Source of the DNA: a virus | Virus record (IMG/VR): IMGVR_UViG_3300006052_000012 | Span: 1 to 47,777 of that record | Length of the DNA: 47,777 bases | Reading direction: 5' to 3' (one strand) | In this document: positions 1 to 47,777 of the stretch, piece by piece | How the letters are laid out: each line of letters opens with the position of its first letter | Numbering within the stretch: the stretch's first letter is position 1 | Position numbers and translations under genes: made by a program | The notes under the pieces: model-generated | Seen by the model: the letters and a program-made list of their open reading frames with translations, nothing else | Told to the model about the DNA's origin: nothing | Databases searched by the model: none

Positions 1-66
1 CTAGGGATACCAAATCCAGTCGCTTATAGCGTCATTGAAACGGCGCAGGCTAAGGGGGAAAAATGA
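1..66 (+). CDS. C-terminal end of an upstream gene (partial)
   Basis: The first reading frame is open from base 1 to a TGA at 64-66 and reads as a plausible protein end (LGIPNPVAYSVIETAQAKGEK split here as LGIPNPVAYS then VIETAQAKGEK). Its stop overlaps the ATG of the next gene as ATGA, the same coupling used throughout this window. The 5' part lies outside the window, so the product cannot be identified. It sits just before the lysis genes, where a tail or fibre gene would be expected, but this is inference. Confidence 0.5.
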   Translation, partial: LGIPNPVAYSVIETAQAKGEK

Positions 67-239
67 ATAAGGTTTGGCTCATCTCTATCGCAGCGGCTTT
101 CGGTAAGGCTTTCGCTGCGGGGTTCTATATGGAGATTGAGCGCAGACTTGGCAAAACAAAGTACGGTAGTGTTCTTGGGCTTGTAAATGCTGGCATCGCG
201 TGTATTGTAAAAAAGATATTCAACAAAAAAGGAGAATGA
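63..239 (+). CDS. Small hydrophobic protein, lysis region (58 aa)
   Basis: An ATG at 63 opens a 58-codon frame. The protein has a hydrophobic, Ala/Gly-rich N-terminal half, a second weakly hydrophobic stretch (SVLGLVNAGIACIV) and a basic tail (KKIFNKKGE). A purine-rich AAGGGGGAA leader lies immediately upstream, and the ATGA overlap couples it to the preceding frame. Size, hydrophobicity and position ahead of the endolysin fit a holin-like or membrane-associated lysis protein, but no family signature is visible, so this is a positional inference. Confidence 0.55.
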   Translation: MNKVWLISIAAAFGKAFAAGFYMEIERRLGKTKYGSVLGLVNAGIACIVKKIFNKKGE

Positions 240-241
240 AT

Positions 242-580
242 ATGAACACAGAACTTAAAGCACTTATTAAATTGGCGTTAGATTTATTTAAAGCTGGTAA
301 AGCGGCAATTGCGAAACAAGATTTCGTGACCGTTTTGATCCCTGCGATCTACCAAGCAGCTTCGGACATCCCTGCCGTTTCGTCAAACTTTTCTCAACTT
401 CAATCCGATATCTCTGCTCTCGCAGGTTCGGCTCAAGAAGCTGATTTGATTGCCTACATCATTTCCGAGTTCGATGGAGCTGGCGATGAGAAAGCGAAAG
501 ATATTTTGGCAGCAGTGCTGAAACTAGTAGCTGACGTTGCTCAAGACGCAATTGCTCTCGAATCGGCGATTAAGGCTTAA
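242..580 (+). CDS. Hypothetical protein, lysis region (112 aa)
   Basis: The start at ATG 242 is chosen because AAAGGAG at 228-234 is 7 nt upstream; the nearer ATG at 236 sits on top of the ribosome-binding site. The protein is Ala-rich and predicted mostly helical, with amphipathic segments (LIKLALDLFKAGKAAI and ILAAVLKLVADVAQDAI). There is no clear transmembrane span and no cysteine. I do not recognise the family. It lies between two small hydrophobic proteins upstream of the endolysin, so a virion-exit role is possible. Confidence 0.6.
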   Translation: MNTELKALIKLALDLFKAGKAAIAKQDFVTVLIPAIYQAASDIPAVSSNFSQLQSDISALAGSAQEADLIAYIISEFDGAGDEKAKDILAAVLKLVADVAQDAIALESAIKA

Positions 581-582
581 AA

Positions 583-816
583 ATGTTTATAGCGATCCTG
601 GAGGCTATCGGAGCAATACCTACGATCATGGGCTATGTCGACAAATGGGCGCCTACGTTCATTGGTTGGTATGTGGCCTTTAGAAATCAAGGTAATGGTC
701 CAGCCATCCAGGACGCTTTACATCAAACTCTCAAGGCACCGAACACAAAGGAGGCTCGCATTGCAGCAGCTAAAGCTTGGCAAGACGCTATTACTCGTCC
801 TGTTGTTACTGGTTAA
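583..816 (+). CDS. Small protein with hydrophobic N-terminus (77 aa)
   Basis: This gene starts 2 nt after the previous stop. Residues 1-33 are hydrophobic with aromatic residues, broken by the charged stretch VDKW, and the rest is polar. It could be a membrane-associated holin or antiholin-like protein, but a clean transmembrane helix is not obvious. Its last 56 nt overlap, in another frame, the start of the lipoprotein-like gene at 761. An overlap of this type is typical of lysis accessory genes such as spanin pairs, although this product lacks the periplasmic coiled coil expected of an inner-membrane spanin. Confidence 0.55.
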   Translation: MFIAILEAIGAIPTIMGYVDKWAPTFIGWYVAFRNQGNGPAIQDALHQTLKAPNTKEARIAAAKAWQDAITRPVVTG

Positions 817-1087
817 CTCCGGTTGCAAAACTAAAAAAGCTCCTGCGATCACCATTTGTATCGGTGACGGCATCGGCGGCTGTGATGGTGTTGACGCCAC
901 GGGTTCATCGATCTCGGAAAGCCCTTCTCAATTAAATAAATGGATCATGATCCCACCAGCTGAGTTCGCAAGTTACGCCTCTTACTGTCAGGGGATCTCT
1001 TACGATGTGGCTCTGCAAGTTGTGAACCATGCCGTTTCAGATCCAGCTGCGGCGCAAAAAGCTTACTTCAAAATGCCTTCTAAATAA
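761..1087 (+). CDS. Putative lipoprotein, possible outer spanin-like (108 aa)
   Basis: The start is taken as TTG 761 because a near-perfect Shine-Dalgarno AAAGGAGG (747-754) is 6 nt upstream; earlier ATG codons in the frame lack a ribosome-binding site. From this start the protein begins QQLKLGKTLLLVLLLLVNSGC, a basic N-terminus followed by a Leu-rich core and a Gly-Cys. That resembles a type II signal peptide, although Asn at -3 is atypical for a lipobox. The mature part is about 85 residues. Its start lies inside the preceding gene in another frame, the layout seen for Rz/Rz1 spanins. An outer-membrane lysis role is inferred, not shown. Confidence 0.6.
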   Translation: MQQLKLGKTLLLVLLLLVNSGCKTKKAPAITICIGDGIGGCDGVDATGSSISESPSQLNKWIMIPPAEFASYASYCQGISYDVALQVVNHAVSDPAAAQKAYFKMPSK

Positions 1088-1107
1088 ATAAAGTGTAAAA
1101 TTAGGAT

Positions 1108-1572
1108 ATGAACTGGATGTTTGATCTCATAACTCTCGAAGCAAATAAGAACGGCCTCGACCCTTATTTGGTTTATGCCATTGTGCTGACCGAAACGAAT
1201 GGCAATGCTTACGCCGTCAGATACGAACCCAATTTTAAGTGGATCGTGAAGCCAGAGATGTTCGCGATTCCTCTGAGTCTCTCAATGGAAACAGAAACTC
1301 TTTGTCAGAAGATGTCATGGGGTTATATGCAGATCATGGGGGCGGTAGCCCGCCAGTATGGTTTCAAAAGCCATATCCCTGAACTCACCAGCCCTCAAAC
1401 TGGGCTCGCTTACGGCTGCCAGCATCTCGCTGCGTTGAAGAAAAAGTATCCTGAAATGTCGGATTACATCGCAGCTTATAATGCGGGATCACCTCGTAAA
1501 TACGATGGCAAATATTCAAATCAAAGTTACGTTGACAAAGTTTTGTCTCGCTATGCTAGTGTAAAAAAATGA
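1108..1572 (+). CDS. Endolysin, lytic transglycosylase (SLT domain, 154 aa)
   Basis: This protein has the hallmarks of a soluble lytic transglycosylase/goose lysozyme-like fold: a catalytic Glu in LTETNGNAYAV (E29), the GYMQIM motif at 72-77 and AAYNAGSPRKY at 122-132. It cleaves the glycan backbone of peptidoglycan. There is no obvious signal peptide, so it would need a holin or other export aid, consistent with the small membrane proteins just upstream. The length is close to a bare catalytic domain. A virion-associated role cannot be excluded, but position in the lysis block favours endolysin. The family call is firm. Confidence 0.88.
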   Translation: MNWMFDLITLEANKNGLDPYLVYAIVLTETNGNAYAVRYEPNFKWIVKPEMFAIPLSLSMETETLCQKMSWGYMQIMGAVARQYGFKSHIPELTSPQTGLAYGCQHLAALKKKYPEMSDYIAAYNAGSPRKYDGKYSNQSYVDKVLSRYASVKK

Positions 1573-2618
1573 TTCCGTTGATCCGTCCTAACATCCCGAA
1601 GCCTGGAGTCTGGGCGCCGTTCTTGGAAGAGACTTACCGCAAAGGCCAGTTCACGAACTTCGGCCATAATTATTTTAAATGTGTAGAAGACCTCCGCCGG
1701 ATCACGGGTAGATACTGCGTTCCTGTTACGAATGGGACTGCTGCGATAACGCTTGCGGTAAAACTTTTAAGGGCTAAAGGTTATGACGAAACTGTTTACG
1801 TTCCAGATTTCACTCATGCTGGTTCATTCCTTGGTGCTAGTAATGCTGGGGCTCTCAGTATCGCAATTGCACCAGTCTCAGAAAAAACTTGGACCATCGA
1901 CAGAGATAAAATCGCCCCTCTCCCAGGATCTATCATCATCGTCGTTTCACCCTTCGGATATGGCGTCGACATCCCACGCTTTGAAAGGTGGGCCGAAGAG
2001 AAAGAAGTTGCGCTGGTTTACGACTTTGCGGGGGGTTTCGGAATAGATGTCAAGAGTACGAAGTGGCCAGTTTGTCACTCATTCCACTCGACTAAAAACC
2101 TACCCATAGGTGAGGGTGGAGTTGTCTCGATGAAGGATGAATTTCATGCCGATTTGATCCGCAGGATGTCGAACTTCGAAAACGATTTAAATAGAAACAT
2201 CCTTTCAGATTGGGGTGAAAACTCCAAGATGGACGAGTTCAGGTGCTCAATTTTGAGAGCTCAATTAGCTTATGGCATGAGGAACTATGAAAACCGCCAT
2301 GTGAAAAACTCGATGTTGATTAACCTTTACGCGAAAGAATTTAATTTGAAGCACGGCGTTCTCTCTGGTTCTAGACCATCGCTTTGCGTATTGGGACATG
2401 ATCGGCTCGATGGTAGAGACTTGGAACGTGAGTTCATGATCTACGATATTACGGTGAAAAAATATTACATTCCGCTCACTGAAATGAGTGGGTTAAGCCA
2501 ATATAGTTTCGGTTTAAAAAGTCCGAAGTTGTTCAGCAATTGCTTTGCTTTTCCAACTGACGTGTCGGATAAGGAGCTTGAATGCATACTAGAAACGGGC
2601 CGCAAGATATTACGTTAG
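1569..2618 (+). CDS. DegT/DnrJ/EryC1/StrS-family aminotransferase (349 aa)
   Basis: This is a PLP-dependent sugar aminotransferase of the DegT family, which converts keto-sugar nucleotides to amino-sugar nucleotides. Visible marks are the N-terminal IPLIRPNIP, the TNGTAAITLAV cofactor-phosphate loop (54-64), VYDFAGGFG with the Asp expected to contact the pyridine nitrogen (D152), and SFHSTKNLPIGEGG with the Schiff-base Lys (K176). The gene overlaps the endolysin stop by 4 nt and the next gene by 37 nt. It starts a five-gene cassette that also holds an acyltransferase, a glycosyltransferase and a methyltransferase, so an N-acylated amino sugar is a likely product. Confidence 0.88.
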   Translation: MIPLIRPNIPKPGVWAPFLEETYRKGQFTNFGHNYFKCVEDLRRITGRYCVPVTNGTAAITLAVKLLRAKGYDETVYVPDFTHAGSFLGASNAGALSIAIAPVSEKTWTIDRDKIAPLPGSIIIVVSPFGYGVDIPRFERWAEEKEVALVYDFAGGFGIDVKSTKWPVCHSFHSTKNLPIGEGGVVSMKDEFHADLIRRMSNFENDLNRNILSDWGENSKMDEFRCSILRAQLAYGMRNYENRHVKNSMLINLYAKEFNLKHGVLSGSRPSLCVLGHDRLDGRDLEREFMIYDITVKKYYIPLTEMSGLSQYSFGLKSPKLFSNCFAFPTDVSDKELECILETGRKILR

Positions 2619-3208
2619 TCGGTGCTGGAGGGTTCGCGCGAGAAGCCTGTAATTGGGCCGAAGCTTCGACGTTCTACGTTTCTAAGTTCATCGATGAAAC
2701 TGGGAAGAACAAAGAGATTTTCGGGAAAAAAGTTTACCCATCTTTCCTGCGTTCGCTGAAGAAGGAACTCTTTTTCGCCGCTGTCGGAGATCCGAAATTA
2801 AGAGTTCAGCTCACCTCACGAGCACTCGACCATGGGCTCCAGGCAGCTCCATGCATCATCCACCCTACCGTGGTGCTGGGCCATGACGTCGTCGTTTGTC
2901 CGAACTCGATCATTTGCCCGAACGCAATTTTAACAACGAATGTTTATCTTGGCCCTGGAGCGCTCGTGAATATCGGAGTGACCATTGGCCATGATGTGAA
3001 AGTTGGCAGCTTCGTGACGTTCTCTCCTGGAGCAAATATTTCAGGCAACGTGACGATCGGCGACCTTTGCTATATCGGAACGAACGCAGCGATCCGTGAA
3101 GGGGTCAAGATTTGCGATAACGTCGTGATCGGAATGGGTTCAGTCGTCATCAAGGATATAACCGAGCCTGGCGTTTATGTTGGATGCCCCGCAAGGAAAA
3201 TGATGTGA
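2582..3208 (+). CDS. NeuD/PglD-like sugar O/N-acyltransferase (208 aa)
   Basis: The N-terminal ITLVGAGGFAREA motif (10-22) is the Rossmann-like substrate-binding domain of the NeuD/PglD family. It is followed by a left-handed beta-helix of hexapeptide repeats (roughly residues 95-195; for example VNIGVTIGHDV, SGNVTIGDLCYIG) and the usual ending PGVYVGCPARKMM. Such enzymes acetylate amino-sugar nucleotides. The start at ATG 2582 has AAGGAG at 2571-2576, 5 nt upstream, despite a 37-nt overlap with the aminotransferase. Pairing with a DegT aminotransferase is the arrangement known from bacillosamine-type pathways. Confidence 0.87.
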   Translation: MHTRNGPQDITLVGAGGFAREACNWAEASTFYVSKFIDETGKNKEIFGKKVYPSFLRSLKKELFFAAVGDPKLRVQLTSRALDHGLQAAPCIIHPTVVLGHDVVVCPNSIICPNAILTTNVYLGPGALVNIGVTIGHDVKVGSFVTFSPGANISGNVTIGDLCYIGTNAAIREGVKICDNVVIGMGSVVIKDITEPGVYVGCPARKMM

Positions 3209-3393
3209 AGACTCCACTCCAGCAGTGGTATGGCGAATGCATGCGTAAGAAGAAGCTTCAGGAGCATTGGGCTGACGGCATCATTGCGAAAGCTAAAAAA
3301 GAAGGTAAGACTCTTTTCAAATACCGCTGCGATCACTGCACTCATTGGCATGTGACGAGCAGAGAAAAACACCATAAGAGGATCGTTTTTTAA
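3205..3393 (+). CDS. Small CxxC zinc-binding-like protein (62 aa)
   Basis: I chose the GTG at 3205 because AAGGA at 3193-3197 lies 7 nt upstream and the start forms a GTGA overlap with the previous stop; an ATG at 3184 would lengthen it by 7 residues. The protein is basic and ends with YRCDHCTHWHVTSREKHH, a Cys-Cys plus His cluster that could hold zinc. Small proteins of this kind are common in phages, but no specific function is known to me. It lies between sugar-modifying genes and is translated with them. Confidence 0.65.
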   Translation: MKTPLQQWYGECMRKKKLQEHWADGIIAKAKKEGKTLFKYRCDHCTHWHVTSREKHHKRIVF

Positions 3394-4146
3394 ATGAAGT
3401 TTAAAGTCTGGGCCATCACACTCGCCTATAACGATCCTGAGATCATCGAAGAATCAATTGCCCGCTATTATGAAACGAAGCATCCAGAAGTCGAGACGCA
3501 TCACGTCCTGGTCGATGCGCACTGGCCTGTGAATTATCCTGAGACACGTCGTCGTTTAGAGGCCCTAGCAGCCAGCTACGGCCTTCATCTCATGGACCCA
3601 GGTGAAAACCTCGGCCTACATGGGAACTTCAACTGGGCGTGGTCTAGGCTCGATATCCCAGAGAACGCTGGGGTCATTGGATACGATGGTGACTCCTGGC
3701 CGTTAAATCAAGGTTGGGACATGGCTATGTGTCAAGTTTTTGTCAATGACGCGAAGGTAGGATGGATCTCCCTTTGGCACCAGCACGTCACCCGCGAACT
3801 CTACCAAGATAAAAAGCTTTTAAGTGAAGACGTCATCGGTGGTCAGAACACTGCGACACCGAAAGAAGCCTGTATGAATTCGATCTGTATGTTCCGGCAG
3901 GGATGGCTTAAGAAAATCGGGGGGCTGAAAGAGTTCAACAAATATTACGGCTCTCTCGAAATTTGTCTCTACCCGAAACTCGCTGAGCACGGACTTAAGC
4001 AAGTCTTCATGAAGGACTTCAAAGAGGAACCTCATTTTTACGACAGACAAAATCCTCTCTATAAGGAATGGAAATGGCGCACTTGTCACGTTCGGGATAT
4101 TCCTACGGACATGGAATTTGGAACATGGTTGAGGAGTAGAAAATGA
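3394..4146 (+). CDS. GT-A-type glycosyltransferase (250 aa)
   Basis: The N-terminus VWAITLAYNDP is typical of GT-A/family-2-like glycosyltransferases, and YDGDSWP (97-103) supplies the DxD motif (D98, D100) that binds the metal and nucleotide sugar. The C-terminal half contains Trp and His clusters (ISLWHQH) that may form the acceptor site. It starts directly after the preceding stop and overlaps the following methyltransferase by 4 nt. The acceptor is unknown: a modified base, a virion protein or host surface glycan are all possible. The fold assignment is good; the substrate is not known. Confidence 0.8.
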   Translation: MKFKVWAITLAYNDPEIIEESIARYYETKHPEVETHHVLVDAHWPVNYPETRRRLEALAASYGLHLMDPGENLGLHGNFNWAWSRLDIPENAGVIGYDGDSWPLNQGWDMAMCQVFVNDAKVGWISLWHQHVTRELYQDKKLLSEDVIGGQNTATPKEACMNSICMFRQGWLKKIGGLKEFNKYYGSLEICLYPKLAEHGLKQVFMKDFKEEPHFYDRQNPLYKEWKWRTCHVRDIPTDMEFGTWLRSRK

Positions 4147-4622
4147 AACTTAACTTAGGATGCGGTCCACATAAAATCGAAGGTTTTCAAAACTGGGATT
4201 TGGAGCATGGTCAAGATTTAAGAAAACCTTTTCCAATTCCATCTCAATCGGTTGAGTTCATTGTCACCGAACATTTCGTCGAGCACTTAACGAAGAGTGA
4301 AGCTATTGCATTTTTCAGAGAGTGTTACCGAGTGATGGATAGAAGCGCTATAATGCTGATCTCGATGCCTGATCTTGCGTTCCTTTGCCGAATGCATACT
4401 GAGAACAAAATACCTTATGATGGGGTTTGGAAACCGGAGAACACTTGTGACATGGTGAACGAAGGTATGCGCGAATGGGGTCATCAATATCTTTGGGATG
4501 AACCTGAGCTTTTCAAGACCTTAAGAAACATCGGATTCAGAGAAATGAAAAGGCTCGAAGAAAAACCAAGCGTTCTTGTAAGACCTTTTTGTGGTGATCT
4601 TATCGTTTCAGTTTCGAAGTAG
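4143..4622 (+). CDS. Class I SAM-dependent methyltransferase (159 aa)
   Basis: The N-terminus KLNLGCGPHKIEGFQNWDLE contains motif I (LGCGP, residues 4-8) and the acidic end of beta-2, with a post-motif TEHFVEHL similar to the family methyltransferase_11 in sugar biosynthesis clusters. It is short but complete, ending in a beta-hairpin-like tail. It is the last gene of the sugar cassette and its 3' end overlaps by 23 nt the 3' end of the convergent minus-strand gene, so no terminator fits between them. It may methylate the sugar made by this cassette. Confidence 0.8.
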   Translation: MKLNLGCGPHKIEGFQNWDLEHGQDLRKPFPIPSQSVEFIVTEHFVEHLTKSEAIAFFRECYRVMDRSAIMLISMPDLAFLCRMHTENKIPYDGVWKPENTCDMVNEGMREWGHQYLWDEPELFKTLRNIGFREMKRLEEKPSVLVRPFCGDLIVSVSK

Positions 4623-4932
4623 ACTTCTCCCCCAACTCCTTGCGCAGCCATGCAGCCCATTCAGATGGAGATTCTATATCTGGCTCACCTATCGCATCCA
4701 CGCTCTCAAGCAGCTTCAGCACTTCAGCTACGCCCACTGCTCGACCTAGCTTATATCCCCTTGAATAATCATCTTCGAGCATATCATCAGTAAGATGACC
4801 TAATACGTTTAATGGGCTAACAACCATAAGACATGCTCCGCAAACATTATTATAAACATTGCATGGGTGAGGACATTTACAATACCTCATGTCTCTACCC
4901 CCATCGTTAATCAGTTTGTCTGGTGAGTTCAT
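4600..4932 (-). CDS. Cys-rich small protein, early region (110 aa)
   Basis: The N-terminal third carries YCKCPHPCNVYNNVCGACL (residues 17-35), a cluster of five or more cysteines plus His likely to bind zinc. The rest is acidic and helical, ending in SEWAAWLRKELGEK. The ATG at 4932 overlaps the upstream stop as ATGA. It is the last gene of the minus-strand early run and converges on the sugar cassette. I do not recognise a named family. Confidence 0.65.
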   Translation of the reverse strand: MNSPDKLINDGGRDMRYCKCPHPCNVYNNVCGACLMVVSPLNVLGHLTDDMLEDDYSRGYKLGRAVGVAEVLKLLESVDAIGEPDIESPSEWAAWLRKELGEKSTSKLKR

Positions 4933-5114
4933 TTTAATATCTCTTCAATAAGTTTAAGCAATTTCTTCAATTCTTTACCATCGGCATCACCGAGATAATT
5001 TCCATCTGAATCATGAAAAAATAAATAACCACCTTTACCAGTATCGTCTGGAACTCTATGAACATACAAATCGTGTACGCCTAATTTTAGGCTCTTATTT
5101 TTTTGTTTACTCAC
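4929..5114 (-). CDS. Hypothetical small protein (61 aa)
   Basis: A GTG start at 5114 overlaps the upstream stop (GTGA), and the stop overlaps the next start. The protein is basic at the N-terminus, has a probable beta-sheet centre (GGYLFFHDSDGNYLGDADG) and ends in a Leu/Lys helix (LKKLLKLIEEILK). No family recognised. Tight coupling on both sides supports that it is real. Confidence 0.6.
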   Translation of the reverse strand: MSKQKNKSLKLGVHDLYVHRVPDDTGKGGYLFFHDSDGNYLGDADGKELKKLLKLIEEILK

Positions 5115-5461
5115 ACATCCTCCACTCTCTTCGCAACTTCGGATAGGGCTTTACAAATGTGGTCTATCATCCATTCGTGTGATGGATTGCCAGTAGTTAA
5201 TTCACTTCTTACATCTACCATTACTTCACGCATAATCTCCACACACTCGATGAGCTGGGAGACTGTAGAGGGATTGGCTGCGGCGATGTAATCGGCGTTA
5301 TTTTTATGATGAATAGTCTGCGCAATTACTTCAACTACATTAGGCTCAGCTGGTACTGTCGCTGCAATGACTTGATACAAAGCTGGATTGATAACTGCCC
5401 ATTTGCCTGGGTGAGCCCCCGCACACAGCCGCTTAAGATTCGGGAGGTTCAGTTTACTCAT
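5111..5461 (-). CDS. Ea22-like early protein (116 aa)
   Basis: The segment DYIAAANPSTVSQLIECVEIM is characteristic of the Ead/Ea22-like family found in early regions of many lambdoid phages, whose function is poorly known. I use ATG 5461, which has a GGTGG purine stretch upstream and overlaps the previous stop by 8 nt; a longer frame to 5497 would overlap much more. The C-terminal part is helical. It is one of a run of small early minus-strand genes. Confidence 0.7.
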   Translation of the reverse strand: MSKLNLPNLKRLCAGAHPGKWAVINPALYQVIAATVPAEPNVVEVIAQTIHHKNNADYIAAANPSTVSQLIECVEIMREVMVDVRSELTTGNPSHEWMIDHICKALSEVAKRVEDV

Positions 5462-5627
5462 GCTTACCCAGTCCACCAAACTCATCAATCTCTTCAATTA
5501 GATCAAGCAATTCGTTCATTGCATCCCTAACACCTTTGTGATTTTTCTTATGCCTATCCATATAGCTCCATAAATCTTCTTTAAGTGTTTCAGCTTTCAA
5601 TAATAATTTACCTATATTATCACTCAT
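5454..5627 (-). CDS. Hypothetical acidic helical protein (57 aa)
   Basis: The start at ATG 5627 is supported by the purine-rich AGGAAGAGG just upstream (5632-5640 on the complement). The protein is predicted almost entirely helical, with leucines spaced for a short coiled coil (LLLKAETLKEDLW; LLDLIEEIDEFGGL). No known family. It overlaps the Ea22-like start by 8 nt. Confidence 0.6.
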   Translation of the reverse strand: MSDNIGKLLLKAETLKEDLWSYMDRHKKNHKGVRDAMNELLDLIEEIDEFGGLGKHE

Positions 5628-5658
5628 AAATCCTCTTCCTTCATCCGAGCTGCTGGGG

Positions 5659-5889
5659 TCATCTGAGTTCATGCTTCTGTATTTTTTTAACTAACTTATG
5701 AATACGTCTTCGCTCTGGTGCATGATAGTCTATTATTTTCTTACCAGATTCACTAAGGGTAGTACCTGAAGCCAAACAAGCACAAAGAGAATGAAGTCCT
5801 TCAATTATCCACCGATACTCATGGTAAGTGAAATCGACTTTTTCTTTTGCATCTGTAGACTTCTTAGACAGTTTCTTCTTCTTACTCAT
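5659..5889 (-). CDS. Hypothetical basic protein (76 aa)
   Basis: The protein starts at ATG 5889 (AGGT 7 nt upstream) with a strongly basic N-terminus (MSKKKKLSKKSTDAKEK), then HEYRWIIEGLHSLCACLASG and a basic C-terminus. Nucleic-acid binding is possible from charge only. It overlaps the stop of the upstream gene by 8 nt. No family recognised. Confidence 0.6.
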   Translation of the reverse strand: MSKKKKLSKKSTDAKEKVDFTYHEYRWIIEGLHSLCACLASGTTLSESGKKIIDYHAPERRRIHKLVKKIQKHELR

Positions 5890-6436
5890 GTTTAATACCT
5901 CTATCAGGAGATAATGCATTTATGGTGCCATTCCCCTCTCGTTCCCGAATCTCGTCAGCGCGGGTGAGGGCTTCTTTTGAAATAAGTTTTGAATCCCAAT
6001 CACTCATGCTTCTAGCTAACCAATCACGATCGCCATACTTTACACCCTCTCTGTAGAGATTCTCTTTCTCTGGCTTTAGTTTCAACCCAGATCCATTAGC
6101 ATATATGGTCAACCCATCCCTCAGCACTTGGTTCTCGGAGCGGAGGCGGTCACTCATAGCAGTCAAACTGTCAGGATAAAAAAAACAGTCTTCATGATGT
6201 CTAATCTCGCCACCAGTAAAAATGTGACAGCCAGTTTCACACTCGATTTCATTCACATGCTTTATACGCTCCAGCTCGGCTTTGAGTTCTTCTTTTTCTC
6301 TCAGCAACCTATTGATCTCGGTTTTAGCGTCAGTTCCCCAGGCGTATTTGATCCATTCATTGACTCTCTCTTCAACCTGTTGATGGATATATTCTGACAT
6401 TTTTTTACTGGCTTCGTTTAATATTTCCACGTTCAC
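5882..6436 (-). CDS. Coiled-coil early protein (184 aa)
   Basis: I place the start at GTG 6436 because AGGAG lies just upstream and the GTG shares one base with the TAG stop of the HNH gene. Residues about 15-65 form a probable coiled coil (INRLLREKEELKAELERIK). The centre has CETGCHIFTGGEIRHHEDCFFYP, a Cys/His group that may bind metal, followed by another helix (DRLRSENQVLRDGL). Proteins of this composition are common and uncharacterised in phage early regions. Confidence 0.62.
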   Translation of the reverse strand: MNVEILNEASKKMSEYIHQQVEERVNEWIKYAWGTDAKTEINRLLREKEELKAELERIKHVNEIECETGCHIFTGGEIRHHEDCFFYPDSLTAMSDRLRSENQVLRDGLTIYANGSGLKLKPEKENLYREGVKYGDRDWLARSMSDWDSKLISKEALTRADEIREREGNGTINALSPDRGIKHE

Positions 6437-6714
6437 TACCTTCTCCTCAGTTTGATCTGCCCACAGACCTCTGTTAAAATCCACCCCTTGATCCACTCAA
6501 GTTCGTATCTCACCGCTGGATGCTTGAAACAGAAACTAACGATTCCGATATCGTGTTGCTGCCTGTGATGTTGACGGCACAATGGCATTAGGTTCCAAAG
6601 CTCCGCAGGTCCGCCAGTCTTCTTCGTTTGAATATGAGCGGCATCACTTGGCGTTTTTCGGCACACTAAGCAAGGTAGATTTCGGACTTCTGCTTCGACG
6701 CTCAGCTTTTTCAA
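6436..6714 (-). CDS. HNH endonuclease-like protein (about 92 aa)
   Basis: The core LPCLVCRKTPSDAAHIQ...LWNLMPLCRQHHRQQHD has the CxxC, AH, and C..HH..H pattern of compact HNH nucleases found in phage recombination and early regions. No ATG exists in this frame. I favour TTG 6714, preceded by AGAGG at a rather long 12 nt; a longer frame from TTG 6768 would overlap the upstream gene by 125 nt. The start is thus uncertain, but the nuclease domain is complete either way. It may act in DNA recombination, packaging or host DNA degradation. Confidence 0.72.
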   Translation of the reverse strand: MKKLSVEAEVRNLPCLVCRKTPSDAAHIQTKKTGGPAELWNLMPLCRQHHRQQHDIGIVSFCFKHPAVRYELEWIKGWILTEVCGQIKLRRR

Positions 6715-7006
6715 TTGATTTTTTCGCCTCTTCTTGTCTGAAATGATCTTCTTCAATGTAAGAATCAATCAGATCGAGACAGGAGTTTTCTACAAATTCA
6801 ACCCAAGAGCAATCGATTTTTTCAAGGATCTGCTCAGTTTTCATTTTCAATCCGCCATCGATCCTGGCTTGGACGAGTAGCTTTTTAAACTCTTTATCTG
6901 GTTCCTTCTTACTCATGCGTTTGATTCTGTTCATTTGTTTTTCCTTCTCTCTTTCGTGGTTCAGTTGAAGTGCGTAATCTGCGAAACCTTCGTAATTTTT
7001 AAGCAT
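6644..7006 (-). CDS. Hypothetical basic/helical protein (120 aa)
   Basis: ATG 7006 has GAGGTAT about 9 nt upstream and overlaps the previous gene by 8 nt. The protein is basic and helical at the N-terminus (NHEREKEKQMNRIKRMSKKE), acidic in the middle (CLDLIDSYIEEDHFRQEE), and basic at the end. The 3' part overlaps the HNH frame. I do not recognise a family. Confidence 0.6.
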   Translation of the reverse strand: MLKNYEGFADYALQLNHEREKEKQMNRIKRMSKKEPDKEFKKLLVQARIDGGLKMKTEQILEKIDCSWVEFVENSCLDLIDSYIEEDHFRQEEAKKSIEKAERRSRSPKSTLLSVPKNAK

Positions 7007-7259
7007 TTTTTTTATACCTCGCATTGTTCATAAATTCTGAGATGCCAGCTATGTCACTGATTTTAACTGTTTTCCAGTTCTCAGGAGCTTCGAAATCATC
7101 CGGCATTTCAGCGTTACATTTCCAAACTGTTTGCTTTTGGCAAACCGAACACCATGGGTAGCTTTCTCCATAATGGTTCGTTTGAAATTCTTTTTCATCT
7201 CCGCAAACCGTGCATTCGTAGGGCTTGCGAGTTGAGAACTCTTGTAATGTTTTCTTCAT
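6999..7259 (-). CDS. Zinc-ribbon-like small protein (86 aa)
   Basis: Two CxxC knuckles, ECTVCGDE at residues 15-22 and PWCSVCQK around 35-42, form a plausible zinc ribbon. The C-terminal half is helical. The ATG at 7259 overlaps the upstream stop as ATGA. Such small zinc proteins are frequent in phage early regions; the role is unknown. Confidence 0.65.
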   Translation of the reverse strand: MKKTLQEFSTRKPYECTVCGDEKEFQTNHYGESYPWCSVCQKQTVWKCNAEMPDDFEAPENWKTVKISDIAGISEFMNNARYKKNA

Positions 7260-7528
7260 AAACCCTCAGCCTTCTTGATGACTGCTCTGGCTCGATCTGC
7301 ATAGTTCGAGAGCCTGGCGATCAGCTCACCTTTTTGGATACCATCGACTGGTTTTTCCCATTCGGCAACACAAAGTTTTGCGATCTCTAAAAGCTCGGGG
7401 GCTGCTGAAATCAAATCAGCATCAGCTCTGCTAGTGAAGACTTCGCAAACTGAGTATTCCCCACCGACGTCCCAAGACTTTTTAAAGCCATTTCCATCCG
7501 CAACCCAAGGCCCTTTTGTGTGCTTCAT
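7256..7528 (-). CDS. Phage-typical small protein, HTKGPW/ISAAPELLE type (90 aa)
   Basis: The sequence begins KHTKGPWVADGNG and later reads ADADLISAAPELLEIAK. This combination occurs in a very widespread but uncharacterised family of small phage and prophage proteins. I use the second ATG (7528), 8 nt after GGAGG; the first ATG at 7534 sits 2 nt from it. Its function is unknown. Confidence 0.72.
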   Translation of the reverse strand: MKHTKGPWVADGNGFKKSWDVGGEYSVCEVFTSRADADLISAAPELLEIAKLCVAEWEKPVDGIQKGELIARLSNYADRARAVIKKAEGL

Positions 7529-7530
7529 AT

Positions 7531-7830
7531 TCATCTCCTCCCCATAGCTCTATCGATGATGAACCCCTTATCGAGAGCATCGTTCATGTTTTCAACGCAG
7601 CCTCTGCACTTCTCGTCATCACAATCTTGATGGCATGGATTCTCTGATTGAGCGCAATCTTTGCAATCACAAACTTCATCGTCGATCATCGCTGTCGTTA
7701 CGGTCAGATTGGACTTGCAGTCACATTCCCAAAACCAGAGCTTATAGTCAGCTCCCCATCTTGCATTCTCAGGAATGAATTTATGCTCGATTCCACAGCT
7801 ACAGATTTTTGGTTCGATTAGGTGCTTCAT
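7531..7830 (-). CDS. Cys-rich early protein (99 aa), first gene of the minus-strand early run
   Basis: The protein contains about 13 cysteines arranged as knuckles (CSCGIEH; CDCKSN; CDCKDCAQSENPCHQDC; CRGC), so it very likely binds two or more zinc ions or is otherwise metal-rich. The start is placed at ATG 7830 rather than 7845 because a promoter -10 hexamer sits exactly 6 nt before it, as at three other transcription starts in this window; there is no Shine-Dalgarno. It would be the first gene of an eleven-gene transcript reaching 4600. Confidence 0.65.
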   Translation of the reverse strand: MKHLIEPKICSCGIEHKFIPENARWGADYKLWFWECDCKSNLTVTTAMIDDEVCDCKDCAQSENPCHQDCDDEKCRGCVENMNDALDKGFIIDRAMGRR

Positions 7831-7836
7831 ACAATT

Positions 7837-7865
7837 AGTATGCATGAAAGCATGTTTAAAAGCAA
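7837..7865 (-). promoter_or_regulatory. Sigma70-like promoter for the minus-strand early genes
   Basis: On the minus strand TTGCTT (7860-7865), a 17-nt spacer and CATACT (7837-7842) precede the ATG at 7830 by 6 nt. The transcript would start at or next to the start codon. The -35 lies within an imperfect palindrome that may be an operator. Matches to consensus are moderate (4 of 6 in each box), so the call rests partly on the identical spacing seen at three other starts. Confidence 0.5.
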
Positions 7866-7877
7866 GCTTAAAAACAT
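7852..7877. promoter_or_regulatory. Imperfect 26-bp palindrome, candidate operator
   Basis: ATGTTTAAAAGC, AA, GCTTAAAAACAT: 10 of 12 positions are complementary between the two half-sites. It lies in the 63-nt gap between the FkbM methyltransferase and the Cys-rich gene and overlaps the -35 box of the putative promoter. It is AT-rich with a 2-nt centre, more like a protein-binding site than a terminator. No phage repressor gene is visible in the window. Confidence 0.4.
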
Positions 7878-7893
7878 AAGCTAAGTGCTCGTT

Positions 7894-8574
7894 TTAATAG
7901 CAATGAATCATGGTGGCTGGCGGAAAGAATTTCCACTCTTCGATCCGGTCGATCTGGGAGCTATACTTAACTGTGGGAAAGATGGTCTTAAGCTTGGTTA
8001 AGATGGCGCGTAGCCGAGCGCAGCTTGGATCGACGTCAAAAGAGTATTCAAAAACGAGCTTCTTCACTTTTAACGTAGATGGCCAGGCCTCTAAGATAGG
8101 GATCTCCGAGCCCTCGATGTCCATTTTTACGCAAGTATTCGGATTCATTAAAGAGAAGGCATTCTCGCAAAAAACCGTCATTTGGCTAGTTCCTCGCTTG
8201 TTTCGCACTAAAGAGTTCCTCCAGCTTTGACCGTCGGGCCAGAGGTTCATGGTCGCGGCTTTGGTATCGTCATGAACAACTGCGCGGTTTTTTACAATCG
8301 CTTCCAAGGTATTGAGAGCAAGATTTTCTTTGATGAGTTTGACGTTCGTCGGATCCGGTTCGAATGTCGTAACCTTAGCACCTTTCGAGGATGCAAGAAC
8401 TGCGAAGGCGCCGATGTTTCCGCCGAGATCAAGCCATTGCTCTCCAGGTTCAATTTTGAAATACTTTTTCTCGTAAGCATTTTTTTCGACAACTTCGCGG
8501 ATCGCTTTTTCATCGCTACTCCCTGGTCGAATATTGAACTTGAGGCCCTTAACTTCTATTAATCTTAGTTTCAT
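7894..8574 (-). CDS. FkbM-family methyltransferase (226 aa)
   Basis: Motif I is LDLGGNIGAF (48-57), followed by TFEPDPTN (70-77) at the end of beta-2 and VKMDIEGSE (149-157), the signature of the FkbM family. These SAM-dependent enzymes O-methylate sugars and other small groups. The start overlaps the stop of the dioxygenase gene (ATGA), so the two are translationally coupled. In this position it may modify the base or sugar produced by the neighbouring dioxygenase system; a role in polysaccharide modification is the alternative. Confidence 0.83.
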   Translation of the reverse strand: MKLRLIEVKGLKFNIRPGSSDEKAIREVVEKNAYEKKYFKIEPGEQWLDLGGNIGAFAVLASSKGAKVTTFEPDPTNVKLIKENLALNTLEAIVKNRAVVHDDTKAATMNLWPDGQSWRNSLVRNKRGTSQMTVFCENAFSLMNPNTCVKMDIEGSEIPILEAWPSTLKVKKLVFEYSFDVDPSCARLRAILTKLKTIFPTVKYSSQIDRIEEWKFFPPATMIHCY

Positions 8575-9380
8575 TTTGTGATCCCTGCACGTTTCATTTC
8601 AGTTTTGGTTCTGGAAATCTGAGCTCTCCTGATCTCTTCTTTACGTGTTCCACACTTGCAAAGCTGCTCAAGTGAGTAATAAACGATTGAAAATCTGTAG
8701 GCTTCAGGACTCATCTTGCGAATCGGGCTAACGCCATGGAGTTCACTTTGACCATCGAAAATCAAAATCGAACTATCTTGGCAGGCGAGCTTGACATTAT
8801 ATTCCGGTAGGACTAGATGACCGCCCGTGACCTGTTCTTTGAAAACAGCCATGACGGAATAAGTGCCTTCGAAATTCCCTGCGTCGTAATGATACTGAAG
8901 CGGGTTATCTTGGTTGATGATGCCAGAAGTGAATAGGGAACCTGGCAAAGTCCATTCAGGTTTTACGGTTCCTAGCGCCTGATTAGAGAGCGCAGCTTTT
9001 TCAGGATAGTGCTCACCCAAGAGGTTTGAGAAGACTTTGGCGTAGTGGAATAGCACATCTGCCTGCTTGGGATAGTCTCTCTGCAATGTCGATGCGTAGC
9101 AGTAGTCTCGCTGTTGAACAGGGGCTCGGGGCATAAATCCGAAGGTACGACTAAAGGATGGCACTCCAGTTTGTCTGCGCGAAACCCCGATATCATCGAT
9201 TGATCTGATCACATTTCTGAGGGGTTCCATTGAGAATTGTGAAATAAAGGTTGCCCATTTTTTTCCGTCATAAAATAACTCACATGAATCTGAGATCAGG
9301 TGCTCCGAATCTTCTTCTTTTGGACATGTTCGATAGAGCTCTGCTCGATCAGTAACGCTTAGAATCTCGATGCGTTTCAT
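8571..9380 (-). CDS. TET/JBP-type 2-oxoglutarate/Fe(II) dioxygenase (269 aa)
   Basis: The C-terminal half carries the facial triad and cosubstrate residues of a 2OG-Fe(II) dioxygenase: HYDAGNF (H164, D166), ELHGVSPI (H215) and YRFSIVYY (R229). The sequence between, with VTGGHLVLPEYNVKL and SSILIFDGQ, follows the pattern of the JBP1/TET subgroup that hydroxylates thymine or 5-methylcytosine in DNA. The N-terminal 150 residues match the general form of phage members (RTFGFMPR; LFTSGIINQDNPLQYH). The ATG at 9380 has GGAG upstream and overlaps ParB by 32 nt. A base-oxidising role in phage DNA hypermodification is likely; the base is unknown. Confidence 0.78.
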   Translation of the reverse strand: MKRIEILSVTDRAELYRTCPKEEDSEHLISDSCELFYDGKKWATFISQFSMEPLRNVIRSIDDIGVSRRQTGVPSFSRTFGFMPRAPVQQRDYCYASTLQRDYPKQADVLFHYAKVFSNLLGEHYPEKAALSNQALGTVKPEWTLPGSLFTSGIINQDNPLQYHYDAGNFEGTYSVMAVFKEQVTGGHLVLPEYNVKLACQDSSILIFDGQSELHGVSPIRKMSPEAYRFSIVYYSLEQLCKCGTRKEEIRRAQISRTKTEMKRAGITK

Positions 9381-9996
9381 AATACTCCACTAATTTTTCG
9401 ATCACTTCGATATTGGTTTCAACTTGAAATTCTTCTTGAAGCTTTGAAAAGCTCCCCATGATTTCGTTGAAACCTTCGGGATCAGTTACCAAAATAATCT
9501 GCCTCACGTCGCTTTGATCGTAATCTTCTTTACGCTCCGCGACCGATTCGTGAGCCTTTTCACCGAACATTGTTTCCGATGTTTCAGGGTTCGTGATGCC
9601 GCCAAGCATTGAGTCACCGATACCTGTGAGCTTCGTATCGAAACCGACGCGTTGCAAAGTGCCCAATTCAAATTTTAATTTTTCTGGATCCCATGGAGCT
9701 TCAGCAACTTTGTTATCTCCTAGACGCGCTGCCATGGCTTCGTACTCTGAAAGGTCTTGGATGATGACTGGCACCTGCGCCATACCGAGCTGTAATGCGG
9801 CCTTGGTGCGTCCGTGGCCTTTAATGATGGTTTGGTCTTTATCGACTACGATCGGCTGGTCAAAACCAAATGCGGCAATCTGACGAGCGATCTCTTGGAT
9901 CTGTTCTTGGGAATGGATTTTCGCGTTCTGAGAATATTCTTTCAACGACGCGGGGTTCAGGAAAATAATTTCGAATTTTTTTTCTAATGGGTTCAT
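9349..9996 (-). CDS. ParB-like nuclease-domain protein (215 aa)
   Basis: The N-terminal ParB/Srx domain has NPASLKEYSQNAKIHSQEQ, FGFDQPIVVDKDQTIIKGHGRTKAA (GHGR at 60-63) and VPVIIQDLSE, the same unit found in ParB, Noc and phage DNA-modification proteins. The C-terminal part (about 160-215) is a separate domain with alternating strands and helices. It heads the three-gene operon with the dioxygenase and FkbM methyltransferase, so a targeting or nuclease role in DNA modification fits better than plasmid partition. There is no Shine-Dalgarno; a promoter ends 6 nt before the ATG. Confidence 0.82.
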   Translation of the reverse strand: MNPLEKKFEIIFLNPASLKEYSQNAKIHSQEQIQEIARQIAAFGFDQPIVVDKDQTIIKGHGRTKAALQLGMAQVPVIIQDLSEYEAMAARLGDNKVAEAPWDPEKLKFELGTLQRVGFDTKLTGIGDSMLGGITNPETSETMFGEKAHESVAERKEDYDQSDVRQIILVTDPEGFNEIMGSFSKLQEEFQVETNIEVIEKLVEYYETHRDSKRY

Positions 9997-10219
9997 GTGT
10001 CGAAGCTAACTACGTGAAGAGAGTTTGGCAACGAAAAAGAAAAAGACTCGTCGCGCTGGATGTGTCGCGGCTTAAGAAAAAAGTTTTCAAATAAGATTTA
10101 ATGGGACAAGAATAAATTACCGCATATGGGGGCGAATTGAACCGATGAAGGTTCCAGCTTTGTCAAGTGGGGTAACTGGCTAAGGTGAGATGGGGCTAAA
10201 AACCCCGAGAAGGACTTCA
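9997..10219. other. Divergent intergenic region between ParB and the replication genes
   Basis: This 223-nt gap separates divergent transcription units. It holds the minus-strand ParB promoter, two copies of GTCGCG spaced 13 nt apart (about 10049-10068), a GAACC/GGTTC hairpin (10139-10154) and a GGGG/CCCC hairpin with a 7-nt loop (10192-10206) directly before the ribosome-binding site of the replication gene. I do not see a convincing plus-strand promoter. The hairpins could affect translation of the initiator. Confidence 0.4.
10003..10031 (-). promoter_or_regulatory. Sigma70-like promoter for the ParB-dioxygenase operon
   Basis: On the minus strand TTGCCA (10026-10031) is followed by a 17-nt spacer and TAGCTT (10003-10008). 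The -10 box ends 6 nt before ATG 9996, so transcription should begin at the start codon. No ribosome-binding site can be seen between them. Confidence 0.55.
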
Positions 10220-11101
10220 ATGGCACGGATAAATATCGAAGATTCAATTTTTAGAGATGATCGTTTTCATGAACTGATCGTCAAAACTGGCAACCGCCAC
10301 ACCGCTAAAGGCATGGTCATTGAACTCTGGACGATTGCCCAGGAGTACTGGGTTCCTAACAAGCAATGCATACCCCACGACAGGATCAAAAAAGCAGGTC
10401 TGGAACTGACCATCCAGGTTGGCCTGGCTGAGGTTAGTGACGCTGGTGTTTTTGCCGTCGGTTCTGAAAAAGCTTTCAGCTGGCTTTTCGCAAAACAAGC
10501 GGGTTCTAAAAACGGCGGAAAGTCACGCGCTGCGTCTGCAAAAAGGGATAAAAATGGCCAATTTAACAAAAAAATACCCAGCGTGAAGCCAGCGTTCGAC
10601 CAGGCTGACCCAGGGTCATCCAGCGCTCTTACTCTTTCTCCTACTCTTTCTCTTCCTCCTACTCCTACTCAAACTCCAGCTCCTACTCAAAAAGAAAGAA
10701 TGCGAAACGAAGAAAATTTGGCTTCGCCAGCTCCGGCTGACGCCGTCCCAACACCGAATTTGTTGATCGCGTTTTACTGTGAAGAATACAAATCCAAATA
10801 CAAATTTAACCCACCCATCGATGGAAAGTCGGCAGGCCTAGCCAAAACCCTTCTGAAAGATTTCGGTCTGGAAAAAGCAAAAAAACTCATTGCCGCTTAT
10901 TTGAAAATGAACGACAAGCGTTTTATCGATAAGCGTCATGACTTCGCAACGATGAAGTTGCACCTGAACTCGGTAGCCCATTTTGAGCAGCTCGGAGTTT
11001 CAGTAACACAAACACAGCTCAACCAGATCGACCAACGAATGGCTCGCGATGACGCCTTCGATTCGGCGATCCAGAAAATTAAGCAGGGAGAACCGGCATG
11101 A
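10220..11101 (+). CDS. Replication initiator-like protein (293 aa)
   Basis: The start is ATG 10220 with AGAAGGA 5 nt upstream; a longer frame from 10190 lacks this. The N-terminal ~95 residues (MARINIEDSIFRDDRF; AKGMVIELWTIAQEYWVP) look like the winged-helix DNA-binding part of phage replication proteins. A Lys/Gly segment and a Pro/Thr-rich linker (about 135-175) follow. The C-terminal 100 residues are helical (GKSAGLAKTLLKDFGLEKAKKL). Architecture and position, next to a possible helicase loader, resemble lambda O. Specific family membership cannot be proven by eye. Confidence 0.62.
   Translation: MARINIEDSIFRDDRFHELIVKTGNRHTAKGMVIELWTIAQEYWVPNKQCIPHDRIKKAGLELTIQVGLAEVSDAGVFAVGSEKAFSWLFAKQAGSKNGGKSRAASAKRDKNGQFNKKIPSVKPAFDQADPGSSSALTLSPTLSLPPTPTQTPAPTQKERMRNEENLASPAPADAVPTPNLLIAFYCEEYKSKYKFNPPIDGKSAGLAKTLLKDFGLEKAKKLIAAYLKMNDKRFIDKRHDFATMKLHLNSVAHFEQLGVSVTQTQLNQIDQRMARDDAFDSAIQKIKQGEPA
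10627..10690 (+). repeat. Pyrimidine-rich direct repeats (CCTACTC) inside the initiator gene
   Basis: CCTACTC occurs at 10640, 10658, 10664 and 10682, separated by 18, 6 and 18 nt, within a strongly pyrimidine-biased strand. It encodes the Pro/Thr/Ser linker of the initiator-like protein. By analogy with lambda, whose origin iterons lie within gene O, this may be an origin or initiator-binding region; a simple expanded low-complexity linker is the other explanation. Confidence 0.5.
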
Positions 11102-11679
11102 TGACCACAGATGAAAAAATTAAAATTGCGAAACGGCTAAAAGTTTTAGCAGAAATTTATGGCCGCAACTTTTCTCAAGACGCAGTTTTCATGATGGTCG
11201 AAGCTTTGGGAGAACTCCCATTCCAAAAAACAAACGATTACTTGATGAATTATCTTTCCAGCAATAAAACAAATCAGTTCCCAGTTCCAGGTGTGATTGT
11301 TCAGGCAGTAGCACCGAAAGATATTTCTGAGCTAGACGTAGCGAGAGCTGTCGCAAATAAAATATGGAGCTTCATCGCTCGGTATGGCTATACGAATGCC
11401 GATAAAGTTAAAATAGAACTCGGTGATCTCGGATGGTCAGTCGTCGAGCGCATGGGTGGATGGGTGAATATTTGCCAAACTACGCAAGAAGATCAAAAAG
11501 GAACTTTCATCGCGCAAACCAGAGAACTCGTCGAAGCAACGATCAGGCTTCAAAAATCTGGCAAACTCGATTATAAATTTTCGCTCACAGATTTCGCAAC
11601 TCACGAAGATGTGAAAAAATTATCAGAGTTCGTTATTAAAAGAATCGAAGTTCCACCGACATTGGAGACCGAGCAATGA
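11098..11679 (+). CDS. Possible helicase-loader-like replication protein (193 aa)
   Basis: ATG 11098 has GGGAGAA about 6 nt upstream and overlaps the initiator stop by 4 nt. The N-terminal half is helical with AEIYGRNFSQDAVFMMVEALGELP, the general form of phage helicase loader/inhibitor proteins that pair with an initiator. A second part contains LGDLGWSVVERMGGWVNICQTT. The role is inferred from this pattern and the gene order; I am unsure of the family. Confidence 0.5.
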   Translation: MMTTDEKIKIAKRLKVLAEIYGRNFSQDAVFMMVEALGELPFQKTNDYLMNYLSSNKTNQFPVPGVIVQAVAPKDISELDVARAVANKIWSFIARYGYTNADKVKIELGDLGWSVVERMGGWVNICQTTQEDQKGTFIAQTRELVEATIRLQKSGKLDYKFSLTDFATHEDVKKLSEFVIKRIEVPPTLETEQ

Positions 11680-11813
11680 ATCATCCAAAACACTTTAGAA
11701 AAATGATTCTGAACTTCGCAAAGCTCTATGGAGTCAGAGTTAAAAAATACGACCGGACAGAGAAGATCAGGAAAAAGGTTTTAAAGAAAATAATATTCAG
11801 GGGTTCGATATGA
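11676..11813 (+). CDS. Small basic protein (45 aa)
   Basis: This 45-codon frame starts with an ATGA overlap on the upstream gene and ends with an ATGA overlap on the downstream gene, which argues that it is translated. The product is strikingly basic (RKMILNFAKLYGVRVKKYD; KKVLKKIIFRGS). No family is recognised; nucleic-acid binding is possible from charge. Confidence 0.6.
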   Translation: MNHPKHFRKMILNFAKLYGVRVKKYDRTEKIRKKVLKKIIFRGSI

Positions 11814-12076
11814 AAAACCATATGCCTGAACCGAAACCAGAGCCAAAGTTTTGCAAGGATTGTAAGCACGTTAGGAGAGAATTTTTTGATGTAATTATAT
11901 CGCCTTTTAGGCCTTACAGATTTGCGAAATGTTCTTTGATAGCCATGGAAAAAAACGCCGATGCGAATTACCTTTCGGAGGGCCACCTCCATCAAGATGA
12001 ATTGCAGTACAGCTCAATCGCCAGAAAATATAATGACATGTGTGGTGAAAAAGGAAAGTTCTGGGAGGCCAAGTGA
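11810..12076 (+). CDS. Zinc-binding CKDCKH-type phage protein (88 aa)
   Basis: PKFCKDCKHVRREFFD at residues 13-28, a central FAKCSL and the C-terminal MCGEKGKFWE make up the Cys pattern of a small family often seen in phage early regions, probably binding one zinc ion. The function is unknown. It is coupled by 4-nt overlaps on both sides. Confidence 0.65.
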   Translation: MKNHMPEPKPEPKFCKDCKHVRREFFDVIISPFRPYRFAKCSLIAMEKNADANYLSEGHLHQDELQYSSIARKYNDMCGEKGKFWEAK

Positions 12077-12342
12077 TTTGGGAAGAAAAGTCTTTATTTA
12101 TATTTCCTATAATCGCATTCTCTGCACTTTTATGCGTGATCATTACTTCTGCTATTCGAATAGCCGACCCTCCGAGAACGATCTTCGTCACCTCTACACC
12201 AGAAGGTTGCAAGCTTTATGCCTATAAAGCTGATGGCGAATCTCCGGTTTACTTTACAACCTGCGAAGGCTCAACTCAGCAAAGCGTTCTCTCTGGCAAG
12301 GTCACGATTCAAAACAGAGTTTCTACATCGGTGAAGCGATGA
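12073..12342 (+). CDS. Single-pass membrane protein (89 aa)
   Basis: The GTG at 12073 overlaps the preceding stop as GTGA. Residues 8-29 (LFIFPIIAFSALLCVIITSAI) form a clear transmembrane helix or uncleaved signal anchor. The remaining 60 residues contain two Cys (EGCKLY; FTTCEGS) that could form a disulphide if exported. Phages use small inner-membrane proteins for superinfection control, but the role here is unknown. Confidence 0.6.
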   Translation: MIWEEKSLFIFPIIAFSALLCVIITSAIRIADPPRTIFVTSTPEGCKLYAYKADGESPVYFTTCEGSTQQSVLSGKVTIQNRVSTSVKR

Positions 12343-12560
12343 GCGAATTTGGCAGGGGCTACTTCATGATGGTGAAAAAAAGATGGTTCTGTTTCCATAA
12401 ATATTACGGCGGATTGTTCTTCCGTTTTTTTGGATATGGATTATCTTGCGTGAATAGGAAAATTCACAAGCCGCTGTTCTCGGAACGCATGGGCTTGAGA
12501 AAGAGTTTGAAAATAGGCCATTGGTCGATTAGGTTTTTAAGCGCGAAGGAATTGAAATGA
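12339..12560 (+). CDS. Small aromatic/basic protein (73 aa)
   Basis: ATG 12339 overlaps the upstream stop by 4 nt and the stop overlaps the next start by 4 nt. The protein is rich in Phe, Tyr, Trp and Arg/Lys (KKRWFCFHKYYGGLFFRFF). Membrane association is possible. No family is recognised. Confidence 0.55.
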   Translation: MSEFGRGYFMMVKKRWFCFHKYYGGLFFRFFGYGLSCVNRKIHKPLFSERMGLRKSLKIGHWSIRFLSAKELK

Positions 12561-12883
12561 GACTTAGAAAATTAGCAGAAGGTCAAAAATTCCCATTCAG
12601 AGCCATATGCATAACTGCCGAATTTCCAGATTTAATTTTATTTGTCGGAGAAAAAAAGGCACTTATAAGAACTTCTGGACAAGAGATGCTCGTAGATGCT
12701 GATTCCGAACATTGGGTACTTTGGACTGAGCCAAGATTAAAACAAAAAATATTCGCTTACATTTGCATGGATCAAAGCAGTCAAAAAGAAGGCGGGGTAA
12801 TGTTTCTGCCTCATGAAATGGAACCTGCCCCAAAATGGATTCGAGCAAACTGGCTCGATGGTGTGATAGAATATAAGCCATGA
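12557..12883 (+). CDS. Hypothetical protein (108 aa)
   Basis: The protein starts MRLRKLAEGQKFPF and seems to be made mainly of beta-strands (AEFPDLILFVGEKKALIRT; IFAYICMDQ). I do not recognise the family. It is linked to both neighbours by 4-nt overlaps. Confidence 0.6.
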   Translation: MRLRKLAEGQKFPFRAICITAEFPDLILFVGEKKALIRTSGQEMLVDADSEHWVLWTEPRLKQKIFAYICMDQSSQKEGGVMFLPHEMEPAPKWIRANWLDGVIEYKP

Positions 12884-13101
12884 CTCCTAGAGAACTCCTG
12901 ATCAGAAAAAACATCGGTAAAGGAATCATCAAGACGCTATCGCTCAGCGATGGGCAGCATCTGCTTTCGATCATTGATGGACTCAGAAAACAATACGCCG
13001 AAGAATATAAGCTCAGCGGAATCGGCCCAGGGGAAGCAATGGTTTCGCCTTCACATCCCTTAGTTAAAAACCCTGACGCGTCAGACAAACCAAGTTCTTG
13101 A
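12880..13101 (+). CDS. Hypothetical protein (73 aa)
   Basis: Probably helical (PRELLIRKNIGKGIIKTLSL; HLLSIIDGLRKQYAEEYKL) with a Pro/Ser-rich tail. Its TGA stop lies inside the -35 box of the promoter at 13098, so it ends the operon that began at 10220. No family recognised. Confidence 0.6.
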   Translation: MTPRELLIRKNIGKGIIKTLSLSDGQHLLSIIDGLRKQYAEEYKLSGIGPGEAMVSPSHPLVKNPDASDKPSS

Positions 13102-13125
13102 CACCCATAGACGCTATGCGATAAT
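13098..13125 (+). promoter_or_regulatory. Strong sigma70-like promoter with extended -10
   Basis: TTGACA (13098-13103), a 16-nt spacer and GATAAT (13120-13125) preceded by TG in the extended -10 position. It is the best consensus promoter in the window. The -10 ends 6 nt before the GTG at 13132, and no Shine-Dalgarno is present, so the mRNA is probably leaderless. Confidence 0.7.
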
Positions 13126-13131
13126 GGCCTT

Positions 13132-13326
13132 GTGAGTGACTATCGCGCATCCAGCATTTCGCTGGTCGAATATGTTCACTCAGTAGCGCTCAGAGGGGAT
13201 CACCAGGCGATGGAAAAGTTGAAAGCAGTCTTTGGTGAGGAAAAAATTAAAGCCCTTCAGGAGCAGTACTGGGAGCTATACGGCCGTAAGCGAGTTGAGG
13301 CTGAAGCGAGAAGGTTCGGGGATTAA
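13132..13326 (+). CDS. Small helical protein from a leaderless-type start (64 aa)
   Basis: The protein starts at GTG 13132, the predicted +1 of the promoter at 13098. It is highly helical and charged (VEYVHSVALRGDHQAMEKLKAVFGEEKIKALQ and WELYGRKRVEAEARRFGD shown in part). No family recognised. Having its own strong promoter suggests an early regulatory role, which is inference. Confidence 0.6.
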   Translation: MSDYRASSISLVEYVHSVALRGDHQAMEKLKAVFGEEKIKALQEQYWELYGRKRVEAEARRFGD

Positions 13327-13597
13327 ATCTCTGACGCCTGCGCTTGGCAAAGACGCACCGTTACGCAAACGGGTTCAATATCTTTTTCGCTAAAAAAGAA
13401 AATGATTTTTTTTTGACTTTTCTTCTTTTCAAATTTAAATCGCTCGTGCATAAGAAATTCTCGTTGTGAGAATGTGTATGAGAATAGTTTTGGTGATGTC
13501 AGTGTCATGCTCAATCTCACAATTAGCAAAGACGATCCAGTAGGGGGCCGGAGGTCAGTAAGACTCCGGTCCTCGAACGAACAGAAGTGGGGGCGGT
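13327..13597 (+). promoter_or_regulatory. Leader region upstream of the recE-like gene
   Basis: This 271-nt gap contains a possible promoter TTGACT (13413-13418), 16 nt, TTAAAT (13435-13440); the inverted repeat TTCTC/GAGAA with the direct repeat TGAGAAT twice, 12 nt apart, near 13467-13485; a 23-codon frame 13472-13543; and a 9-bp hairpin GGGCCGGAG/CTCCGGTCC (13545-13553 with 13564-13572, one G-U pair, 10-nt loop). No T-run follows the hairpin. The recombination operon starts 25 nt downstream. Confidence 0.4.
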
Positions 13598-14419
13598 ATG
13601 ACAGAAAACAAATGGGTGCCTGAACTCACAGACCTCGCCTACCATGCTGATTACCAGCGCATCGGATCAAGTGGCATGAAGATCATGTTCACCCAGAGCC
13701 CACGACATTATAAGCATTACAAAGATTTTGGAATCGAAGTTACTGAAGCCATGGAGTTCGGAACAAAGGTTCACGACATTCTTTTTCACCCGCATCTTCG
13801 AGATAATATCAAGGTCGCTCCAAAGGTTGACCGCAGAACAACCGTCGGAAAAAACGAATACGCAAAATTCGAAATGTCGATCAAAGAAGATTCAATCGTT
13901 CTCAGTGACGCAGAAGCAGAGGCTTTGCTCGGGATGATTAAAAGCATTCAAGAACACCCCACCGCAAAAGTTTTGTTCAGTGACGGCATTCCTGAGTGCG
14001 CAGGATATTTCACAGATCCCAGAACTGGTCTTCAAATGAAGTGCAAGCCAGATTTCAGAAGGCACGAAGGAATCTTGGTTGATCTCAAGACCGCTAGAAG
14101 TGCTGATCCTTACGATTTCAAAAGGCAAGCTGAAGAATTGGGTTATCTCATTCAGGCGGCTTTTTATAGTAGAGGCTACGAAGCAATAGAAGGTAAACCC
14201 CCTAAGGCTTTTATCTTCGTAGCCGTCGAAAAAACCCCACCGTTTTACGAAGTCAGTTGCCATACCGTGACTGACGCGCAAATGGAACTTGGTCAACACC
14301 AGCTCGACATGTGTCTGGATAAATTGAACGAGTGCGCTTTAACAGGTAACTGGCCAGGGCGATGGGAGCGGTTAATGGATTTAAATATTTCAGATTACCA
14401 ATGGGAGAAAACGATATGA
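13598..14419 (+). CDS. RecE-like exonuclease, PDDEXK fold (273 aa)
   Basis: The protein fits the exodeoxyribonuclease VIII/RecE nuclease domain: SSGMKIMFTQSPRHYKHY, EFGTKVHDILFHP (H59), GIPECAGYF (E133), CKPDF (D152), ILVDLKTA (D162, K164) and a downstream QAAFYSRGY. These residues form the metal-binding core that resects 5' strands of double-stranded DNA ends. It is followed, with a 4-nt overlap, by a probable annealing-protein partner, so the pair should carry out phage homologous recombination. The weak GTGGGGGCGG before the ATG is unusual. Confidence 0.85.
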   Translation: MTENKWVPELTDLAYHADYQRIGSSGMKIMFTQSPRHYKHYKDFGIEVTEAMEFGTKVHDILFHPHLRDNIKVAPKVDRRTTVGKNEYAKFEMSIKEDSIVLSDAEAEALLGMIKSIQEHPTAKVLFSDGIPECAGYFTDPRTGLQMKCKPDFRRHEGILVDLKTARSADPYDFKRQAEELGYLIQAAFYSRGYEAIEGKPPKAFIFVAVEKTPPFYEVSCHTVTDAQMELGQHQLDMCLDKLNECALTGNWPGRWERLMDLNISDYQWEKTI

Positions 14420-15312
14420 GCGGACCAAGTGATTTATATGATGGCGATCAGTACGACGCTACGAACGAAGCTAAGAAAAAATTCGATATCAAACCACCAG
14501 AAGAAAACGCCTTAGAAGTTGTTCAAAGACCAGTGAGCGCAATGGCTGAAATTGAAAAAAGCCGTGCCGTGCAAGAGGTCCAGGCAGCTCTCGTGATTGC
14601 TAAGAAGTTTCCTCGCGATACGAACGCAGCACATACCGCGATCATGGAGAGTTGTAAGAGAATCAGTCTCGCGCAGCAAGCCATGTATTCTTACCCTCGC
14701 GGCGGACAAACTGTAACTGGCCCATCAATCAGACTCGCAGAAGTTTTAGCGCAAAACTGGGGTAATCTTGAGTTCGGAGTCAGAGAACTTGAGCGTAGAA
14801 ATGGTGTGAGTGTTGCCGAAAGCTATTGCTACGATTTACAAACGAACGTGAGACAGGTGAAAGTTTTCGAAGTAGCTCATGAGATTCAACTTAAAAACAA
14901 AGTTACGAAGAAGCTCACCGACCCGAGAGATATTTATGAGTTGGTGGCAAACAATGGCGCACGCAGAATGCGCGCATGTATTTTAGGAATCATCCCTGGA
15001 GACATCGTCGAAGACGCAGTAAAACAATGTAGGTCCACTCTCGCGAAAGGCGATGGCGCACCGATAGCTGATAGGATTCGAAAGGTCTTGCTCGCATTCA
15101 AAGACTTAGGTGTCTCTCAGGAGATGATTGAAAAACGCCTGAACCATAAAGCCGATCTGATCACTGGCGAAGAGATCGCGGAACTTCAGGGCTTATATAA
15201 CGCTCTAAAGGATAAGCAAGCCAAGCGCCAAGACTTCTTCGAGTTCAAAGAAGATGAAGACCCTACGAGTAAATCAGCAGAAGTGAATGCCGCGCTCGGT
15301 GTGAAAAAGTGA
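14416..15312 (+). CDS. Recombination-associated protein, probable annealing partner of RecE-like (298 aa)
   Basis: ATG 14416 overlaps the nuclease stop (ATGA) with GGGAG upstream. The core SYPRGGQTVTGPSIRLAEV, NWGNLEFGVREL, KLTDPRDIYELVANNGARR and ACILGIIPGDIVEDAV belongs to a conserved phage protein commonly next to RecE-like nucleases. That position suggests a single-strand annealing or ssDNA-binding role, but I cannot tie it by sequence alone to RecT, Red-beta or Sak. The C-terminal part is helical and acidic. Confidence 0.65.
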   Translation: MSGPSDLYDGDQYDATNEAKKKFDIKPPEENALEVVQRPVSAMAEIEKSRAVQEVQAALVIAKKFPRDTNAAHTAIMESCKRISLAQQAMYSYPRGGQTVTGPSIRLAEVLAQNWGNLEFGVRELERRNGVSVAESYCYDLQTNVRQVKVFEVAHEIQLKNKVTKKLTDPRDIYELVANNGARRMRACILGIIPGDIVEDAVKQCRSTLAKGDGAPIADRIRKVLLAFKDLGVSQEMIEKRLNHKADLITGEEIAELQGLYNALKDKQAKRQDFFEFKEDEDPTSKSAEVNAALGVKK

Positions 15313-15587
15313 AAGCCATGAACATAAATAATTGCGAACTTTTCATTTCAACCATTACGCCGAAAGAAGCTGCGAGTGCTCTCGAACTTAATTTTGAGAA
15401 TATGAGAATTGACCCCTACGAGTTTGTGATCGGTTCCATCAAAGGTGCGGCAGAACACAATCTTCAACCCGATTCTTTTTTGGCTGGAATAGTGACCGGA
15501 GTAGCGTTAGCACTGGGTAGCGAAGATAAAAGATTGAAAATGACAGTCGAGCAATTTTATAAAATAATGAAAGGCCAAAAAGCATGA
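15309..15587 (+). CDS. Hypothetical protein (92 aa)
   Basis: A GTG at 15309 overlaps the upstream stop (GTGA); the ATG at 15318 is an alternative start. The protein is a mixed alpha/beta sequence (ITPKEAASALELNFENM; FLAGIVTGVALALGSEDKR). No family is recognised. It is part of the recombination operon. Confidence 0.6.
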   Translation: MKAMNINNCELFISTITPKEAASALELNFENMRIDPYEFVIGSIKGAAEHNLQPDSFLAGIVTGVALALGSEDKRLKMTVEQFYKIMKGQKA

Positions 15588-15859
15588 CCGATATCGATCC
15601 AGTCAAAGACCCAATAGCGCCAAAGATTCCACCGATCACGAACGAAGAAAAAATCATGCTGGTTAAGTTCCGAGATCAGCAGTGGCAGCAAATCGTTTCT
15701 CCGAGATTCGGAAAGCCAAACGAAGAGATGGCTAAGTCGATTTTCTTAACATCGCTCACGGCGGTTTATTTAGAAGGGAAAAACAGACTTGCAAAAAGTG
15801 AAGAGATTCCTGCAGAAGTTGTTAGCGAAGCTGGAAAAGATGCTGAGGTGTTGTCATGA
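15584..15859 (+). CDS. Hypothetical protein (91 aa)
   Basis: Overlaps both neighbours by 4 nt. The sequence is Pro-rich at the start (DPVKDPIAPKIPPIT), then helical (MAKSIFLTSLTAVYLEGKNR) and acidic at the end. I do not recognise it. Confidence 0.6.
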   Translation: MTDIDPVKDPIAPKIPPITNEEKIMLVKFRDQQWQQIVSPRFGKPNEEMAKSIFLTSLTAVYLEGKNRLAKSEEIPAEVVSEAGKDAEVLS

Positions 15860-16047
15860 GTGAAGTGGTAAGTAAAAAATCACGTAAGTCGAGCCAGCGC
15901 TGGACACAAAATAGAAGCCTTCGAAGGATATTTTACAAGGAACCTAAAGGTGGAACTCTCATTTTGCCTTGGGAATACATGAAACAAAAAGCAGAAAAAT
16001 TTAATATTGGATCTTTTTCTGATTTGATCAAGAGTATCAAGAAGTAA
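15856..16047 (+). CDS. Small basic protein (63 aa)
   Basis: Very basic N-terminus (KKSRKSSQRWTQNRSLRR) followed by GGTLILPWEYMKQKAEKFN. A nucleic-acid-binding role is possible from charge. Coupled to the upstream gene by a 4-nt overlap. Confidence 0.6.
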   Translation: MSEVVSKKSRKSSQRWTQNRSLRRIFYKEPKGGTLILPWEYMKQKAEKFNIGSFSDLIKSIKK

Positions 16048-16048
16048 C

Positions 16049-16225
16049 ATGGATCAAATTTTAATAGGCGAGTTCCTAATTACTGAAAAAGAACCTGATA
16101 AACAAAATCCTAAGAGATGGTTTTGGATTCAAAAAGTTAGTGGTAAAGATGAAGGCGAAGCAATGGGAATCAGCGAGGAAAAATTAGCTGAAACCTTCGA
16201 AGAGTTCTGGAAGAAGGAGTTTTAA
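16049..16225 (+). CDS. Small acidic protein (58 aa)
   Basis: The ATG at 16049 follows the upstream stop by 1 nt, and the TAA at 16223-16225 touches the next ATG. The protein starts MDQILIGEFLITEKEPDK, contains RWFWIQK and ends in an acidic helix (LAETFEEFWKKEF). No family recognised. Gene packing supports it. Confidence 0.55.
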   Translation: MDQILIGEFLITEKEPDKQNPKRWFWIQKVSGKDEGEAMGISEEKLAETFEEFWKKEF

Positions 16226-16423
16226 ATGCAAGACAAATTCTGCCGTCGCTGCGGTAACACAGGCGAATATCGAGACGCTGTGCTGATGAGAAAGAACTTC
16301 TGCTTTTGCGAGCGAGGAACTTCTCTGAAGCAGATCACAGAAGATAAAGAAAAAAAGATCGAAATAAGATCCAAGAACGGCGTCATATTGCGCAGGGCTA
16401 AAGAGGAACAGGTGAGCGCTTGA
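16226..16423 (+). CDS. Small zinc-knuckle protein (65 aa)
   Basis: FCRRCGNTGEY at residues 5-15 and NFCFCERG at 24-31 make a probable four-cysteine zinc site like those of DnaJ-type or phage zinc-ribbon proteins. AAGGAG lies 7 nt upstream of the ATG. The rest is charged and helical. Confidence 0.6.
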   Translation: MQDKFCRRCGNTGEYRDAVLMRKNFCFCERGTSLKQITEDKEKKIEIRSKNGVILRRAKEEQVSA

Positions 16424-16536
16424 TTTGCTTCGAAGCGTTCTACGCATACCGTAAGAGAATTAAAAGACGCAGAGCAATCATGATCGGATTGATCGTTTTC
16501 CTTTCTATCATAATGATCCACCGAGTTGTCCTATGA
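16420..16536 (+). CDS. Very small single-pass membrane protein (38 aa)
   Basis: A TTG at 16420 forms a TTGA overlap with the upstream stop and has AGGTGA 5 nt upstream; the stop overlaps the next ATG. Residues 9-18 are a basic patch (AYRKRIKRRR) followed by a hydrophobic helix IMIGLIVFLSIIMI. The positive-inside pattern suggests the C-terminus faces the periplasm. Function unknown. Confidence 0.55.
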   Translation: MICFEAFYAYRKRIKRRRAIMIGLIVFLSIIMIHRVVL

Positions 16537-16748
16537 AGATCCTGGTAGGAATGTGCAAGAACGATCAATATAAAAAGCCAGGTTGTAACTTCATTACAAC
16601 ATCGAGAGCTGTTTCAATTTGCCCTATTTGCAAATATTCGTTATTTTGGCGCAAGATGAAGCCCGAGCTGCTGGAGTTGATCAAGCAGAATGATGTTTCG
16701 CAGAAGAAGAAGATTTCGCTAAATATGCAGTGGAGGTGTATCGCTTGA
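16533..16748 (+). CDS. Zinc-ribbon-like small protein (71 aa)
   Basis: Cysteines at positions 8, 18, 30 and 33 (GMCKND; PGCNF; ICPICKY) suggest a zinc ribbon. The C-terminal half is basic and helical. ATGA overlap with the upstream membrane protein. No family recognised. Confidence 0.6.
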   Translation: MKILVGMCKNDQYKKPGCNFITTSRAVSICPICKYSLFWRKMKPELLELIKQNDVSQKKKISLNMQWRCIA

Positions 16749-16915
16749 GAGTCATGATCAAATTTTACACCAAAGAACCTAAGCCAATAGAAGAGTACGA
16801 TCTTCTCGGGCCTTCTGAAATGCAGGAATTTCTCGAAGCAATTGTGAAATACACACAGCTCAAGGCTAAGTTTGTGGTTTATCAGGTCGGAGAATGTGTT
16901 GGAGATTTCTCTTGA
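16745..16915 (+). CDS. Hypothetical protein (56 aa)
   Basis: The start is TTG 16745, with GGAGGT at 16732-16737 (7 nt spacer) and a TTGA overlap on the upstream stop; ATG 16754 is the alternative. The protein is an alpha/beta mix (VMIKFYTKEPKPIEEYDLL; FVVYQVGECVGDF). No family recognised. Confidence 0.55.
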   Translation: MRVMIKFYTKEPKPIEEYDLLGPSEMQEFLEAIVKYTQLKAKFVVYQVGECVGDFS

Positions 16916-17256
16916 ATTTAGAAGAACCTCCATTCAAACATTGCGAAGAATATATTCGTGATAAATCTCAGCCAAAATGCTTGCGTAAATTCTTGCTTTA
17001 TAAAAGAATTCCAGCAGCTTGGCAGTTCACTAGATGGAGAGAAGCATGGGGCAATCCTAAGCTTTTCGCAACATATAAAGAACCTAACGGTCCTGGTGGT
17101 AGAAAAGGTAAAACAAAAAGAGTTAGAGTTGTCATGGCATCTCGCTTCGGAGATGTTGGGATCACAACTAATTTAGAAAGAGAAAACGGTTATCAAGCTA
17201 GAGTTCCAGTGGAACACCTAACTGATTTTTCTGAAGAACAAGAAGTGAAAAAATGA
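16912..17256 (+). CDS. Hypothetical basic protein (114 aa)
   Basis: The start is TTG 16912 with GGAG 8 nt upstream and a TTGA overlap on the upstream stop. The central part is Trp/Arg-rich (AWQFTRWREAWGNPKLFAT), then a Gly/Lys loop (GPGGRKGKTKRVRVV) and a beta-type C-terminus. RNA or DNA binding is plausible from charge only. Confidence 0.55.
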   Translation: MNLEEPPFKHCEEYIRDKSQPKCLRKFLLYKRIPAAWQFTRWREAWGNPKLFATYKEPNGPGGRKGKTKRVRVVMASRFGDVGITTNLERENGYQARVPVEHLTDFSEEQEVKK

Positions 17257-17507
17257 GTGATGATTTGGTTCCCAAAGCTGATGGGATTAAACTTGATAAG
17301 GACTCTGGAAATGGCGCGCAGAAGTACGGTTTCGGTGTCAGGCCAAAAAGATCAAGAAAAAGAGCGTTCTGGAGAGCGCTGAAGCGTGGAGAGTTTTGGG
17401 CTGTTCAGTTAAACCAGCTCAGAAAACTGGTTCAGGACATCATAAACAATCCATTACCAAAAGATTCTTCATCATGGGTAAAAACTTTCGATGGTAAAAA
17501 AGAATGA
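17253..17507 (+). CDS. Hypothetical basic protein (84 aa)
   Basis: ATG 17253 overlaps the upstream stop by 4 nt. The centre GVRPKRSRKRAFWRALKRGEFWA is strongly basic, followed by LNQLRKLVQDIINNPLP. No family recognised. Confidence 0.55.
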   Translation: MSDDLVPKADGIKLDKDSGNGAQKYGFGVRPKRSRKRAFWRALKRGEFWAVQLNQLRKLVQDIINNPLPKDSSSWVKTFDGKKE

Positions 17508-17752
17508 GTAAAAAACCACCTGAGAAAATGGTCGAATTCAATTTCAGTAAGCCTGAAGATGCGCGCAAGTTCCTGAGAGATTTGAGACTGCCAGATGGAA
17601 ATAGGATCACGTTCGTTAAGACAGCGAGCGGAGTTCACCATTTCGACAACACGACTGACGAACTTATTTGCAGTTTTGCTCAACAAATTTATGATGATAT
17701 CTACGTTCCGAGCGAAGGCGATTGCTATTTAGAAGAACCAATGTTGCATTAA
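17504..17752 (+). CDS. Hypothetical protein (82 aa)
   Basis: The protein appears to be a compact alpha/beta domain (PEDARKFLRDLRLPDGNRITFVKT; HHFDNTTDELICSFAQQIYDD shown in part). It is the last gene of the plus-strand operon that starts at 13598. No family recognised. Confidence 0.55.
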   Translation: MSKKPPEKMVEFNFSKPEDARKFLRDLRLPDGNRITFVKTASGVHHFDNTTDELICSFAQQIYDDIYVPSEGDCYLEEPMLH

Positions 17753-17773
17753 AAGTTCCCGTAAAGGGATACT

Positions 17774-17840
17774 TCATGGGGTGCGGCAAGGACTTATGAC
17801 CCTTGAGGAGCCGCTGACGGTTCAATTCCGGCCCCATGAT
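17774..17840 (+). tRNA. Atypical tRNA-like element without a D-arm, loop anticodon TAT
   Basis: TCATGGG (17774-17780) pairs perfectly with CCCATGA (17833-17839), and GACGG-TTCAATT-CCGGC is a T-arm with one mismatch. Instead of separate D- and anticodon arms there is one long arm: GCGGC (17783-17787) pairs with GCCGC (17810-17814) and AAGG with CCTT, capped by the loop CTTATGA, with five unpaired bases on one side. In tRNA numbering the loop gives anticodon TAT (isoleucine AUA). It may be a degenerate tRNA or a functional minimal tRNA-like RNA. Confidence 0.5.
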
Positions 17841-17943
17841 TTTATCGCTTATAGATTGTAAAATCGATTTATCACCTATGAGTTGTAAAACTTAACAAAA
17901 TGTTAGGTATAGACAAAAAAACAACTTCTGTTACAACTTTCTA
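17841..17943 (+). promoter_or_regulatory. Regulatory region with promoter and repeated AGTTGT/ACAACT sites
   Basis: Between the tRNA-like element and the Fis-type gene lie TTGTAAAA twice, 27 nt apart (17856 and 17883), the inverted pair AGTTGTAA/TTACAACT (17881-17888, 17931-17938), another ACAACTT (17921) and CTTAACA/TGTTAGG around AAA (17891-17907). TAGACA (17910-17915), 16 nt and TACAAC (17932-17937) form a moderate promoter ending 6 nt before the ATG. The repeats overlap this promoter, suggesting autoregulation or a repressor/activator site. Confidence 0.5.
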
Positions 17944-18174
17944 ATGGAAGAAGAAAAGAATTTTTACGAGGTAAAATTCAAGGAAAACATCGGTTTCATG
18001 AAAATGAAGCACGAGTTCGAAAGGAACTTGGTAGCATGGGCTTTGGCTCAGTTCAACTATAGCCGTGTAAAAGCTGCCAAATTCTTGAAAATGAATCGAT
18101 CGACAATGATCGAAATCATGAAAAGATATGACCTCGGAGTCATCAGAAGATACAAAAGAAATGATAAAATTTAA
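17944..18174 (+). CDS. Fis-type HTH DNA-binding protein (76 aa)
   Basis: Residues 24-66 (HEFERNLVAWALAQFNYSR; VKAAKFLKMNRSTMIEIMKRY) match the pattern of the Fis/NtrC-type C-terminal helix-turn-helix, including the AA..L...R.T core. The N-terminus is short, as in Fis itself. It is a single gene with its own promoter, flanked by two tRNA-like elements, with no Shine-Dalgarno. It is probably a phage transcription regulator, perhaps of its own repeat-rich promoter or of the late genes beginning just downstream. Confidence 0.75.
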   Translation: MEEEKNFYEVKFKENIGFMKMKHEFERNLVAWALAQFNYSRVKAAKFLKMNRSTMIEIMKRYDLGVIRRYKRNDKI

Positions 18175-18176
18175 GG

Positions 18177-18257
18177 TGGCCCGTAGCTCAGCGGTAGAGC
18201 AATTGCGCGAGCCTTATAAGCCGCAAATGGACGTGGGTTCGACTCCCATCGGGTCGC
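18177..18257 (+). tRNA. tRNA with enlarged anticodon loop, candidate tRNA-Ile(TAT)
   Basis: The D-arm GCTC-AGCGGTA-GAGC (18186-18200) and T-arm GTGGG-TTCGACT-CCCAT are textbook, including A- and B-box consensus. The acceptor pairs GGCCCG with CGGGTC and continues outward to 9 bp (18175-18183 with 18250-18258, two G-U pairs). The anticodon stem TTGCG/CGCAA (18203-18207, 18222-18226) encloses 14 bases rather than 7; inside, GC/GC closes a 7-base loop CTTATAA, reading anticodon TAT (Ile, AUA). CCA is not encoded. The RNA gene is clear; its decoding function is not. Confidence 0.7.
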
Positions 18258-18276
18258 CTATCTTTAAGGAGAAGGC

Positions 18277-19317
18277 ATGAAACCCTTAACAATTATTTGT
18301 CCAAATCCAAAAGACGCGACTTCATTTTACCGAGGCATTGGACCTTTCGGGACTTTGATGGATGAGATGAAAGATTTTGAATGCACATTTCCTAACTCGG
18401 TTTCATGGGATGCGGTGAAGATTTCATCAGGTGTTTTCATGCAACGCCCATTCACAACTCAGCACGTTCAAATTTGCGAGATCGTGAAATCGAACAAGAA
18501 AAACCTTTGGATCGATTACGATGACTATCTTTTGAATGTGCCCATGGATAATCCAACTTGGGGAATTTACGGGGATCCAGCGATCAAGGAAAACATCATT
18601 AAATGTTTAGTCCATGCGGATGTGGTGAGTGTGAGTACGCCTTACCTAGAGGAATGCTTGAGACAGGAAATGATCAACGCCGAGGTTTTGAAAAACCCAG
18701 GAGTTACATTGCCAGAGTTCCACGTGATACCTAACGCTTACGATGAATCGCTTTTCACTCCAGCACAGCGCCATGAAAAAAGACCTAAGCTCATTGTTTG
18801 GCGAGGGAGCGAAACACACGTCCGAGATGTGCTCACTTACGCCGAAGAGATTATTGAGATTTCAAATCAGCACCCAGACTGGACTTGGCTCTTCGTCGGA
18901 ATGCCGCCATGGATGTTGATCGAGAGAATGCCGAAAGGGAGATGCATATGGCAAAAAGCACTCGACCCGATTCAATACAACGATTATTTGAAAGGTTGTC
19001 AGCCAGATATTTGCATCGTTCCTCTGCACTTCTCGCCATTCAACTTATGCAAATCGAACATAGCTTGGATCGAAGCAACCCATGCTGGTGCCGTAGTACT
19101 CGCCCCCGACGCCCCAGAGTGGAGAAAACCAGGCGTCACGACCTATAACAACCAAGCCGATTTCAAGAACGGATTACTGAAGCTCATGGGTACGAGTGGA
19201 CAGCTTAAACAAACCTTAAATAAAATGAGTTTAGAGCACATCCAACGCGAGTTAACTTTAAAGGTGACGAACAAGAAAAGGGCAGAGATACTGAGTAAAT
19301 GGTTCCAGATCACTTAG
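18277..19317 (+). CDS. GT-B-type glycosyltransferase (346 aa)
   Basis: AAGGAG lies 5 nt before ATG 18277. The N-terminal domain begins LTIICPNPKDATSFYRG and has NLWIDYDDYLLNVP (residues 76-89) and DVVSVSTPYLEECL; the C-terminal domain has IVWRGSETHVRDV (about 168), WLFVGMPPWM and the donor-site segment FNLCKSNIAWIEATHAGAVVLAP. This is the layout of GT4-like enzymes. It is not with the sugar cassette but immediately before recombination and terminase genes, so DNA glucosylation is one option; virion or host-surface glycosylation is another. Confidence 0.78.
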   Translation: MKPLTIICPNPKDATSFYRGIGPFGTLMDEMKDFECTFPNSVSWDAVKISSGVFMQRPFTTQHVQICEIVKSNKKNLWIDYDDYLLNVPMDNPTWGIYGDPAIKENIIKCLVHADVVSVSTPYLEECLRQEMINAEVLKNPGVTLPEFHVIPNAYDESLFTPAQRHEKRPKLIVWRGSETHVRDVLTYAEEIIEISNQHPDWTWLFVGMPPWMLIERMPKGRCIWQKALDPIQYNDYLKGCQPDICIVPLHFSPFNLCKSNIAWIEATHAGAVVLAPDAPEWRKPGVTTYNNQADFKNGLLKLMGTSGQLKQTLNKMSLEHIQRELTLKVTNKKRAEILSKWFQIT

Positions 19318-19700
19318 ACGAAAAGACAGTCCTCTTCGCCTGCTTCATCTCTGGAAAAATGCCTTCGGTGAACCACTATCTGAAAAAAGGCCGTCATGGT
19401 TTTTACAAAGACAATGCCCAAAAAGATATCGAGCAGAGCATTTTCATGCAGCTCAAGTTCCATCTCTCCGGACGTAAATTCGATACCTCGAAGCAATACA
19501 GAATCGACATGTTCTTTCATGGAAAGTTTTTCAATAAAAACAACACCATCACTAGAGTTGACGTTGACAATAAGTCCAAGGTTGCGCTAGACGTTTTCAT
19601 GAAAGCTACAGGAATACCGGACGAGAACTTTTTCACGGTTGTTCTTAAAAAAGTGCATTCCGACAAAGAAGGCGTCACTTATCAGCTCAGCGAGGCTTGA
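19299..19700 (+). CDS. RusA-like Holliday junction resolvase (133 aa)
   Basis: KMPSVNHYLKKGRHGFY, TRVDVDNKSKVALDVFMKATGIPDENFF and VVLKKVHSDKEG follow the RusA pattern, with metal-binding aspartates likely D88, D90 and D108. RusA resolvases cut four-way DNA junctions after recombination or before packaging. The start at ATG 19299 overlaps the glycosyltransferase by 19 nt; ribosome-binding evidence is weak, so a slightly different start is possible. Lying just before terminase fits the usual phage order. Confidence 0.82.
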   Translation: MVPDHLDEKTVLFACFISGKMPSVNHYLKKGRHGFYKDNAQKDIEQSIFMQLKFHLSGRKFDTSKQYRIDMFFHGKFFNKNNTITRVDVDNKSKVALDVFMKATGIPDENFFTVVLKKVHSDKEGVTYQLSEA

Positions 19701-19969
19701 CAAACGTAAGACGCATCGTCAGACTCTACACCATGATAGATCCAAAACTCAGTACTGTACACGACGCGTTAAACGAAAGTCTCTTCGATGCCGACCGCGA
19801 AGCGATGATCCAAGGTTCCTACCGAATCGATAAGGAGATCAAAGAAGCTGCCGAGAAGATTTGCGAAGCTAATGGCACTTCACTTTCCAGGTTCGTCAGG
19901 AACTGCGTATTAGCTCTGGTAAGGGATTACGTCCCTGGAGTCGACCATGAGCGACGAGAACAAGAATAA
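19697..19969 (+). CDS. Small putative DNA-binding protein, RHH-like C-terminus (90 aa)
   Basis: The TTG at 19697 forms a TTGA overlap with the resolvase stop; ATG 19733 is an alternative, and neither has a good ribosome-binding site. Residues 42-80 (YRIDKEIKEAAEKICEANG; TSLSRFVRNCVLALVRDY) show a beta-strand plus two helices as in CopG/Arc ribbon-helix-helix proteins. It could be a regulator or a packaging accessory factor; the assignment is tentative. Confidence 0.5.
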   Translation: MTNVRRIVRLYTMIDPKLSTVHDALNESLFDADREAMIQGSYRIDKEIKEAAEKICEANGTSLSRFVRNCVLALVRDYVPGVDHERREQE

Positions 19970-20735
19970 CGAAGAGGGTCAAAAACGTAAGTACGGCAAA
20001 ACGAACTCAGACCCCATCGAAGTAACGAACACCCGCAGAGTTTCGCCTGTCCCAGTCCTGCCAGACGCGAGGCACGGAAACATCGATAAAGATAAAATGC
20101 GTGAGCTCTATATGCTCTCGAAGCATCTCGAATGGACTCCTTTTGCGAAATCCATAAACATCGATCCAGTCAGGTCAAGATCCGAGTTCCCTTTCAAGGG
20201 TTGGGTCAAGGAAAAGAAAAATAAGCTTTTACTCGAGACAGCGGAAACCATGTCCGAGTCACTCTTCAACCTCTCGGCTGAATGGCAAGGGCAAATCGTT
20301 AAAACCCTGAAAGAATACCCAGAATCTGCCGACATGATGATGAAGCTCATCAACGAGAAAATGAACTCAATTGTCGAAGGCATTCAATCTGATAAGAAAA
20401 ACGGAAACCGTAATAACTTTGATAAAGTTTGGCCAGCGAGTCTCAATCAATTGGCCGGTGCTATGAAGCAAGTCGTCGAAACAAAGATGAAGCTTCTCAT
20501 GATTGATAAATGGTCGATCAGCGCAGCCCAGCAAGGCGTTCAAAAAACGATCGAGGATAGTGACACTTCTACAGAAAATCAAAACGACTGGACGATCACG
20601 ATCAAGGGTGGCCAAGACTTCACAGGTAAAGAGTTCGAGAATATGATGACCCAATGGGTTGACCGTAAACCAGAAATAGAGCTCGAACCTGGTCCTAATG
20701 AAGTCCCTCACGAGGATCCAGATGCCCAAGATTGA
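19947..20735 (+). CDS. Putative terminase small subunit (262 aa)
   Basis: GGAG is 6 nt before ATG 19947. The N-terminal part is basic and Pro-rich, then residues 48-85 (DKDKMRELYMLSKHLEWTPFA and the following PFKGWVKEKKNK) may form a DNA-binding helix-turn-helix, followed by a helical oligomerisation region and an acidic C-terminus. The position directly upstream of the large terminase is the main argument. Sequence signals for TerS are always weak. Confidence 0.6.
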   Translation: MSDENKNNEEGQKRKYGKTNSDPIEVTNTRRVSPVPVLPDARHGNIDKDKMRELYMLSKHLEWTPFAKSINIDPVRSRSEFPFKGWVKEKKNKLLLETAETMSESLFNLSAEWQGQIVKTLKEYPESADMMMKLINEKMNSIVEGIQSDKKNGNRNNFDKVWPASLNQLAGAMKQVVETKMKLLMIDKWSISAAQQGVQKTIEDSDTSTENQNDWTITIKGGQDFTGKEFENMMTQWVDRKPEIELEPGPNEVPHEDPDAQD

Positions 20736-22152
20736 CCTAGCACCCTGGCAATCCGTAGCTCTCTTCAACCCCTATGAGCATTTCGCTATGATCTGTGGAA
20801 TCGCTACTGGCAAGACGTTCACAGGCTCACACTTCGCTATAATGCACTTTGAGAAGTATCCAGAACTCACAGGCTTCATCGGTGCGAACAGTTATGACCA
20901 GTTATCCCACGCAACGCTCAGGGAACTATTCTACTGGCTCGATCAATACGGATGGGACTATGTGGTCGACCGTATCCCCCCAGAAGAATGGGGTGGCAAT
21001 AACAGGCAGTTCAAATCTTATAAAAACATCCTGACAGTTAAAAACCCTAGAAACGGTAAAGTCTCTCACGCCTTCGTTAGAGTGCTCCAGAAGGCAAATC
21101 CACTTAGGGGGGTAGAGTTCAGCTGGTATTGGGTTGATGAATCAAGGGACACCCCTTTAAACACGCACGACGTGATTTTATCCAGGATGAGGGAATCGGA
21201 ATACCGTAGAGGCTTAGTGACGACGACGAGTAATGCGGAGGACTGGGTTTACCAACGCTTCGTCAAGATGAACCTTGGAAAAACCTATGGCAGTCTCCAC
21301 GTCCCCACAATCGAATCTGTGAAGCACGGCATCATAACCGAGGAGTTCTATACACTACTCAGAGCGTCATATTCTGAAATGATGGCTGCTCAGGAGCTGG
21401 ACGCCCAGCATGTGAATGTTATGTCGGGGCGCGCATACTATGCTGCGTCAAAGAAGAATCAGTCTCATGTCGCACCGTGGGGAGCGAAGCACCCAGACCC
21501 AGGTTACCCGCTCATCGTTGGATGCGATTTCAACTTCAGCCCTGCGCCTTGTATCTGGATGGTCGGACAAGAGGGCACCATGCCTGACGGACGTAGAGGA
21601 ATTCATTGGTTTGGTGAGATCGTTGAGAATCAATCCTCCACAGAAAACATGACCATCACGCTCATCAACCGATACCCTGACTTTTTCTATCAGTGCTACG
21701 GCGATGCTTCGGGAACGAAGGGCTCAACCTCAAACCATGGTGAGACCGACACCGTTCAAATGGCGCAGATTTTCAGCGAGTACGGCGCTGGCTTCGGCCT
21801 GGATTTTGATCAATCAAATCCAAGGGTCAAGGATAGGGTCGAGAATATGAATCGAATGTTTTGTAACTCTCTGGGTGAAGTTAGTCAGACTTACGACCCA
21901 GACAAATGCCCATACTTCGACGGTGATATTCGCGTCGTCGGATGGAAACAAGTGAATGACAGCATAAAACGTAATGGTAAGCTCGACGACACAGGGGATA
22001 AAAATAGAACTCACGCAACTGACGGAGCGGGTTATGCTATATGGAAACGATTTAAACCTGTGACAATCGGACAAACTGGTGGAACTGTGGAGCGGGCCCA
22101 TTCGTATTTATCAAAAATAGGTGTAGGATTAAATTATGGTAATGCCGGATAA
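20722..22152 (+). CDS. terL: Terminase large subunit (476 aa)
   Basis: I use ATG 20722, with GAGGA 5 nt upstream. The ATPase domain has the Walker A-like GIATGKT (26-32), Walker B WYWVDES (135-141) and the coupling motif TTTSN (167-171). The RNase H-like nuclease shows GCDFNFSP (D269), CYGDASG (D328) and THATDGAGYA (D434). It powers DNA packaging into the prohead and cuts concatemers. Its 3' end overlaps the portal gene by 17 nt. The length is usual for the family. Confidence 0.92.
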   Translation: MPKIDLAPWQSVALFNPYEHFAMICGIATGKTFTGSHFAIMHFEKYPELTGFIGANSYDQLSHATLRELFYWLDQYGWDYVVDRIPPEEWGGNNRQFKSYKNILTVKNPRNGKVSHAFVRVLQKANPLRGVEFSWYWVDESRDTPLNTHDVILSRMRESEYRRGLVTTTSNAEDWVYQRFVKMNLGKTYGSLHVPTIESVKHGIITEEFYTLLRASYSEMMAAQELDAQHVNVMSGRAYYAASKKNQSHVAPWGAKHPDPGYPLIVGCDFNFSPAPCIWMVGQEGTMPDGRRGIHWFGEIVENQSSTENMTITLINRYPDFFYQCYGDASGTKGSTSNHGETDTVQMAQIFSEYGAGFGLDFDQSNPRVKDRVENMNRMFCNSLGEVSQTYDPDKCPYFDGDIRVVGWKQVNDSIKRNGKLDDTGDKNRTHATDGAGYAIWKRFKPVTIGQTGGTVERAHSYLSKIGVGLNYGNAG

Positions 22153-23707
22153 TATTGAACCTTTCGATCCAAAGCTCGATGAAATGCTCTACGCTCGCAA
22201 GGCTGAGATCAAGAATCTCAAAGACTTAGAGGAAACTCGCGGTACTCCGACTCCAGCCCTCTTCAACCTGTTTTATAAATTCATTCAAAACCCATCGACG
22301 GTTAGCGTTGAGACTTATAAGCGCATGATCGATACCGATGAAACGATCGGATCAGGAGTCGATTTTCTGACGACGATCCTGGCTTCACGTCTTGGCACCT
22401 ATCAACACGAGAACGATGAAATCACACAATGGGTGAATAATGCTCTGAACCAAGTCCAAGGCGGGTTTTATAACACCGTTAAAGAACTCCTCTCAGCATC
22501 ATGGGCAGGCTTCGCTGTTCAAGAGATCGTTTGGCAAAATCATGATCTAGGCTTCATTCCTGAAAAACTTGTTACACTCCCGCCATCGACCATGTTATTC
22601 GAAGTAGAGAGAACTGGAGAATTAACAAGTGATGGCATTTTACAGTATCAACGCAATCTTAATCCTGCTTTGCTTGGCGGCGGCGGTTTATTTGGCTCGG
22701 GATTCGCTGGTACAGCATTCACTCAGCCTGGTCGACAAGACCCGTATGCGCGTTTGGGAGATTTTCCTTTCCCTATCCGCATTGCTAATACTTTTCAATA
22801 TCTCAGCATTAGGATACCGACTGCTAAATGTATCCACTACTCCTTCGACGCTCAAGGTAAGTTCGGAAACCCATACGGTCGTTCGCTCCTACGCCGTGCG
22901 TACAAATACTACATTCTAAAAGATGCATTCCTGCAGATGCTCTCGATCGCTCTCGACCGTAAAGGCACACCTCTCATGGTCGTGTTTGCGAATCCAAATC
23001 ACACCGTCGCAGATCAAGATAAAATGGTCGCTGGTCAAAATGCTCGCGGTAAAGATATCGGTATCCGTGCTGACGCAGCAGCCTTGAGAGCTACCAGAAA
23101 CATCCATAACGATTCAGTGATTGTTCTCCCAGGTAAGAAGGACGAACACTTCTCAATCGATATGCAGCAGCAGCAATCTAATGCTGACGTATTCATCGCT
23201 TCGATCGAACTATGCAATCGCTCCATTATGAGAGCGCTTCTTATCCCTTCGCTCATCTTCAACGCTGGTGACGGTTCAGGTTCCTATGCCTTGGGACAAG
23301 AACACGCAAACACCTTTGAGAAGATCGTGGACGGTATGCTTGAAGGGTTGAAACAAACTCTTATCACGCAACTTATCAAGCGCATGATCCAGTACAACTT
23401 TCCAGAATCAGTTTGGAAGAAGGATGGTTTCGGAGATTTCGCTAAGCGTGACTTCACGAACGACGAGCGAGATAAAATTCTCAGCTCCTACGAGAAGGCC
23501 GTCAACATGGGCGCCATTGACATGAACGATCTCAACGATCTGAATAAGGTCAGAGAAACGCTCGGATTCCAAGAGAGATCAGAGCCTATTCCAAGAGAAG
23601 TAGTTCCAGGTCAAGAAGGCACAGAAGCTACAAACTCCGATGATCCAGATTCGCAAGGAGGCGATGAGCCTCAAGGACGAGGCAATCAAACGTCAGACAA
23701 AAGTTAA
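22136..23707 (+). CDS. Portal protein, DUF935/Mu gp29-like (523 aa)
   Basis: Typical DUF935 features are DETIGSGVDFLTTILASR near residue 70, LLSASWAGFAVQEIVW (about 114-129), the central region with KCIHYSFDAQGKFGNPYGRSLLR and IMRALLIPSLIFNAGDGSGSYALGQEH. It forms the dodecameric DNA channel at the capsid vertex. AGGA lies 7 nt before ATG 22136. The C-terminal 40 residues are acidic and polar. Residues 185-200 contain a Gly-rich insertion (ALLGGGGLFGSGFAG). Confidence 0.9.
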   Translation: MVMPDNIEPFDPKLDEMLYARKAEIKNLKDLEETRGTPTPALFNLFYKFIQNPSTVSVETYKRMIDTDETIGSGVDFLTTILASRLGTYQHENDEITQWVNNALNQVQGGFYNTVKELLSASWAGFAVQEIVWQNHDLGFIPEKLVTLPPSTMLFEVERTGELTSDGILQYQRNLNPALLGGGGLFGSGFAGTAFTQPGRQDPYARLGDFPFPIRIANTFQYLSIRIPTAKCIHYSFDAQGKFGNPYGRSLLRRAYKYYILKDAFLQMLSIALDRKGTPLMVVFANPNHTVADQDKMVAGQNARGKDIGIRADAAALRATRNIHNDSVIVLPGKKDEHFSIDMQQQQSNADVFIASIELCNRSIMRALLIPSLIFNAGDGSGSYALGQEHANTFEKIVDGMLEGLKQTLITQLIKRMIQYNFPESVWKKDGFGDFAKRDFTNDERDKILSSYEKAVNMGAIDMNDLNDLNKVRETLGFQERSEPIPREVVPGQEGTEATNSDDPDSQGGDEPQGRGNQTSDKS

Positions 23708-23774
23708 ATAGGCAAGTGGATTGCAATTTAATTGTCGAGGAACGAAGATAAAATAAAGGGAGAAATCTGTTTAA

Positions 23775-24209
23775 ATGCTTTGTGCTCTCATCCAAAACGG
23801 CGCAGTAGGAGCGATTGTAACTCTTCAAGAAAATCAAGTCCAAGCTATGGGCGCGATTTTCGACGCAGTCATTAACATTACAAACATGTCTCCACAACCT
23901 CAAATCGGATGGGCTTTTGACGGCGTTAACATTATTTGCCCAAGCATGCGTCTCACAAAGTTGGCCTTCAGACTAAGATTTACGAACTCAGAACTTATCG
24001 CCATTTACACCGCAGCGCAGACAAACTTTCTCATTCAAGCCGCTATTGATAATAACCTTTCAGCGACTTATATCGACCTGAGTCTAGTTACTACTCAAAG
24101 CTTCGTTGGGTACCTCGCGAGCCTTGGGATCATCACTTCTCAGAGAATGACAACCATCCTGACAACCCCACCGGCCATAACAGAAGTTTTCGTTCCAGGA
24201 GTTGGATGA
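23775..24209 (+). CDS. Hypothetical protein between portal and virion genes (144 aa)
   Basis: A strong AAGGGAG is present but about 13 nt from the ATG at 23775. The protein is moderately hydrophobic (NGAVGAIVTLQENQVQAMG; FLIQAAIDNNLSATYI), neither a clear membrane protein nor a known family. The 67-nt gap before it holds nothing else I can identify. Location suggests a virion or assembly protein. Confidence 0.55.
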   Translation: MLCALIQNGAVGAIVTLQENQVQAMGAIFDAVINITNMSPQPQIGWAFDGVNIICPSMRLTKLAFRLRFTNSELIAIYTAAQTNFLIQAAIDNNLSATYIDLSLVTTQSFVGYLASLGIITSQRMTTILTTPPAITEVFVPGVG

Positions 24210-24697
24210 TGAAAATTCTATTCATGAAATCATCGAGCCCAATCAGTAAGCTCATCATGTGGGCTACGCGTGAAGACTGCTCACACATGGCTTTCCTATT
24301 TGAAAGCGGGCTTTCTGGTCTTATGTTCGAATCGAACCTTCTCGGAACTCACCCATGTTTTTACCAAACGGAAATGAAAACTCATCAAGTAGTTCACTGC
24401 ATCGATTGGCCTATGACTCCAGGCGGAGAAGATAACGTCTGGGACATTATCGTGAATGAGTTCGACGGCAAGGGTTACAACTACTTGGGCGCATTATACT
24501 TGGGATGGAGAAAATGGCTTTTCACGAGATTTAAGATTGCGATCCCTGCGAAAAACAAATGGGCTCAGCCAGGCACTTATTTCTGTGATCAAATCTATGA
24601 TGTGATAAATAAAATCGGAATGGACTATATTGACGTGATGAGTGGAATGGACACACCGCACGATGTATGGTTAAAATTGAAGGACAATAAATCATGA
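24206..24697 (+). CDS. Papain-like (permuted NlpC/P60, YiiX-like) hydrolase (163 aa)
   Basis: The segment ATREDCSHMAFLFE supplies a conserved His near the N-terminus and GTYFCDQIYDVINKIG (about 129-144) a Cys near the C-terminus, the order seen in circularly permuted NlpC/P60 enzymes of the YiiX/YaeF type. Such proteins cleave peptide or amide bonds, including in peptidoglycan or lipids. In a virion gene cluster it might help penetration of the cell wall. Catalytic assignment is by pattern only. Confidence 0.6.
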   Translation: MMKILFMKSSSPISKLIMWATREDCSHMAFLFESGLSGLMFESNLLGTHPCFYQTEMKTHQVVHCIDWPMTPGGEDNVWDIIVNEFDGKGYNYLGALYLGWRKWLFTRFKIAIPAKNKWAQPGTYFCDQIYDVINKIGMDYIDVMSGMDTPHDVWLKLKDNKS

Positions 24698-26583
24698 AAG
24701 TTAAAGTACTTGGCCTACAAACCGCGCTAGTCACGAGTTACGATCAAACGAAAACCACGTTGCAGGGTAATACTGGTCAACGAACGATCACTGACGGTAA
24801 CGGAGCTAAGAGCTGTATCGGACCTCAGCCAATCATCTTCGCAGATGTTTTTGATGATACTGGTGTCGTTCCAGCAGGTCTTCATACCTGCACGGCTAAT
24901 AACAGAATCTTCGTAGCGCAAGGTTTCGCTGCTGGTGTCCTGACCGTCGCTTACTATCTTCAAACGACTACTTCAGGAGTTACGACACAAGTTTGGCAAG
25001 GTAGCTTGAAATTCACTTTCACTAACACAGGCGCTTATACTCTGAGAGGCTTTGCTGTTGACGACACGACACCTAGCTCGATGAACTTTCACTTCTTCAC
25101 GACCAACACGACAGCGATTCAAGGCGGCTGGTACGCTGACTTCGGAGTTAACGTAACAGATTTCGTAAAAGTTTCTATCCAAACTCACCCAGTAGCGACC
25201 ACAGGATCACAAACGAAAGTTGTTTATCAGATCGGCGACACCACAACGCAAGCTGCTCAAACTGTTTTAGTAGCTGATGGTGGAGACGTAGATCCTGTCG
25301 GTGGCTTTGTTTACATCTTGAACGGCGCAGCTGCTACTCCTAAGATTTTCAAATTCGTTGCGACAGTTCCTACGACAGCACCGACTGCGGGTTATTCACA
25401 AGCTAACGGAACTATCGTCATCACTGGAACATTGCCAGCCCTCGCAGGTACAGTTCTACTTGTAAACTGCGTGAAGCTAGGAACTCCTGGATCATGGAGC
25501 TCTAACTCTGGATCACTTTGTCTTCACTTCTTAACTACAACTACGATTTATCACGCGAAAGTTTCAGACATCACGAACGGAGCTGCATCACTAGCTTCTC
25601 TTTCATCTGGAAACATGTCGAACGGTACCGACCTCACTCCGACAGGAGCTTTCGGTCAATACGCCGCATTCTTAGATAAATATGTGATCATGACAAGTAC
25701 TGGAAACGTGATCGTGAAACAAGGCATCAACAATGATGCTAATACCAAGTTCTTCGGTCTGAACTCTTATATCAAAGGTGAAATCGGCGGAACTGTTACA
25801 CCTGTAGATTTCGGTGCGATCACGAACTTGTGCCTCACATGCTGCACATCGTTTGCGATCATGACGAATACATCTGTCGGTCAACGCGGGTTCGTTTCGA
25901 TTGACTTAGGATCAGACGAATCTTCCGTCGGTAATGCTACTTCGTCATTCCCTGGTCAGATCAATGCCTCGATCATCAGCCCAGTCATTTCAGGGAACTT
26001 CTCGCAAGGTGTATCAGCAGCATTCTCATTCGAGTTAGCTAAGAGAGCAGTTAAGCCAACGGTTCAATATAGAACATCGAACTTCTCGACAGGCCCTGGT
26101 GCTGGATTCGATGCCACATGGACAACCGCTCCTAGAGACGGCGACATGTCAGCGCTCGCGAACGCTTCTCAAGTTCAGTTCAGATTCCTATTCACGATCA
26201 TGGCGCTCGAAGTAACGAACCCTCCACAAATCGTTGAAGGATATTTTATTTATACCGACCTCACTCAAAGCTCTGATAACTGGGTTGGATCTACAGACAA
26301 CACGAGTGGCAGTGGCGCAAACCCATTTTACGTCGCGTTCAGACTCCAAACAGCTTACGCATCATCAGTACCGAAACTTTTCTTCAGAGGTATTGACGAC
26401 TCAGGCAACGCTGTCGTCTTCGATACAGTGACGAACGCTTCACTCTTCAGTTACACGACCAATAACGGAACATCATGGACGGCTCTAGGAACTATTCCGA
26501 ACACCGCATTAACAACTGAAGTGAGATTGGGTTGGACTTCACCTGACGGCGTTCGTAGACGCTGGGCAGTGAGCGAAAGTTAA
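24694..26583 (+). CDS. Large beta-rich putative virion protein (629 aa)
   Basis: The protein is dominated by Thr, Ser, Gly, Ala and Asn with almost no Lys after the start, typical of secreted or virion beta-structure. Repeated patterns such as TTTTIYHAKVSDITNGAA and YAAFLDKYVIMTSTGNVIV resemble beta-propeller blades, and the last 200 residues (VEGYFIYTDLTQSSDNW) look like beta-sandwich domains. It is probably an appendage, neck or receptor-binding protein. I do not recognise a family. Confidence 0.6.
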   Translation: MKVKVLGLQTALVTSYDQTKTTLQGNTGQRTITDGNGAKSCIGPQPIIFADVFDDTGVVPAGLHTCTANNRIFVAQGFAAGVLTVAYYLQTTTSGVTTQVWQGSLKFTFTNTGAYTLRGFAVDDTTPSSMNFHFFTTNTTAIQGGWYADFGVNVTDFVKVSIQTHPVATTGSQTKVVYQIGDTTTQAAQTVLVADGGDVDPVGGFVYILNGAAATPKIFKFVATVPTTAPTAGYSQANGTIVITGTLPALAGTVLLVNCVKLGTPGSWSSNSGSLCLHFLTTTTIYHAKVSDITNGAASLASLSSGNMSNGTDLTPTGAFGQYAAFLDKYVIMTSTGNVIVKQGINNDANTKFFGLNSYIKGEIGGTVTPVDFGAITNLCLTCCTSFAIMTNTSVGQRGFVSIDLGSDESSVGNATSSFPGQINASIISPVISGNFSQGVSAAFSFELAKRAVKPTVQYRTSNFSTGPGAGFDATWTTAPRDGDMSALANASQVQFRFLFTIMALEVTNPPQIVEGYFIYTDLTQSSDNWVGSTDNTSGSGANPFYVAFRLQTAYASSVPKLFFRGIDDSGNAVVFDTVTNASLFSYTTNNGTSWTALGTIPNTALTTEVRLGWTSPDGVRRRWAVSES

Positions 26584-26593
26584 AGGGGAATGA

Positions 26594-28000
26594 ATGGCAG
26601 ACGCATACTTCGCAGGACAAATTGCGCATCTCGCACCAACGTCTTGTACAATTGATTCTACCCCACCTACGTTCGCAGGGATCACGAGCGTCACACCTCA
26701 AAGCGACGGTTCTTTCCTTATGGGTTGGGCTGCCGCAACTTCAACGAAAACTCCTGTCAGATATGAGATGTACGTTTCCTTGGGTGTTGTCACAGCAGCA
26801 GCTCTCTTCGTAACTGCGAACCGAGTAACGATTGCCCCTGGATCGTTGACCTCTTTAAGAGTCGGTTGGCTCATAGATCAGGTCACTTACTTCATCAATG
26901 GATTGACTTACACATTCGGGATCAGAGCAGTTGACTCTCAAAACTACACAGATTCAAACACGGTCATTCTGACATCGACAGCTATCGGATCAGGTAATAT
27001 CGGTGGAGTCATCCAAGCAACTGAAGTTTTACTCGCAACTCAAGCGACATCTCTCTCAAACTCCGCAACTGGAATCGCTGCTTCAAACGTCGCTTTAGCT
27101 AACGATGCTGCATCTCTAAATGTCTCTGCTACTGGAATCGCTGCGACAGCCGTGGCGCTGGCTAACGACCATACTAATTTCGCTGCCGACCATGTGAATT
27201 TCCAAAATGATCATTCGAACTTTCAATCTGACCACTCAGCATTCCAAGGTGACCATAGCAATTTTCAAAGCGATCACGCGGCTGCTACCGGAGATCACGC
27301 AGCTTTTGTGGTTGATCATTCGAATTTCGGAACTGACCACGCGAATTTCATTTCCGACCATCAAGCCGCTACCGGAGATCACGCGGCCTTTGTGGTTGAT
27401 CACGGAAATTTCCAATCAGATCATTCTTCTTTCCAAGGAGACCATACGAACTTCTCTAACGACCATGCGAACTTCGTTTCCGATCACCAGGCAGCTACCG
27501 GAGACCATGCGGCTTTCGTAGTGGATCATAATAATTTCCAAAGCGATCATACGAACCTGAACCAAGACCACGTCAACATCGCGGCAACTGAAGTTCTATT
27601 GGCGGCTGACGAACTCAATATCAAAGCTTCTGCTACCGGACTCTCAGCAACTCAAGTAGCTCTTGCGAATGACGCGACATCCATCACGAACTCTGCGACA
27701 GGCATCAACGCATCGCAAGTAGCTCTCGCAGCTGACGTGGCGGCTCTGAGCCCAATTGCTACCGAAATCTCTGTGGCAGCAGGACAGGTAACGAACTCAG
27801 CTACAGGAATTGCTGAAACCGAAGTCCTACTCGCGCAAGATATCGTGAACTTGAATACCATCGTAGGAAATGCCGCAAGCATCTCTGGAGATATTAAAGA
27901 CGCTGCGTTACAATTTGCTAACAGCAATGTGAGTGCAATTGTGACAGCTGAAGACGAAATTACTGGAACCGTTGAGGAGGAGGTAGAAGATGGCAATTAA
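26594..28000 (+). CDS. Fibre-like protein: FN3-like domain plus long heptad-repeat rod (468 aa)
   Basis: AAGGGGAA precedes the ATG. Residues 20-130 form a fibronectin type III-like domain (STPPTFAGITSVTPQSDGSF; YTFGIRAVDSQNYTDSNTV). From 140 a rod begins with repeats of the SATGIAASNVALAND type, then residues 192-326 are twenty exact heptads each containing DH, usually with Phe three residues later, then more SATG repeats. Reading His and Phe as core positions gives a continuous, probably trimeric coiled coil. It could be a neck whisker or side fibre. The C-terminus is acidic. Confidence 0.7.
   Translation: MADAYFAGQIAHLAPTSCTIDSTPPTFAGITSVTPQSDGSFLMGWAAATSTKTPVRYEMYVSLGVVTAAALFVTANRVTIAPGSLTSLRVGWLIDQVTYFINGLTYTFGIRAVDSQNYTDSNTVILTSTAIGSGNIGGVIQATEVLLATQATSLSNSATGIAASNVALANDAASLNVSATGIAATAVALANDHTNFAADHVNFQNDHSNFQSDHSAFQGDHSNFQSDHAAATGDHAAFVVDHSNFGTDHANFISDHQAATGDHAAFVVDHGNFQSDHSSFQGDHTNFSNDHANFVSDHQAATGDHAAFVVDHNNFQSDHTNLNQDHVNIAATEVLLAADELNIKASATGLSATQVALANDATSITNSATGINASQVALAADVAALSPIATEISVAAGQVTNSATGIAETEVLLAQDIVNLNTIVGNAASISGDIKDAALQFANSNVSAIVTAEDEITGTVEEEVEDGN
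27167..27571 (+). repeat. Twenty tandem 21-bp repeats encoding Asp-His heptads
   Basis: The codons for DH recur every 21 nt without interruption for 20 units. Larger near-identical blocks are superimposed: the stretch encoding AATGDHAAFVVDH appears at residues 230, 258 and 300, with very similar DNA. The pattern is in frame and explained by protein structure; there are no spacers as in CRISPR. Confidence 0.85.
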
Positions 28001-28553
28001 CATCATCACGAACGCTAGGAAGAAAATCAGGGTTCGACTCCAAATCAATTCATTTGGTGATCCATACATCTTCACATCCGATGTGTTCAAGATCGAAGCT
28101 TGTATCCCGCGCGGTGATGGAACGACTATTGAAAAGCTCTATCTGAAGAAGTTCGGCGATCTCACTCAAGGTAGCGCGCTAGTTCAAAATATCGATACAA
28201 GTGACATTGCTGAAGGAATGCCGGCATCTGGTTTCGGAGTTCTTTTGGGATCTCATGTGATTAAGATTCCTACATCTACAGTTTCTCCGACCGCTCCTGG
28301 AACAGTTCTTCTCGATAATGTCGCGCTCGCTTCTGCCACAGGAACTGAAGTTGATATCGGTGACATTGACCTGCTCGATTCGCAAGGATTGATCCGCGTC
28401 AATCTTTACGCAGCTGATACGTTCACGATCCAGCCTACTGGGGATAATCCTCTAACGAGCTGGCAGGTTGATGTTTATAAGACTGGATCTCCGCTCGATC
28501 CTGATGCTGTTCAGTTCATCGAAAACCTAAACATTATCCAAGGGCTCTGCTAG
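27990..28553 (+). CDS. Putative virion protein (187 aa)
   Basis: Overlaps the fibre gene by 11 nt, with GGAGGAGG about 7 nt upstream of the ATG. The protein is beta-rich (KIRVRLQINSFGDPYIFTS; TEVDIGDIDLLDSQGLIRV) with Pro/Thr loops. No family is recognised; location between fibre and head genes suggests a virion component. Confidence 0.55.
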   Translation: MAINIITNARKKIRVRLQINSFGDPYIFTSDVFKIEACIPRGDGTTIEKLYLKKFGDLTQGSALVQNIDTSDIAEGMPASGFGVLLGSHVIKIPTSTVSPTAPGTVLLDNVALASATGTEVDIGDIDLLDSQGLIRVNLYAADTFTIQPTGDNPLTSWQVDVYKTGSPLDPDAVQFIENLNIIQGLC

Positions 28554-28562
28554 AGTCGTGAA

Positions 28563-30131
28563 ATGATTAACAGGCTTTCGGATATCAGAGCAGCACTTGG
28601 CGAGGCTGAATGGACACAGCTCGAAAAGCGCTCGAAGAACATCCAAAAGACCGAGAACGATTTCCTCGTTAAGAGCGATGAAGTTTTCAATAAGATCGCA
28701 GATCAAGTGGCTTCTGAACTCTCAGACGGTAAGCCATTCAAGGTTGAAGACCATTTAGATCGCATCGAAGAACTGCTCATCGAACACATGTTTGTGACGA
28801 TGGCTGACGCTTTCGAAGATGTAAAAAAAAAGCCCGAACATCGCTTAGCCGAAGCTCCGAAACCAAAGGTTCCAAAGACTTTGAAAGAGGTCATGAGATC
28901 ATGGGATCTCTGGCGTAAGAAGAAGTCAGCCGCTCCCATCACGAAGAGACAGCGCGAACTCTTCAACCGCATCAAGACCGAATATAAGGCAAAGCTCCAA
29001 GAGTTCTATATCGGCAACCGTGATGCGATCCAAGCCGGAACCATCAAGAGAACTGAAATAGCCGAGAAGGTCAAAGAAGTTACGAAGGCTCCGGTTGCGC
29101 GAGTTCAAACGATTATCCGCACCGAGACAACGACTTACGATAACCAAGTCCGACGCCAGTTCTATGACTCGAACGATGCGATAGTTGGATACCTTTTTCT
29201 AGCCATCAGGGATCATGCGACAACCCCTTGGTGCAGGTCTAGGCATGGGAAAGTATTCTTGAAAGGCACGCGCCTTCTCGATATAAACACGCCGCCATGC
29301 TTCATTGGAAATAGTCTCGTTTTAACGCTCGATGGATGGAAAGAGATTGCGTGCATTGGAACTGCGGACTATGTATGGACTCATGAGCAAAGATGGAGAA
29401 AAGTCGAAGAAGTACACATTACGTACAAGAGATCAGTCGATCTATTTCAAATCGGATCAGCCTTGGCTACCTCCAATCACCCTTACTTTGAAAGAGGCAT
29501 TGGCTTTGTTCAAGCACAGCACTTCAGGTCAGAAAAGGGTCTATGCGCAAGCTCTATTAACCTGCGCTCATTGCTCAAAGCAGCGATGGGTTCCTTGGTG
29601 CAAGAGAGATCGAAAATTCTGCTCAAGTCGCTGCAACTCTTTGCATCTAGCAAAATATCAAAATGGTCCTGGTCATCCAAGTTGGAACGGTGGAAGGAAA
29701 AGACTGAAGTATGGTTACATGGGTATAAGTATGCCAAACCATCCGAGATCCAATTCCCAAGGATACGTTCTGGAGCACATAGTTGTTGCGGAGAAGATGA
29801 TAGGCAGATCATTAACTACTCAGGAGATCGTTCACCACATCAACGAGATCAAGACCGACAATCGTCCAGAGAACTTACAGGTGATGACGAGAGCGGATCA
29901 CAGTCGGTTACACCGTTTGTCATACTTAAAAAACAAAAAGTCTATAACCTAGAAGTCGCTGAAGACAACACTTACTATTGCGGCGGTTATCTCGTACATA
30001 ATTGTCATTGGAACTGCAGAAGCGAGATCGTACCTCTTTCCAAGTACAATCCTGCCCATATGAAACTGCTAAAAGACCTTTCAAGGCAACCAATTGGCCT
30101 AGTGCCATTGCCAAAAGAGTGGCGACGCTGA
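28563..30131 (+). CDS. MuF-type minor head protein interrupted by an intein (522 aa precursor)
   Basis: The host protein is a SPP1 gp7/MuF-like head morphogenesis factor: IIRTETTTYDNQVRRQFYDS (184-203), RDHATTPWCRSRHGK (216-230) and, after the intein, CHWNCRSEIVPL (481-492). Residues 246-480 are an intein starting at C246 in PPCFIGNS and ending at N480 in LVHN before C481. Removing it rejoins INTPP to CHWNC, the conserved MuF motif, giving a 287-residue protein. MuF binds near the portal and is injected or packaged in the head. The whole frame is open. Confidence 0.88.
   Translation: MINRLSDIRAALGEAEWTQLEKRSKNIQKTENDFLVKSDEVFNKIADQVASELSDGKPFKVEDHLDRIEELLIEHMFVTMADAFEDVKKKPEHRLAEAPKPKVPKTLKEVMRSWDLWRKKKSAAPITKRQRELFNRIKTEYKAKLQEFYIGNRDAIQAGTIKRTEIAEKVKEVTKAPVARVQTIIRTETTTYDNQVRRQFYDSNDAIVGYLFLAIRDHATTPWCRSRHGKVFLKGTRLLDINTPPCFIGNSLVLTLDGWKEIACIGTADYVWTHEQRWRKVEEVHITYKRSVDLFQIGSALATSNHPYFERGIGFVQAQHFRSEKGLCASSINLRSLLKAAMGSLVQERSKILLKSLQLFASSKISKWSWSSKLERWKEKTEVWLHGYKYAKPSEIQFPRIRSGAHSCCGEDDRQIINYSGDRSPHQRDQDRQSSRELTGDDESGSQSVTPFVILKKQKVYNLEVAEDNTYYCGGYLVHNCHWNCRSEIVPLSKYNPAHMKLLKDLSRQPIGLVPLPKEWRR
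29298..30002 (+). mobile_element. Intein in MuF with an out-of-frame homing endonuclease (235 aa)
   Basis: Splicing block A is CFIGNSLVLTLDGWKEI (C246), block B is ATSNHPYF with the TxxH pair, and blocks F/G are VYNLEVAEDNTYYCGGYLVHN followed by Cys. The residues needed for splicing (N-terminal Cys, block B His, penultimate His, terminal Asn, +1 Cys) are all present. The middle, about residues 315-452, has no endonuclease motifs in this frame. Instead the same DNA read in the +1 frame encodes an HNH nuclease. Insertion is in the most conserved MuF motif. Confidence 0.85.
29506..29952 (+). CDS. HNH homing endonuclease nested in the intein, +1 frame (about 148 aa)
   Basis: In the +1 frame relative to MuF the protein has an N-terminal zinc finger (LTCAHCSKQRW; RDRKFCSSRCNSLH), the linker GPGHPSWNGGRK, then the HNH domain YVLEHIVVAEKMIGRSLT, EIVHHINEIKTDNRPENLQ and ADHSRLHR. 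The start is most likely TTG 29506, 8 nt after AAAGAGG (29491-29497); the frame is open back to an ATG at 29332, but that stretch has no nuclease homology and no ribosome-binding site. It stops at 29950-29952, exactly where intein block F begins. It should cleave intein-free MuF alleles. Confidence 0.8.
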   Translation: MFKHSTSGQKRVYAQALLTCAHCSKQRWVPWCKRDRKFCSSRCNSLHLAKYQNGPGHPSWNGGRKRLKYGYMGISMPNHPRSNSQGYVLEHIVVAEKMIGRSLTTQEIVHHINEIKTDNRPENLQVMTRADHSRLHRLSYLKNKKSIT

Positions 30132-30143
30132 TAGGATGGAATT

Positions 30144-30386
30144 ATGAGTAGATCATCGGCAGAAATCAGTAAAGACATCAGAATGGCTGGTAAGAAACTT
30201 GGCGCTCAAAATGAGCTCTCAAGAAAATGCCAGGCGGCAGCTAGTTTATGCGAGATGATTTCTAGTAAATTAGAACAACTCGCCACTTACTCAGAAGATT
30301 TGTCTGATTCAGAAGCTAAAGATTACCTCCAGAGTGTCTCTCAAACCATTAAAGAGTTACAAAATATCAGAAGGACTTTGGATTAA
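30144..30386 (+). CDS. Small helical protein between MuF and protease genes (80 aa)
   Basis: The protein is almost entirely helical (SSAEISKDIRMAGKKLGAQ; ASLCEMISSKLEQLATYSE) and may form a coiled coil. No family is recognised. It starts 12 nt after the MuF stop and ends 2 nt before the protease start, so it is part of the head operon. Confidence 0.6.
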   Translation: MSRSSAEISKDIRMAGKKLGAQNELSRKCQAAASLCEMISSKLEQLATYSEDLSDSEAKDYLQSVSQTIKELQNIRRTLD

Positions 30387-30388
30387 TT

Positions 30389-32350
30389 ATGATCGTTAGA
30401 TTAAATACCGGATCTCTTTCAGAAGTCTCAATGAATGAGTCCGTCGAATCCATCGAGAAGGATGCGCTCATTTGCTACACAGGAACTTTCCAGTCCATGG
30501 ATGGCCCCGTTGAAGTCAAAGTTGAGAACCTTCAGCTCATCGCGGACAACTATAATGCGATTTTAGATAAGGCATCGATGGCGGCTGGCGGCCCAGCTCC
30601 ACTTAAATTTTGCGCACCTGTTCAGCTCGACCATGAAACGAAAGCAACTCATACGATTGGTCGCGTCACAGGCAGATTAGAAGTCAGACCTGTTGAAATC
30701 GAAGGCGCTCAAGTTATGGGACTCTTTGGCAGAGCTACCATCATGGGCGCTGAGAATGTGGCTAAAGTTAAGGATGGACGTTGGATCCATTTATCTATTG
30801 GAGCTGACTTCACCGAAGGAAAACTCAACGAACTGACAGTCACCCCGTTCCCAGCTGCTCCAAATGCGAGTATGCTAAGTAAAGGAAACCAAGATATGAC
30901 GAAACTGACTCTCGGTGAATATCAAAACCGAATCAAAGAACACGCAACCAGAGCCATGCTCTCAGATTGCGTTATCAAACAAGTTCTAGATGCCTTCGAG
31001 GTTTGCTCTGCCGACAAAGAGAGAATGAAAAACTTTCAGCTCATGGTCGAAGCAGACAAGTTCTATAAAGGCGTCACGAGTTATGTGAAAGATGGCAAGA
31101 CATACGTCATCGGTAGATACGCCGATGTTGATGGTCATCGTCTCAGTGCCGATAAAGTTTACGATGCTTGTCGAAAGCTCTGGGCTCAAATGGAACGCTA
31201 CGACGACGAACATATCGAGGCAGATGAGCTAGCTGTTTCAGTTCGAGATGCGAAAAAAGTTTATCAAGACGCTAAGGCTGCTGGTGATAAGAGTGCTTAT
31301 CTAAGCGACCTAGCGCAGACGATCAAAGAGTGTAAAGCAATCACAGGTGTCAGTTTATCTGAAGAAACAAAGGGGACCAACATGGCTAAATTCAAAGAGT
31401 TTTTAACAAAGTTTGCAAGATTGTCTGCTGAAGCTGAAAAGGCTTTATCCGCTGAAGAAGGCAAGGAGAAAATGAGCTATGAAGAAGTTAAAGAGAAAAT
31501 GGCCCATTATACGAAAGCTAAAAAGCATCTTATGGAAGAAAAAAAGATGTCTGAAGAAGATGCTGAAAAACACCTCGCTGAAGCGAAAGATGAAGACATT
31601 AAGCAAATGTCTGCTGAGGAAGATAAGAAGGAAGAAAAACGCTTGGCTGATAAGCCTGAAGAAGAAGCTAAGAAAATGGCTCGTTTAACCAAAATGAACG
31701 AAGCCAACGCTAAGCTCGCGCAGGCACTTGAGCAATCAAGACTCGCTAAGAAAAAGATTTCCGTTGTTAATCGCCTCGCATCTCTCAGAGCGAAAGCGAA
31801 GATTTCACCAGCTGAATACAAAGAGATTGATCTCGAATCATGGGCAAAAGAGGATGACAAAATCACCGAAGCTCGTTTAAGCACGTTTGAGAAACGCAGC
31901 TCTGTGATTGATCCTCGTGCACTAGGTTCCGTTCATGGAATGAGTGTGACTGACATTGCTCAAAAAGTTCGCATGAGCGACATCGAAAAGGAAACCAGAG
32001 CTCGCATGAGTTCAGTTCCTAAAGAAGAACCCAAGGAAAAGGGCAAGGAACTGTCAGACGAAGATGCTCAAAATGAGAAGATCGCTGAACAGGTTCGCCA
32101 AGCTCACGCCGCAGGTGCTCACATGTCAGAACTCGAAGTCATTCATTCGATGATGGCTGAGGGTGACGCGAAGAAGAAAATGGGCGAGCACATCGAAAAG
32201 ATGAAAAAGATGGCTGCTGAGTCAGTCGATGGTGCAGGAGTTTCTGAAAAAGAATCAGAAAAACACATGGCGGCACTTGCAAGTACGCAAGAAAACCTTG
32301 AGAATACTATTAAAGAGACTCAGCGTTTGATGGCCGATCTCGTAGGATAA
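30389..32350 (+). CDS. Prohead protease/scaffold, Mu gpI-like (653 aa)
   Basis: The N-terminal ~170 residues resemble Mu I-type capsid proteases: a start strand, CAPVQLDHETKATHTIGRV (84-102), GRWIHLSIGADFTEGKLNELTVTPFPA (131-156, shown here without a break in meaning: RWIHLSIGAD then ELTVTPFPA). The rest is long, charged and helical (for example KHLMEEKKMSEEDAEKHL), typical of a scaffold that is degraded during maturation. An in-frame internal start at 31382 would make the scaffold alone, as in Mu I/Z and lambda C/Nu3. Residues 170-330 are an extra helical/beta domain, so it is longer than usual. Confidence 0.82.
   Translation: MIVRLNTGSLSEVSMNESVESIEKDALICYTGTFQSMDGPVEVKVENLQLIADNYNAILDKASMAAGGPAPLKFCAPVQLDHETKATHTIGRVTGRLEVRPVEIEGAQVMGLFGRATIMGAENVAKVKDGRWIHLSIGADFTEGKLNELTVTPFPAAPNASMLSKGNQDMTKLTLGEYQNRIKEHATRAMLSDCVIKQVLDAFEVCSADKERMKNFQLMVEADKFYKGVTSYVKDGKTYVIGRYADVDGHRLSADKVYDACRKLWAQMERYDDEHIEADELAVSVRDAKKVYQDAKAAGDKSAYLSDLAQTIKECKAITGVSLSEETKGTNMAKFKEFLTKFARLSAEAEKALSAEEGKEKMSYEEVKEKMAHYTKAKKHLMEEKKMSEEDAEKHLAEAKDEDIKQMSAEEDKKEEKRLADKPEEEAKKMARLTKMNEANAKLAQALEQSRLAKKKISVVNRLASLRAKAKISPAEYKEIDLESWAKEDDKITEARLSTFEKRSSVIDPRALGSVHGMSVTDIAQKVRMSDIEKETRARMSSVPKEEPKEKGKELSDEDAQNEKIAEQVRQAHAAGAHMSELEVIHSMMAEGDAKKKMGEHIEKMKKMAAESVDGAGVSEKESEKHMAALASTQENLENTIKETQRLMADLVG
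31382..32350 (+). CDS. Nested scaffold protein from internal start (322 aa)
   Basis: An in-frame ATG at 31382 has AGGGGA at 31371-31376, 5 nt upstream, a stronger site than that of the full gene. The product begins MAKFKEFLTKFARLSAEAEK and is highly charged and helical, as expected of a scaffold. Nested, in-frame scaffolds inside protease genes are established for lambda Nu3 and Mu Z. A second possible internal start is ATG 30896, after AAAGGAAA. Confidence 0.6.
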   Translation: MAKFKEFLTKFARLSAEAEKALSAEEGKEKMSYEEVKEKMAHYTKAKKHLMEEKKMSEEDAEKHLAEAKDEDIKQMSAEEDKKEEKRLADKPEEEAKKMARLTKMNEANAKLAQALEQSRLAKKKISVVNRLASLRAKAKISPAEYKEIDLESWAKEDDKITEARLSTFEKRSSVIDPRALGSVHGMSVTDIAQKVRMSDIEKETRARMSSVPKEEPKEKGKELSDEDAQNEKIAEQVRQAHAAGAHMSELEVIHSMMAEGDAKKKMGEHIEKMKKMAAESVDGAGVSEKESEKHMAALASTQENLENTIKETQRLMADLVG

Positions 32351-32368
32351 TTTTAGGGGGAATGAAAC

Positions 32369-32806
32369 ATGTCAAGGACAACTGGTTTTGATGCTTTCAC
32401 AAGCGGACAGATTTTTCGCAAAGACTTTAAAGTAGTTCTTGCGATCAAAAGAGAATTGGCAGTCATTTTGCCTGTGCGCTTAGCACCTCACCGCGACGTC
32501 TCGCAAGATTACCAAGCTGGTGAAGTTCTCGCTCAATACAATTCGAGCGCGGGCGCACTTAACGGTTTATTCGTAAACTACCTTCAAACCGATTCTGGAT
32601 CTGGTCGAAATACCGCAACATGTATTTTGATGATCGACGTGATCGACCAAGCCCTGACTTCAGCTGCGAGTGGCGAACTTGCTCCTGCAATCTTCGGCGG
32701 TATCGTTTACCAAAATTCACTGGTCGGCAGCGATGCCAATGCATTGAGCAACCTCGGTGCAAAAGTTATCACTGATGCAACTGGTTTCTCACTGGTTAAA
32801 TTCTAA
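32369..32806 (+). CDS. Putative capsid decoration protein (145 aa)
   Basis: The gene sits between scaffold and major capsid protein, the usual place for a lambda gpD-like decoration protein. The sequence fits: a long N-terminal arm, YQAGEVLAQYNSSAGAL (about 49-65), and a small beta-rich core ending GAKVITDATGFSLVKF. TTAGGGGGAATGA precedes the ATG. The family call is by order and general pattern. Confidence 0.68.
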   Translation: MSRTTGFDAFTSGQIFRKDFKVVLAIKRELAVILPVRLAPHRDVSQDYQAGEVLAQYNSSAGALNGLFVNYLQTDSGSGRNTATCILMIDVIDQALTSAASGELAPAIFGGIVYQNSLVGSDANALSNLGAKVITDATGFSLVKF

Positions 32807-32822
32807 TAAGGGGGAATGACAA

Positions 32823-33902
32823 ATGGGAACTAATGACTTTTTTCAAGATGAGCACACATCGGTACTTCAAAAGCTCGTCAAAGAGATCGTAAACGATCCG
32901 AAAACTTATCTGGGTGCGAAGTACATTCCCTCAGTAGCTTTACCAGTTCGTCGTATCAGAACTGAAGTGATCGAAGCTTCTGGCGGATTGACACTCGAAC
33001 ACATGATCGGCGCAGATCCTAGAACGATCCAATCGTTCGGAACCCGCGTTCAAGAGTTCGAACCACCTGCCTACCGTGAGTCGATTCGTTACGACGAAAA
33101 CAAACTCCTCTATCTGAGAGAGCTTGGTCAAAACGATTATTCGAAGCGCGGCATTCGCCAATACATCGACCTCGACGTAGATCGTTTAAATCGTCGTCTA
33201 GAGGCGCGTATTGAAAAGCAACGCTGGGACGCAATCTTCACCGGAGGTTTCACTTACCTCGGCAAGACTTTCAGCTACGGTATCCCAAGTCAAAACCGCG
33301 TGACTCCATCGGCCCTTTGGTCGCTTGATGGTATCAACGCAAACAACAGCGCAAACCCTATCCAGGATTTACGTTATTGGTTGCTAGGCGGATACTCGAC
33401 TTTCCGCAAATATAAGCCAACCAAGATCGTCATGAACCCCAACACAGCTCGTTGGATCATGGATAACGCGAACGTACAGTCTCTAATCAAGACTTACTTC
33501 TCGGCTGAGAACTTCGGCGCTTATGATTTAGGCAAAGTTCTTCAAATGTTATTGCCTGGTTTGCCTCCGCTTGAAATCTATAGCGGTTGGTACCAAACCG
33601 AGTCCCTCTCAGGTTCACAGCTCGTAGTTTCTGACGCCGTGTTCATGATTGGCGATGGCTTGATCTACTTCGAAATTGCGACCCCAGGTGGCGAAGCAAT
33701 GGGTGAGTATGTTCAAGGTATCAACATCGCTTCAGGCACGTTTGATAACCCAGGCTACGGCAAGTTCTTAGTCATCGAGGACAACACTGCCCCAGGTACT
33801 CGCGGAGGCCCTAAAAACGGCTTCATCGATATCGTGGCAGGCGTCAACGGTGGCGTGAAGCTCGACCGACCATTTGATATATTGACAGCCAAAGTAAGCT
33901 AA
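32823..33902 (+). CDS. Major capsid protein, lambda gpE-like (359 aa)
   Basis: Position after the decoration gene, size and sequence agree with the HK97-fold family of lambda gpE: an N-terminal arm (VLQKLVKEIVNDPKTYLGA), PPAYRESIRYDENKLLYLREL around residues 79-99, RLEARIEKQRWDAIFTGGFTYL, then PTKIVMNPNTARWIM and the C-terminal FEIATPGGEAMGEYVQ. It builds the icosahedral shell. A strong AAGGGGGAATGA leader suggests high expression. Confidence 0.85.
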   Translation: MGTNDFFQDEHTSVLQKLVKEIVNDPKTYLGAKYIPSVALPVRRIRTEVIEASGGLTLEHMIGADPRTIQSFGTRVQEFEPPAYRESIRYDENKLLYLRELGQNDYSKRGIRQYIDLDVDRLNRRLEARIEKQRWDAIFTGGFTYLGKTFSYGIPSQNRVTPSALWSLDGINANNSANPIQDLRYWLLGGYSTFRKYKPTKIVMNPNTARWIMDNANVQSLIKTYFSAENFGAYDLGKVLQMLLPGLPPLEIYSGWYQTESLSGSQLVVSDAVFMIGDGLIYFEIATPGGEAMGEYVQGINIASGTFDNPGYGKFLVIEDNTAPGTRGGPKNGFIDIVAGVNGGVKLDRPFDILTAKVS

Positions 33903-33918
33903 GAGTAGCTTCTAGGCT

Positions 33919-34200
33919 ATGAATACAAATATGGTTAATGAGCCTCTCGACGAAACGAAATTGGTAAGTCCTCAAGCCGCTCCCAAAAAGGAAAAGCTTG
34001 TGAAGATGAAACTCCTGGTTCCTATGTTGGTAGCGATCCCTGGCGGGAACAATATCAGCGGGAAGAAGGATGAAATCATCGAAGTTCCAGAATCGATTGC
34101 AAAATCACTGGAAATCAAAATGGACATGCCTTATGACTTCGAGGGTGAGAAAACAGGCACAAACCTAACACCCAAGAGAGCTCGCGCAGTCAGAGTTTAA
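33919..34200 (+). CDS. Small protein downstream of capsid gene (93 aa)
   Basis: A polar N-terminus (VSPQAAPKKEKLVKMKLL) leads to a compact beta domain (LVAIPGGNNISGKKDEIIEVPE). Small proteins at this site in Mu-like phages are often called gp35/37-like head proteins, but the match is not clear. Terminates just before a hairpin. Confidence 0.6.
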   Translation: MNTNMVNEPLDETKLVSPQAAPKKEKLVKMKLLVPMLVAIPGGNNISGKKDEIIEVPESIAKSLEIKMDMPYDFEGEKTGTNLTPKRARAVRV

Positions 34201-34225
34201 AGCTTCTCATGCACAATCACCGCGA

Positions 34226-34259
34226 GGGCTCAGGATCTCTGATTCTGGGCCTTTCGTGT
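34226..34259 (+). terminator. Possible terminator hairpin after the capsid module
   Basis: GGCTCAG (34227-34233) pairs with CTGGGCC (34245-34251) with one G-U, forming a 7-bp stem with an 11-nt loop, followed by a broken T-run (TTTCGTGTTT). It lies in the 72-nt gap between the capsid and connector genes. The interrupted T-tract makes it weak; partial attenuation of capsid-level transcription would suit its place. Confidence 0.45.
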
Positions 34260-34272
34260 TTAAGGGGTGGAT

Positions 34273-34842
34273 ATGGCTTACGCAAATGTGGCAGAAGTGA
34301 AGTCTCTACTGATCGGCAAAGTTCGCTTCGGCGATGACGATACCGACCCCAATAAACTCGGTCCTAAACTCTTCACACAGCTCATTAATGAAGCCGAAAT
34401 GCAAGTCGAGCTCCATTTATCCAAGCGTTACCAAACGCCTTTCGTGGGCATCTCTAATGAGCCGTTCCTTAAGATTTCGAACCCATCGACCCGCATGATT
34501 ATTGCGACAGTGGCGAAGCTTCAAAGCGTCATGCGTATTCTCGAAACCGACTTCGGTCGTGGGAGTGCGGTCGCTGGAGATGAGTATTATAAGGGTGTGG
34601 AAAAGCGCTATGAAAAGATGCTCGATACTTTGATAGGCGAGCGCGAAGATTCTCACGGTTATAAATGGCCACCACTGCAAGGTCTGCAGCTCAACTGGGC
34701 TAATAAACAAGGTGACGACGGATACCCTGGCGCTGTCTTAAACTCATCGCGCGACATGGGCCCAACTTACGCCACTGGCCAGATCAACGATCCTTCACAA
34801 ACCTTTTGGAATGGTGGGCTCGACGATGACAACTGCAGATAA
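34273..34842 (+). CDS. Head-tail connector protein, Mu gp36-like (189 aa)
   Basis: The start is ATG 34273, 5 nt after AAGGGG; GTG 34267 overlaps that site. The protein is helical, starting MAYANVAEVKSLLIGKVRF and continuing FTQLINEAEMQVELHLSKRY, the pattern of DUF1320/gp6-like connectors that sit on the portal. Gene order (capsid, connector, gpG-like, terminator-like, sheath) supports it. Confidence 0.65.
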   Translation: MAYANVAEVKSLLIGKVRFGDDDTDPNKLGPKLFTQLINEAEMQVELHLSKRYQTPFVGISNEPFLKISNPSTRMIIATVAKLQSVMRILETDFGRGSAVAGDEYYKGVEKRYEKMLDTLIGEREDSHGYKWPPLQGLQLNWANKQGDDGYPGAVLNSSRDMGPTYATGQINDPSQTFWNGGLDDDNCR

Positions 34843-34893
34843 AGAGTGTTTCTTATATTTGCTTATATTGCTCGTAACCATCGAGGTTTTCCT

Positions 34894-35400
34894 ATGAAAA
34901 TCACATGGTCGATGCCTGATCTGGAGCGGAGAGTTCGGCAGAAAATGCCGGAGATGTTGAACCTGATCATTGCGACGCTTCAAACTCAGCGAGCGATGAT
35001 CTTCGATGCGGAGGGGGCTTACAATGGGCGGCAAGCGTGGAAAAAGTCGAAAAGGGCGGAAAAAACAGGCGGACAAACCCTTTCCAAAAGTGGAGAACTC
35101 CGCCGTTCAATTGGACCTTCAAATAGCGGCATCACTCCTGGAAGATCAAAGGGAACGATTATTGAGATCGAAGGTACCCGCGTCACCCTCGGCAGTAGTC
35201 TCGTATATGCGGCGATTCAAAACAATGGCGGAATTGTTAAACACCCAGGCACTAAAAACGGCTTTGGGAAAGGCATTAAAATTCGCCAGCACAATATCAA
35301 AATCGATAAAAGACCTTTCATGGATTACACTGAAGAAGATCGCCAAGAGGTTTTATCAACGCTAGTGAACTATTTAACGGATGTGCTGAATGAGCATTGA
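34894..35400 (+). CDS. Virion morphogenesis protein, Mu gpG-like (168 aa)
   Basis: ATG 34894 has GAGG 8 nt upstream; a GTG at 34846 has none. LSKSGELRRSIGPSNSG followed by VYAAIQNNGGIVKHPGT is the distinctive segment of the phage virion morphogenesis family (Mu gpG, P2 gpS), which completes head-tail joining or tail assembly. The upstream 51 nt contain no other feature. Overlaps the next gene by 11 nt. Confidence 0.78.
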   Translation: MKITWSMPDLERRVRQKMPEMLNLIIATLQTQRAMIFDAEGAYNGRQAWKKSKRAEKTGGQTLSKSGELRRSIGPSNSGITPGRSKGTIIEIEGTRVTLGSSLVYAAIQNNGGIVKHPGTKNGFGKGIKIRQHNIKIDKRPFMDYTEEDRQEVLSTLVNYLTDVLNEH

Positions 35401-36031
35401 GAGAATTGAGTTACTCACACCTGATTTATTTTTGGATGAACCAGCTGAGTTCTTAGTGAAGCAAACTGTGCTGCAGTTGCTCCAGGTGCCTCAATTCGTC
35501 GAACTCTTCGGTGAGAGAATCGATCCTTACGATCGAACGGATTATTCCATTCGTGAGTTGCCAGCGATCCGCTTTTATAACCTAGGATTCACGAAAGATT
35601 TCGACAGTTGGTTTGTGGATGGGGAATGTAAACTCGACATCATTTTGCCAGCATCCTTGAAGAGAGAAACCCTGCAATTCGTTTCTGACACACTGAGTGG
35701 AGTAATGATCCAGCAGTTCAGACGTCCGACATTCTTCGCAACGATGAGGACTTTGGTGCCAGGGTTAAATGAGTTCGGAAAGCGCGTCACATCGAGAAAA
35801 GATTTGATGTTCGATTTATCAGGCGATTTGATGCCTCTAACACAGATCACGGTCAATTTCAGGATCGACCTTCGTGAGTGGGACGACTACATGACCGCAA
35901 GTGGCAGAACGAAGGACGACCCATTTGAGGTTAGCCTCGGCAAGTTAAAACGCATAGTTACTGAAATACAGGGCCTGCTTGATGACAATTCAGTGGATCC
36001 TGTATTAACATTAGATCAAAAGGTTCTATAA
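35390..36031 (+). CDS. Putative tail-terminator-like protein (213 aa)
   Basis: Located between the gpG-like protein and the sheath, where Mu-like phages have gp37 and tail-completion proteins. The sequence has an N-terminal helix region (EFLVKQTVLQLLQVPQFVE) and an alpha/beta core (WFVDGECKLDIILPASLKR). The assignment is by position. Confidence 0.55.
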   Translation: MSIERIELLTPDLFLDEPAEFLVKQTVLQLLQVPQFVELFGERIDPYDRTDYSIRELPAIRFYNLGFTKDFDSWFVDGECKLDIILPASLKRETLQFVSDTLSGVMIQQFRRPTFFATMRTLVPGLNEFGKRVTSRKDLMFDLSGDLMPLTQITVNFRIDLREWDDYMTASGRTKDDPFEVSLGKLKRIVTEIQGLLDDNSVDPVLTLDQKVL

Positions 36032-36047
36032 GAGGGAGATATTCAAA

Positions 36048-37250
36048 ATGGCACTAACAGGAATCGCAAGTCAAAAGACACCTTCGGTACCAGTCGAGAT
36101 CATCACCGAGCCAGAAACTGGATTACCTAGTGCGAATCAATCCGTTCTCATTTATGGACGCGCAGCATCTACAACTGCAGCATCTTCGATCAATAGCGTT
36201 TATATCGTAGCTAATTCCGGCGACCCTGTCGGTGTGTTAGCTGAACTCAATCCAATTTACGGAGCTGGTTCAGAGTTAGTGAAAGCTGTCGTTGCTGCGA
36301 TCAACGCAAATGCTGATGTTGGCAACTCGAACTTTCCTCAGCTCAAAGTTATCGCTCTCCCATACAATCAATCTGATTGGGGAGTTTCTCAGATTTCGCT
36401 TTCTGCCGCAAACAACGTGCAAGCTGATTTCATCACTTCACCTTTCGATGGCAGCAATGTCACTTTGAACGGACAACTCGAATCTCATGTAGCTTTGGTG
36501 AGTGGCGCTACTCGTACAGAAAACAATCAGTTCGGATCCTTCGGTGTGGTCGTGAACCAATCAGTTACGAATCCAAACTCGTTACCTCTGATCGATGACA
36601 AATCTTTGATCGGTATCTGGTTCCGAGATACTGGAGCTGGCGCAATGGCTTCGACATATTCTCTCGCAGAACATGCCGCCGCAGCTGCAGCTCTCATGGC
36701 TTCGAACGCTTACCCATTCAATGGTCTAGATAACGCCGTAATCGGTGGAGAACTCGCTCCAGCTCAACAAAGTGATTGGATCTCTGTCGGTGCTGCGCTC
36801 GAATCTGAAGCCGCCTTAAATCAAGGCTGGACACCTATCCGAGTGCTCGCAAACGGTGACGTAGCTTTCGTCCGCACAGTGACCGCAAGGATCACGAACG
36901 GTGCGGGATCGAACGTGACTGCCTACTACGATGTTCAGGACTGGCAGGTTCTTTACTTCTGGAGAAAAACGGTCTTCACACGCAGCAAGCAATCAGATTT
37001 CCAAAACGTGAAGGCTTCGGCTGAAAAGGCTACCGCTCTGAAAGGCGAGTTGATCAGACTCGCTAAGCAGTTCGAAGTTGACGGTGCTTTCCAACAAGTC
37101 GACAACTTGGCTCCACAGTTTGTTGTGCAACGTAACGCCAGCGACCGTAACAGATTTGACGTGTTGACTCCGGTCAACGTCGTACCTAATCTGCACGTGA
37201 TTGCTGTCAGAGTTGCTGCTGGAACTCAGTTTGACGCTTTTACGGTTTAA
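36048..37250 (+). CDS. Contractile tail sheath protein (400 aa)
   Basis: The protein begins MALTGIASQKTPSVPVEI, has LIYGRAASTTAASSINSVY near 34-52, ISVGAALESEAALNQGW around 246-262 and ends NLHVIAVRVAAGTQFDAF, as in Mu gpL and related sheaths. It forms the outer contractile tube driving DNA delivery. The tube gene follows directly, as usual. AGAGGGAGA lies upstream of the ATG. Confidence 0.85.
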   Translation: MALTGIASQKTPSVPVEIITEPETGLPSANQSVLIYGRAASTTAASSINSVYIVANSGDPVGVLAELNPIYGAGSELVKAVVAAINANADVGNSNFPQLKVIALPYNQSDWGVSQISLSAANNVQADFITSPFDGSNVTLNGQLESHVALVSGATRTENNQFGSFGVVVNQSVTNPNSLPLIDDKSLIGIWFRDTGAGAMASTYSLAEHAAAAAALMASNAYPFNGLDNAVIGGELAPAQQSDWISVGAALESEAALNQGWTPIRVLANGDVAFVRTVTARITNGAGSNVTAYYDVQDWQVLYFWRKTVFTRSKQSDFQNVKASAEKATALKGELIRLAKQFEVDGAFQQVDNLAPQFVVQRNASDRNRFDVLTPVNVVPNLHVIAVRVAAGTQFDAFTV

Positions 37251-37268
37251 TTTAAGGGGGAATAGATC

Positions 37269-37682
37269 ATGAGTGTTAAGTACGCAGATAGGGCTTTCAT
37301 CTCGGTCAATGGGCAAAAACTGCTCGATCTCGAGTCCTGCAGCCTTAAGCAAAACAAAAGCCGTAAAGCTGTTCCCACCATGTCGAGCGACGGATATAAC
37401 CGTGGCTTCGTCGAAGGTAACTGGGATATCGACATCACTGCGGTGATTGCGGTAGTCAACACCTTGGCACGCCCCAAGCTTGAAAAAGTCGACTATGAAT
37501 CTAACACTGTGCAGATCACCATGACATTCGGTGCTGACGTTTGGACCGCTGGTAGCGTGTTCTTGAAAGACGTAGGCGACGATTCGAGCGGTGTTGGATC
37601 TGAAGTGAAGACGACCTTCAACTTCGGAGCTCTGACTCTGACGGATACCGTCGGTAACTCCATCCTTTTCAAAGGCATTTAA
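37269..37682 (+). CDS. Tail tube protein, Mu gpM-like (137 aa)
   Basis: Short beta-rich protein following the sheath: YADRAFISVNGQKLLDLES, GFVEGNWDIDITAVIAV, and ending LTLTDTVGNSILFKGI. Size and order match the inner tail tube of contractile phages. AAGGGGGAATAGA lies upstream of the ATG. Confidence 0.8.
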   Translation: MSVKYADRAFISVNGQKLLDLESCSLKQNKSRKAVPTMSSDGYNRGFVEGNWDIDITAVIAVVNTLARPKLEKVDYESNTVQITMTFGADVWTAGSVFLKDVGDDSSGVGSEVKTTFNFGALTLTDTVGNSILFKGI

Positions 37683-37699
37683 TCGTGTAGGATAGGGCC

Positions 37700-38233
37700 A
37701 TGAACAAAGCCCTACCCGCTCAAGATGGCCTAGATATCCTGCGAGCTATGCGCTCGGGAGTTGACTATTACCATGTAATTAAAGTCCGTGAATTTCGCTT
37801 GAAAGTCCGCGCTTTATCCATTTCAGAAAAGATCAATATCATGACGGAGCTTCAGGAGAACCTTGAAACTGCTGATCCAAAGCTTCGTACGAAACTCAAC
37901 GAGGAAATCGAGATCGCGAAACGCACTATAATTCTCGCCTCTACTTCAGACATTGATAAAAACGATCCCAAGATTACGGACTACATTTTGAGCCGTATGA
38001 CGAGCGGTGAGATCCTGGCACTCTACAAAGATTATGTAAGCTGGGAGGAAATCATCAGCCCAGATATGGAAGAGATGCCGATGGAAAAAATCATGGGCTA
38101 TGTCGAAGCCTTAAAAAAAAACCCTGGTCTAATGAGGGAGTTATCTCGCTTGGAATGCCAGAGTATTGCCCGTTTTTTAATCAACCAAAGCGAATCACTA
38201 ACGGACAAATATTCTATTGGGTTGTCCACTTGA
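37700..38233 (+). CDS. Tail assembly chaperone, zero-frame product (177 aa)
   Basis: The gene lies between tube and tape measure, where nearly all tailed phages encode tail assembly chaperones. It is helical and acidic (ISEKINIMTELQENLETAD; MTSGEILALYKDYVSWEEI). At 38113-38122 the run of nine A then C supplies the slippery heptamer A AAA AAC in the correct phase for -1 frameshifting; the zero frame continues 36 codons to TGA at 38231. Confidence 0.78.
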   Translation: MNKALPAQDGLDILRAMRSGVDYYHVIKVREFRLKVRALSISEKINIMTELQENLETADPKLRTKLNEEIEIAKRTIILASTSDIDKNDPKITDYILSRMTSGEILALYKDYVSWEEIISPDMEEMPMEKIMGYVEALKKNPGLMRELSRLECQSIARFLINQSESLTDKYSIGLST

Positions 38234-38265
38234 TTGCGCGTGGTAAGATATTTAAAGGGGAGTAA
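37700..38265 (+). CDS. Frameshifted tail assembly chaperone (-1 shift at 38116-38122, about 188 aa)
   Basis: After a -1 shift on A AAA AAC (38116-38122) translation would re-read C38122 and continue CCC TGG TCT for 47 codons to TAA at 38263-38265. The extension (for example GMPEYCPFFNQPKRITNGQ and IFYWVVHLIARGKIFKGE) looks like folded protein rather than random frame. This mirrors lambda G/GT and many tail chaperone pairs. The extended product ends 3 nt before the tape measure start. Confidence 0.72.
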
Positions 38266-38268
38266 TTT

Positions 38269-40020
38269 GTGGAAGCCAAGCTCACAGTTGAAACCGAGCT
38301 AGATAAAATCATCAAAGAACTGAAGCGCATCAACGACATGAATAAAGAAGTCGGTGCGGGCTTCAAAAAGACTGGTGATCAGATCGGCGAAGGTGTTAGA
38401 AAGCAAACTCGTGACACCATCACGATGATGGAGCGGCTTAGGGAATTAGGGAAAGCAGTTTTAGGTGGACTTAAAGATGATTTCAAAGCACTCGCTGGAA
38501 TTAACGCACTCCAAGGAGCTCTGGCTCTTAACAAACAGTTTCAAGGATCCATTAAAGAATCAATTTCTCTTTCCGACACAATACGTAAGTTGGGTGCGAC
38601 TTTCGGAATTAGCCAAGATAAATTCTCCTCTTTCAAATCCAAACTGGTTCAAGGTATGGGAGAAATTGGAGCATCCTCTGATGCTGCGGCAAAGGTTCTT
38701 GAATCCTTGGCGGATAGTACGGTGCGAGATGAGAACAGCCTTCTCCGCTACTCTAAAATTGCATCCCAGCTTGCTTCGCTTTCCCGCGAGCAGGGTAATG
38801 AGGGCGGAGTAGCTCAAGGCATTGAGCGGGTATTAGTTTCTCAAGGTAAGAATGCGAACGCTCCAGGTGAGGCTGAACGCGTCGCTCATGATGTGACAAA
38901 AGCTGCTGTCGCATCCGGCATGAAAGCCTCTGAAGTTTTAGGCTCCATGCAAAAGATGTTCGACGGCATGGACCCAGAAAAGCGTAAGAACATTTCAACG
39001 CGTGCGCTTGCGGAGCAGGCAGTCGCAGCTCAAACCTCTGGCGGTGCTACGGTTCACCTCTTCGAACAGTTTTCTAAAATGTCTCGCGAGCGCTCGGGTC
39101 AGTTCCAGGCAATGGGGCTCAGTTCTCTTTTCGGGCCAGATGGCAAACTCAACATGGCTGCAATCCCTGACATCAAGAAGAGAATGGCGGCGACTGGTTT
39201 ATCACCCAAAGAGGCTGCGCTAGCCGCCACTGGTGAGGAGCAATCAGCTGAGGGATTAGTTCGTCTCTTAGATAATGCTGACCGCGTAGGCGATGCTTTA
39301 AAGCGTCTCGAAGGGGCGACCGATGATTACGAAAAGACCGCTGCGAAGAGTCGAACACTTCAAGAAGCTTTCAACGCGAACGTAAATAAAGTTAAAGGTT
39401 CAATTTCAACTGCGATGGATAAATACGGTATCGGCGATCCGATCAAAGGCGTGACCGATGCTCTCTCGGGGGCTGCAGATGAAAAGACTGGAATGGGTTC
39501 AGCTGCTGTCGTCGCTGGCGGTGGACTCATGGCCGCTGTTCTAGCTGGCGGTGGGATCAAAGCTATTGGCGGCCTTTTAAACGGCGGCGGTGGACTTGCT
39601 GGCGGAGTGGCTAAAGGTAAAGCTCTCGAAGAAGCTGGCATTCAGCCTGTCTACGTCACAAACTTCTCGGAGTTCGGCGGAGGTAAAGGCGGTGGAGTTA
39701 CTGACCTGATCGAAAAAGGTAAGGGATTAACTGGTATCGCTGGCAAGGCTGCGGGCATTGCAGGTAAAGGCGCGGGGCTCGCTTCTGCTGGAATGGCCGG
39801 ATATGAAATCGGCACAGCTATCAACGGCGTGATTGAAAGTTCAACGCAAGGCAAGACCTCTGAAGGTTTCGAAGGGAACGCTGTCGAGCGTCTCATTTTC
39901 AAAATGGATCAGCTCTTAGGTGGCGAGAATGCGAAAAAGATTATGGTCAGCGTTGAATCGAAAGACCCTTCGATCAGAGTGAATTCTAAACCTGAAACTG
40001 GCAGAGGAGCGTCGCAATGA
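38269..40020 (+). CDS. Tape measure protein (583 aa)
   Basis: Starts at GTG 38269 after AAAGGGGA. The N-terminal region is helical coiled coil (ELDKIIKELKRINDMNKEV), the middle has LVSQGKNANAPGEAERVAHD and Ala-rich helices, and residues 400-530 are Gly/Ala-rich and hydrophobic (AAVVAGGGLMAAVLAGGG), probably membrane-active during DNA injection. It sets tail length. At 583 residues the tail would be fairly short for a myovirus. Confidence 0.85.
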   Translation: MEAKLTVETELDKIIKELKRINDMNKEVGAGFKKTGDQIGEGVRKQTRDTITMMERLRELGKAVLGGLKDDFKALAGINALQGALALNKQFQGSIKESISLSDTIRKLGATFGISQDKFSSFKSKLVQGMGEIGASSDAAAKVLESLADSTVRDENSLLRYSKIASQLASLSREQGNEGGVAQGIERVLVSQGKNANAPGEAERVAHDVTKAAVASGMKASEVLGSMQKMFDGMDPEKRKNISTRALAEQAVAAQTSGGATVHLFEQFSKMSRERSGQFQAMGLSSLFGPDGKLNMAAIPDIKKRMAATGLSPKEAALAATGEEQSAEGLVRLLDNADRVGDALKRLEGATDDYEKTAAKSRTLQEAFNANVNKVKGSISTAMDKYGIGDPIKGVTDALSGAADEKTGMGSAAVVAGGGLMAAVLAGGGIKAIGGLLNGGGGLAGGVAKGKALEEAGIQPVYVTNFSEFGGGKGGGVTDLIEKGKGLTGIAGKAAGIAGKGAGLASAGMAGYEIGTAINGVIESSTQGKTSEGFEGNAVERLIFKMDQLLGGENAKKIMVSVESKDPSIRVNSKPETGRGASQ

Positions 40021-41249
40021 GTTTTAACTTAAATAACGCTGCCGATTTCGCTGCCGCGACTTCATCCGCTGTCGGAGCTTTAGCCGATCCACTAGCACTT
40101 TTAAATGATGTACTTGGCAGGAATTCTGGTAAGAGAGAGTGGAAAATCTATGAAGCTTCATTCGACGGTATCATTTTCCACGTATTCCAAACAGTCCAAG
40201 ACTTCAACGCCGGTCTCACAAGCATTGCTGACAGTGGGGGACGTAGAATTGCAGTTTTCAAGTTCCCATACAAAGATGGTCAAACTACAAATGATCTCGG
40301 ACGAGATGGGTACTCCTACTCTATTGACTGTATCTTCCACGGAAAAGGTTATAAAGACGCATGGAATAACCTCAAGCAACGACTCGATACGAAAGCCATT
40401 CCTGGCGACCTCATCCATCCGATCACAGGCAAAGTCAGAGTAAAACCTAAGACCTGGAGTTACACTCACACATCTGAATCTCATCAAGCCGTCATGGTGA
40501 AAATGGAATTCGTCGAGCATAGCTTTTCTGTTGGTTCGACGATCTTGACTGACGTAGACCCAACTTCAAAAGGCGCTCTCTCTGGTGCACTTGACTTCTT
40601 AAATAAAATTCAAAGCACTCTGACGACAGTTCTCGCGACTGTGAATCTTGCTCGTACATTCGTTTCGACGATCAATAATTCAATCGCTGAACTGACAGCA
40701 TTTTATAGAAGTGCTTTAGCTCTCTTCAACTTCACATTCAACCAAGGGAATACGACCGATACTCCTGAGACTGTGAGCGTTCAGCAAGGTGGGACTGTTT
40801 CTACTGGTGGGACTAGCGGAGCGAACGCCGTTTCAGTTTCGACTTCACCATCTCAGCAAGACAACATCGACTCGACGAGCGCAGTTTTACAGGTGCTCAC
40901 AACTCAGCAGGTGATCGATCTCGTGAATCAATATCGAGCATTGGTCGAAACACTTCTTGAAACCATTGCTGCTCAAGGTGCTGAGATCGCATTTTACGAA
41001 CTCATTTTAGTTTTAAAACAATCCTGTAACGCGCTTCAAGATGTTGCTGAAAAGGGAATCAAGTCCGCAAAGCCCACAGTCATTCAATATAAACTTTTCA
41101 GGAAAATGAGCCTTAGAGAAGTGGCGTTCGTTAACGGTTTGACGCCAGATGATGTTCTTGTGCTCGATGCGCTGAACCCAACGCTCGACTCGACGAATGA
41201 CATCCCAATTGGAACCGTGATACAGGTGCCTACAAATGTCGCTGTTTAG
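40017..41249 (+). CDS. DNA circularisation/tail protein, Mu gpN-like with C-terminal LysM (410 aa)
   Basis: Residues 40-170 fit the DNA_circ_N family: YEASFDGIIFHVFQTVQDF, RRIAVFKFPYKDGQTTNDLG, YSIDCIFHGKGYKDAWNNL and VMVKMEFVEHSF. A variable Ser/Thr/Gly stretch and helices follow. The last ~58 residues (IQYKLFRKMSLREVAFVNGL; IPIGTVIQVP) are LysM-like and may bind peptidoglycan or the baseplate. It starts with an ATGA overlap on the tape measure. Confidence 0.82.
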   Translation: MSFNLNNAADFAAATSSAVGALADPLALLNDVLGRNSGKREWKIYEASFDGIIFHVFQTVQDFNAGLTSIADSGGRRIAVFKFPYKDGQTTNDLGRDGYSYSIDCIFHGKGYKDAWNNLKQRLDTKAIPGDLIHPITGKVRVKPKTWSYTHTSESHQAVMVKMEFVEHSFSVGSTILTDVDPTSKGALSGALDFLNKIQSTLTTVLATVNLARTFVSTINNSIAELTAFYRSALALFNFTFNQGNTTDTPETVSVQQGGTVSTGGTSGANAVSVSTSPSQQDNIDSTSAVLQVLTTQQVIDLVNQYRALVETLLETIAAQGAEIAFYELILVLKQSCNALQDVAEKGIKSAKPTVIQYKLFRKMSLREVAFVNGLTPDDVLVLDALNPTLDSTNDIPIGTVIQVPTNVAV

Positions 41250-42504
41250 TATTTTAGATAAAACTGGTCAGTTCCCTGCGATGCAGATCCAGATCGTTCC
41301 AATCGATCCAGGTAGAACTGGTTTTATTTATCCGGTATCTTCTTCTGGCGGTATGAGCGCTGGATTCCTAGATTACGAATTCGACCAGAACATGCTCGTT
41401 CCATGCGACGCGTTCAGCTTCACATTCGCAGCTCCAGATGGTCCTCCAGCTTATGAGCTGATCAAAGAAGGCGATGAGATCAGGCTTTTATGCAATAATC
41501 AGCTAGTTTCTACTGGAATTGTCGATACCGTTGAAATCCTGATCGATGCTGAAAAAGGTGAAACCATCAACATTCGCGGTAGAGACATGATGAGTCAGTT
41601 AGAAATGCAATCATGCGCCAACGATAAAGATGGCATCATTTATAATCAGAACATAACTATAGAAAATGCTGTTGAGATTTTAAGAAAAAATACCAGGATA
41701 AAAGGATTTAGAACAGTTGGAACTCCGAATGGTACTTTCGAATTTCCAACACAACCAGGAGAGAGTAAGCTTTCTGCACTGCAAAGATTTATGGAACCTT
41801 TGAATGTAATTGCCTGGATGGATCCTGATGGAACTCTAGTTGTTGGAAAACCTAACTTCGGTAAGCCATCAAATCAAGACTCTAGAAAGTTTTTCGCATC
41901 AGCAACTCGCCAGGATTCGAACGCTCTCACTTTCCGAGTGACGAGAAACGGTGCGACGATCCCTAATCGCTATCTGCCAATTTGGTCAGCTCAAGAGCAA
42001 ATTCAAAATAAGATTCCTTCAGAGCAGATCATGTTCAATAAAGCGAAACGCCCAAATGAACTTTTAAAATCTGCTCACAGAGTTACGCGAGCTGTTGTCA
42101 CTTCTCCGCCGAGTGGTCATGATCCAACTTATGTAAATGCTTTGCTCGCTGCAAATATCAAGACCAATGACTTGACTGCCTCAGGAGCTTTCATAAAGCA
42201 GTTCGCGCGTCGTCAGATGGCCAGGGATAATATCGAAGAGTTGAAAGTTGATATTGAAGTTCCTGGTCACTACGACAGTGACGGCAATCCTTATAAAGTG
42301 AACACCGTTTACCATATTGAAATCGAGCGAGCTTCTGTCGATCAATACATGTTTTGCCATGCTGTGAAATACCGTCTAGATCCTTCTCAAGGACAGATGA
42401 CGACTCTTTCCTTTATCAATCTTTACACCATCGTCGCAGATGCTCCTGTTCAAACAAATTTCAACGCATCATTCTCAGCTCTAAATTCTACGGGGTTAGC
42501 ATGA
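41236..42504 (+). CDS. Baseplate hub protein, Mu gpP/gp27-like (422 aa)
   Basis: The N-terminal half with MLVPCDAFSFTFAAPDGP, IKEGDEIRLLCNNQLVSTGIV and INIRGRDMMSQLEM is typical of gpP-like hub proteins that form the trimeric ring under the tail tube. The C-terminal part includes DIEVPGHYDSDGNPYKVNTV and a beta-rich end. It overlaps the LysM protein by 14 nt and the next gene by 4 nt. Confidence 0.84.
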   Translation: MSLFSILDKTGQFPAMQIQIVPIDPGRTGFIYPVSSSGGMSAGFLDYEFDQNMLVPCDAFSFTFAAPDGPPAYELIKEGDEIRLLCNNQLVSTGIVDTVEILIDAEKGETINIRGRDMMSQLEMQSCANDKDGIIYNQNITIENAVEILRKNTRIKGFRTVGTPNGTFEFPTQPGESKLSALQRFMEPLNVIAWMDPDGTLVVGKPNFGKPSNQDSRKFFASATRQDSNALTFRVTRNGATIPNRYLPIWSAQEQIQNKIPSEQIMFNKAKRPNELLKSAHRVTRAVVTSPPSGHDPTYVNALLAANIKTNDLTASGAFIKQFARRQMARDNIEELKVDIEVPGHYDSDGNPYKVNTVYHIEIERASVDQYMFCHAVKYRLDPSQGQMTTLSFINLYTIVADAPVQTNFNASFSALNSTGLA

Positions 42505-43055
42505 ACGACGCACAAATGGTTCGCTACATCAAAGAAGAAGTCGAGCGCCAGCTGCAGATCATTCTGCCAGGAGTTTCTCAGAACTCTCAGCAAACTGATA
42601 AAGGTCTTCAAGAGGACATCGTGAACATGTACCCAGGTATGGATCCGATCACTGATCGCCCGACGATGCATCCGTTTGGATTTATTTCGAGAGCCGCTGA
42701 AGGAGTTGCTCAAGTGACTGCTCGCATGGGTTCTTACATCTCAAATCGCATCGTCTTAGGTCATCGTGATAATGATGCTCCAGATATTGGACCAGGTGAG
42801 AGCACAGTTTATAATTTCAAAGGCTATCAAATATGGCTTAAATCAGGCTCTATTGTCGTTGGTAAGAACGGAGTATTTGAAGCAACTGTCATGGGTGAAA
42901 CTCTTGGCGGAATTCTCGTGGCTCTCGTCGATGCCTATAATACACATACACATTTAGGAAACTTGGGAGCTCCGACCACACCTCCAGAAACTCCATTTGA
43001 CAGTTCAGATTTAGATAATAAAAAATATCTCGCTAAAGATGGAGGTGCGTTTTGA
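42501..43055 (+). CDS. Baseplate spike/assembly protein, Mu gp45-like (184 aa)
   Basis: I start at ATG 42501 (ATGA overlap); a longer open frame upstream lies inside the hub gene and has no support. The protein carries an N-terminal helix (IKEEVERQLQIILPGV), a beta barrel (FISRAAEGVAQVTARMGSY; RIVLGHRDNDAPDIGPGES) and THTHLGNLGAPTTPP near the end, features of gpV/gp45-type puncturing spikes whose HTH motif can coordinate metal. Confidence 0.78.
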   Translation: MNDAQMVRYIKEEVERQLQIILPGVSQNSQQTDKGLQEDIVNMYPGMDPITDRPTMHPFGFISRAAEGVAQVTARMGSYISNRIVLGHRDNDAPDIGPGESTVYNFKGYQIWLKSGSIVVGKNGVFEATVMGETLGGILVALVDAYNTHTHLGNLGAPTTPPETPFDSSDLDNKKYLAKDGGAF

Positions 43056-43612
43056 GTTTACCTAATGACTTAATTTCACCGATCACTCATTGTGTTGGCG
43101 GAGGTTTTGTTTTTCCACCGATCACTTCTCCTGGTCTTTCGAACTTTGTACTCGCGGCTTTGCTTGCGAACTTCGCAGGAATCAATTTCATTTTGCAGTT
43201 CATCCCACCAACTCCTCAGTCGATCGCAAATCTCTCAGTTCCTGGAATCAATCTTTTCATCACCGCTGCAATGGGTGGCATTAAATTGCCAGCTGACTAT
43301 CCACCGATCAACGTCACTCTTGGCGGTGTGACGATTTCCATCCCAGGACAAGGCTCATATCCTGGCCCAGGCGGTTGGGACGTTTCAGGTGAGTTCAAAC
43401 TACTCGCTGTATGCATAGCGTTACCTTTTTTATTGATTAAAAATATGGTCACTGATTTACTGAATCTACAGATCAGCTTGCCAACTTTGTCTGGAATCAC
43501 GAACTTGCTCATTAGCCTTCTGAATGAGGTTGGTTTAGCGGGAGCTGCGGTTTCGATTTTCGTCGGGTGTTTGGCGCAAGGAATCCTCGATTTATTTACA
43601 GCGTTGATCTGA
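43052..43612 (+). CDS. Hydrophobic protein in the baseplate operon (186 aa)
   Basis: A TTG at 43052 forms a TTGA overlap with the upstream stop. Strong hydrophobic segments occur at about 29-50 (FVLAALLANFAGINFILQF), 117-133 (LLAVCIALPFLLIKN) and 150-185 (LLISLLNEVGLAGAAVSIF), separated by a Pro/Gly-rich loop. It is unusual for a baseplate component and could insert in the host membrane during infection. No family recognised. Confidence 0.6.
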   Translation: MSLPNDLISPITHCVGGGFVFPPITSPGLSNFVLAALLANFAGINFILQFIPPTPQSIANLSVPGINLFITAAMGGIKLPADYPPINVTLGGVTISIPGQGSYPGPGGWDVSGEFKLLAVCIALPFLLIKNMVTDLLNLQISLPTLSGITNLLISLLNEVGLAGAAVSIFVGCLAQGILDLFTALI

Positions 43613-43633
43613 GTAGGCTAAAATAGGAGAGAA

Positions 43634-44002
43634 ATGGCAAATTGGCTCGTAGATTCAAAAACTGGTGATTACCAGATGCTCGCAGGTAATCCTGTGCAGG
43701 ATGATTCGCTTGTCACTGTCGCCTATCTACTTTTGAAAACTCCACGAACAAAATGGATGTATGCTCCCGACGTGACTTACGGTTCGGACTATTATAGCCT
43801 ACACATACGCGTGAAAGATTATTCCGCTTTAATTGAAGCTGGTCAAAGAGCTTTGCAGCCCTTACTAGATTCAGGTAGAGCGAAATCTGTTTCGGTTGAT
43901 TTAACGAACTCGGCAAGGGGTGGCGCTGAGTTGAAGATTTCAATCGTTGATAACAGCGGTAATCCACAGGTTTTTAACTTCACTCCAGTAGGTGGCATCT
44001 AA
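43634..44002 (+). CDS. Baseplate wedge protein, Mu gp46-like/gp25-like (122 aa)
   Basis: LLLKTPRTKWMYAPDVTYGSD followed by a helix and a C-terminal beta-hairpin (GAELKISIVDNSGNPQVF) matches the small wedge protein that precedes baseplate J in Mu-like phages. AGGAGAGAA lies just upstream of the ATG. The last base overlaps the next start codon (TAATG). Confidence 0.78.
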   Translation: MANWLVDSKTGDYQMLAGNPVQDDSLVTVAYLLLKTPRTKWMYAPDVTYGSDYYSLHIRVKDYSALIEAGQRALQPLLDSGRAKSVSVDLTNSARGGAELKISIVDNSGNPQVFNFTPVGGI

Positions 44003-45189
44003 TGGCTGTAACTTATAAAACACCATCGCAAGTCGGAGATGAATACCTTCAGTATTTGAAAGCTCTGAAACCTACGGTGAACATCAATCAAAAAGATTCT
44101 GATTGGTACATTCGCTCACGATCAAATGGCGGTATCGTCTCAGGTCTTTATGCTGATCAACAAAAAGTTGCTAACGACATTTTCCCAAACACAGCTCGTC
44201 ACGATGCAATCGCAAATCATCTCTCCACTTGGGGTTTAGTTCCTTTCAAAAGCGCTCAGCCAGCTAATGGAACGGTTTCGGTGACTGGAAATATCGGAAC
44301 GACAATCAGTATCGGTCTTCAAATGAGTTATGATCCGAACGGAAATACTTATAACTCTACTTCAGGTTTCATCATGAGTGGAACGACTGCAGTTGTCCCT
44401 GTCACTTCGACAGCTTCAGGACAAGCTCAAAATCTTTTACCTGGAGCGCAGCTCACAGTGAATTTACCTGGACTTCAAAGCACTGCTGTTGTTTTAACGA
44501 TGGGTGACGGTTCTGATCCTGAGAGCGATACTTCTGCAGCTCAAAGGGTTGTGACGAGAATTCAAGAACCTATCTCGGGTGGAACTCAAACTGATTACGA
44601 GCAGTGGGCGTTAGCTTCTGATCCTTCAGTGACGAGTGCAAAGGTACGAAGATTCCCATTCGGCCCAGGTACAGTCGCAGTATATCTGACTGCTGGAACT
44701 ACGAACATCGATGAAGCTATCAATCAGGGTCAACCCATAGTTCGTCAGCCAACTCAAGTTACCATCGATGCTGCCGCAGCTTATATTGATGCTCTTAATC
44801 CTATCGACGATTGTCTCTACGTTTTCGGTATTCAGGAAATTCCTGTTGACGTCACTGTCAGAAGAACTCTTTCACCAGGACTTTCTGGTGGGACTATTCT
44901 TTCAGGTGAATCTTTGACCATAGATCAACTTACGACGAGAGAAGTCACGAGAGCGCTTTATAAAGTTCCTACTGGGGGTCGCGTGATCAACGGTTTGGGA
45001 TATGTGGTGGCTTCTGAAGTTGAAGAAGCTTTGGATTCCGCTCTCTCTGCTCAACCATATTCTCAAGGAACTATTGCGCAAGTCTTGATCGATAGACAGG
45101 TCAATGATCTCTCTGCTACAGGCACGAACTTACTTTTGGCTCCTAACCAGGCCGTCGTGCCAGGAGTAATCAATATCGTGGATCTATGA
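44002..45189 (+). CDS. Baseplate J-like protein, Mu gp47-like (395 aa)
   Basis: Typical baseplate J features are a helical N-terminus (PSQVGDEYLQYLKALKP), HDAIANHLSTWGLVPF (about 67-82), domain with NGNTYNSTSGFIMSG, and TQTDYEQWALASDPSVTSAKV near 198-218. The C-terminus carries the beta domain with PVDVTVRRTLSPG. It connects wedge and tail fibres. Overlaps the next gene by 4 nt. Confidence 0.87.
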   Translation: MAVTYKTPSQVGDEYLQYLKALKPTVNINQKDSDWYIRSRSNGGIVSGLYADQQKVANDIFPNTARHDAIANHLSTWGLVPFKSAQPANGTVSVTGNIGTTISIGLQMSYDPNGNTYNSTSGFIMSGTTAVVPVTSTASGQAQNLLPGAQLTVNLPGLQSTAVVLTMGDGSDPESDTSAAQRVVTRIQEPISGGTQTDYEQWALASDPSVTSAKVRRFPFGPGTVAVYLTAGTTNIDEAINQGQPIVRQPTQVTIDAAAAYIDALNPIDDCLYVFGIQEIPVDVTVRRTLSPGLSGGTILSGESLTIDQLTTREVTRALYKVPTGGRVINGLGYVVASEVEEALDSALSAQPYSQGTIAQVLIDRQVNDLSATGTNLLLAPNQAVVPGVINIVDL

Positions 45190-45995
45190 CATTATTTTTA
45201 GATGATCAAACACTCTACCGAATTCTTCAGCGCGAAAGCCCAGCAGATGTTTATGCTGACGGAGCTCCGAGCGCGTTCTTCACCACAGCTGATCAGATGT
45301 CGTTTGCCAGAGTCGTCAGAGATGGCTATACCAACCTAGGAAATATCTATAACAATATCTGGCCACAGACTACTGATGAGTTCGTCTCTCAATGGGAAAC
45401 TTTAATTTCTTCTACACCATTGCCAGTTTTACCAACTCTATTAGACCGCCAAAACCGTATTCTAAATAAGCTAAGAACACGTAATGGAATATCGGCTTGG
45501 GATGTTGCGACGTTCGTCGCTAATTATGTTCCAGAAGGCACTTACATACAAATTATTGAAAAGGGATCTCCTAGAGGTGGCTGGAGGCTATCGCGCTCTA
45601 AGCTAAGCCTAGAAACATATTTCGGATCTGGCAGGCTTTTGACAGGTCAGACGACGTGCGATAATTCGAACATCAGAGGATGGAGACTTTCACAGTCGAA
45701 GCTCAGCACCCAGACTTATTTCGGCAGTAAAGCTATAGCCGATGGTCTTACGCAAGCTTACACATACGTGGTTAAGATTTATGACTATACTTTCCCAACT
45801 GACGTCTTCAACAAGTTTTTAATCGATTTGACGGCTTTCGAACCAGCTAGATCGCAGCATATCGTTTACCAGGGGCTACCAATAGCGGGCACTCCATTTC
45901 AAACTTTACTGCCTCAAGTTGGTCAATTTGATAATATTTTGTTAATTGCTAGGGACAGCACGAGTCCTACAGGTTATAAAGGAAGGACGATATAA
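45186..45995 (+). CDS. Baseplate/tail protein, Mu gp48-like (269 aa)
   Basis: The order after baseplate J and the N-terminus (WPQTTDEFVSQWETLISSTP; LLDRQNRILNKLRTRNGIS) match DUF2313/gp48-type proteins. An internal duplication GWRLSRSKLSLETYFGS (132-148) and GWRLSQSKLSTQTYFGS (165-181) sits in the middle. The C-terminal part (FEPARSQHIVYQG) ends the wedge module. Function in attaching the fibre is inferred from order. Confidence 0.7.
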   Translation: MTLFLDDQTLYRILQRESPADVYADGAPSAFFTTADQMSFARVVRDGYTNLGNIYNNIWPQTTDEFVSQWETLISSTPLPVLPTLLDRQNRILNKLRTRNGISAWDVATFVANYVPEGTYIQIIEKGSPRGGWRLSRSKLSLETYFGSGRLLTGQTTCDNSNIRGWRLSQSKLSTQTYFGSKAIADGLTQAYTYVVKIYDYTFPTDVFNKFLIDLTAFEPARSQHIVYQGLPIAGTPFQTLLPQVGQFDNILLIARDSTSPTGYKGRTI

Positions 45996-45997
45996 AT

Positions 45998-46813
45998 ATG
46001 GCGAACTCAAATATTAATCAGTTTAATTGCTACGACGACTACCTCTGGCAGGCCTCAGACATGACGGCGTTCCAGCAATATCTCCAAGATATTCCTAAGG
46101 GCCTAGCTCAAGCTGGTTTCGGGAACTGCGTTTTAACAGGACTAGAGGTTCTGACCGCTACCGGAATGACTGCTAACGTGAACGTGGGAGTCGCTGTCGG
46201 TGATGATGGTATGCCTCTCGTTTCTGGTTCTGTCGCTCCTATTACGATAGCTACACCCGCAAGTTTTCCAGCGAGAACTTTAGTCGTACTTCGTCCGGTC
46301 AATACGGATAACACTTTTATTACGAACCCTACGAACCCAGGTGGACCTCAAGTTCCTCTGTTGACTCAGCTCAGCTGTCAGGTTGTGGTATTGAATGGAA
46401 CTCCTGGTGTGAGTCCGGTTTATCCTTCTATACTAGCTGGTGATGTGAAGTTGATCGGCTTCAGATTAGCCGCTGGTCAATCAACAATTTCTCAAAATGA
46501 TTTAGACTTTGAACAACGCTCCGTTCCTAAGCAGAGAAGAAAAGCAATCCGCGAACTTTCCGCAGATGCGACGCTGAACGTCGTTGATGAGGTTATTTTA
46601 GTTAACGCAGCTTCGGGTACCGTGAATGTCAATTTAGCTGCCGCTACTTCAATGACTGGAAATGAAGTCAAGGTTGTTAAAATTGACTCAAGTGCTAATC
46701 CAGTTAATGTGAACAGCGCTGATTTAATTTCTGGTCAAAGTACGCAAACCATTGATAGTCAGTGGGGATCAATTAAAGCCGCTGCGTTAAGAAGCAGCTA
46801 TGTGTCTTATTAA
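45998..46813 (+). CDS. Tail fibre/baseplate adaptor-like protein (271 aa)
   Basis: Follows the gp48-like gene by 2 nt. An N-terminal helix segment (DMTAFQQYLQDIPKGLA) is followed by a beta-rich region (GMTANVNVGVAVGDDGMPL; ARTLVVLRPVNTDN) seen in proteins that attach fibres to baseplates, then a second beta domain (GNEVKVVKIDSSANPVNV) resembling trimeric fibre repeats. Not assigned to a named family. Confidence 0.6.
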   Translation: MANSNINQFNCYDDYLWQASDMTAFQQYLQDIPKGLAQAGFGNCVLTGLEVLTATGMTANVNVGVAVGDDGMPLVSGSVAPITIATPASFPARTLVVLRPVNTDNTFITNPTNPGGPQVPLLTQLSCQVVVLNGTPGVSPVYPSILAGDVKLIGFRLAAGQSTISQNDLDFEQRSVPKQRRKAIRELSADATLNVVDEVILVNAASGTVNVNLAAATSMTGNEVKVVKIDSSANPVNVNSADLISGQSTQTIDSQWGSIKAAALRSSYVSY

Positions 46814-46822
46814 GGAGAAAAT

Positions 46823-47777
46823 ATGAAAGCTTTGAAACATTTTATCAGTATGACGATGATCGCTCTATCCGCGACTCCTTCAATTGCTCAGACACTTCCA
46901 TCTAATACTGTTCGTATGGGTGATGGTTCTGCTAGCGATAAAAAGCTAGTGATGAATAGAGGTGGATCAAATCCTTATTTAAAATGGAGCGAATCTCTTC
47001 AACAACTTTTATTTTCTAATGATGGCAACTCTGAAAAAGCTATTGGTTCGGGTGGTGGTGGTGCTAGCGGCATTTCTGTCATAACTAATGGAAACCCAGA
47101 TTTTGAAGCTGGTGCTGGGAATTGGACAGCTTCTGCTGGTTCTTTCACTATTGGAACCACTATGTTCGATAAAAAGAACGGTGTTTTCAATTCTTCTTCT
47201 TCTGGTCAAACCATTTCAAATACGGCTGTCTCTGTTAACTTTCAGCCAGGTTTAAAGAACGCTTCTGCCGTGGCTTCTTGTTTTTTCCAAACGACAGCAA
47301 CAGATTATAAAATTCAAGTTTTTGATGGAACTAATGTTCTATCTGAAAATGTTATCCCAGCTTCTTCAGTTGCTATTCCAATTTTCGCACCTTTCGTCAT
47401 GCCTAGCACTGGGACTATTCAGTTAAGAGTTATTTCTCAAAGTGACGCAGCTGATATTAACCTTGATAATTGCTATCTTGGTCAAAGCGTTTTTACTCCA
47501 AAATCGCAGGCGGTGCTTTATGGCACTCTTACCATTACTGGATGCTCGGGTGATTACACTACGACAAACACTTCGTTTTCAAACCTAGGAACAAATACGA
47601 GCTGCTCTTATGTAGCGACAGGAAACGCTCAAGCTCCAGGAACTCAAATTTTGGCTATATCGTTTCCATCGCTGCCGGCCGGTGATTACATAGTGCAGAT
47701 CAATGGTCAGTACTCTACTGCTTCTAATAAATCTGCATATTACAGACTTACTGATGGGACTAACTTCAGTAGAGAGG
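46823..47777 (+). CDS. Putative receptor-binding/adhesin-like protein with signal peptide (partial)
   Basis: ATG 46823 has AAGGAG 6 nt upstream. The frame stays open to the end of the window (about 318 codons seen). It starts MKALKHFISMTMIALSATP then SIAQT, a convincing Sec signal peptide with an AQ-type cleavage site, unusual for a tail protein. Then come TLPSNTVRMGDGSASDKKL, a Gly-rich hinge (GSGGGGASG) and a beta-sandwich region (NGNPDFEAGAGNWTASAG), as in carbohydrate-binding domains. The 3' end is outside the window. Confidence 0.65.
   Translation, partial: MKALKHFISMTMIALSATPSIAQTLPSNTVRMGDGSASDKKLVMNRGGSNPYLKWSESLQQLLFSNDGNSEKAIGSGGGGASGISVITNGNPDFEAGAGNWTASAGSFTIGTTMFDKKNGVFNSSSSGQTISNTAVSVNFQPGLKNASAVASCFFQTTATDYKIQVFDGTNVLSENVIPASSVAIPIFAPFVMPSTGTIQLRVISQSDAADINLDNCYLGQSVFTPKSQAVLYGTLTITGCSGDYTTTNTSFSNLGTNTSCSYVATGNAQAPGTQILAISFPSLPAGDYIVQINGQYSTASNKSAYYRLTDGTNFSRE

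Follow-up and report, generated by a model that had tools for sequence, protein, structure and literature searches.

Is the HNH endonuclease found inside the intein of a phage head gene a protein of its own, encoded out of frame with the intein that surrounds it? In textbook inteins, the homing nuclease is a domain of the spliced-out protein. A sequence-only reading of the window (here, the whole stretch of 47,777 nucleotides of the IMG/VR viral contig IMGVR_UViG_3300006052_000012) had proposed a different arrangement for the MuF gene, namely, an intein that looks competent for splicing and contains the HNH nuclease as a separate, out-of-frame gene. This proposal is supported by the present analysis; both Hint and HNH profiles match the locus.

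The MuF gene and its intein

The contig has head genes of a tailed phage, encoding the terminase, the portal, and the major head protein. The MuF frame (hereafter frame 0) is open for 522 codons and contains all intein splicing motifs, as had been described. It matches Phage_Mu_F (1e-6, Pfam, in the extein), TIGR01641 (6.6e-13), and phrog_241, head morphogenesis (6.4e-11). Its parts are as follows.

28563..30131, plus strand: frame-0 ORF, MuF/SPP1 gp7-type minor capsid protein with an intein, 522 aa
28563..29297, plus strand: N-extein, C-terminal end ...INTPP (sequence; TIGR01641 with exteins joined)
29298..30002, plus strand: intein in frame 0, with Cys1, block B TSNH, penultimate His, and terminal Asn (PT-HINT, PDB search, alignment)
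29298..29522, plus strand: Hint-N, blocks A and B (AF2 residues 1-75; pLDDT 82-91 up to residue 40, dropping towards 75)
29523..29927, plus strand: frame-0 linker, predicted disordered spacer overlapping most of the HNH gene (pLDDT <50, residues 76-210)
29928..30002, plus strand: Hint-C, blocks F and G, ...YNLEV...LVHN (AF2 residues 211-235; TIGR01443)
30003..30131, plus strand: C-extein from Cys+1 (CHWNCRS...), stop included (sequence; TIGR01641 with exteins joined)

The intein corresponds to MuF residues 246-480 (235 aa). The splicing residues C246, T303-S-N-H306 (block B), YNLEV, H479-N480, and C481 (Cys+1) are present, and C1, H61, H234, and N235 of the intein are invariant across nine aligned inteins, that of the window and eight further ones. 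Excision of residues 246-480 was expected to restore MuF, and it does: the TIGR01641 match rises from 49 bits in the interrupted protein, where it ends at profile position 96, to 66 bits with the exteins joined, covering positions 14-108 of 109. The predicted spliced MuF protein has 287 aa.

The Hint profile scores of the window intein are below the curated cut-offs: PT-HINT (Pfam) matches at 9.4e-6, and TIGR01443 is marginal (0.06), the values for its relatives L003 and L038 being 2.8e-5 and 3.9e-5. In the AF2 model of the frame-0 intein, the Hint ends are confident (residues 1-50 and 211-230), and its PDB matches are nearly all inteins, with the gp41-1 intein at the top. Given the predicted Hint fold, the splicing residues, and the continuity of the exteins, the element qualifies as a class 1 intein and presumably splices. 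Profile searches of the frame-0 protein gave no match to HNH or any other endonuclease, which bears out the earlier remark that the intein center lacks endonuclease motifs in this frame.

The family phrog_28563 (98 aa, function unknown) matches window positions 29802-30020 (frame-0 residues 414-486, 8.8e-6), spanning the linker, Hint-C, and the C-extein. The C-terminal half is perhaps a separate gene in some phage, possibly a split intein. Elsewhere in the window, a 468-aa protein with many short DHxxF-type repeats and without a PHROG match (26594-28000) is overlapped by a repeat-driven ORF in another frame (27207-27521). A small ORF on the minus strand (6436-6768), by its look a free-standing HNH-type protein, overlaps both adjoining ORFs. 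At one contig end, a run of ORFs (1569-4622) resembles aminotransferase, acyltransferase, glycosyltransferase, and methyltransferase.

The nested HNH gene

The +1 frame is open from 29332 to 29952 and, as the sequence-only reading had it, encodes a complete HNH nuclease with a zinc finger.

29383..29952, plus strand: nested HNH endonuclease gene, frame +1, 189 aa, likeliest start ATG 29383 (HNH_3; codon-position switch)
29506..29508, plus strand: alternative TTG start (sequence; AAAGAGG at 29491-29497)
29563..29634, plus strand: zinc-finger-like CxxC...CxxxC of the HNH protein (cysteines conserved in L038)
29776..29907, plus strand: HNH_3 catalytic core, EH...VHHIN...DNRPENL (HNH_3 profile; deleted in L003)
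29950..29952, plus strand: TAG that ends the nested gene, arising from the Leu codon in block F (YNLEV) of Hint-C (sequence)

The product matches HNH_3 (E 1.6e-12) and phrog_20891 "HNH endonuclease" (1.2e-30), and the residues H132, H151, H152, N160, and N164 are invariant in the alignment. Since the Foldseek search with the HNH model was weak (I-HmuI ranked ninth, E 1.7), the HNH assignment rests on sequence profiles. The ORF ends at intein block F as had been noted, its TAG lying inside the block F leucine codon, and equivalent TAG or TAA stops occur in L038 and in the PolA inteins described below.

The start previously proposed, TTG 29506, is not upheld. The +1 constraint begins upstream of it and fits ATG 29383, the equivalent of which is found in three of three MuF inteins (the window, L003, and L038). 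Though this ATG has no convincing Shine-Dalgarno sequence, +1 translation most likely starts there rather than at the TTG. The element is not a canonical homing-endonuclease intein, in which the endonuclease is a domain of the intein polypeptide.

Selection on two reading frames

The openness of frame 0 was compared with a null in which the HNH protein is fixed and synonymous codons are redrawn from the phage codon usage (20,000 draws). In the window's element, frame 0 has 0 stops versus 11.6 expected, and 0 of 20,000 draws were open (P<5e-5, indicative only, like all P-values of this analysis, owing to phylogenetic non-independence). The earlier estimate of a chance near 0.1% for the open frame was therefore too lenient. 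For each MuF element 10-12 frame-0 stops are expected and none is observed; the null for L038 with its own codon usage gives P=5e-5. Among PolA inteins, L043 has 0 frame-0 stops versus ~11 expected, and the others have 0 versus 5-11 (P from 0 to 0.007). Random openness of frame 0 is rejected by these synonymous-codon nulls for both MuF and PolA inteins.

The suggested examination of constraint in both frames was also made, and the codon-position signal passes from frame 0 to +1 and back to frame 0 at the borders of the nested gene. In the MuF elements, the substitution rate peaks at frame-0 position 3 both upstream of 29383 and downstream of 29950; in 29506-29904, the fastest position is frame-0 position 1, that is, the third position of the +1 frame. 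Across 29383-29505, a segment containing block B, constraint is also seen at the third positions of frame 0 (Fisher P 0.002-0.005), and the identity in frame 0 is higher than under the synonymous-shuffle null (z 3-5). For the linker, frame-0 identity equals this null in the two more distant pairs. Because the constraint and identity patterns differ in this way, we conclude that Hint-N is doubly coding and that the linker is a spacer that has only to be kept open. At 29383-29505, two proteins would be co-selected on the same bases, with the nested gene overlapping the catalytic Hint domain.

Relatives of the MuF intein

An independent contig, L002, is identical in sequence over the whole gene. 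L003 (46% identity) and L038 (36% identity for the frame-0 intein, 54% for the +1 nuclease) have inteins at the same MuF site; both contain the HNH in +1 and are thus relatives with the same nested arrangement, as had been sought. The third frame is full of stops in the window, L003, and L038. The HNH is intact in the window and L038; in L003, its catalytic middle is deleted and frame 0 is still open. Besides a failure of the profiles, two observations had been named beforehand as speaking against the nested gene. The first, an in-frame nuclease with identical flanks, occurs in none of the relatives found. The second, an indel or assembly error, is excluded by the identical second contig together with the diverged relatives that have the same frames. 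No intein-free allele of this MuF gene was recovered among the relatives found; hence, it is the occurrence of the MuF element in diverged genes that speaks for its mobility.

Searches of isolate phages by tblastn gave nothing useful with MuF and only distant Hint matches with the intein. The A1 profile scan recovered only the two already known MuF loci, and a pattern scan of genome contigs for the MuF intein junction produced chance matches only; the viral match L036 was likewise a chance match. In Vibrio phage 1.265.O (L134, 1221-3314), the product annotated only as "hedgehog/hint" looks from its sequence like a MuF-like head protein. Its intein, in which no HNH was detected, is inserted a few residues downstream of the site used in the window. 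In Streptomyces phage BoomerJR (L030, 1157-1881), the part resembling the window HNH covers the end of gp69 together with gp70, an annotated HNH endonuclease; the upstream similarity is in another frame, possibly representing a broken HNH gene.

Nested HNH genes in polymerase and terminase inteins

The nested arrangement is real in the MuF intein, but it is not isolated, as the same design is seen in PolA and terminase inteins. A motif search identified L043, in which a DNA polymerase A gene carries an intein with HNH_3 in +1 (DNA_pol_A 1.6e-76, Intein_splicing 1.7e-8, HNH_3 3e-11). With its HNH as a query, six more loci were obtained, all +1-nested in PolA inteins; plasmids gave no relative of the PolA-nested HNH. 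A pattern scan based on Hint motifs alone returned 70 loci. Among those with a detectable HNH, it is in +1 at 17 loci (15 distinct), all PolA, and in +2 at 26 loci (23 distinct), which are terminase inteins; an in-frame HNH was seen at none of the 70. L093, L095, L112, and L110, the four +2 loci examined with Pfam, encode large terminase subunits, as does L130; the remaining +2 loci were assigned to terminase by eye from the extein. By eye, the Hint-motif matches L042, L044, L045, and L046 are other inteins, in which no nested HNH was recognized.

The substitution rates of the PolA inteins at frame-0 positions 1/2/3 are 0.41/0.34/0.64 in Hint-N, 0.54/0.36/0.28 in the nested gene, and 0.26/0.15/0.59 in Hint-C. 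The codon-position evidence for +1 covers three MuF and 13 PolA sequences. In the terminase HNH cores (0.43/0.68/0.51), position 2 is the fastest, as expected for +2. In the six PolA nested genes examined, a Shine-Dalgarno sequence and then an ATG, GTG, or TTG directly follow block B, and the stop, TAG or TAA, is formed by the block F leucine codon.

A terminase intein with a +2 HNH is also present in a Rhodobacteraceae phage record and in Tetrasphaera phage TJE1 (L132, HQ225832.1, 870-3056), where the HNH ORF (1994-2908) is unannotated. Two PolA inteins, L051 and L052, are near-identical, and the nested HNH of L051 has VHRID for VHHID with frame 0 open, suggesting a recent loss of the endonuclease. 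The 155-aa PolA intein of L076 (1501-1965) retains ~54 nested-HNH codons behind a strong Shine-Dalgarno sequence and looks like a decay step towards a mini-intein.

Origin of the nested nucleases

In the tree of HNH cores, the PolA-nested HNHs join the HNHs of group I introns from phage polymerase genes in one clade (100/99), outside of which fall the MuF-nested and the in-frame portal-intein HNHs. The insertion sites in the polymerase are about 18 nt apart: GRLSSxNPNL|QNIP for the introns and GRLS|C..PNLQNIP for the inteins. These findings agree with an entire endonuclease gene, directed at this motif, having entered a mini-intein, an event that would have taken place separately in the MuF and PolA lineages at least; transfer in the opposite direction is compatible with the data as well.

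On balance, we favor the view that the nesting of endonuclease genes out of frame is a general architecture of phage inteins and has evolved repeatedly. Whole homing endonuclease genes with their own start signals would move among group I introns, non-splicing sites, and mini-intein linkers that share a target motif. A nested gene would then be held in dual coding by the need for an open intein frame.

Comparison with known systems

The in-frame HNH inteins of phage portal genes (L011-L018, L022, L024, and L025) likewise have an HNH_3-family nuclease between Hint-N and Hint-C, but it is part of the same polypeptide, whereas the MuF HNH has an overlapping gene to itself. Dassa et al. reportedly described, in 2009, split inteins whose halves are separated by a free-standing endonuclease ORF. 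There, too, the endonuclease is a separate protein beside the Hint halves, but the host gene is broken, while MuF is one continuous frame. Group I introns of phage polymerase genes resemble the MuF element in having a separate HNH ORF within a splicing element; they differ in that they are RNA-spliced and their ORF need not share bases with a second coding frame.

The closest published case is only partly similar. The ShiLan domain is a hidden HNH in mycobacteriophage DNA methylases, in the third frame, with a GTG start and no RBS; no intein or intron splicing was found, and the insert is expected to be retained in the protein (Arsenault, Gosselin and Gogarten 2025, PMC11855218). In both cases an out-of-frame HNH lies in a stop-free insertion that leaves the frame of the host gene open. 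However, a complete frame-0 Hint domain surrounds the MuF nuclease, whereas the ShiLan insertion has no splicing element. Among isolates, the ShiLan HNH is the closest relative of the L038 HNH and one of the closest of the MuF-nested HNH. For an out-of-frame HNH insertion as such, there is therefore a published precedent (PMC11855218), but one without an intein.

Gosselin et al., to whom PMC11855218 refers on overlapping reading frames of actinobacteriophages, may have described endonucleases lying out of frame within inteins; as far as that citation goes, the MuF and PolA cases differ in being uncultured viral contigs outside PhagesDB. A 2025 bioRxiv preprint on non-canonical actinobacteriophage inteins (10.1101/2025.01.02.630785) may overlap in concept. 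In the rest of the literature, as far as it was searched, no account was found of an endonuclease encoded out of frame within an intein.

Expression of the nested gene and alternative explanations

We consider it very probable that an HNH_3 homing endonuclease gene entered the linker of a mini-intein in another reading frame and gives rise, by its own translation, to a separate polypeptide. The sequences themselves provide the two open frames, the catalytic residues, the selection on +1, the purging of frame-0 stops, and the recurrence in PolA and terminase inteins. From these we infer splicing, internal initiation, cleavage, and homing. Ribosomes in frame 0 would produce the precursor of MuF and intein, from which the intein would splice itself out, leaving the 287-aa MuF. 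Ribosomes initiating inside the gene in +1 would produce the separate HNH nuclease, which would cut intein-free MuF genes, and repair would copy in the whole cassette of intein and nuclease. Homing may then be under translational control independent of splicing. The HNH alone decays while frame 0 stays open in L003, where the core is deleted, and in L051, where a catalytic-motif His is replaced by Arg.

A ribosomal frameshift from frame 0 into +1, yielding a MuF-N/Hint-N/HNH fusion and no free protein, is improbable. It would agree with the +1 constraint reaching into Hint-N (29383-29505) and with ATG 29383 having no clear Shine-Dalgarno sequence. However, the frame depends on the family (+1 in MuF and PolA, +2 in TerL), so that no single slip serves all, and the PolA nested genes have Shine-Dalgarno sequences and start codons at precisely the points of the codon-position switch; inspection of the region by eye revealed no slippery site. 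Another alternative is that the HNH is a phage nuclease with another role, such as packaging, that is carried by the intein and is not a mobility enzyme. In its favor, phage packaging involves HNH proteins, and the genes for MuF and TerL both belong to the head. We regard this as quite unlikely, since the nested HNH family varies with the host gene, the PolA version is related to homing nucleases of introns with the same target motif, and loss of the HNH core is tolerated in L003.

The damaged HNH cores of L003 and L051 might also point to a frozen accident, that is, a decaying relic of a formerly in-frame endonuclease domain that was shifted by indels, with frame 0 open by chance. Such an origin is very unlikely in view of the long purifying selection on +1 seen by codon positions in three MuF and 13 PolA sequences, the significance of frame-0 openness (P<5e-5), and the intact HNHs of the window and L038. 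Finally, removal of the insert as RNA, with a group I intron carrying an HNH ORF and an incidental frame-0 reading, is scarcely credible: related HNHs do reside in group I introns of phage polymerase genes, but frame 0 encodes an entire Hint domain that has every splicing residue and folds like an intein in the prediction, and it is under selection in Hint-N and Hint-C. The insert has no Rfam match, a weak negative since Rfam also missed the pol introns in L055 and L057.

Implications

If the nested gene is translated on its own, homing and splicing are split over two proteins from one DNA stretch, and therefore each could be tuned or lost separately. An intein could degrade its own nuclease without harming splicing, as L003, L051, and L076 suggest. 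The shared clade and near-identical target of the PolA-nested and intron HNHs offer a testable route for the acquisition of endonucleases by inteins. Nested genes escape standard annotation, for instance, in the isolate Tetrasphaera phage TJE1. Since PolA and terminase inteins use their DNA twice in the same manner, the arrangement looks general rather than accidental.
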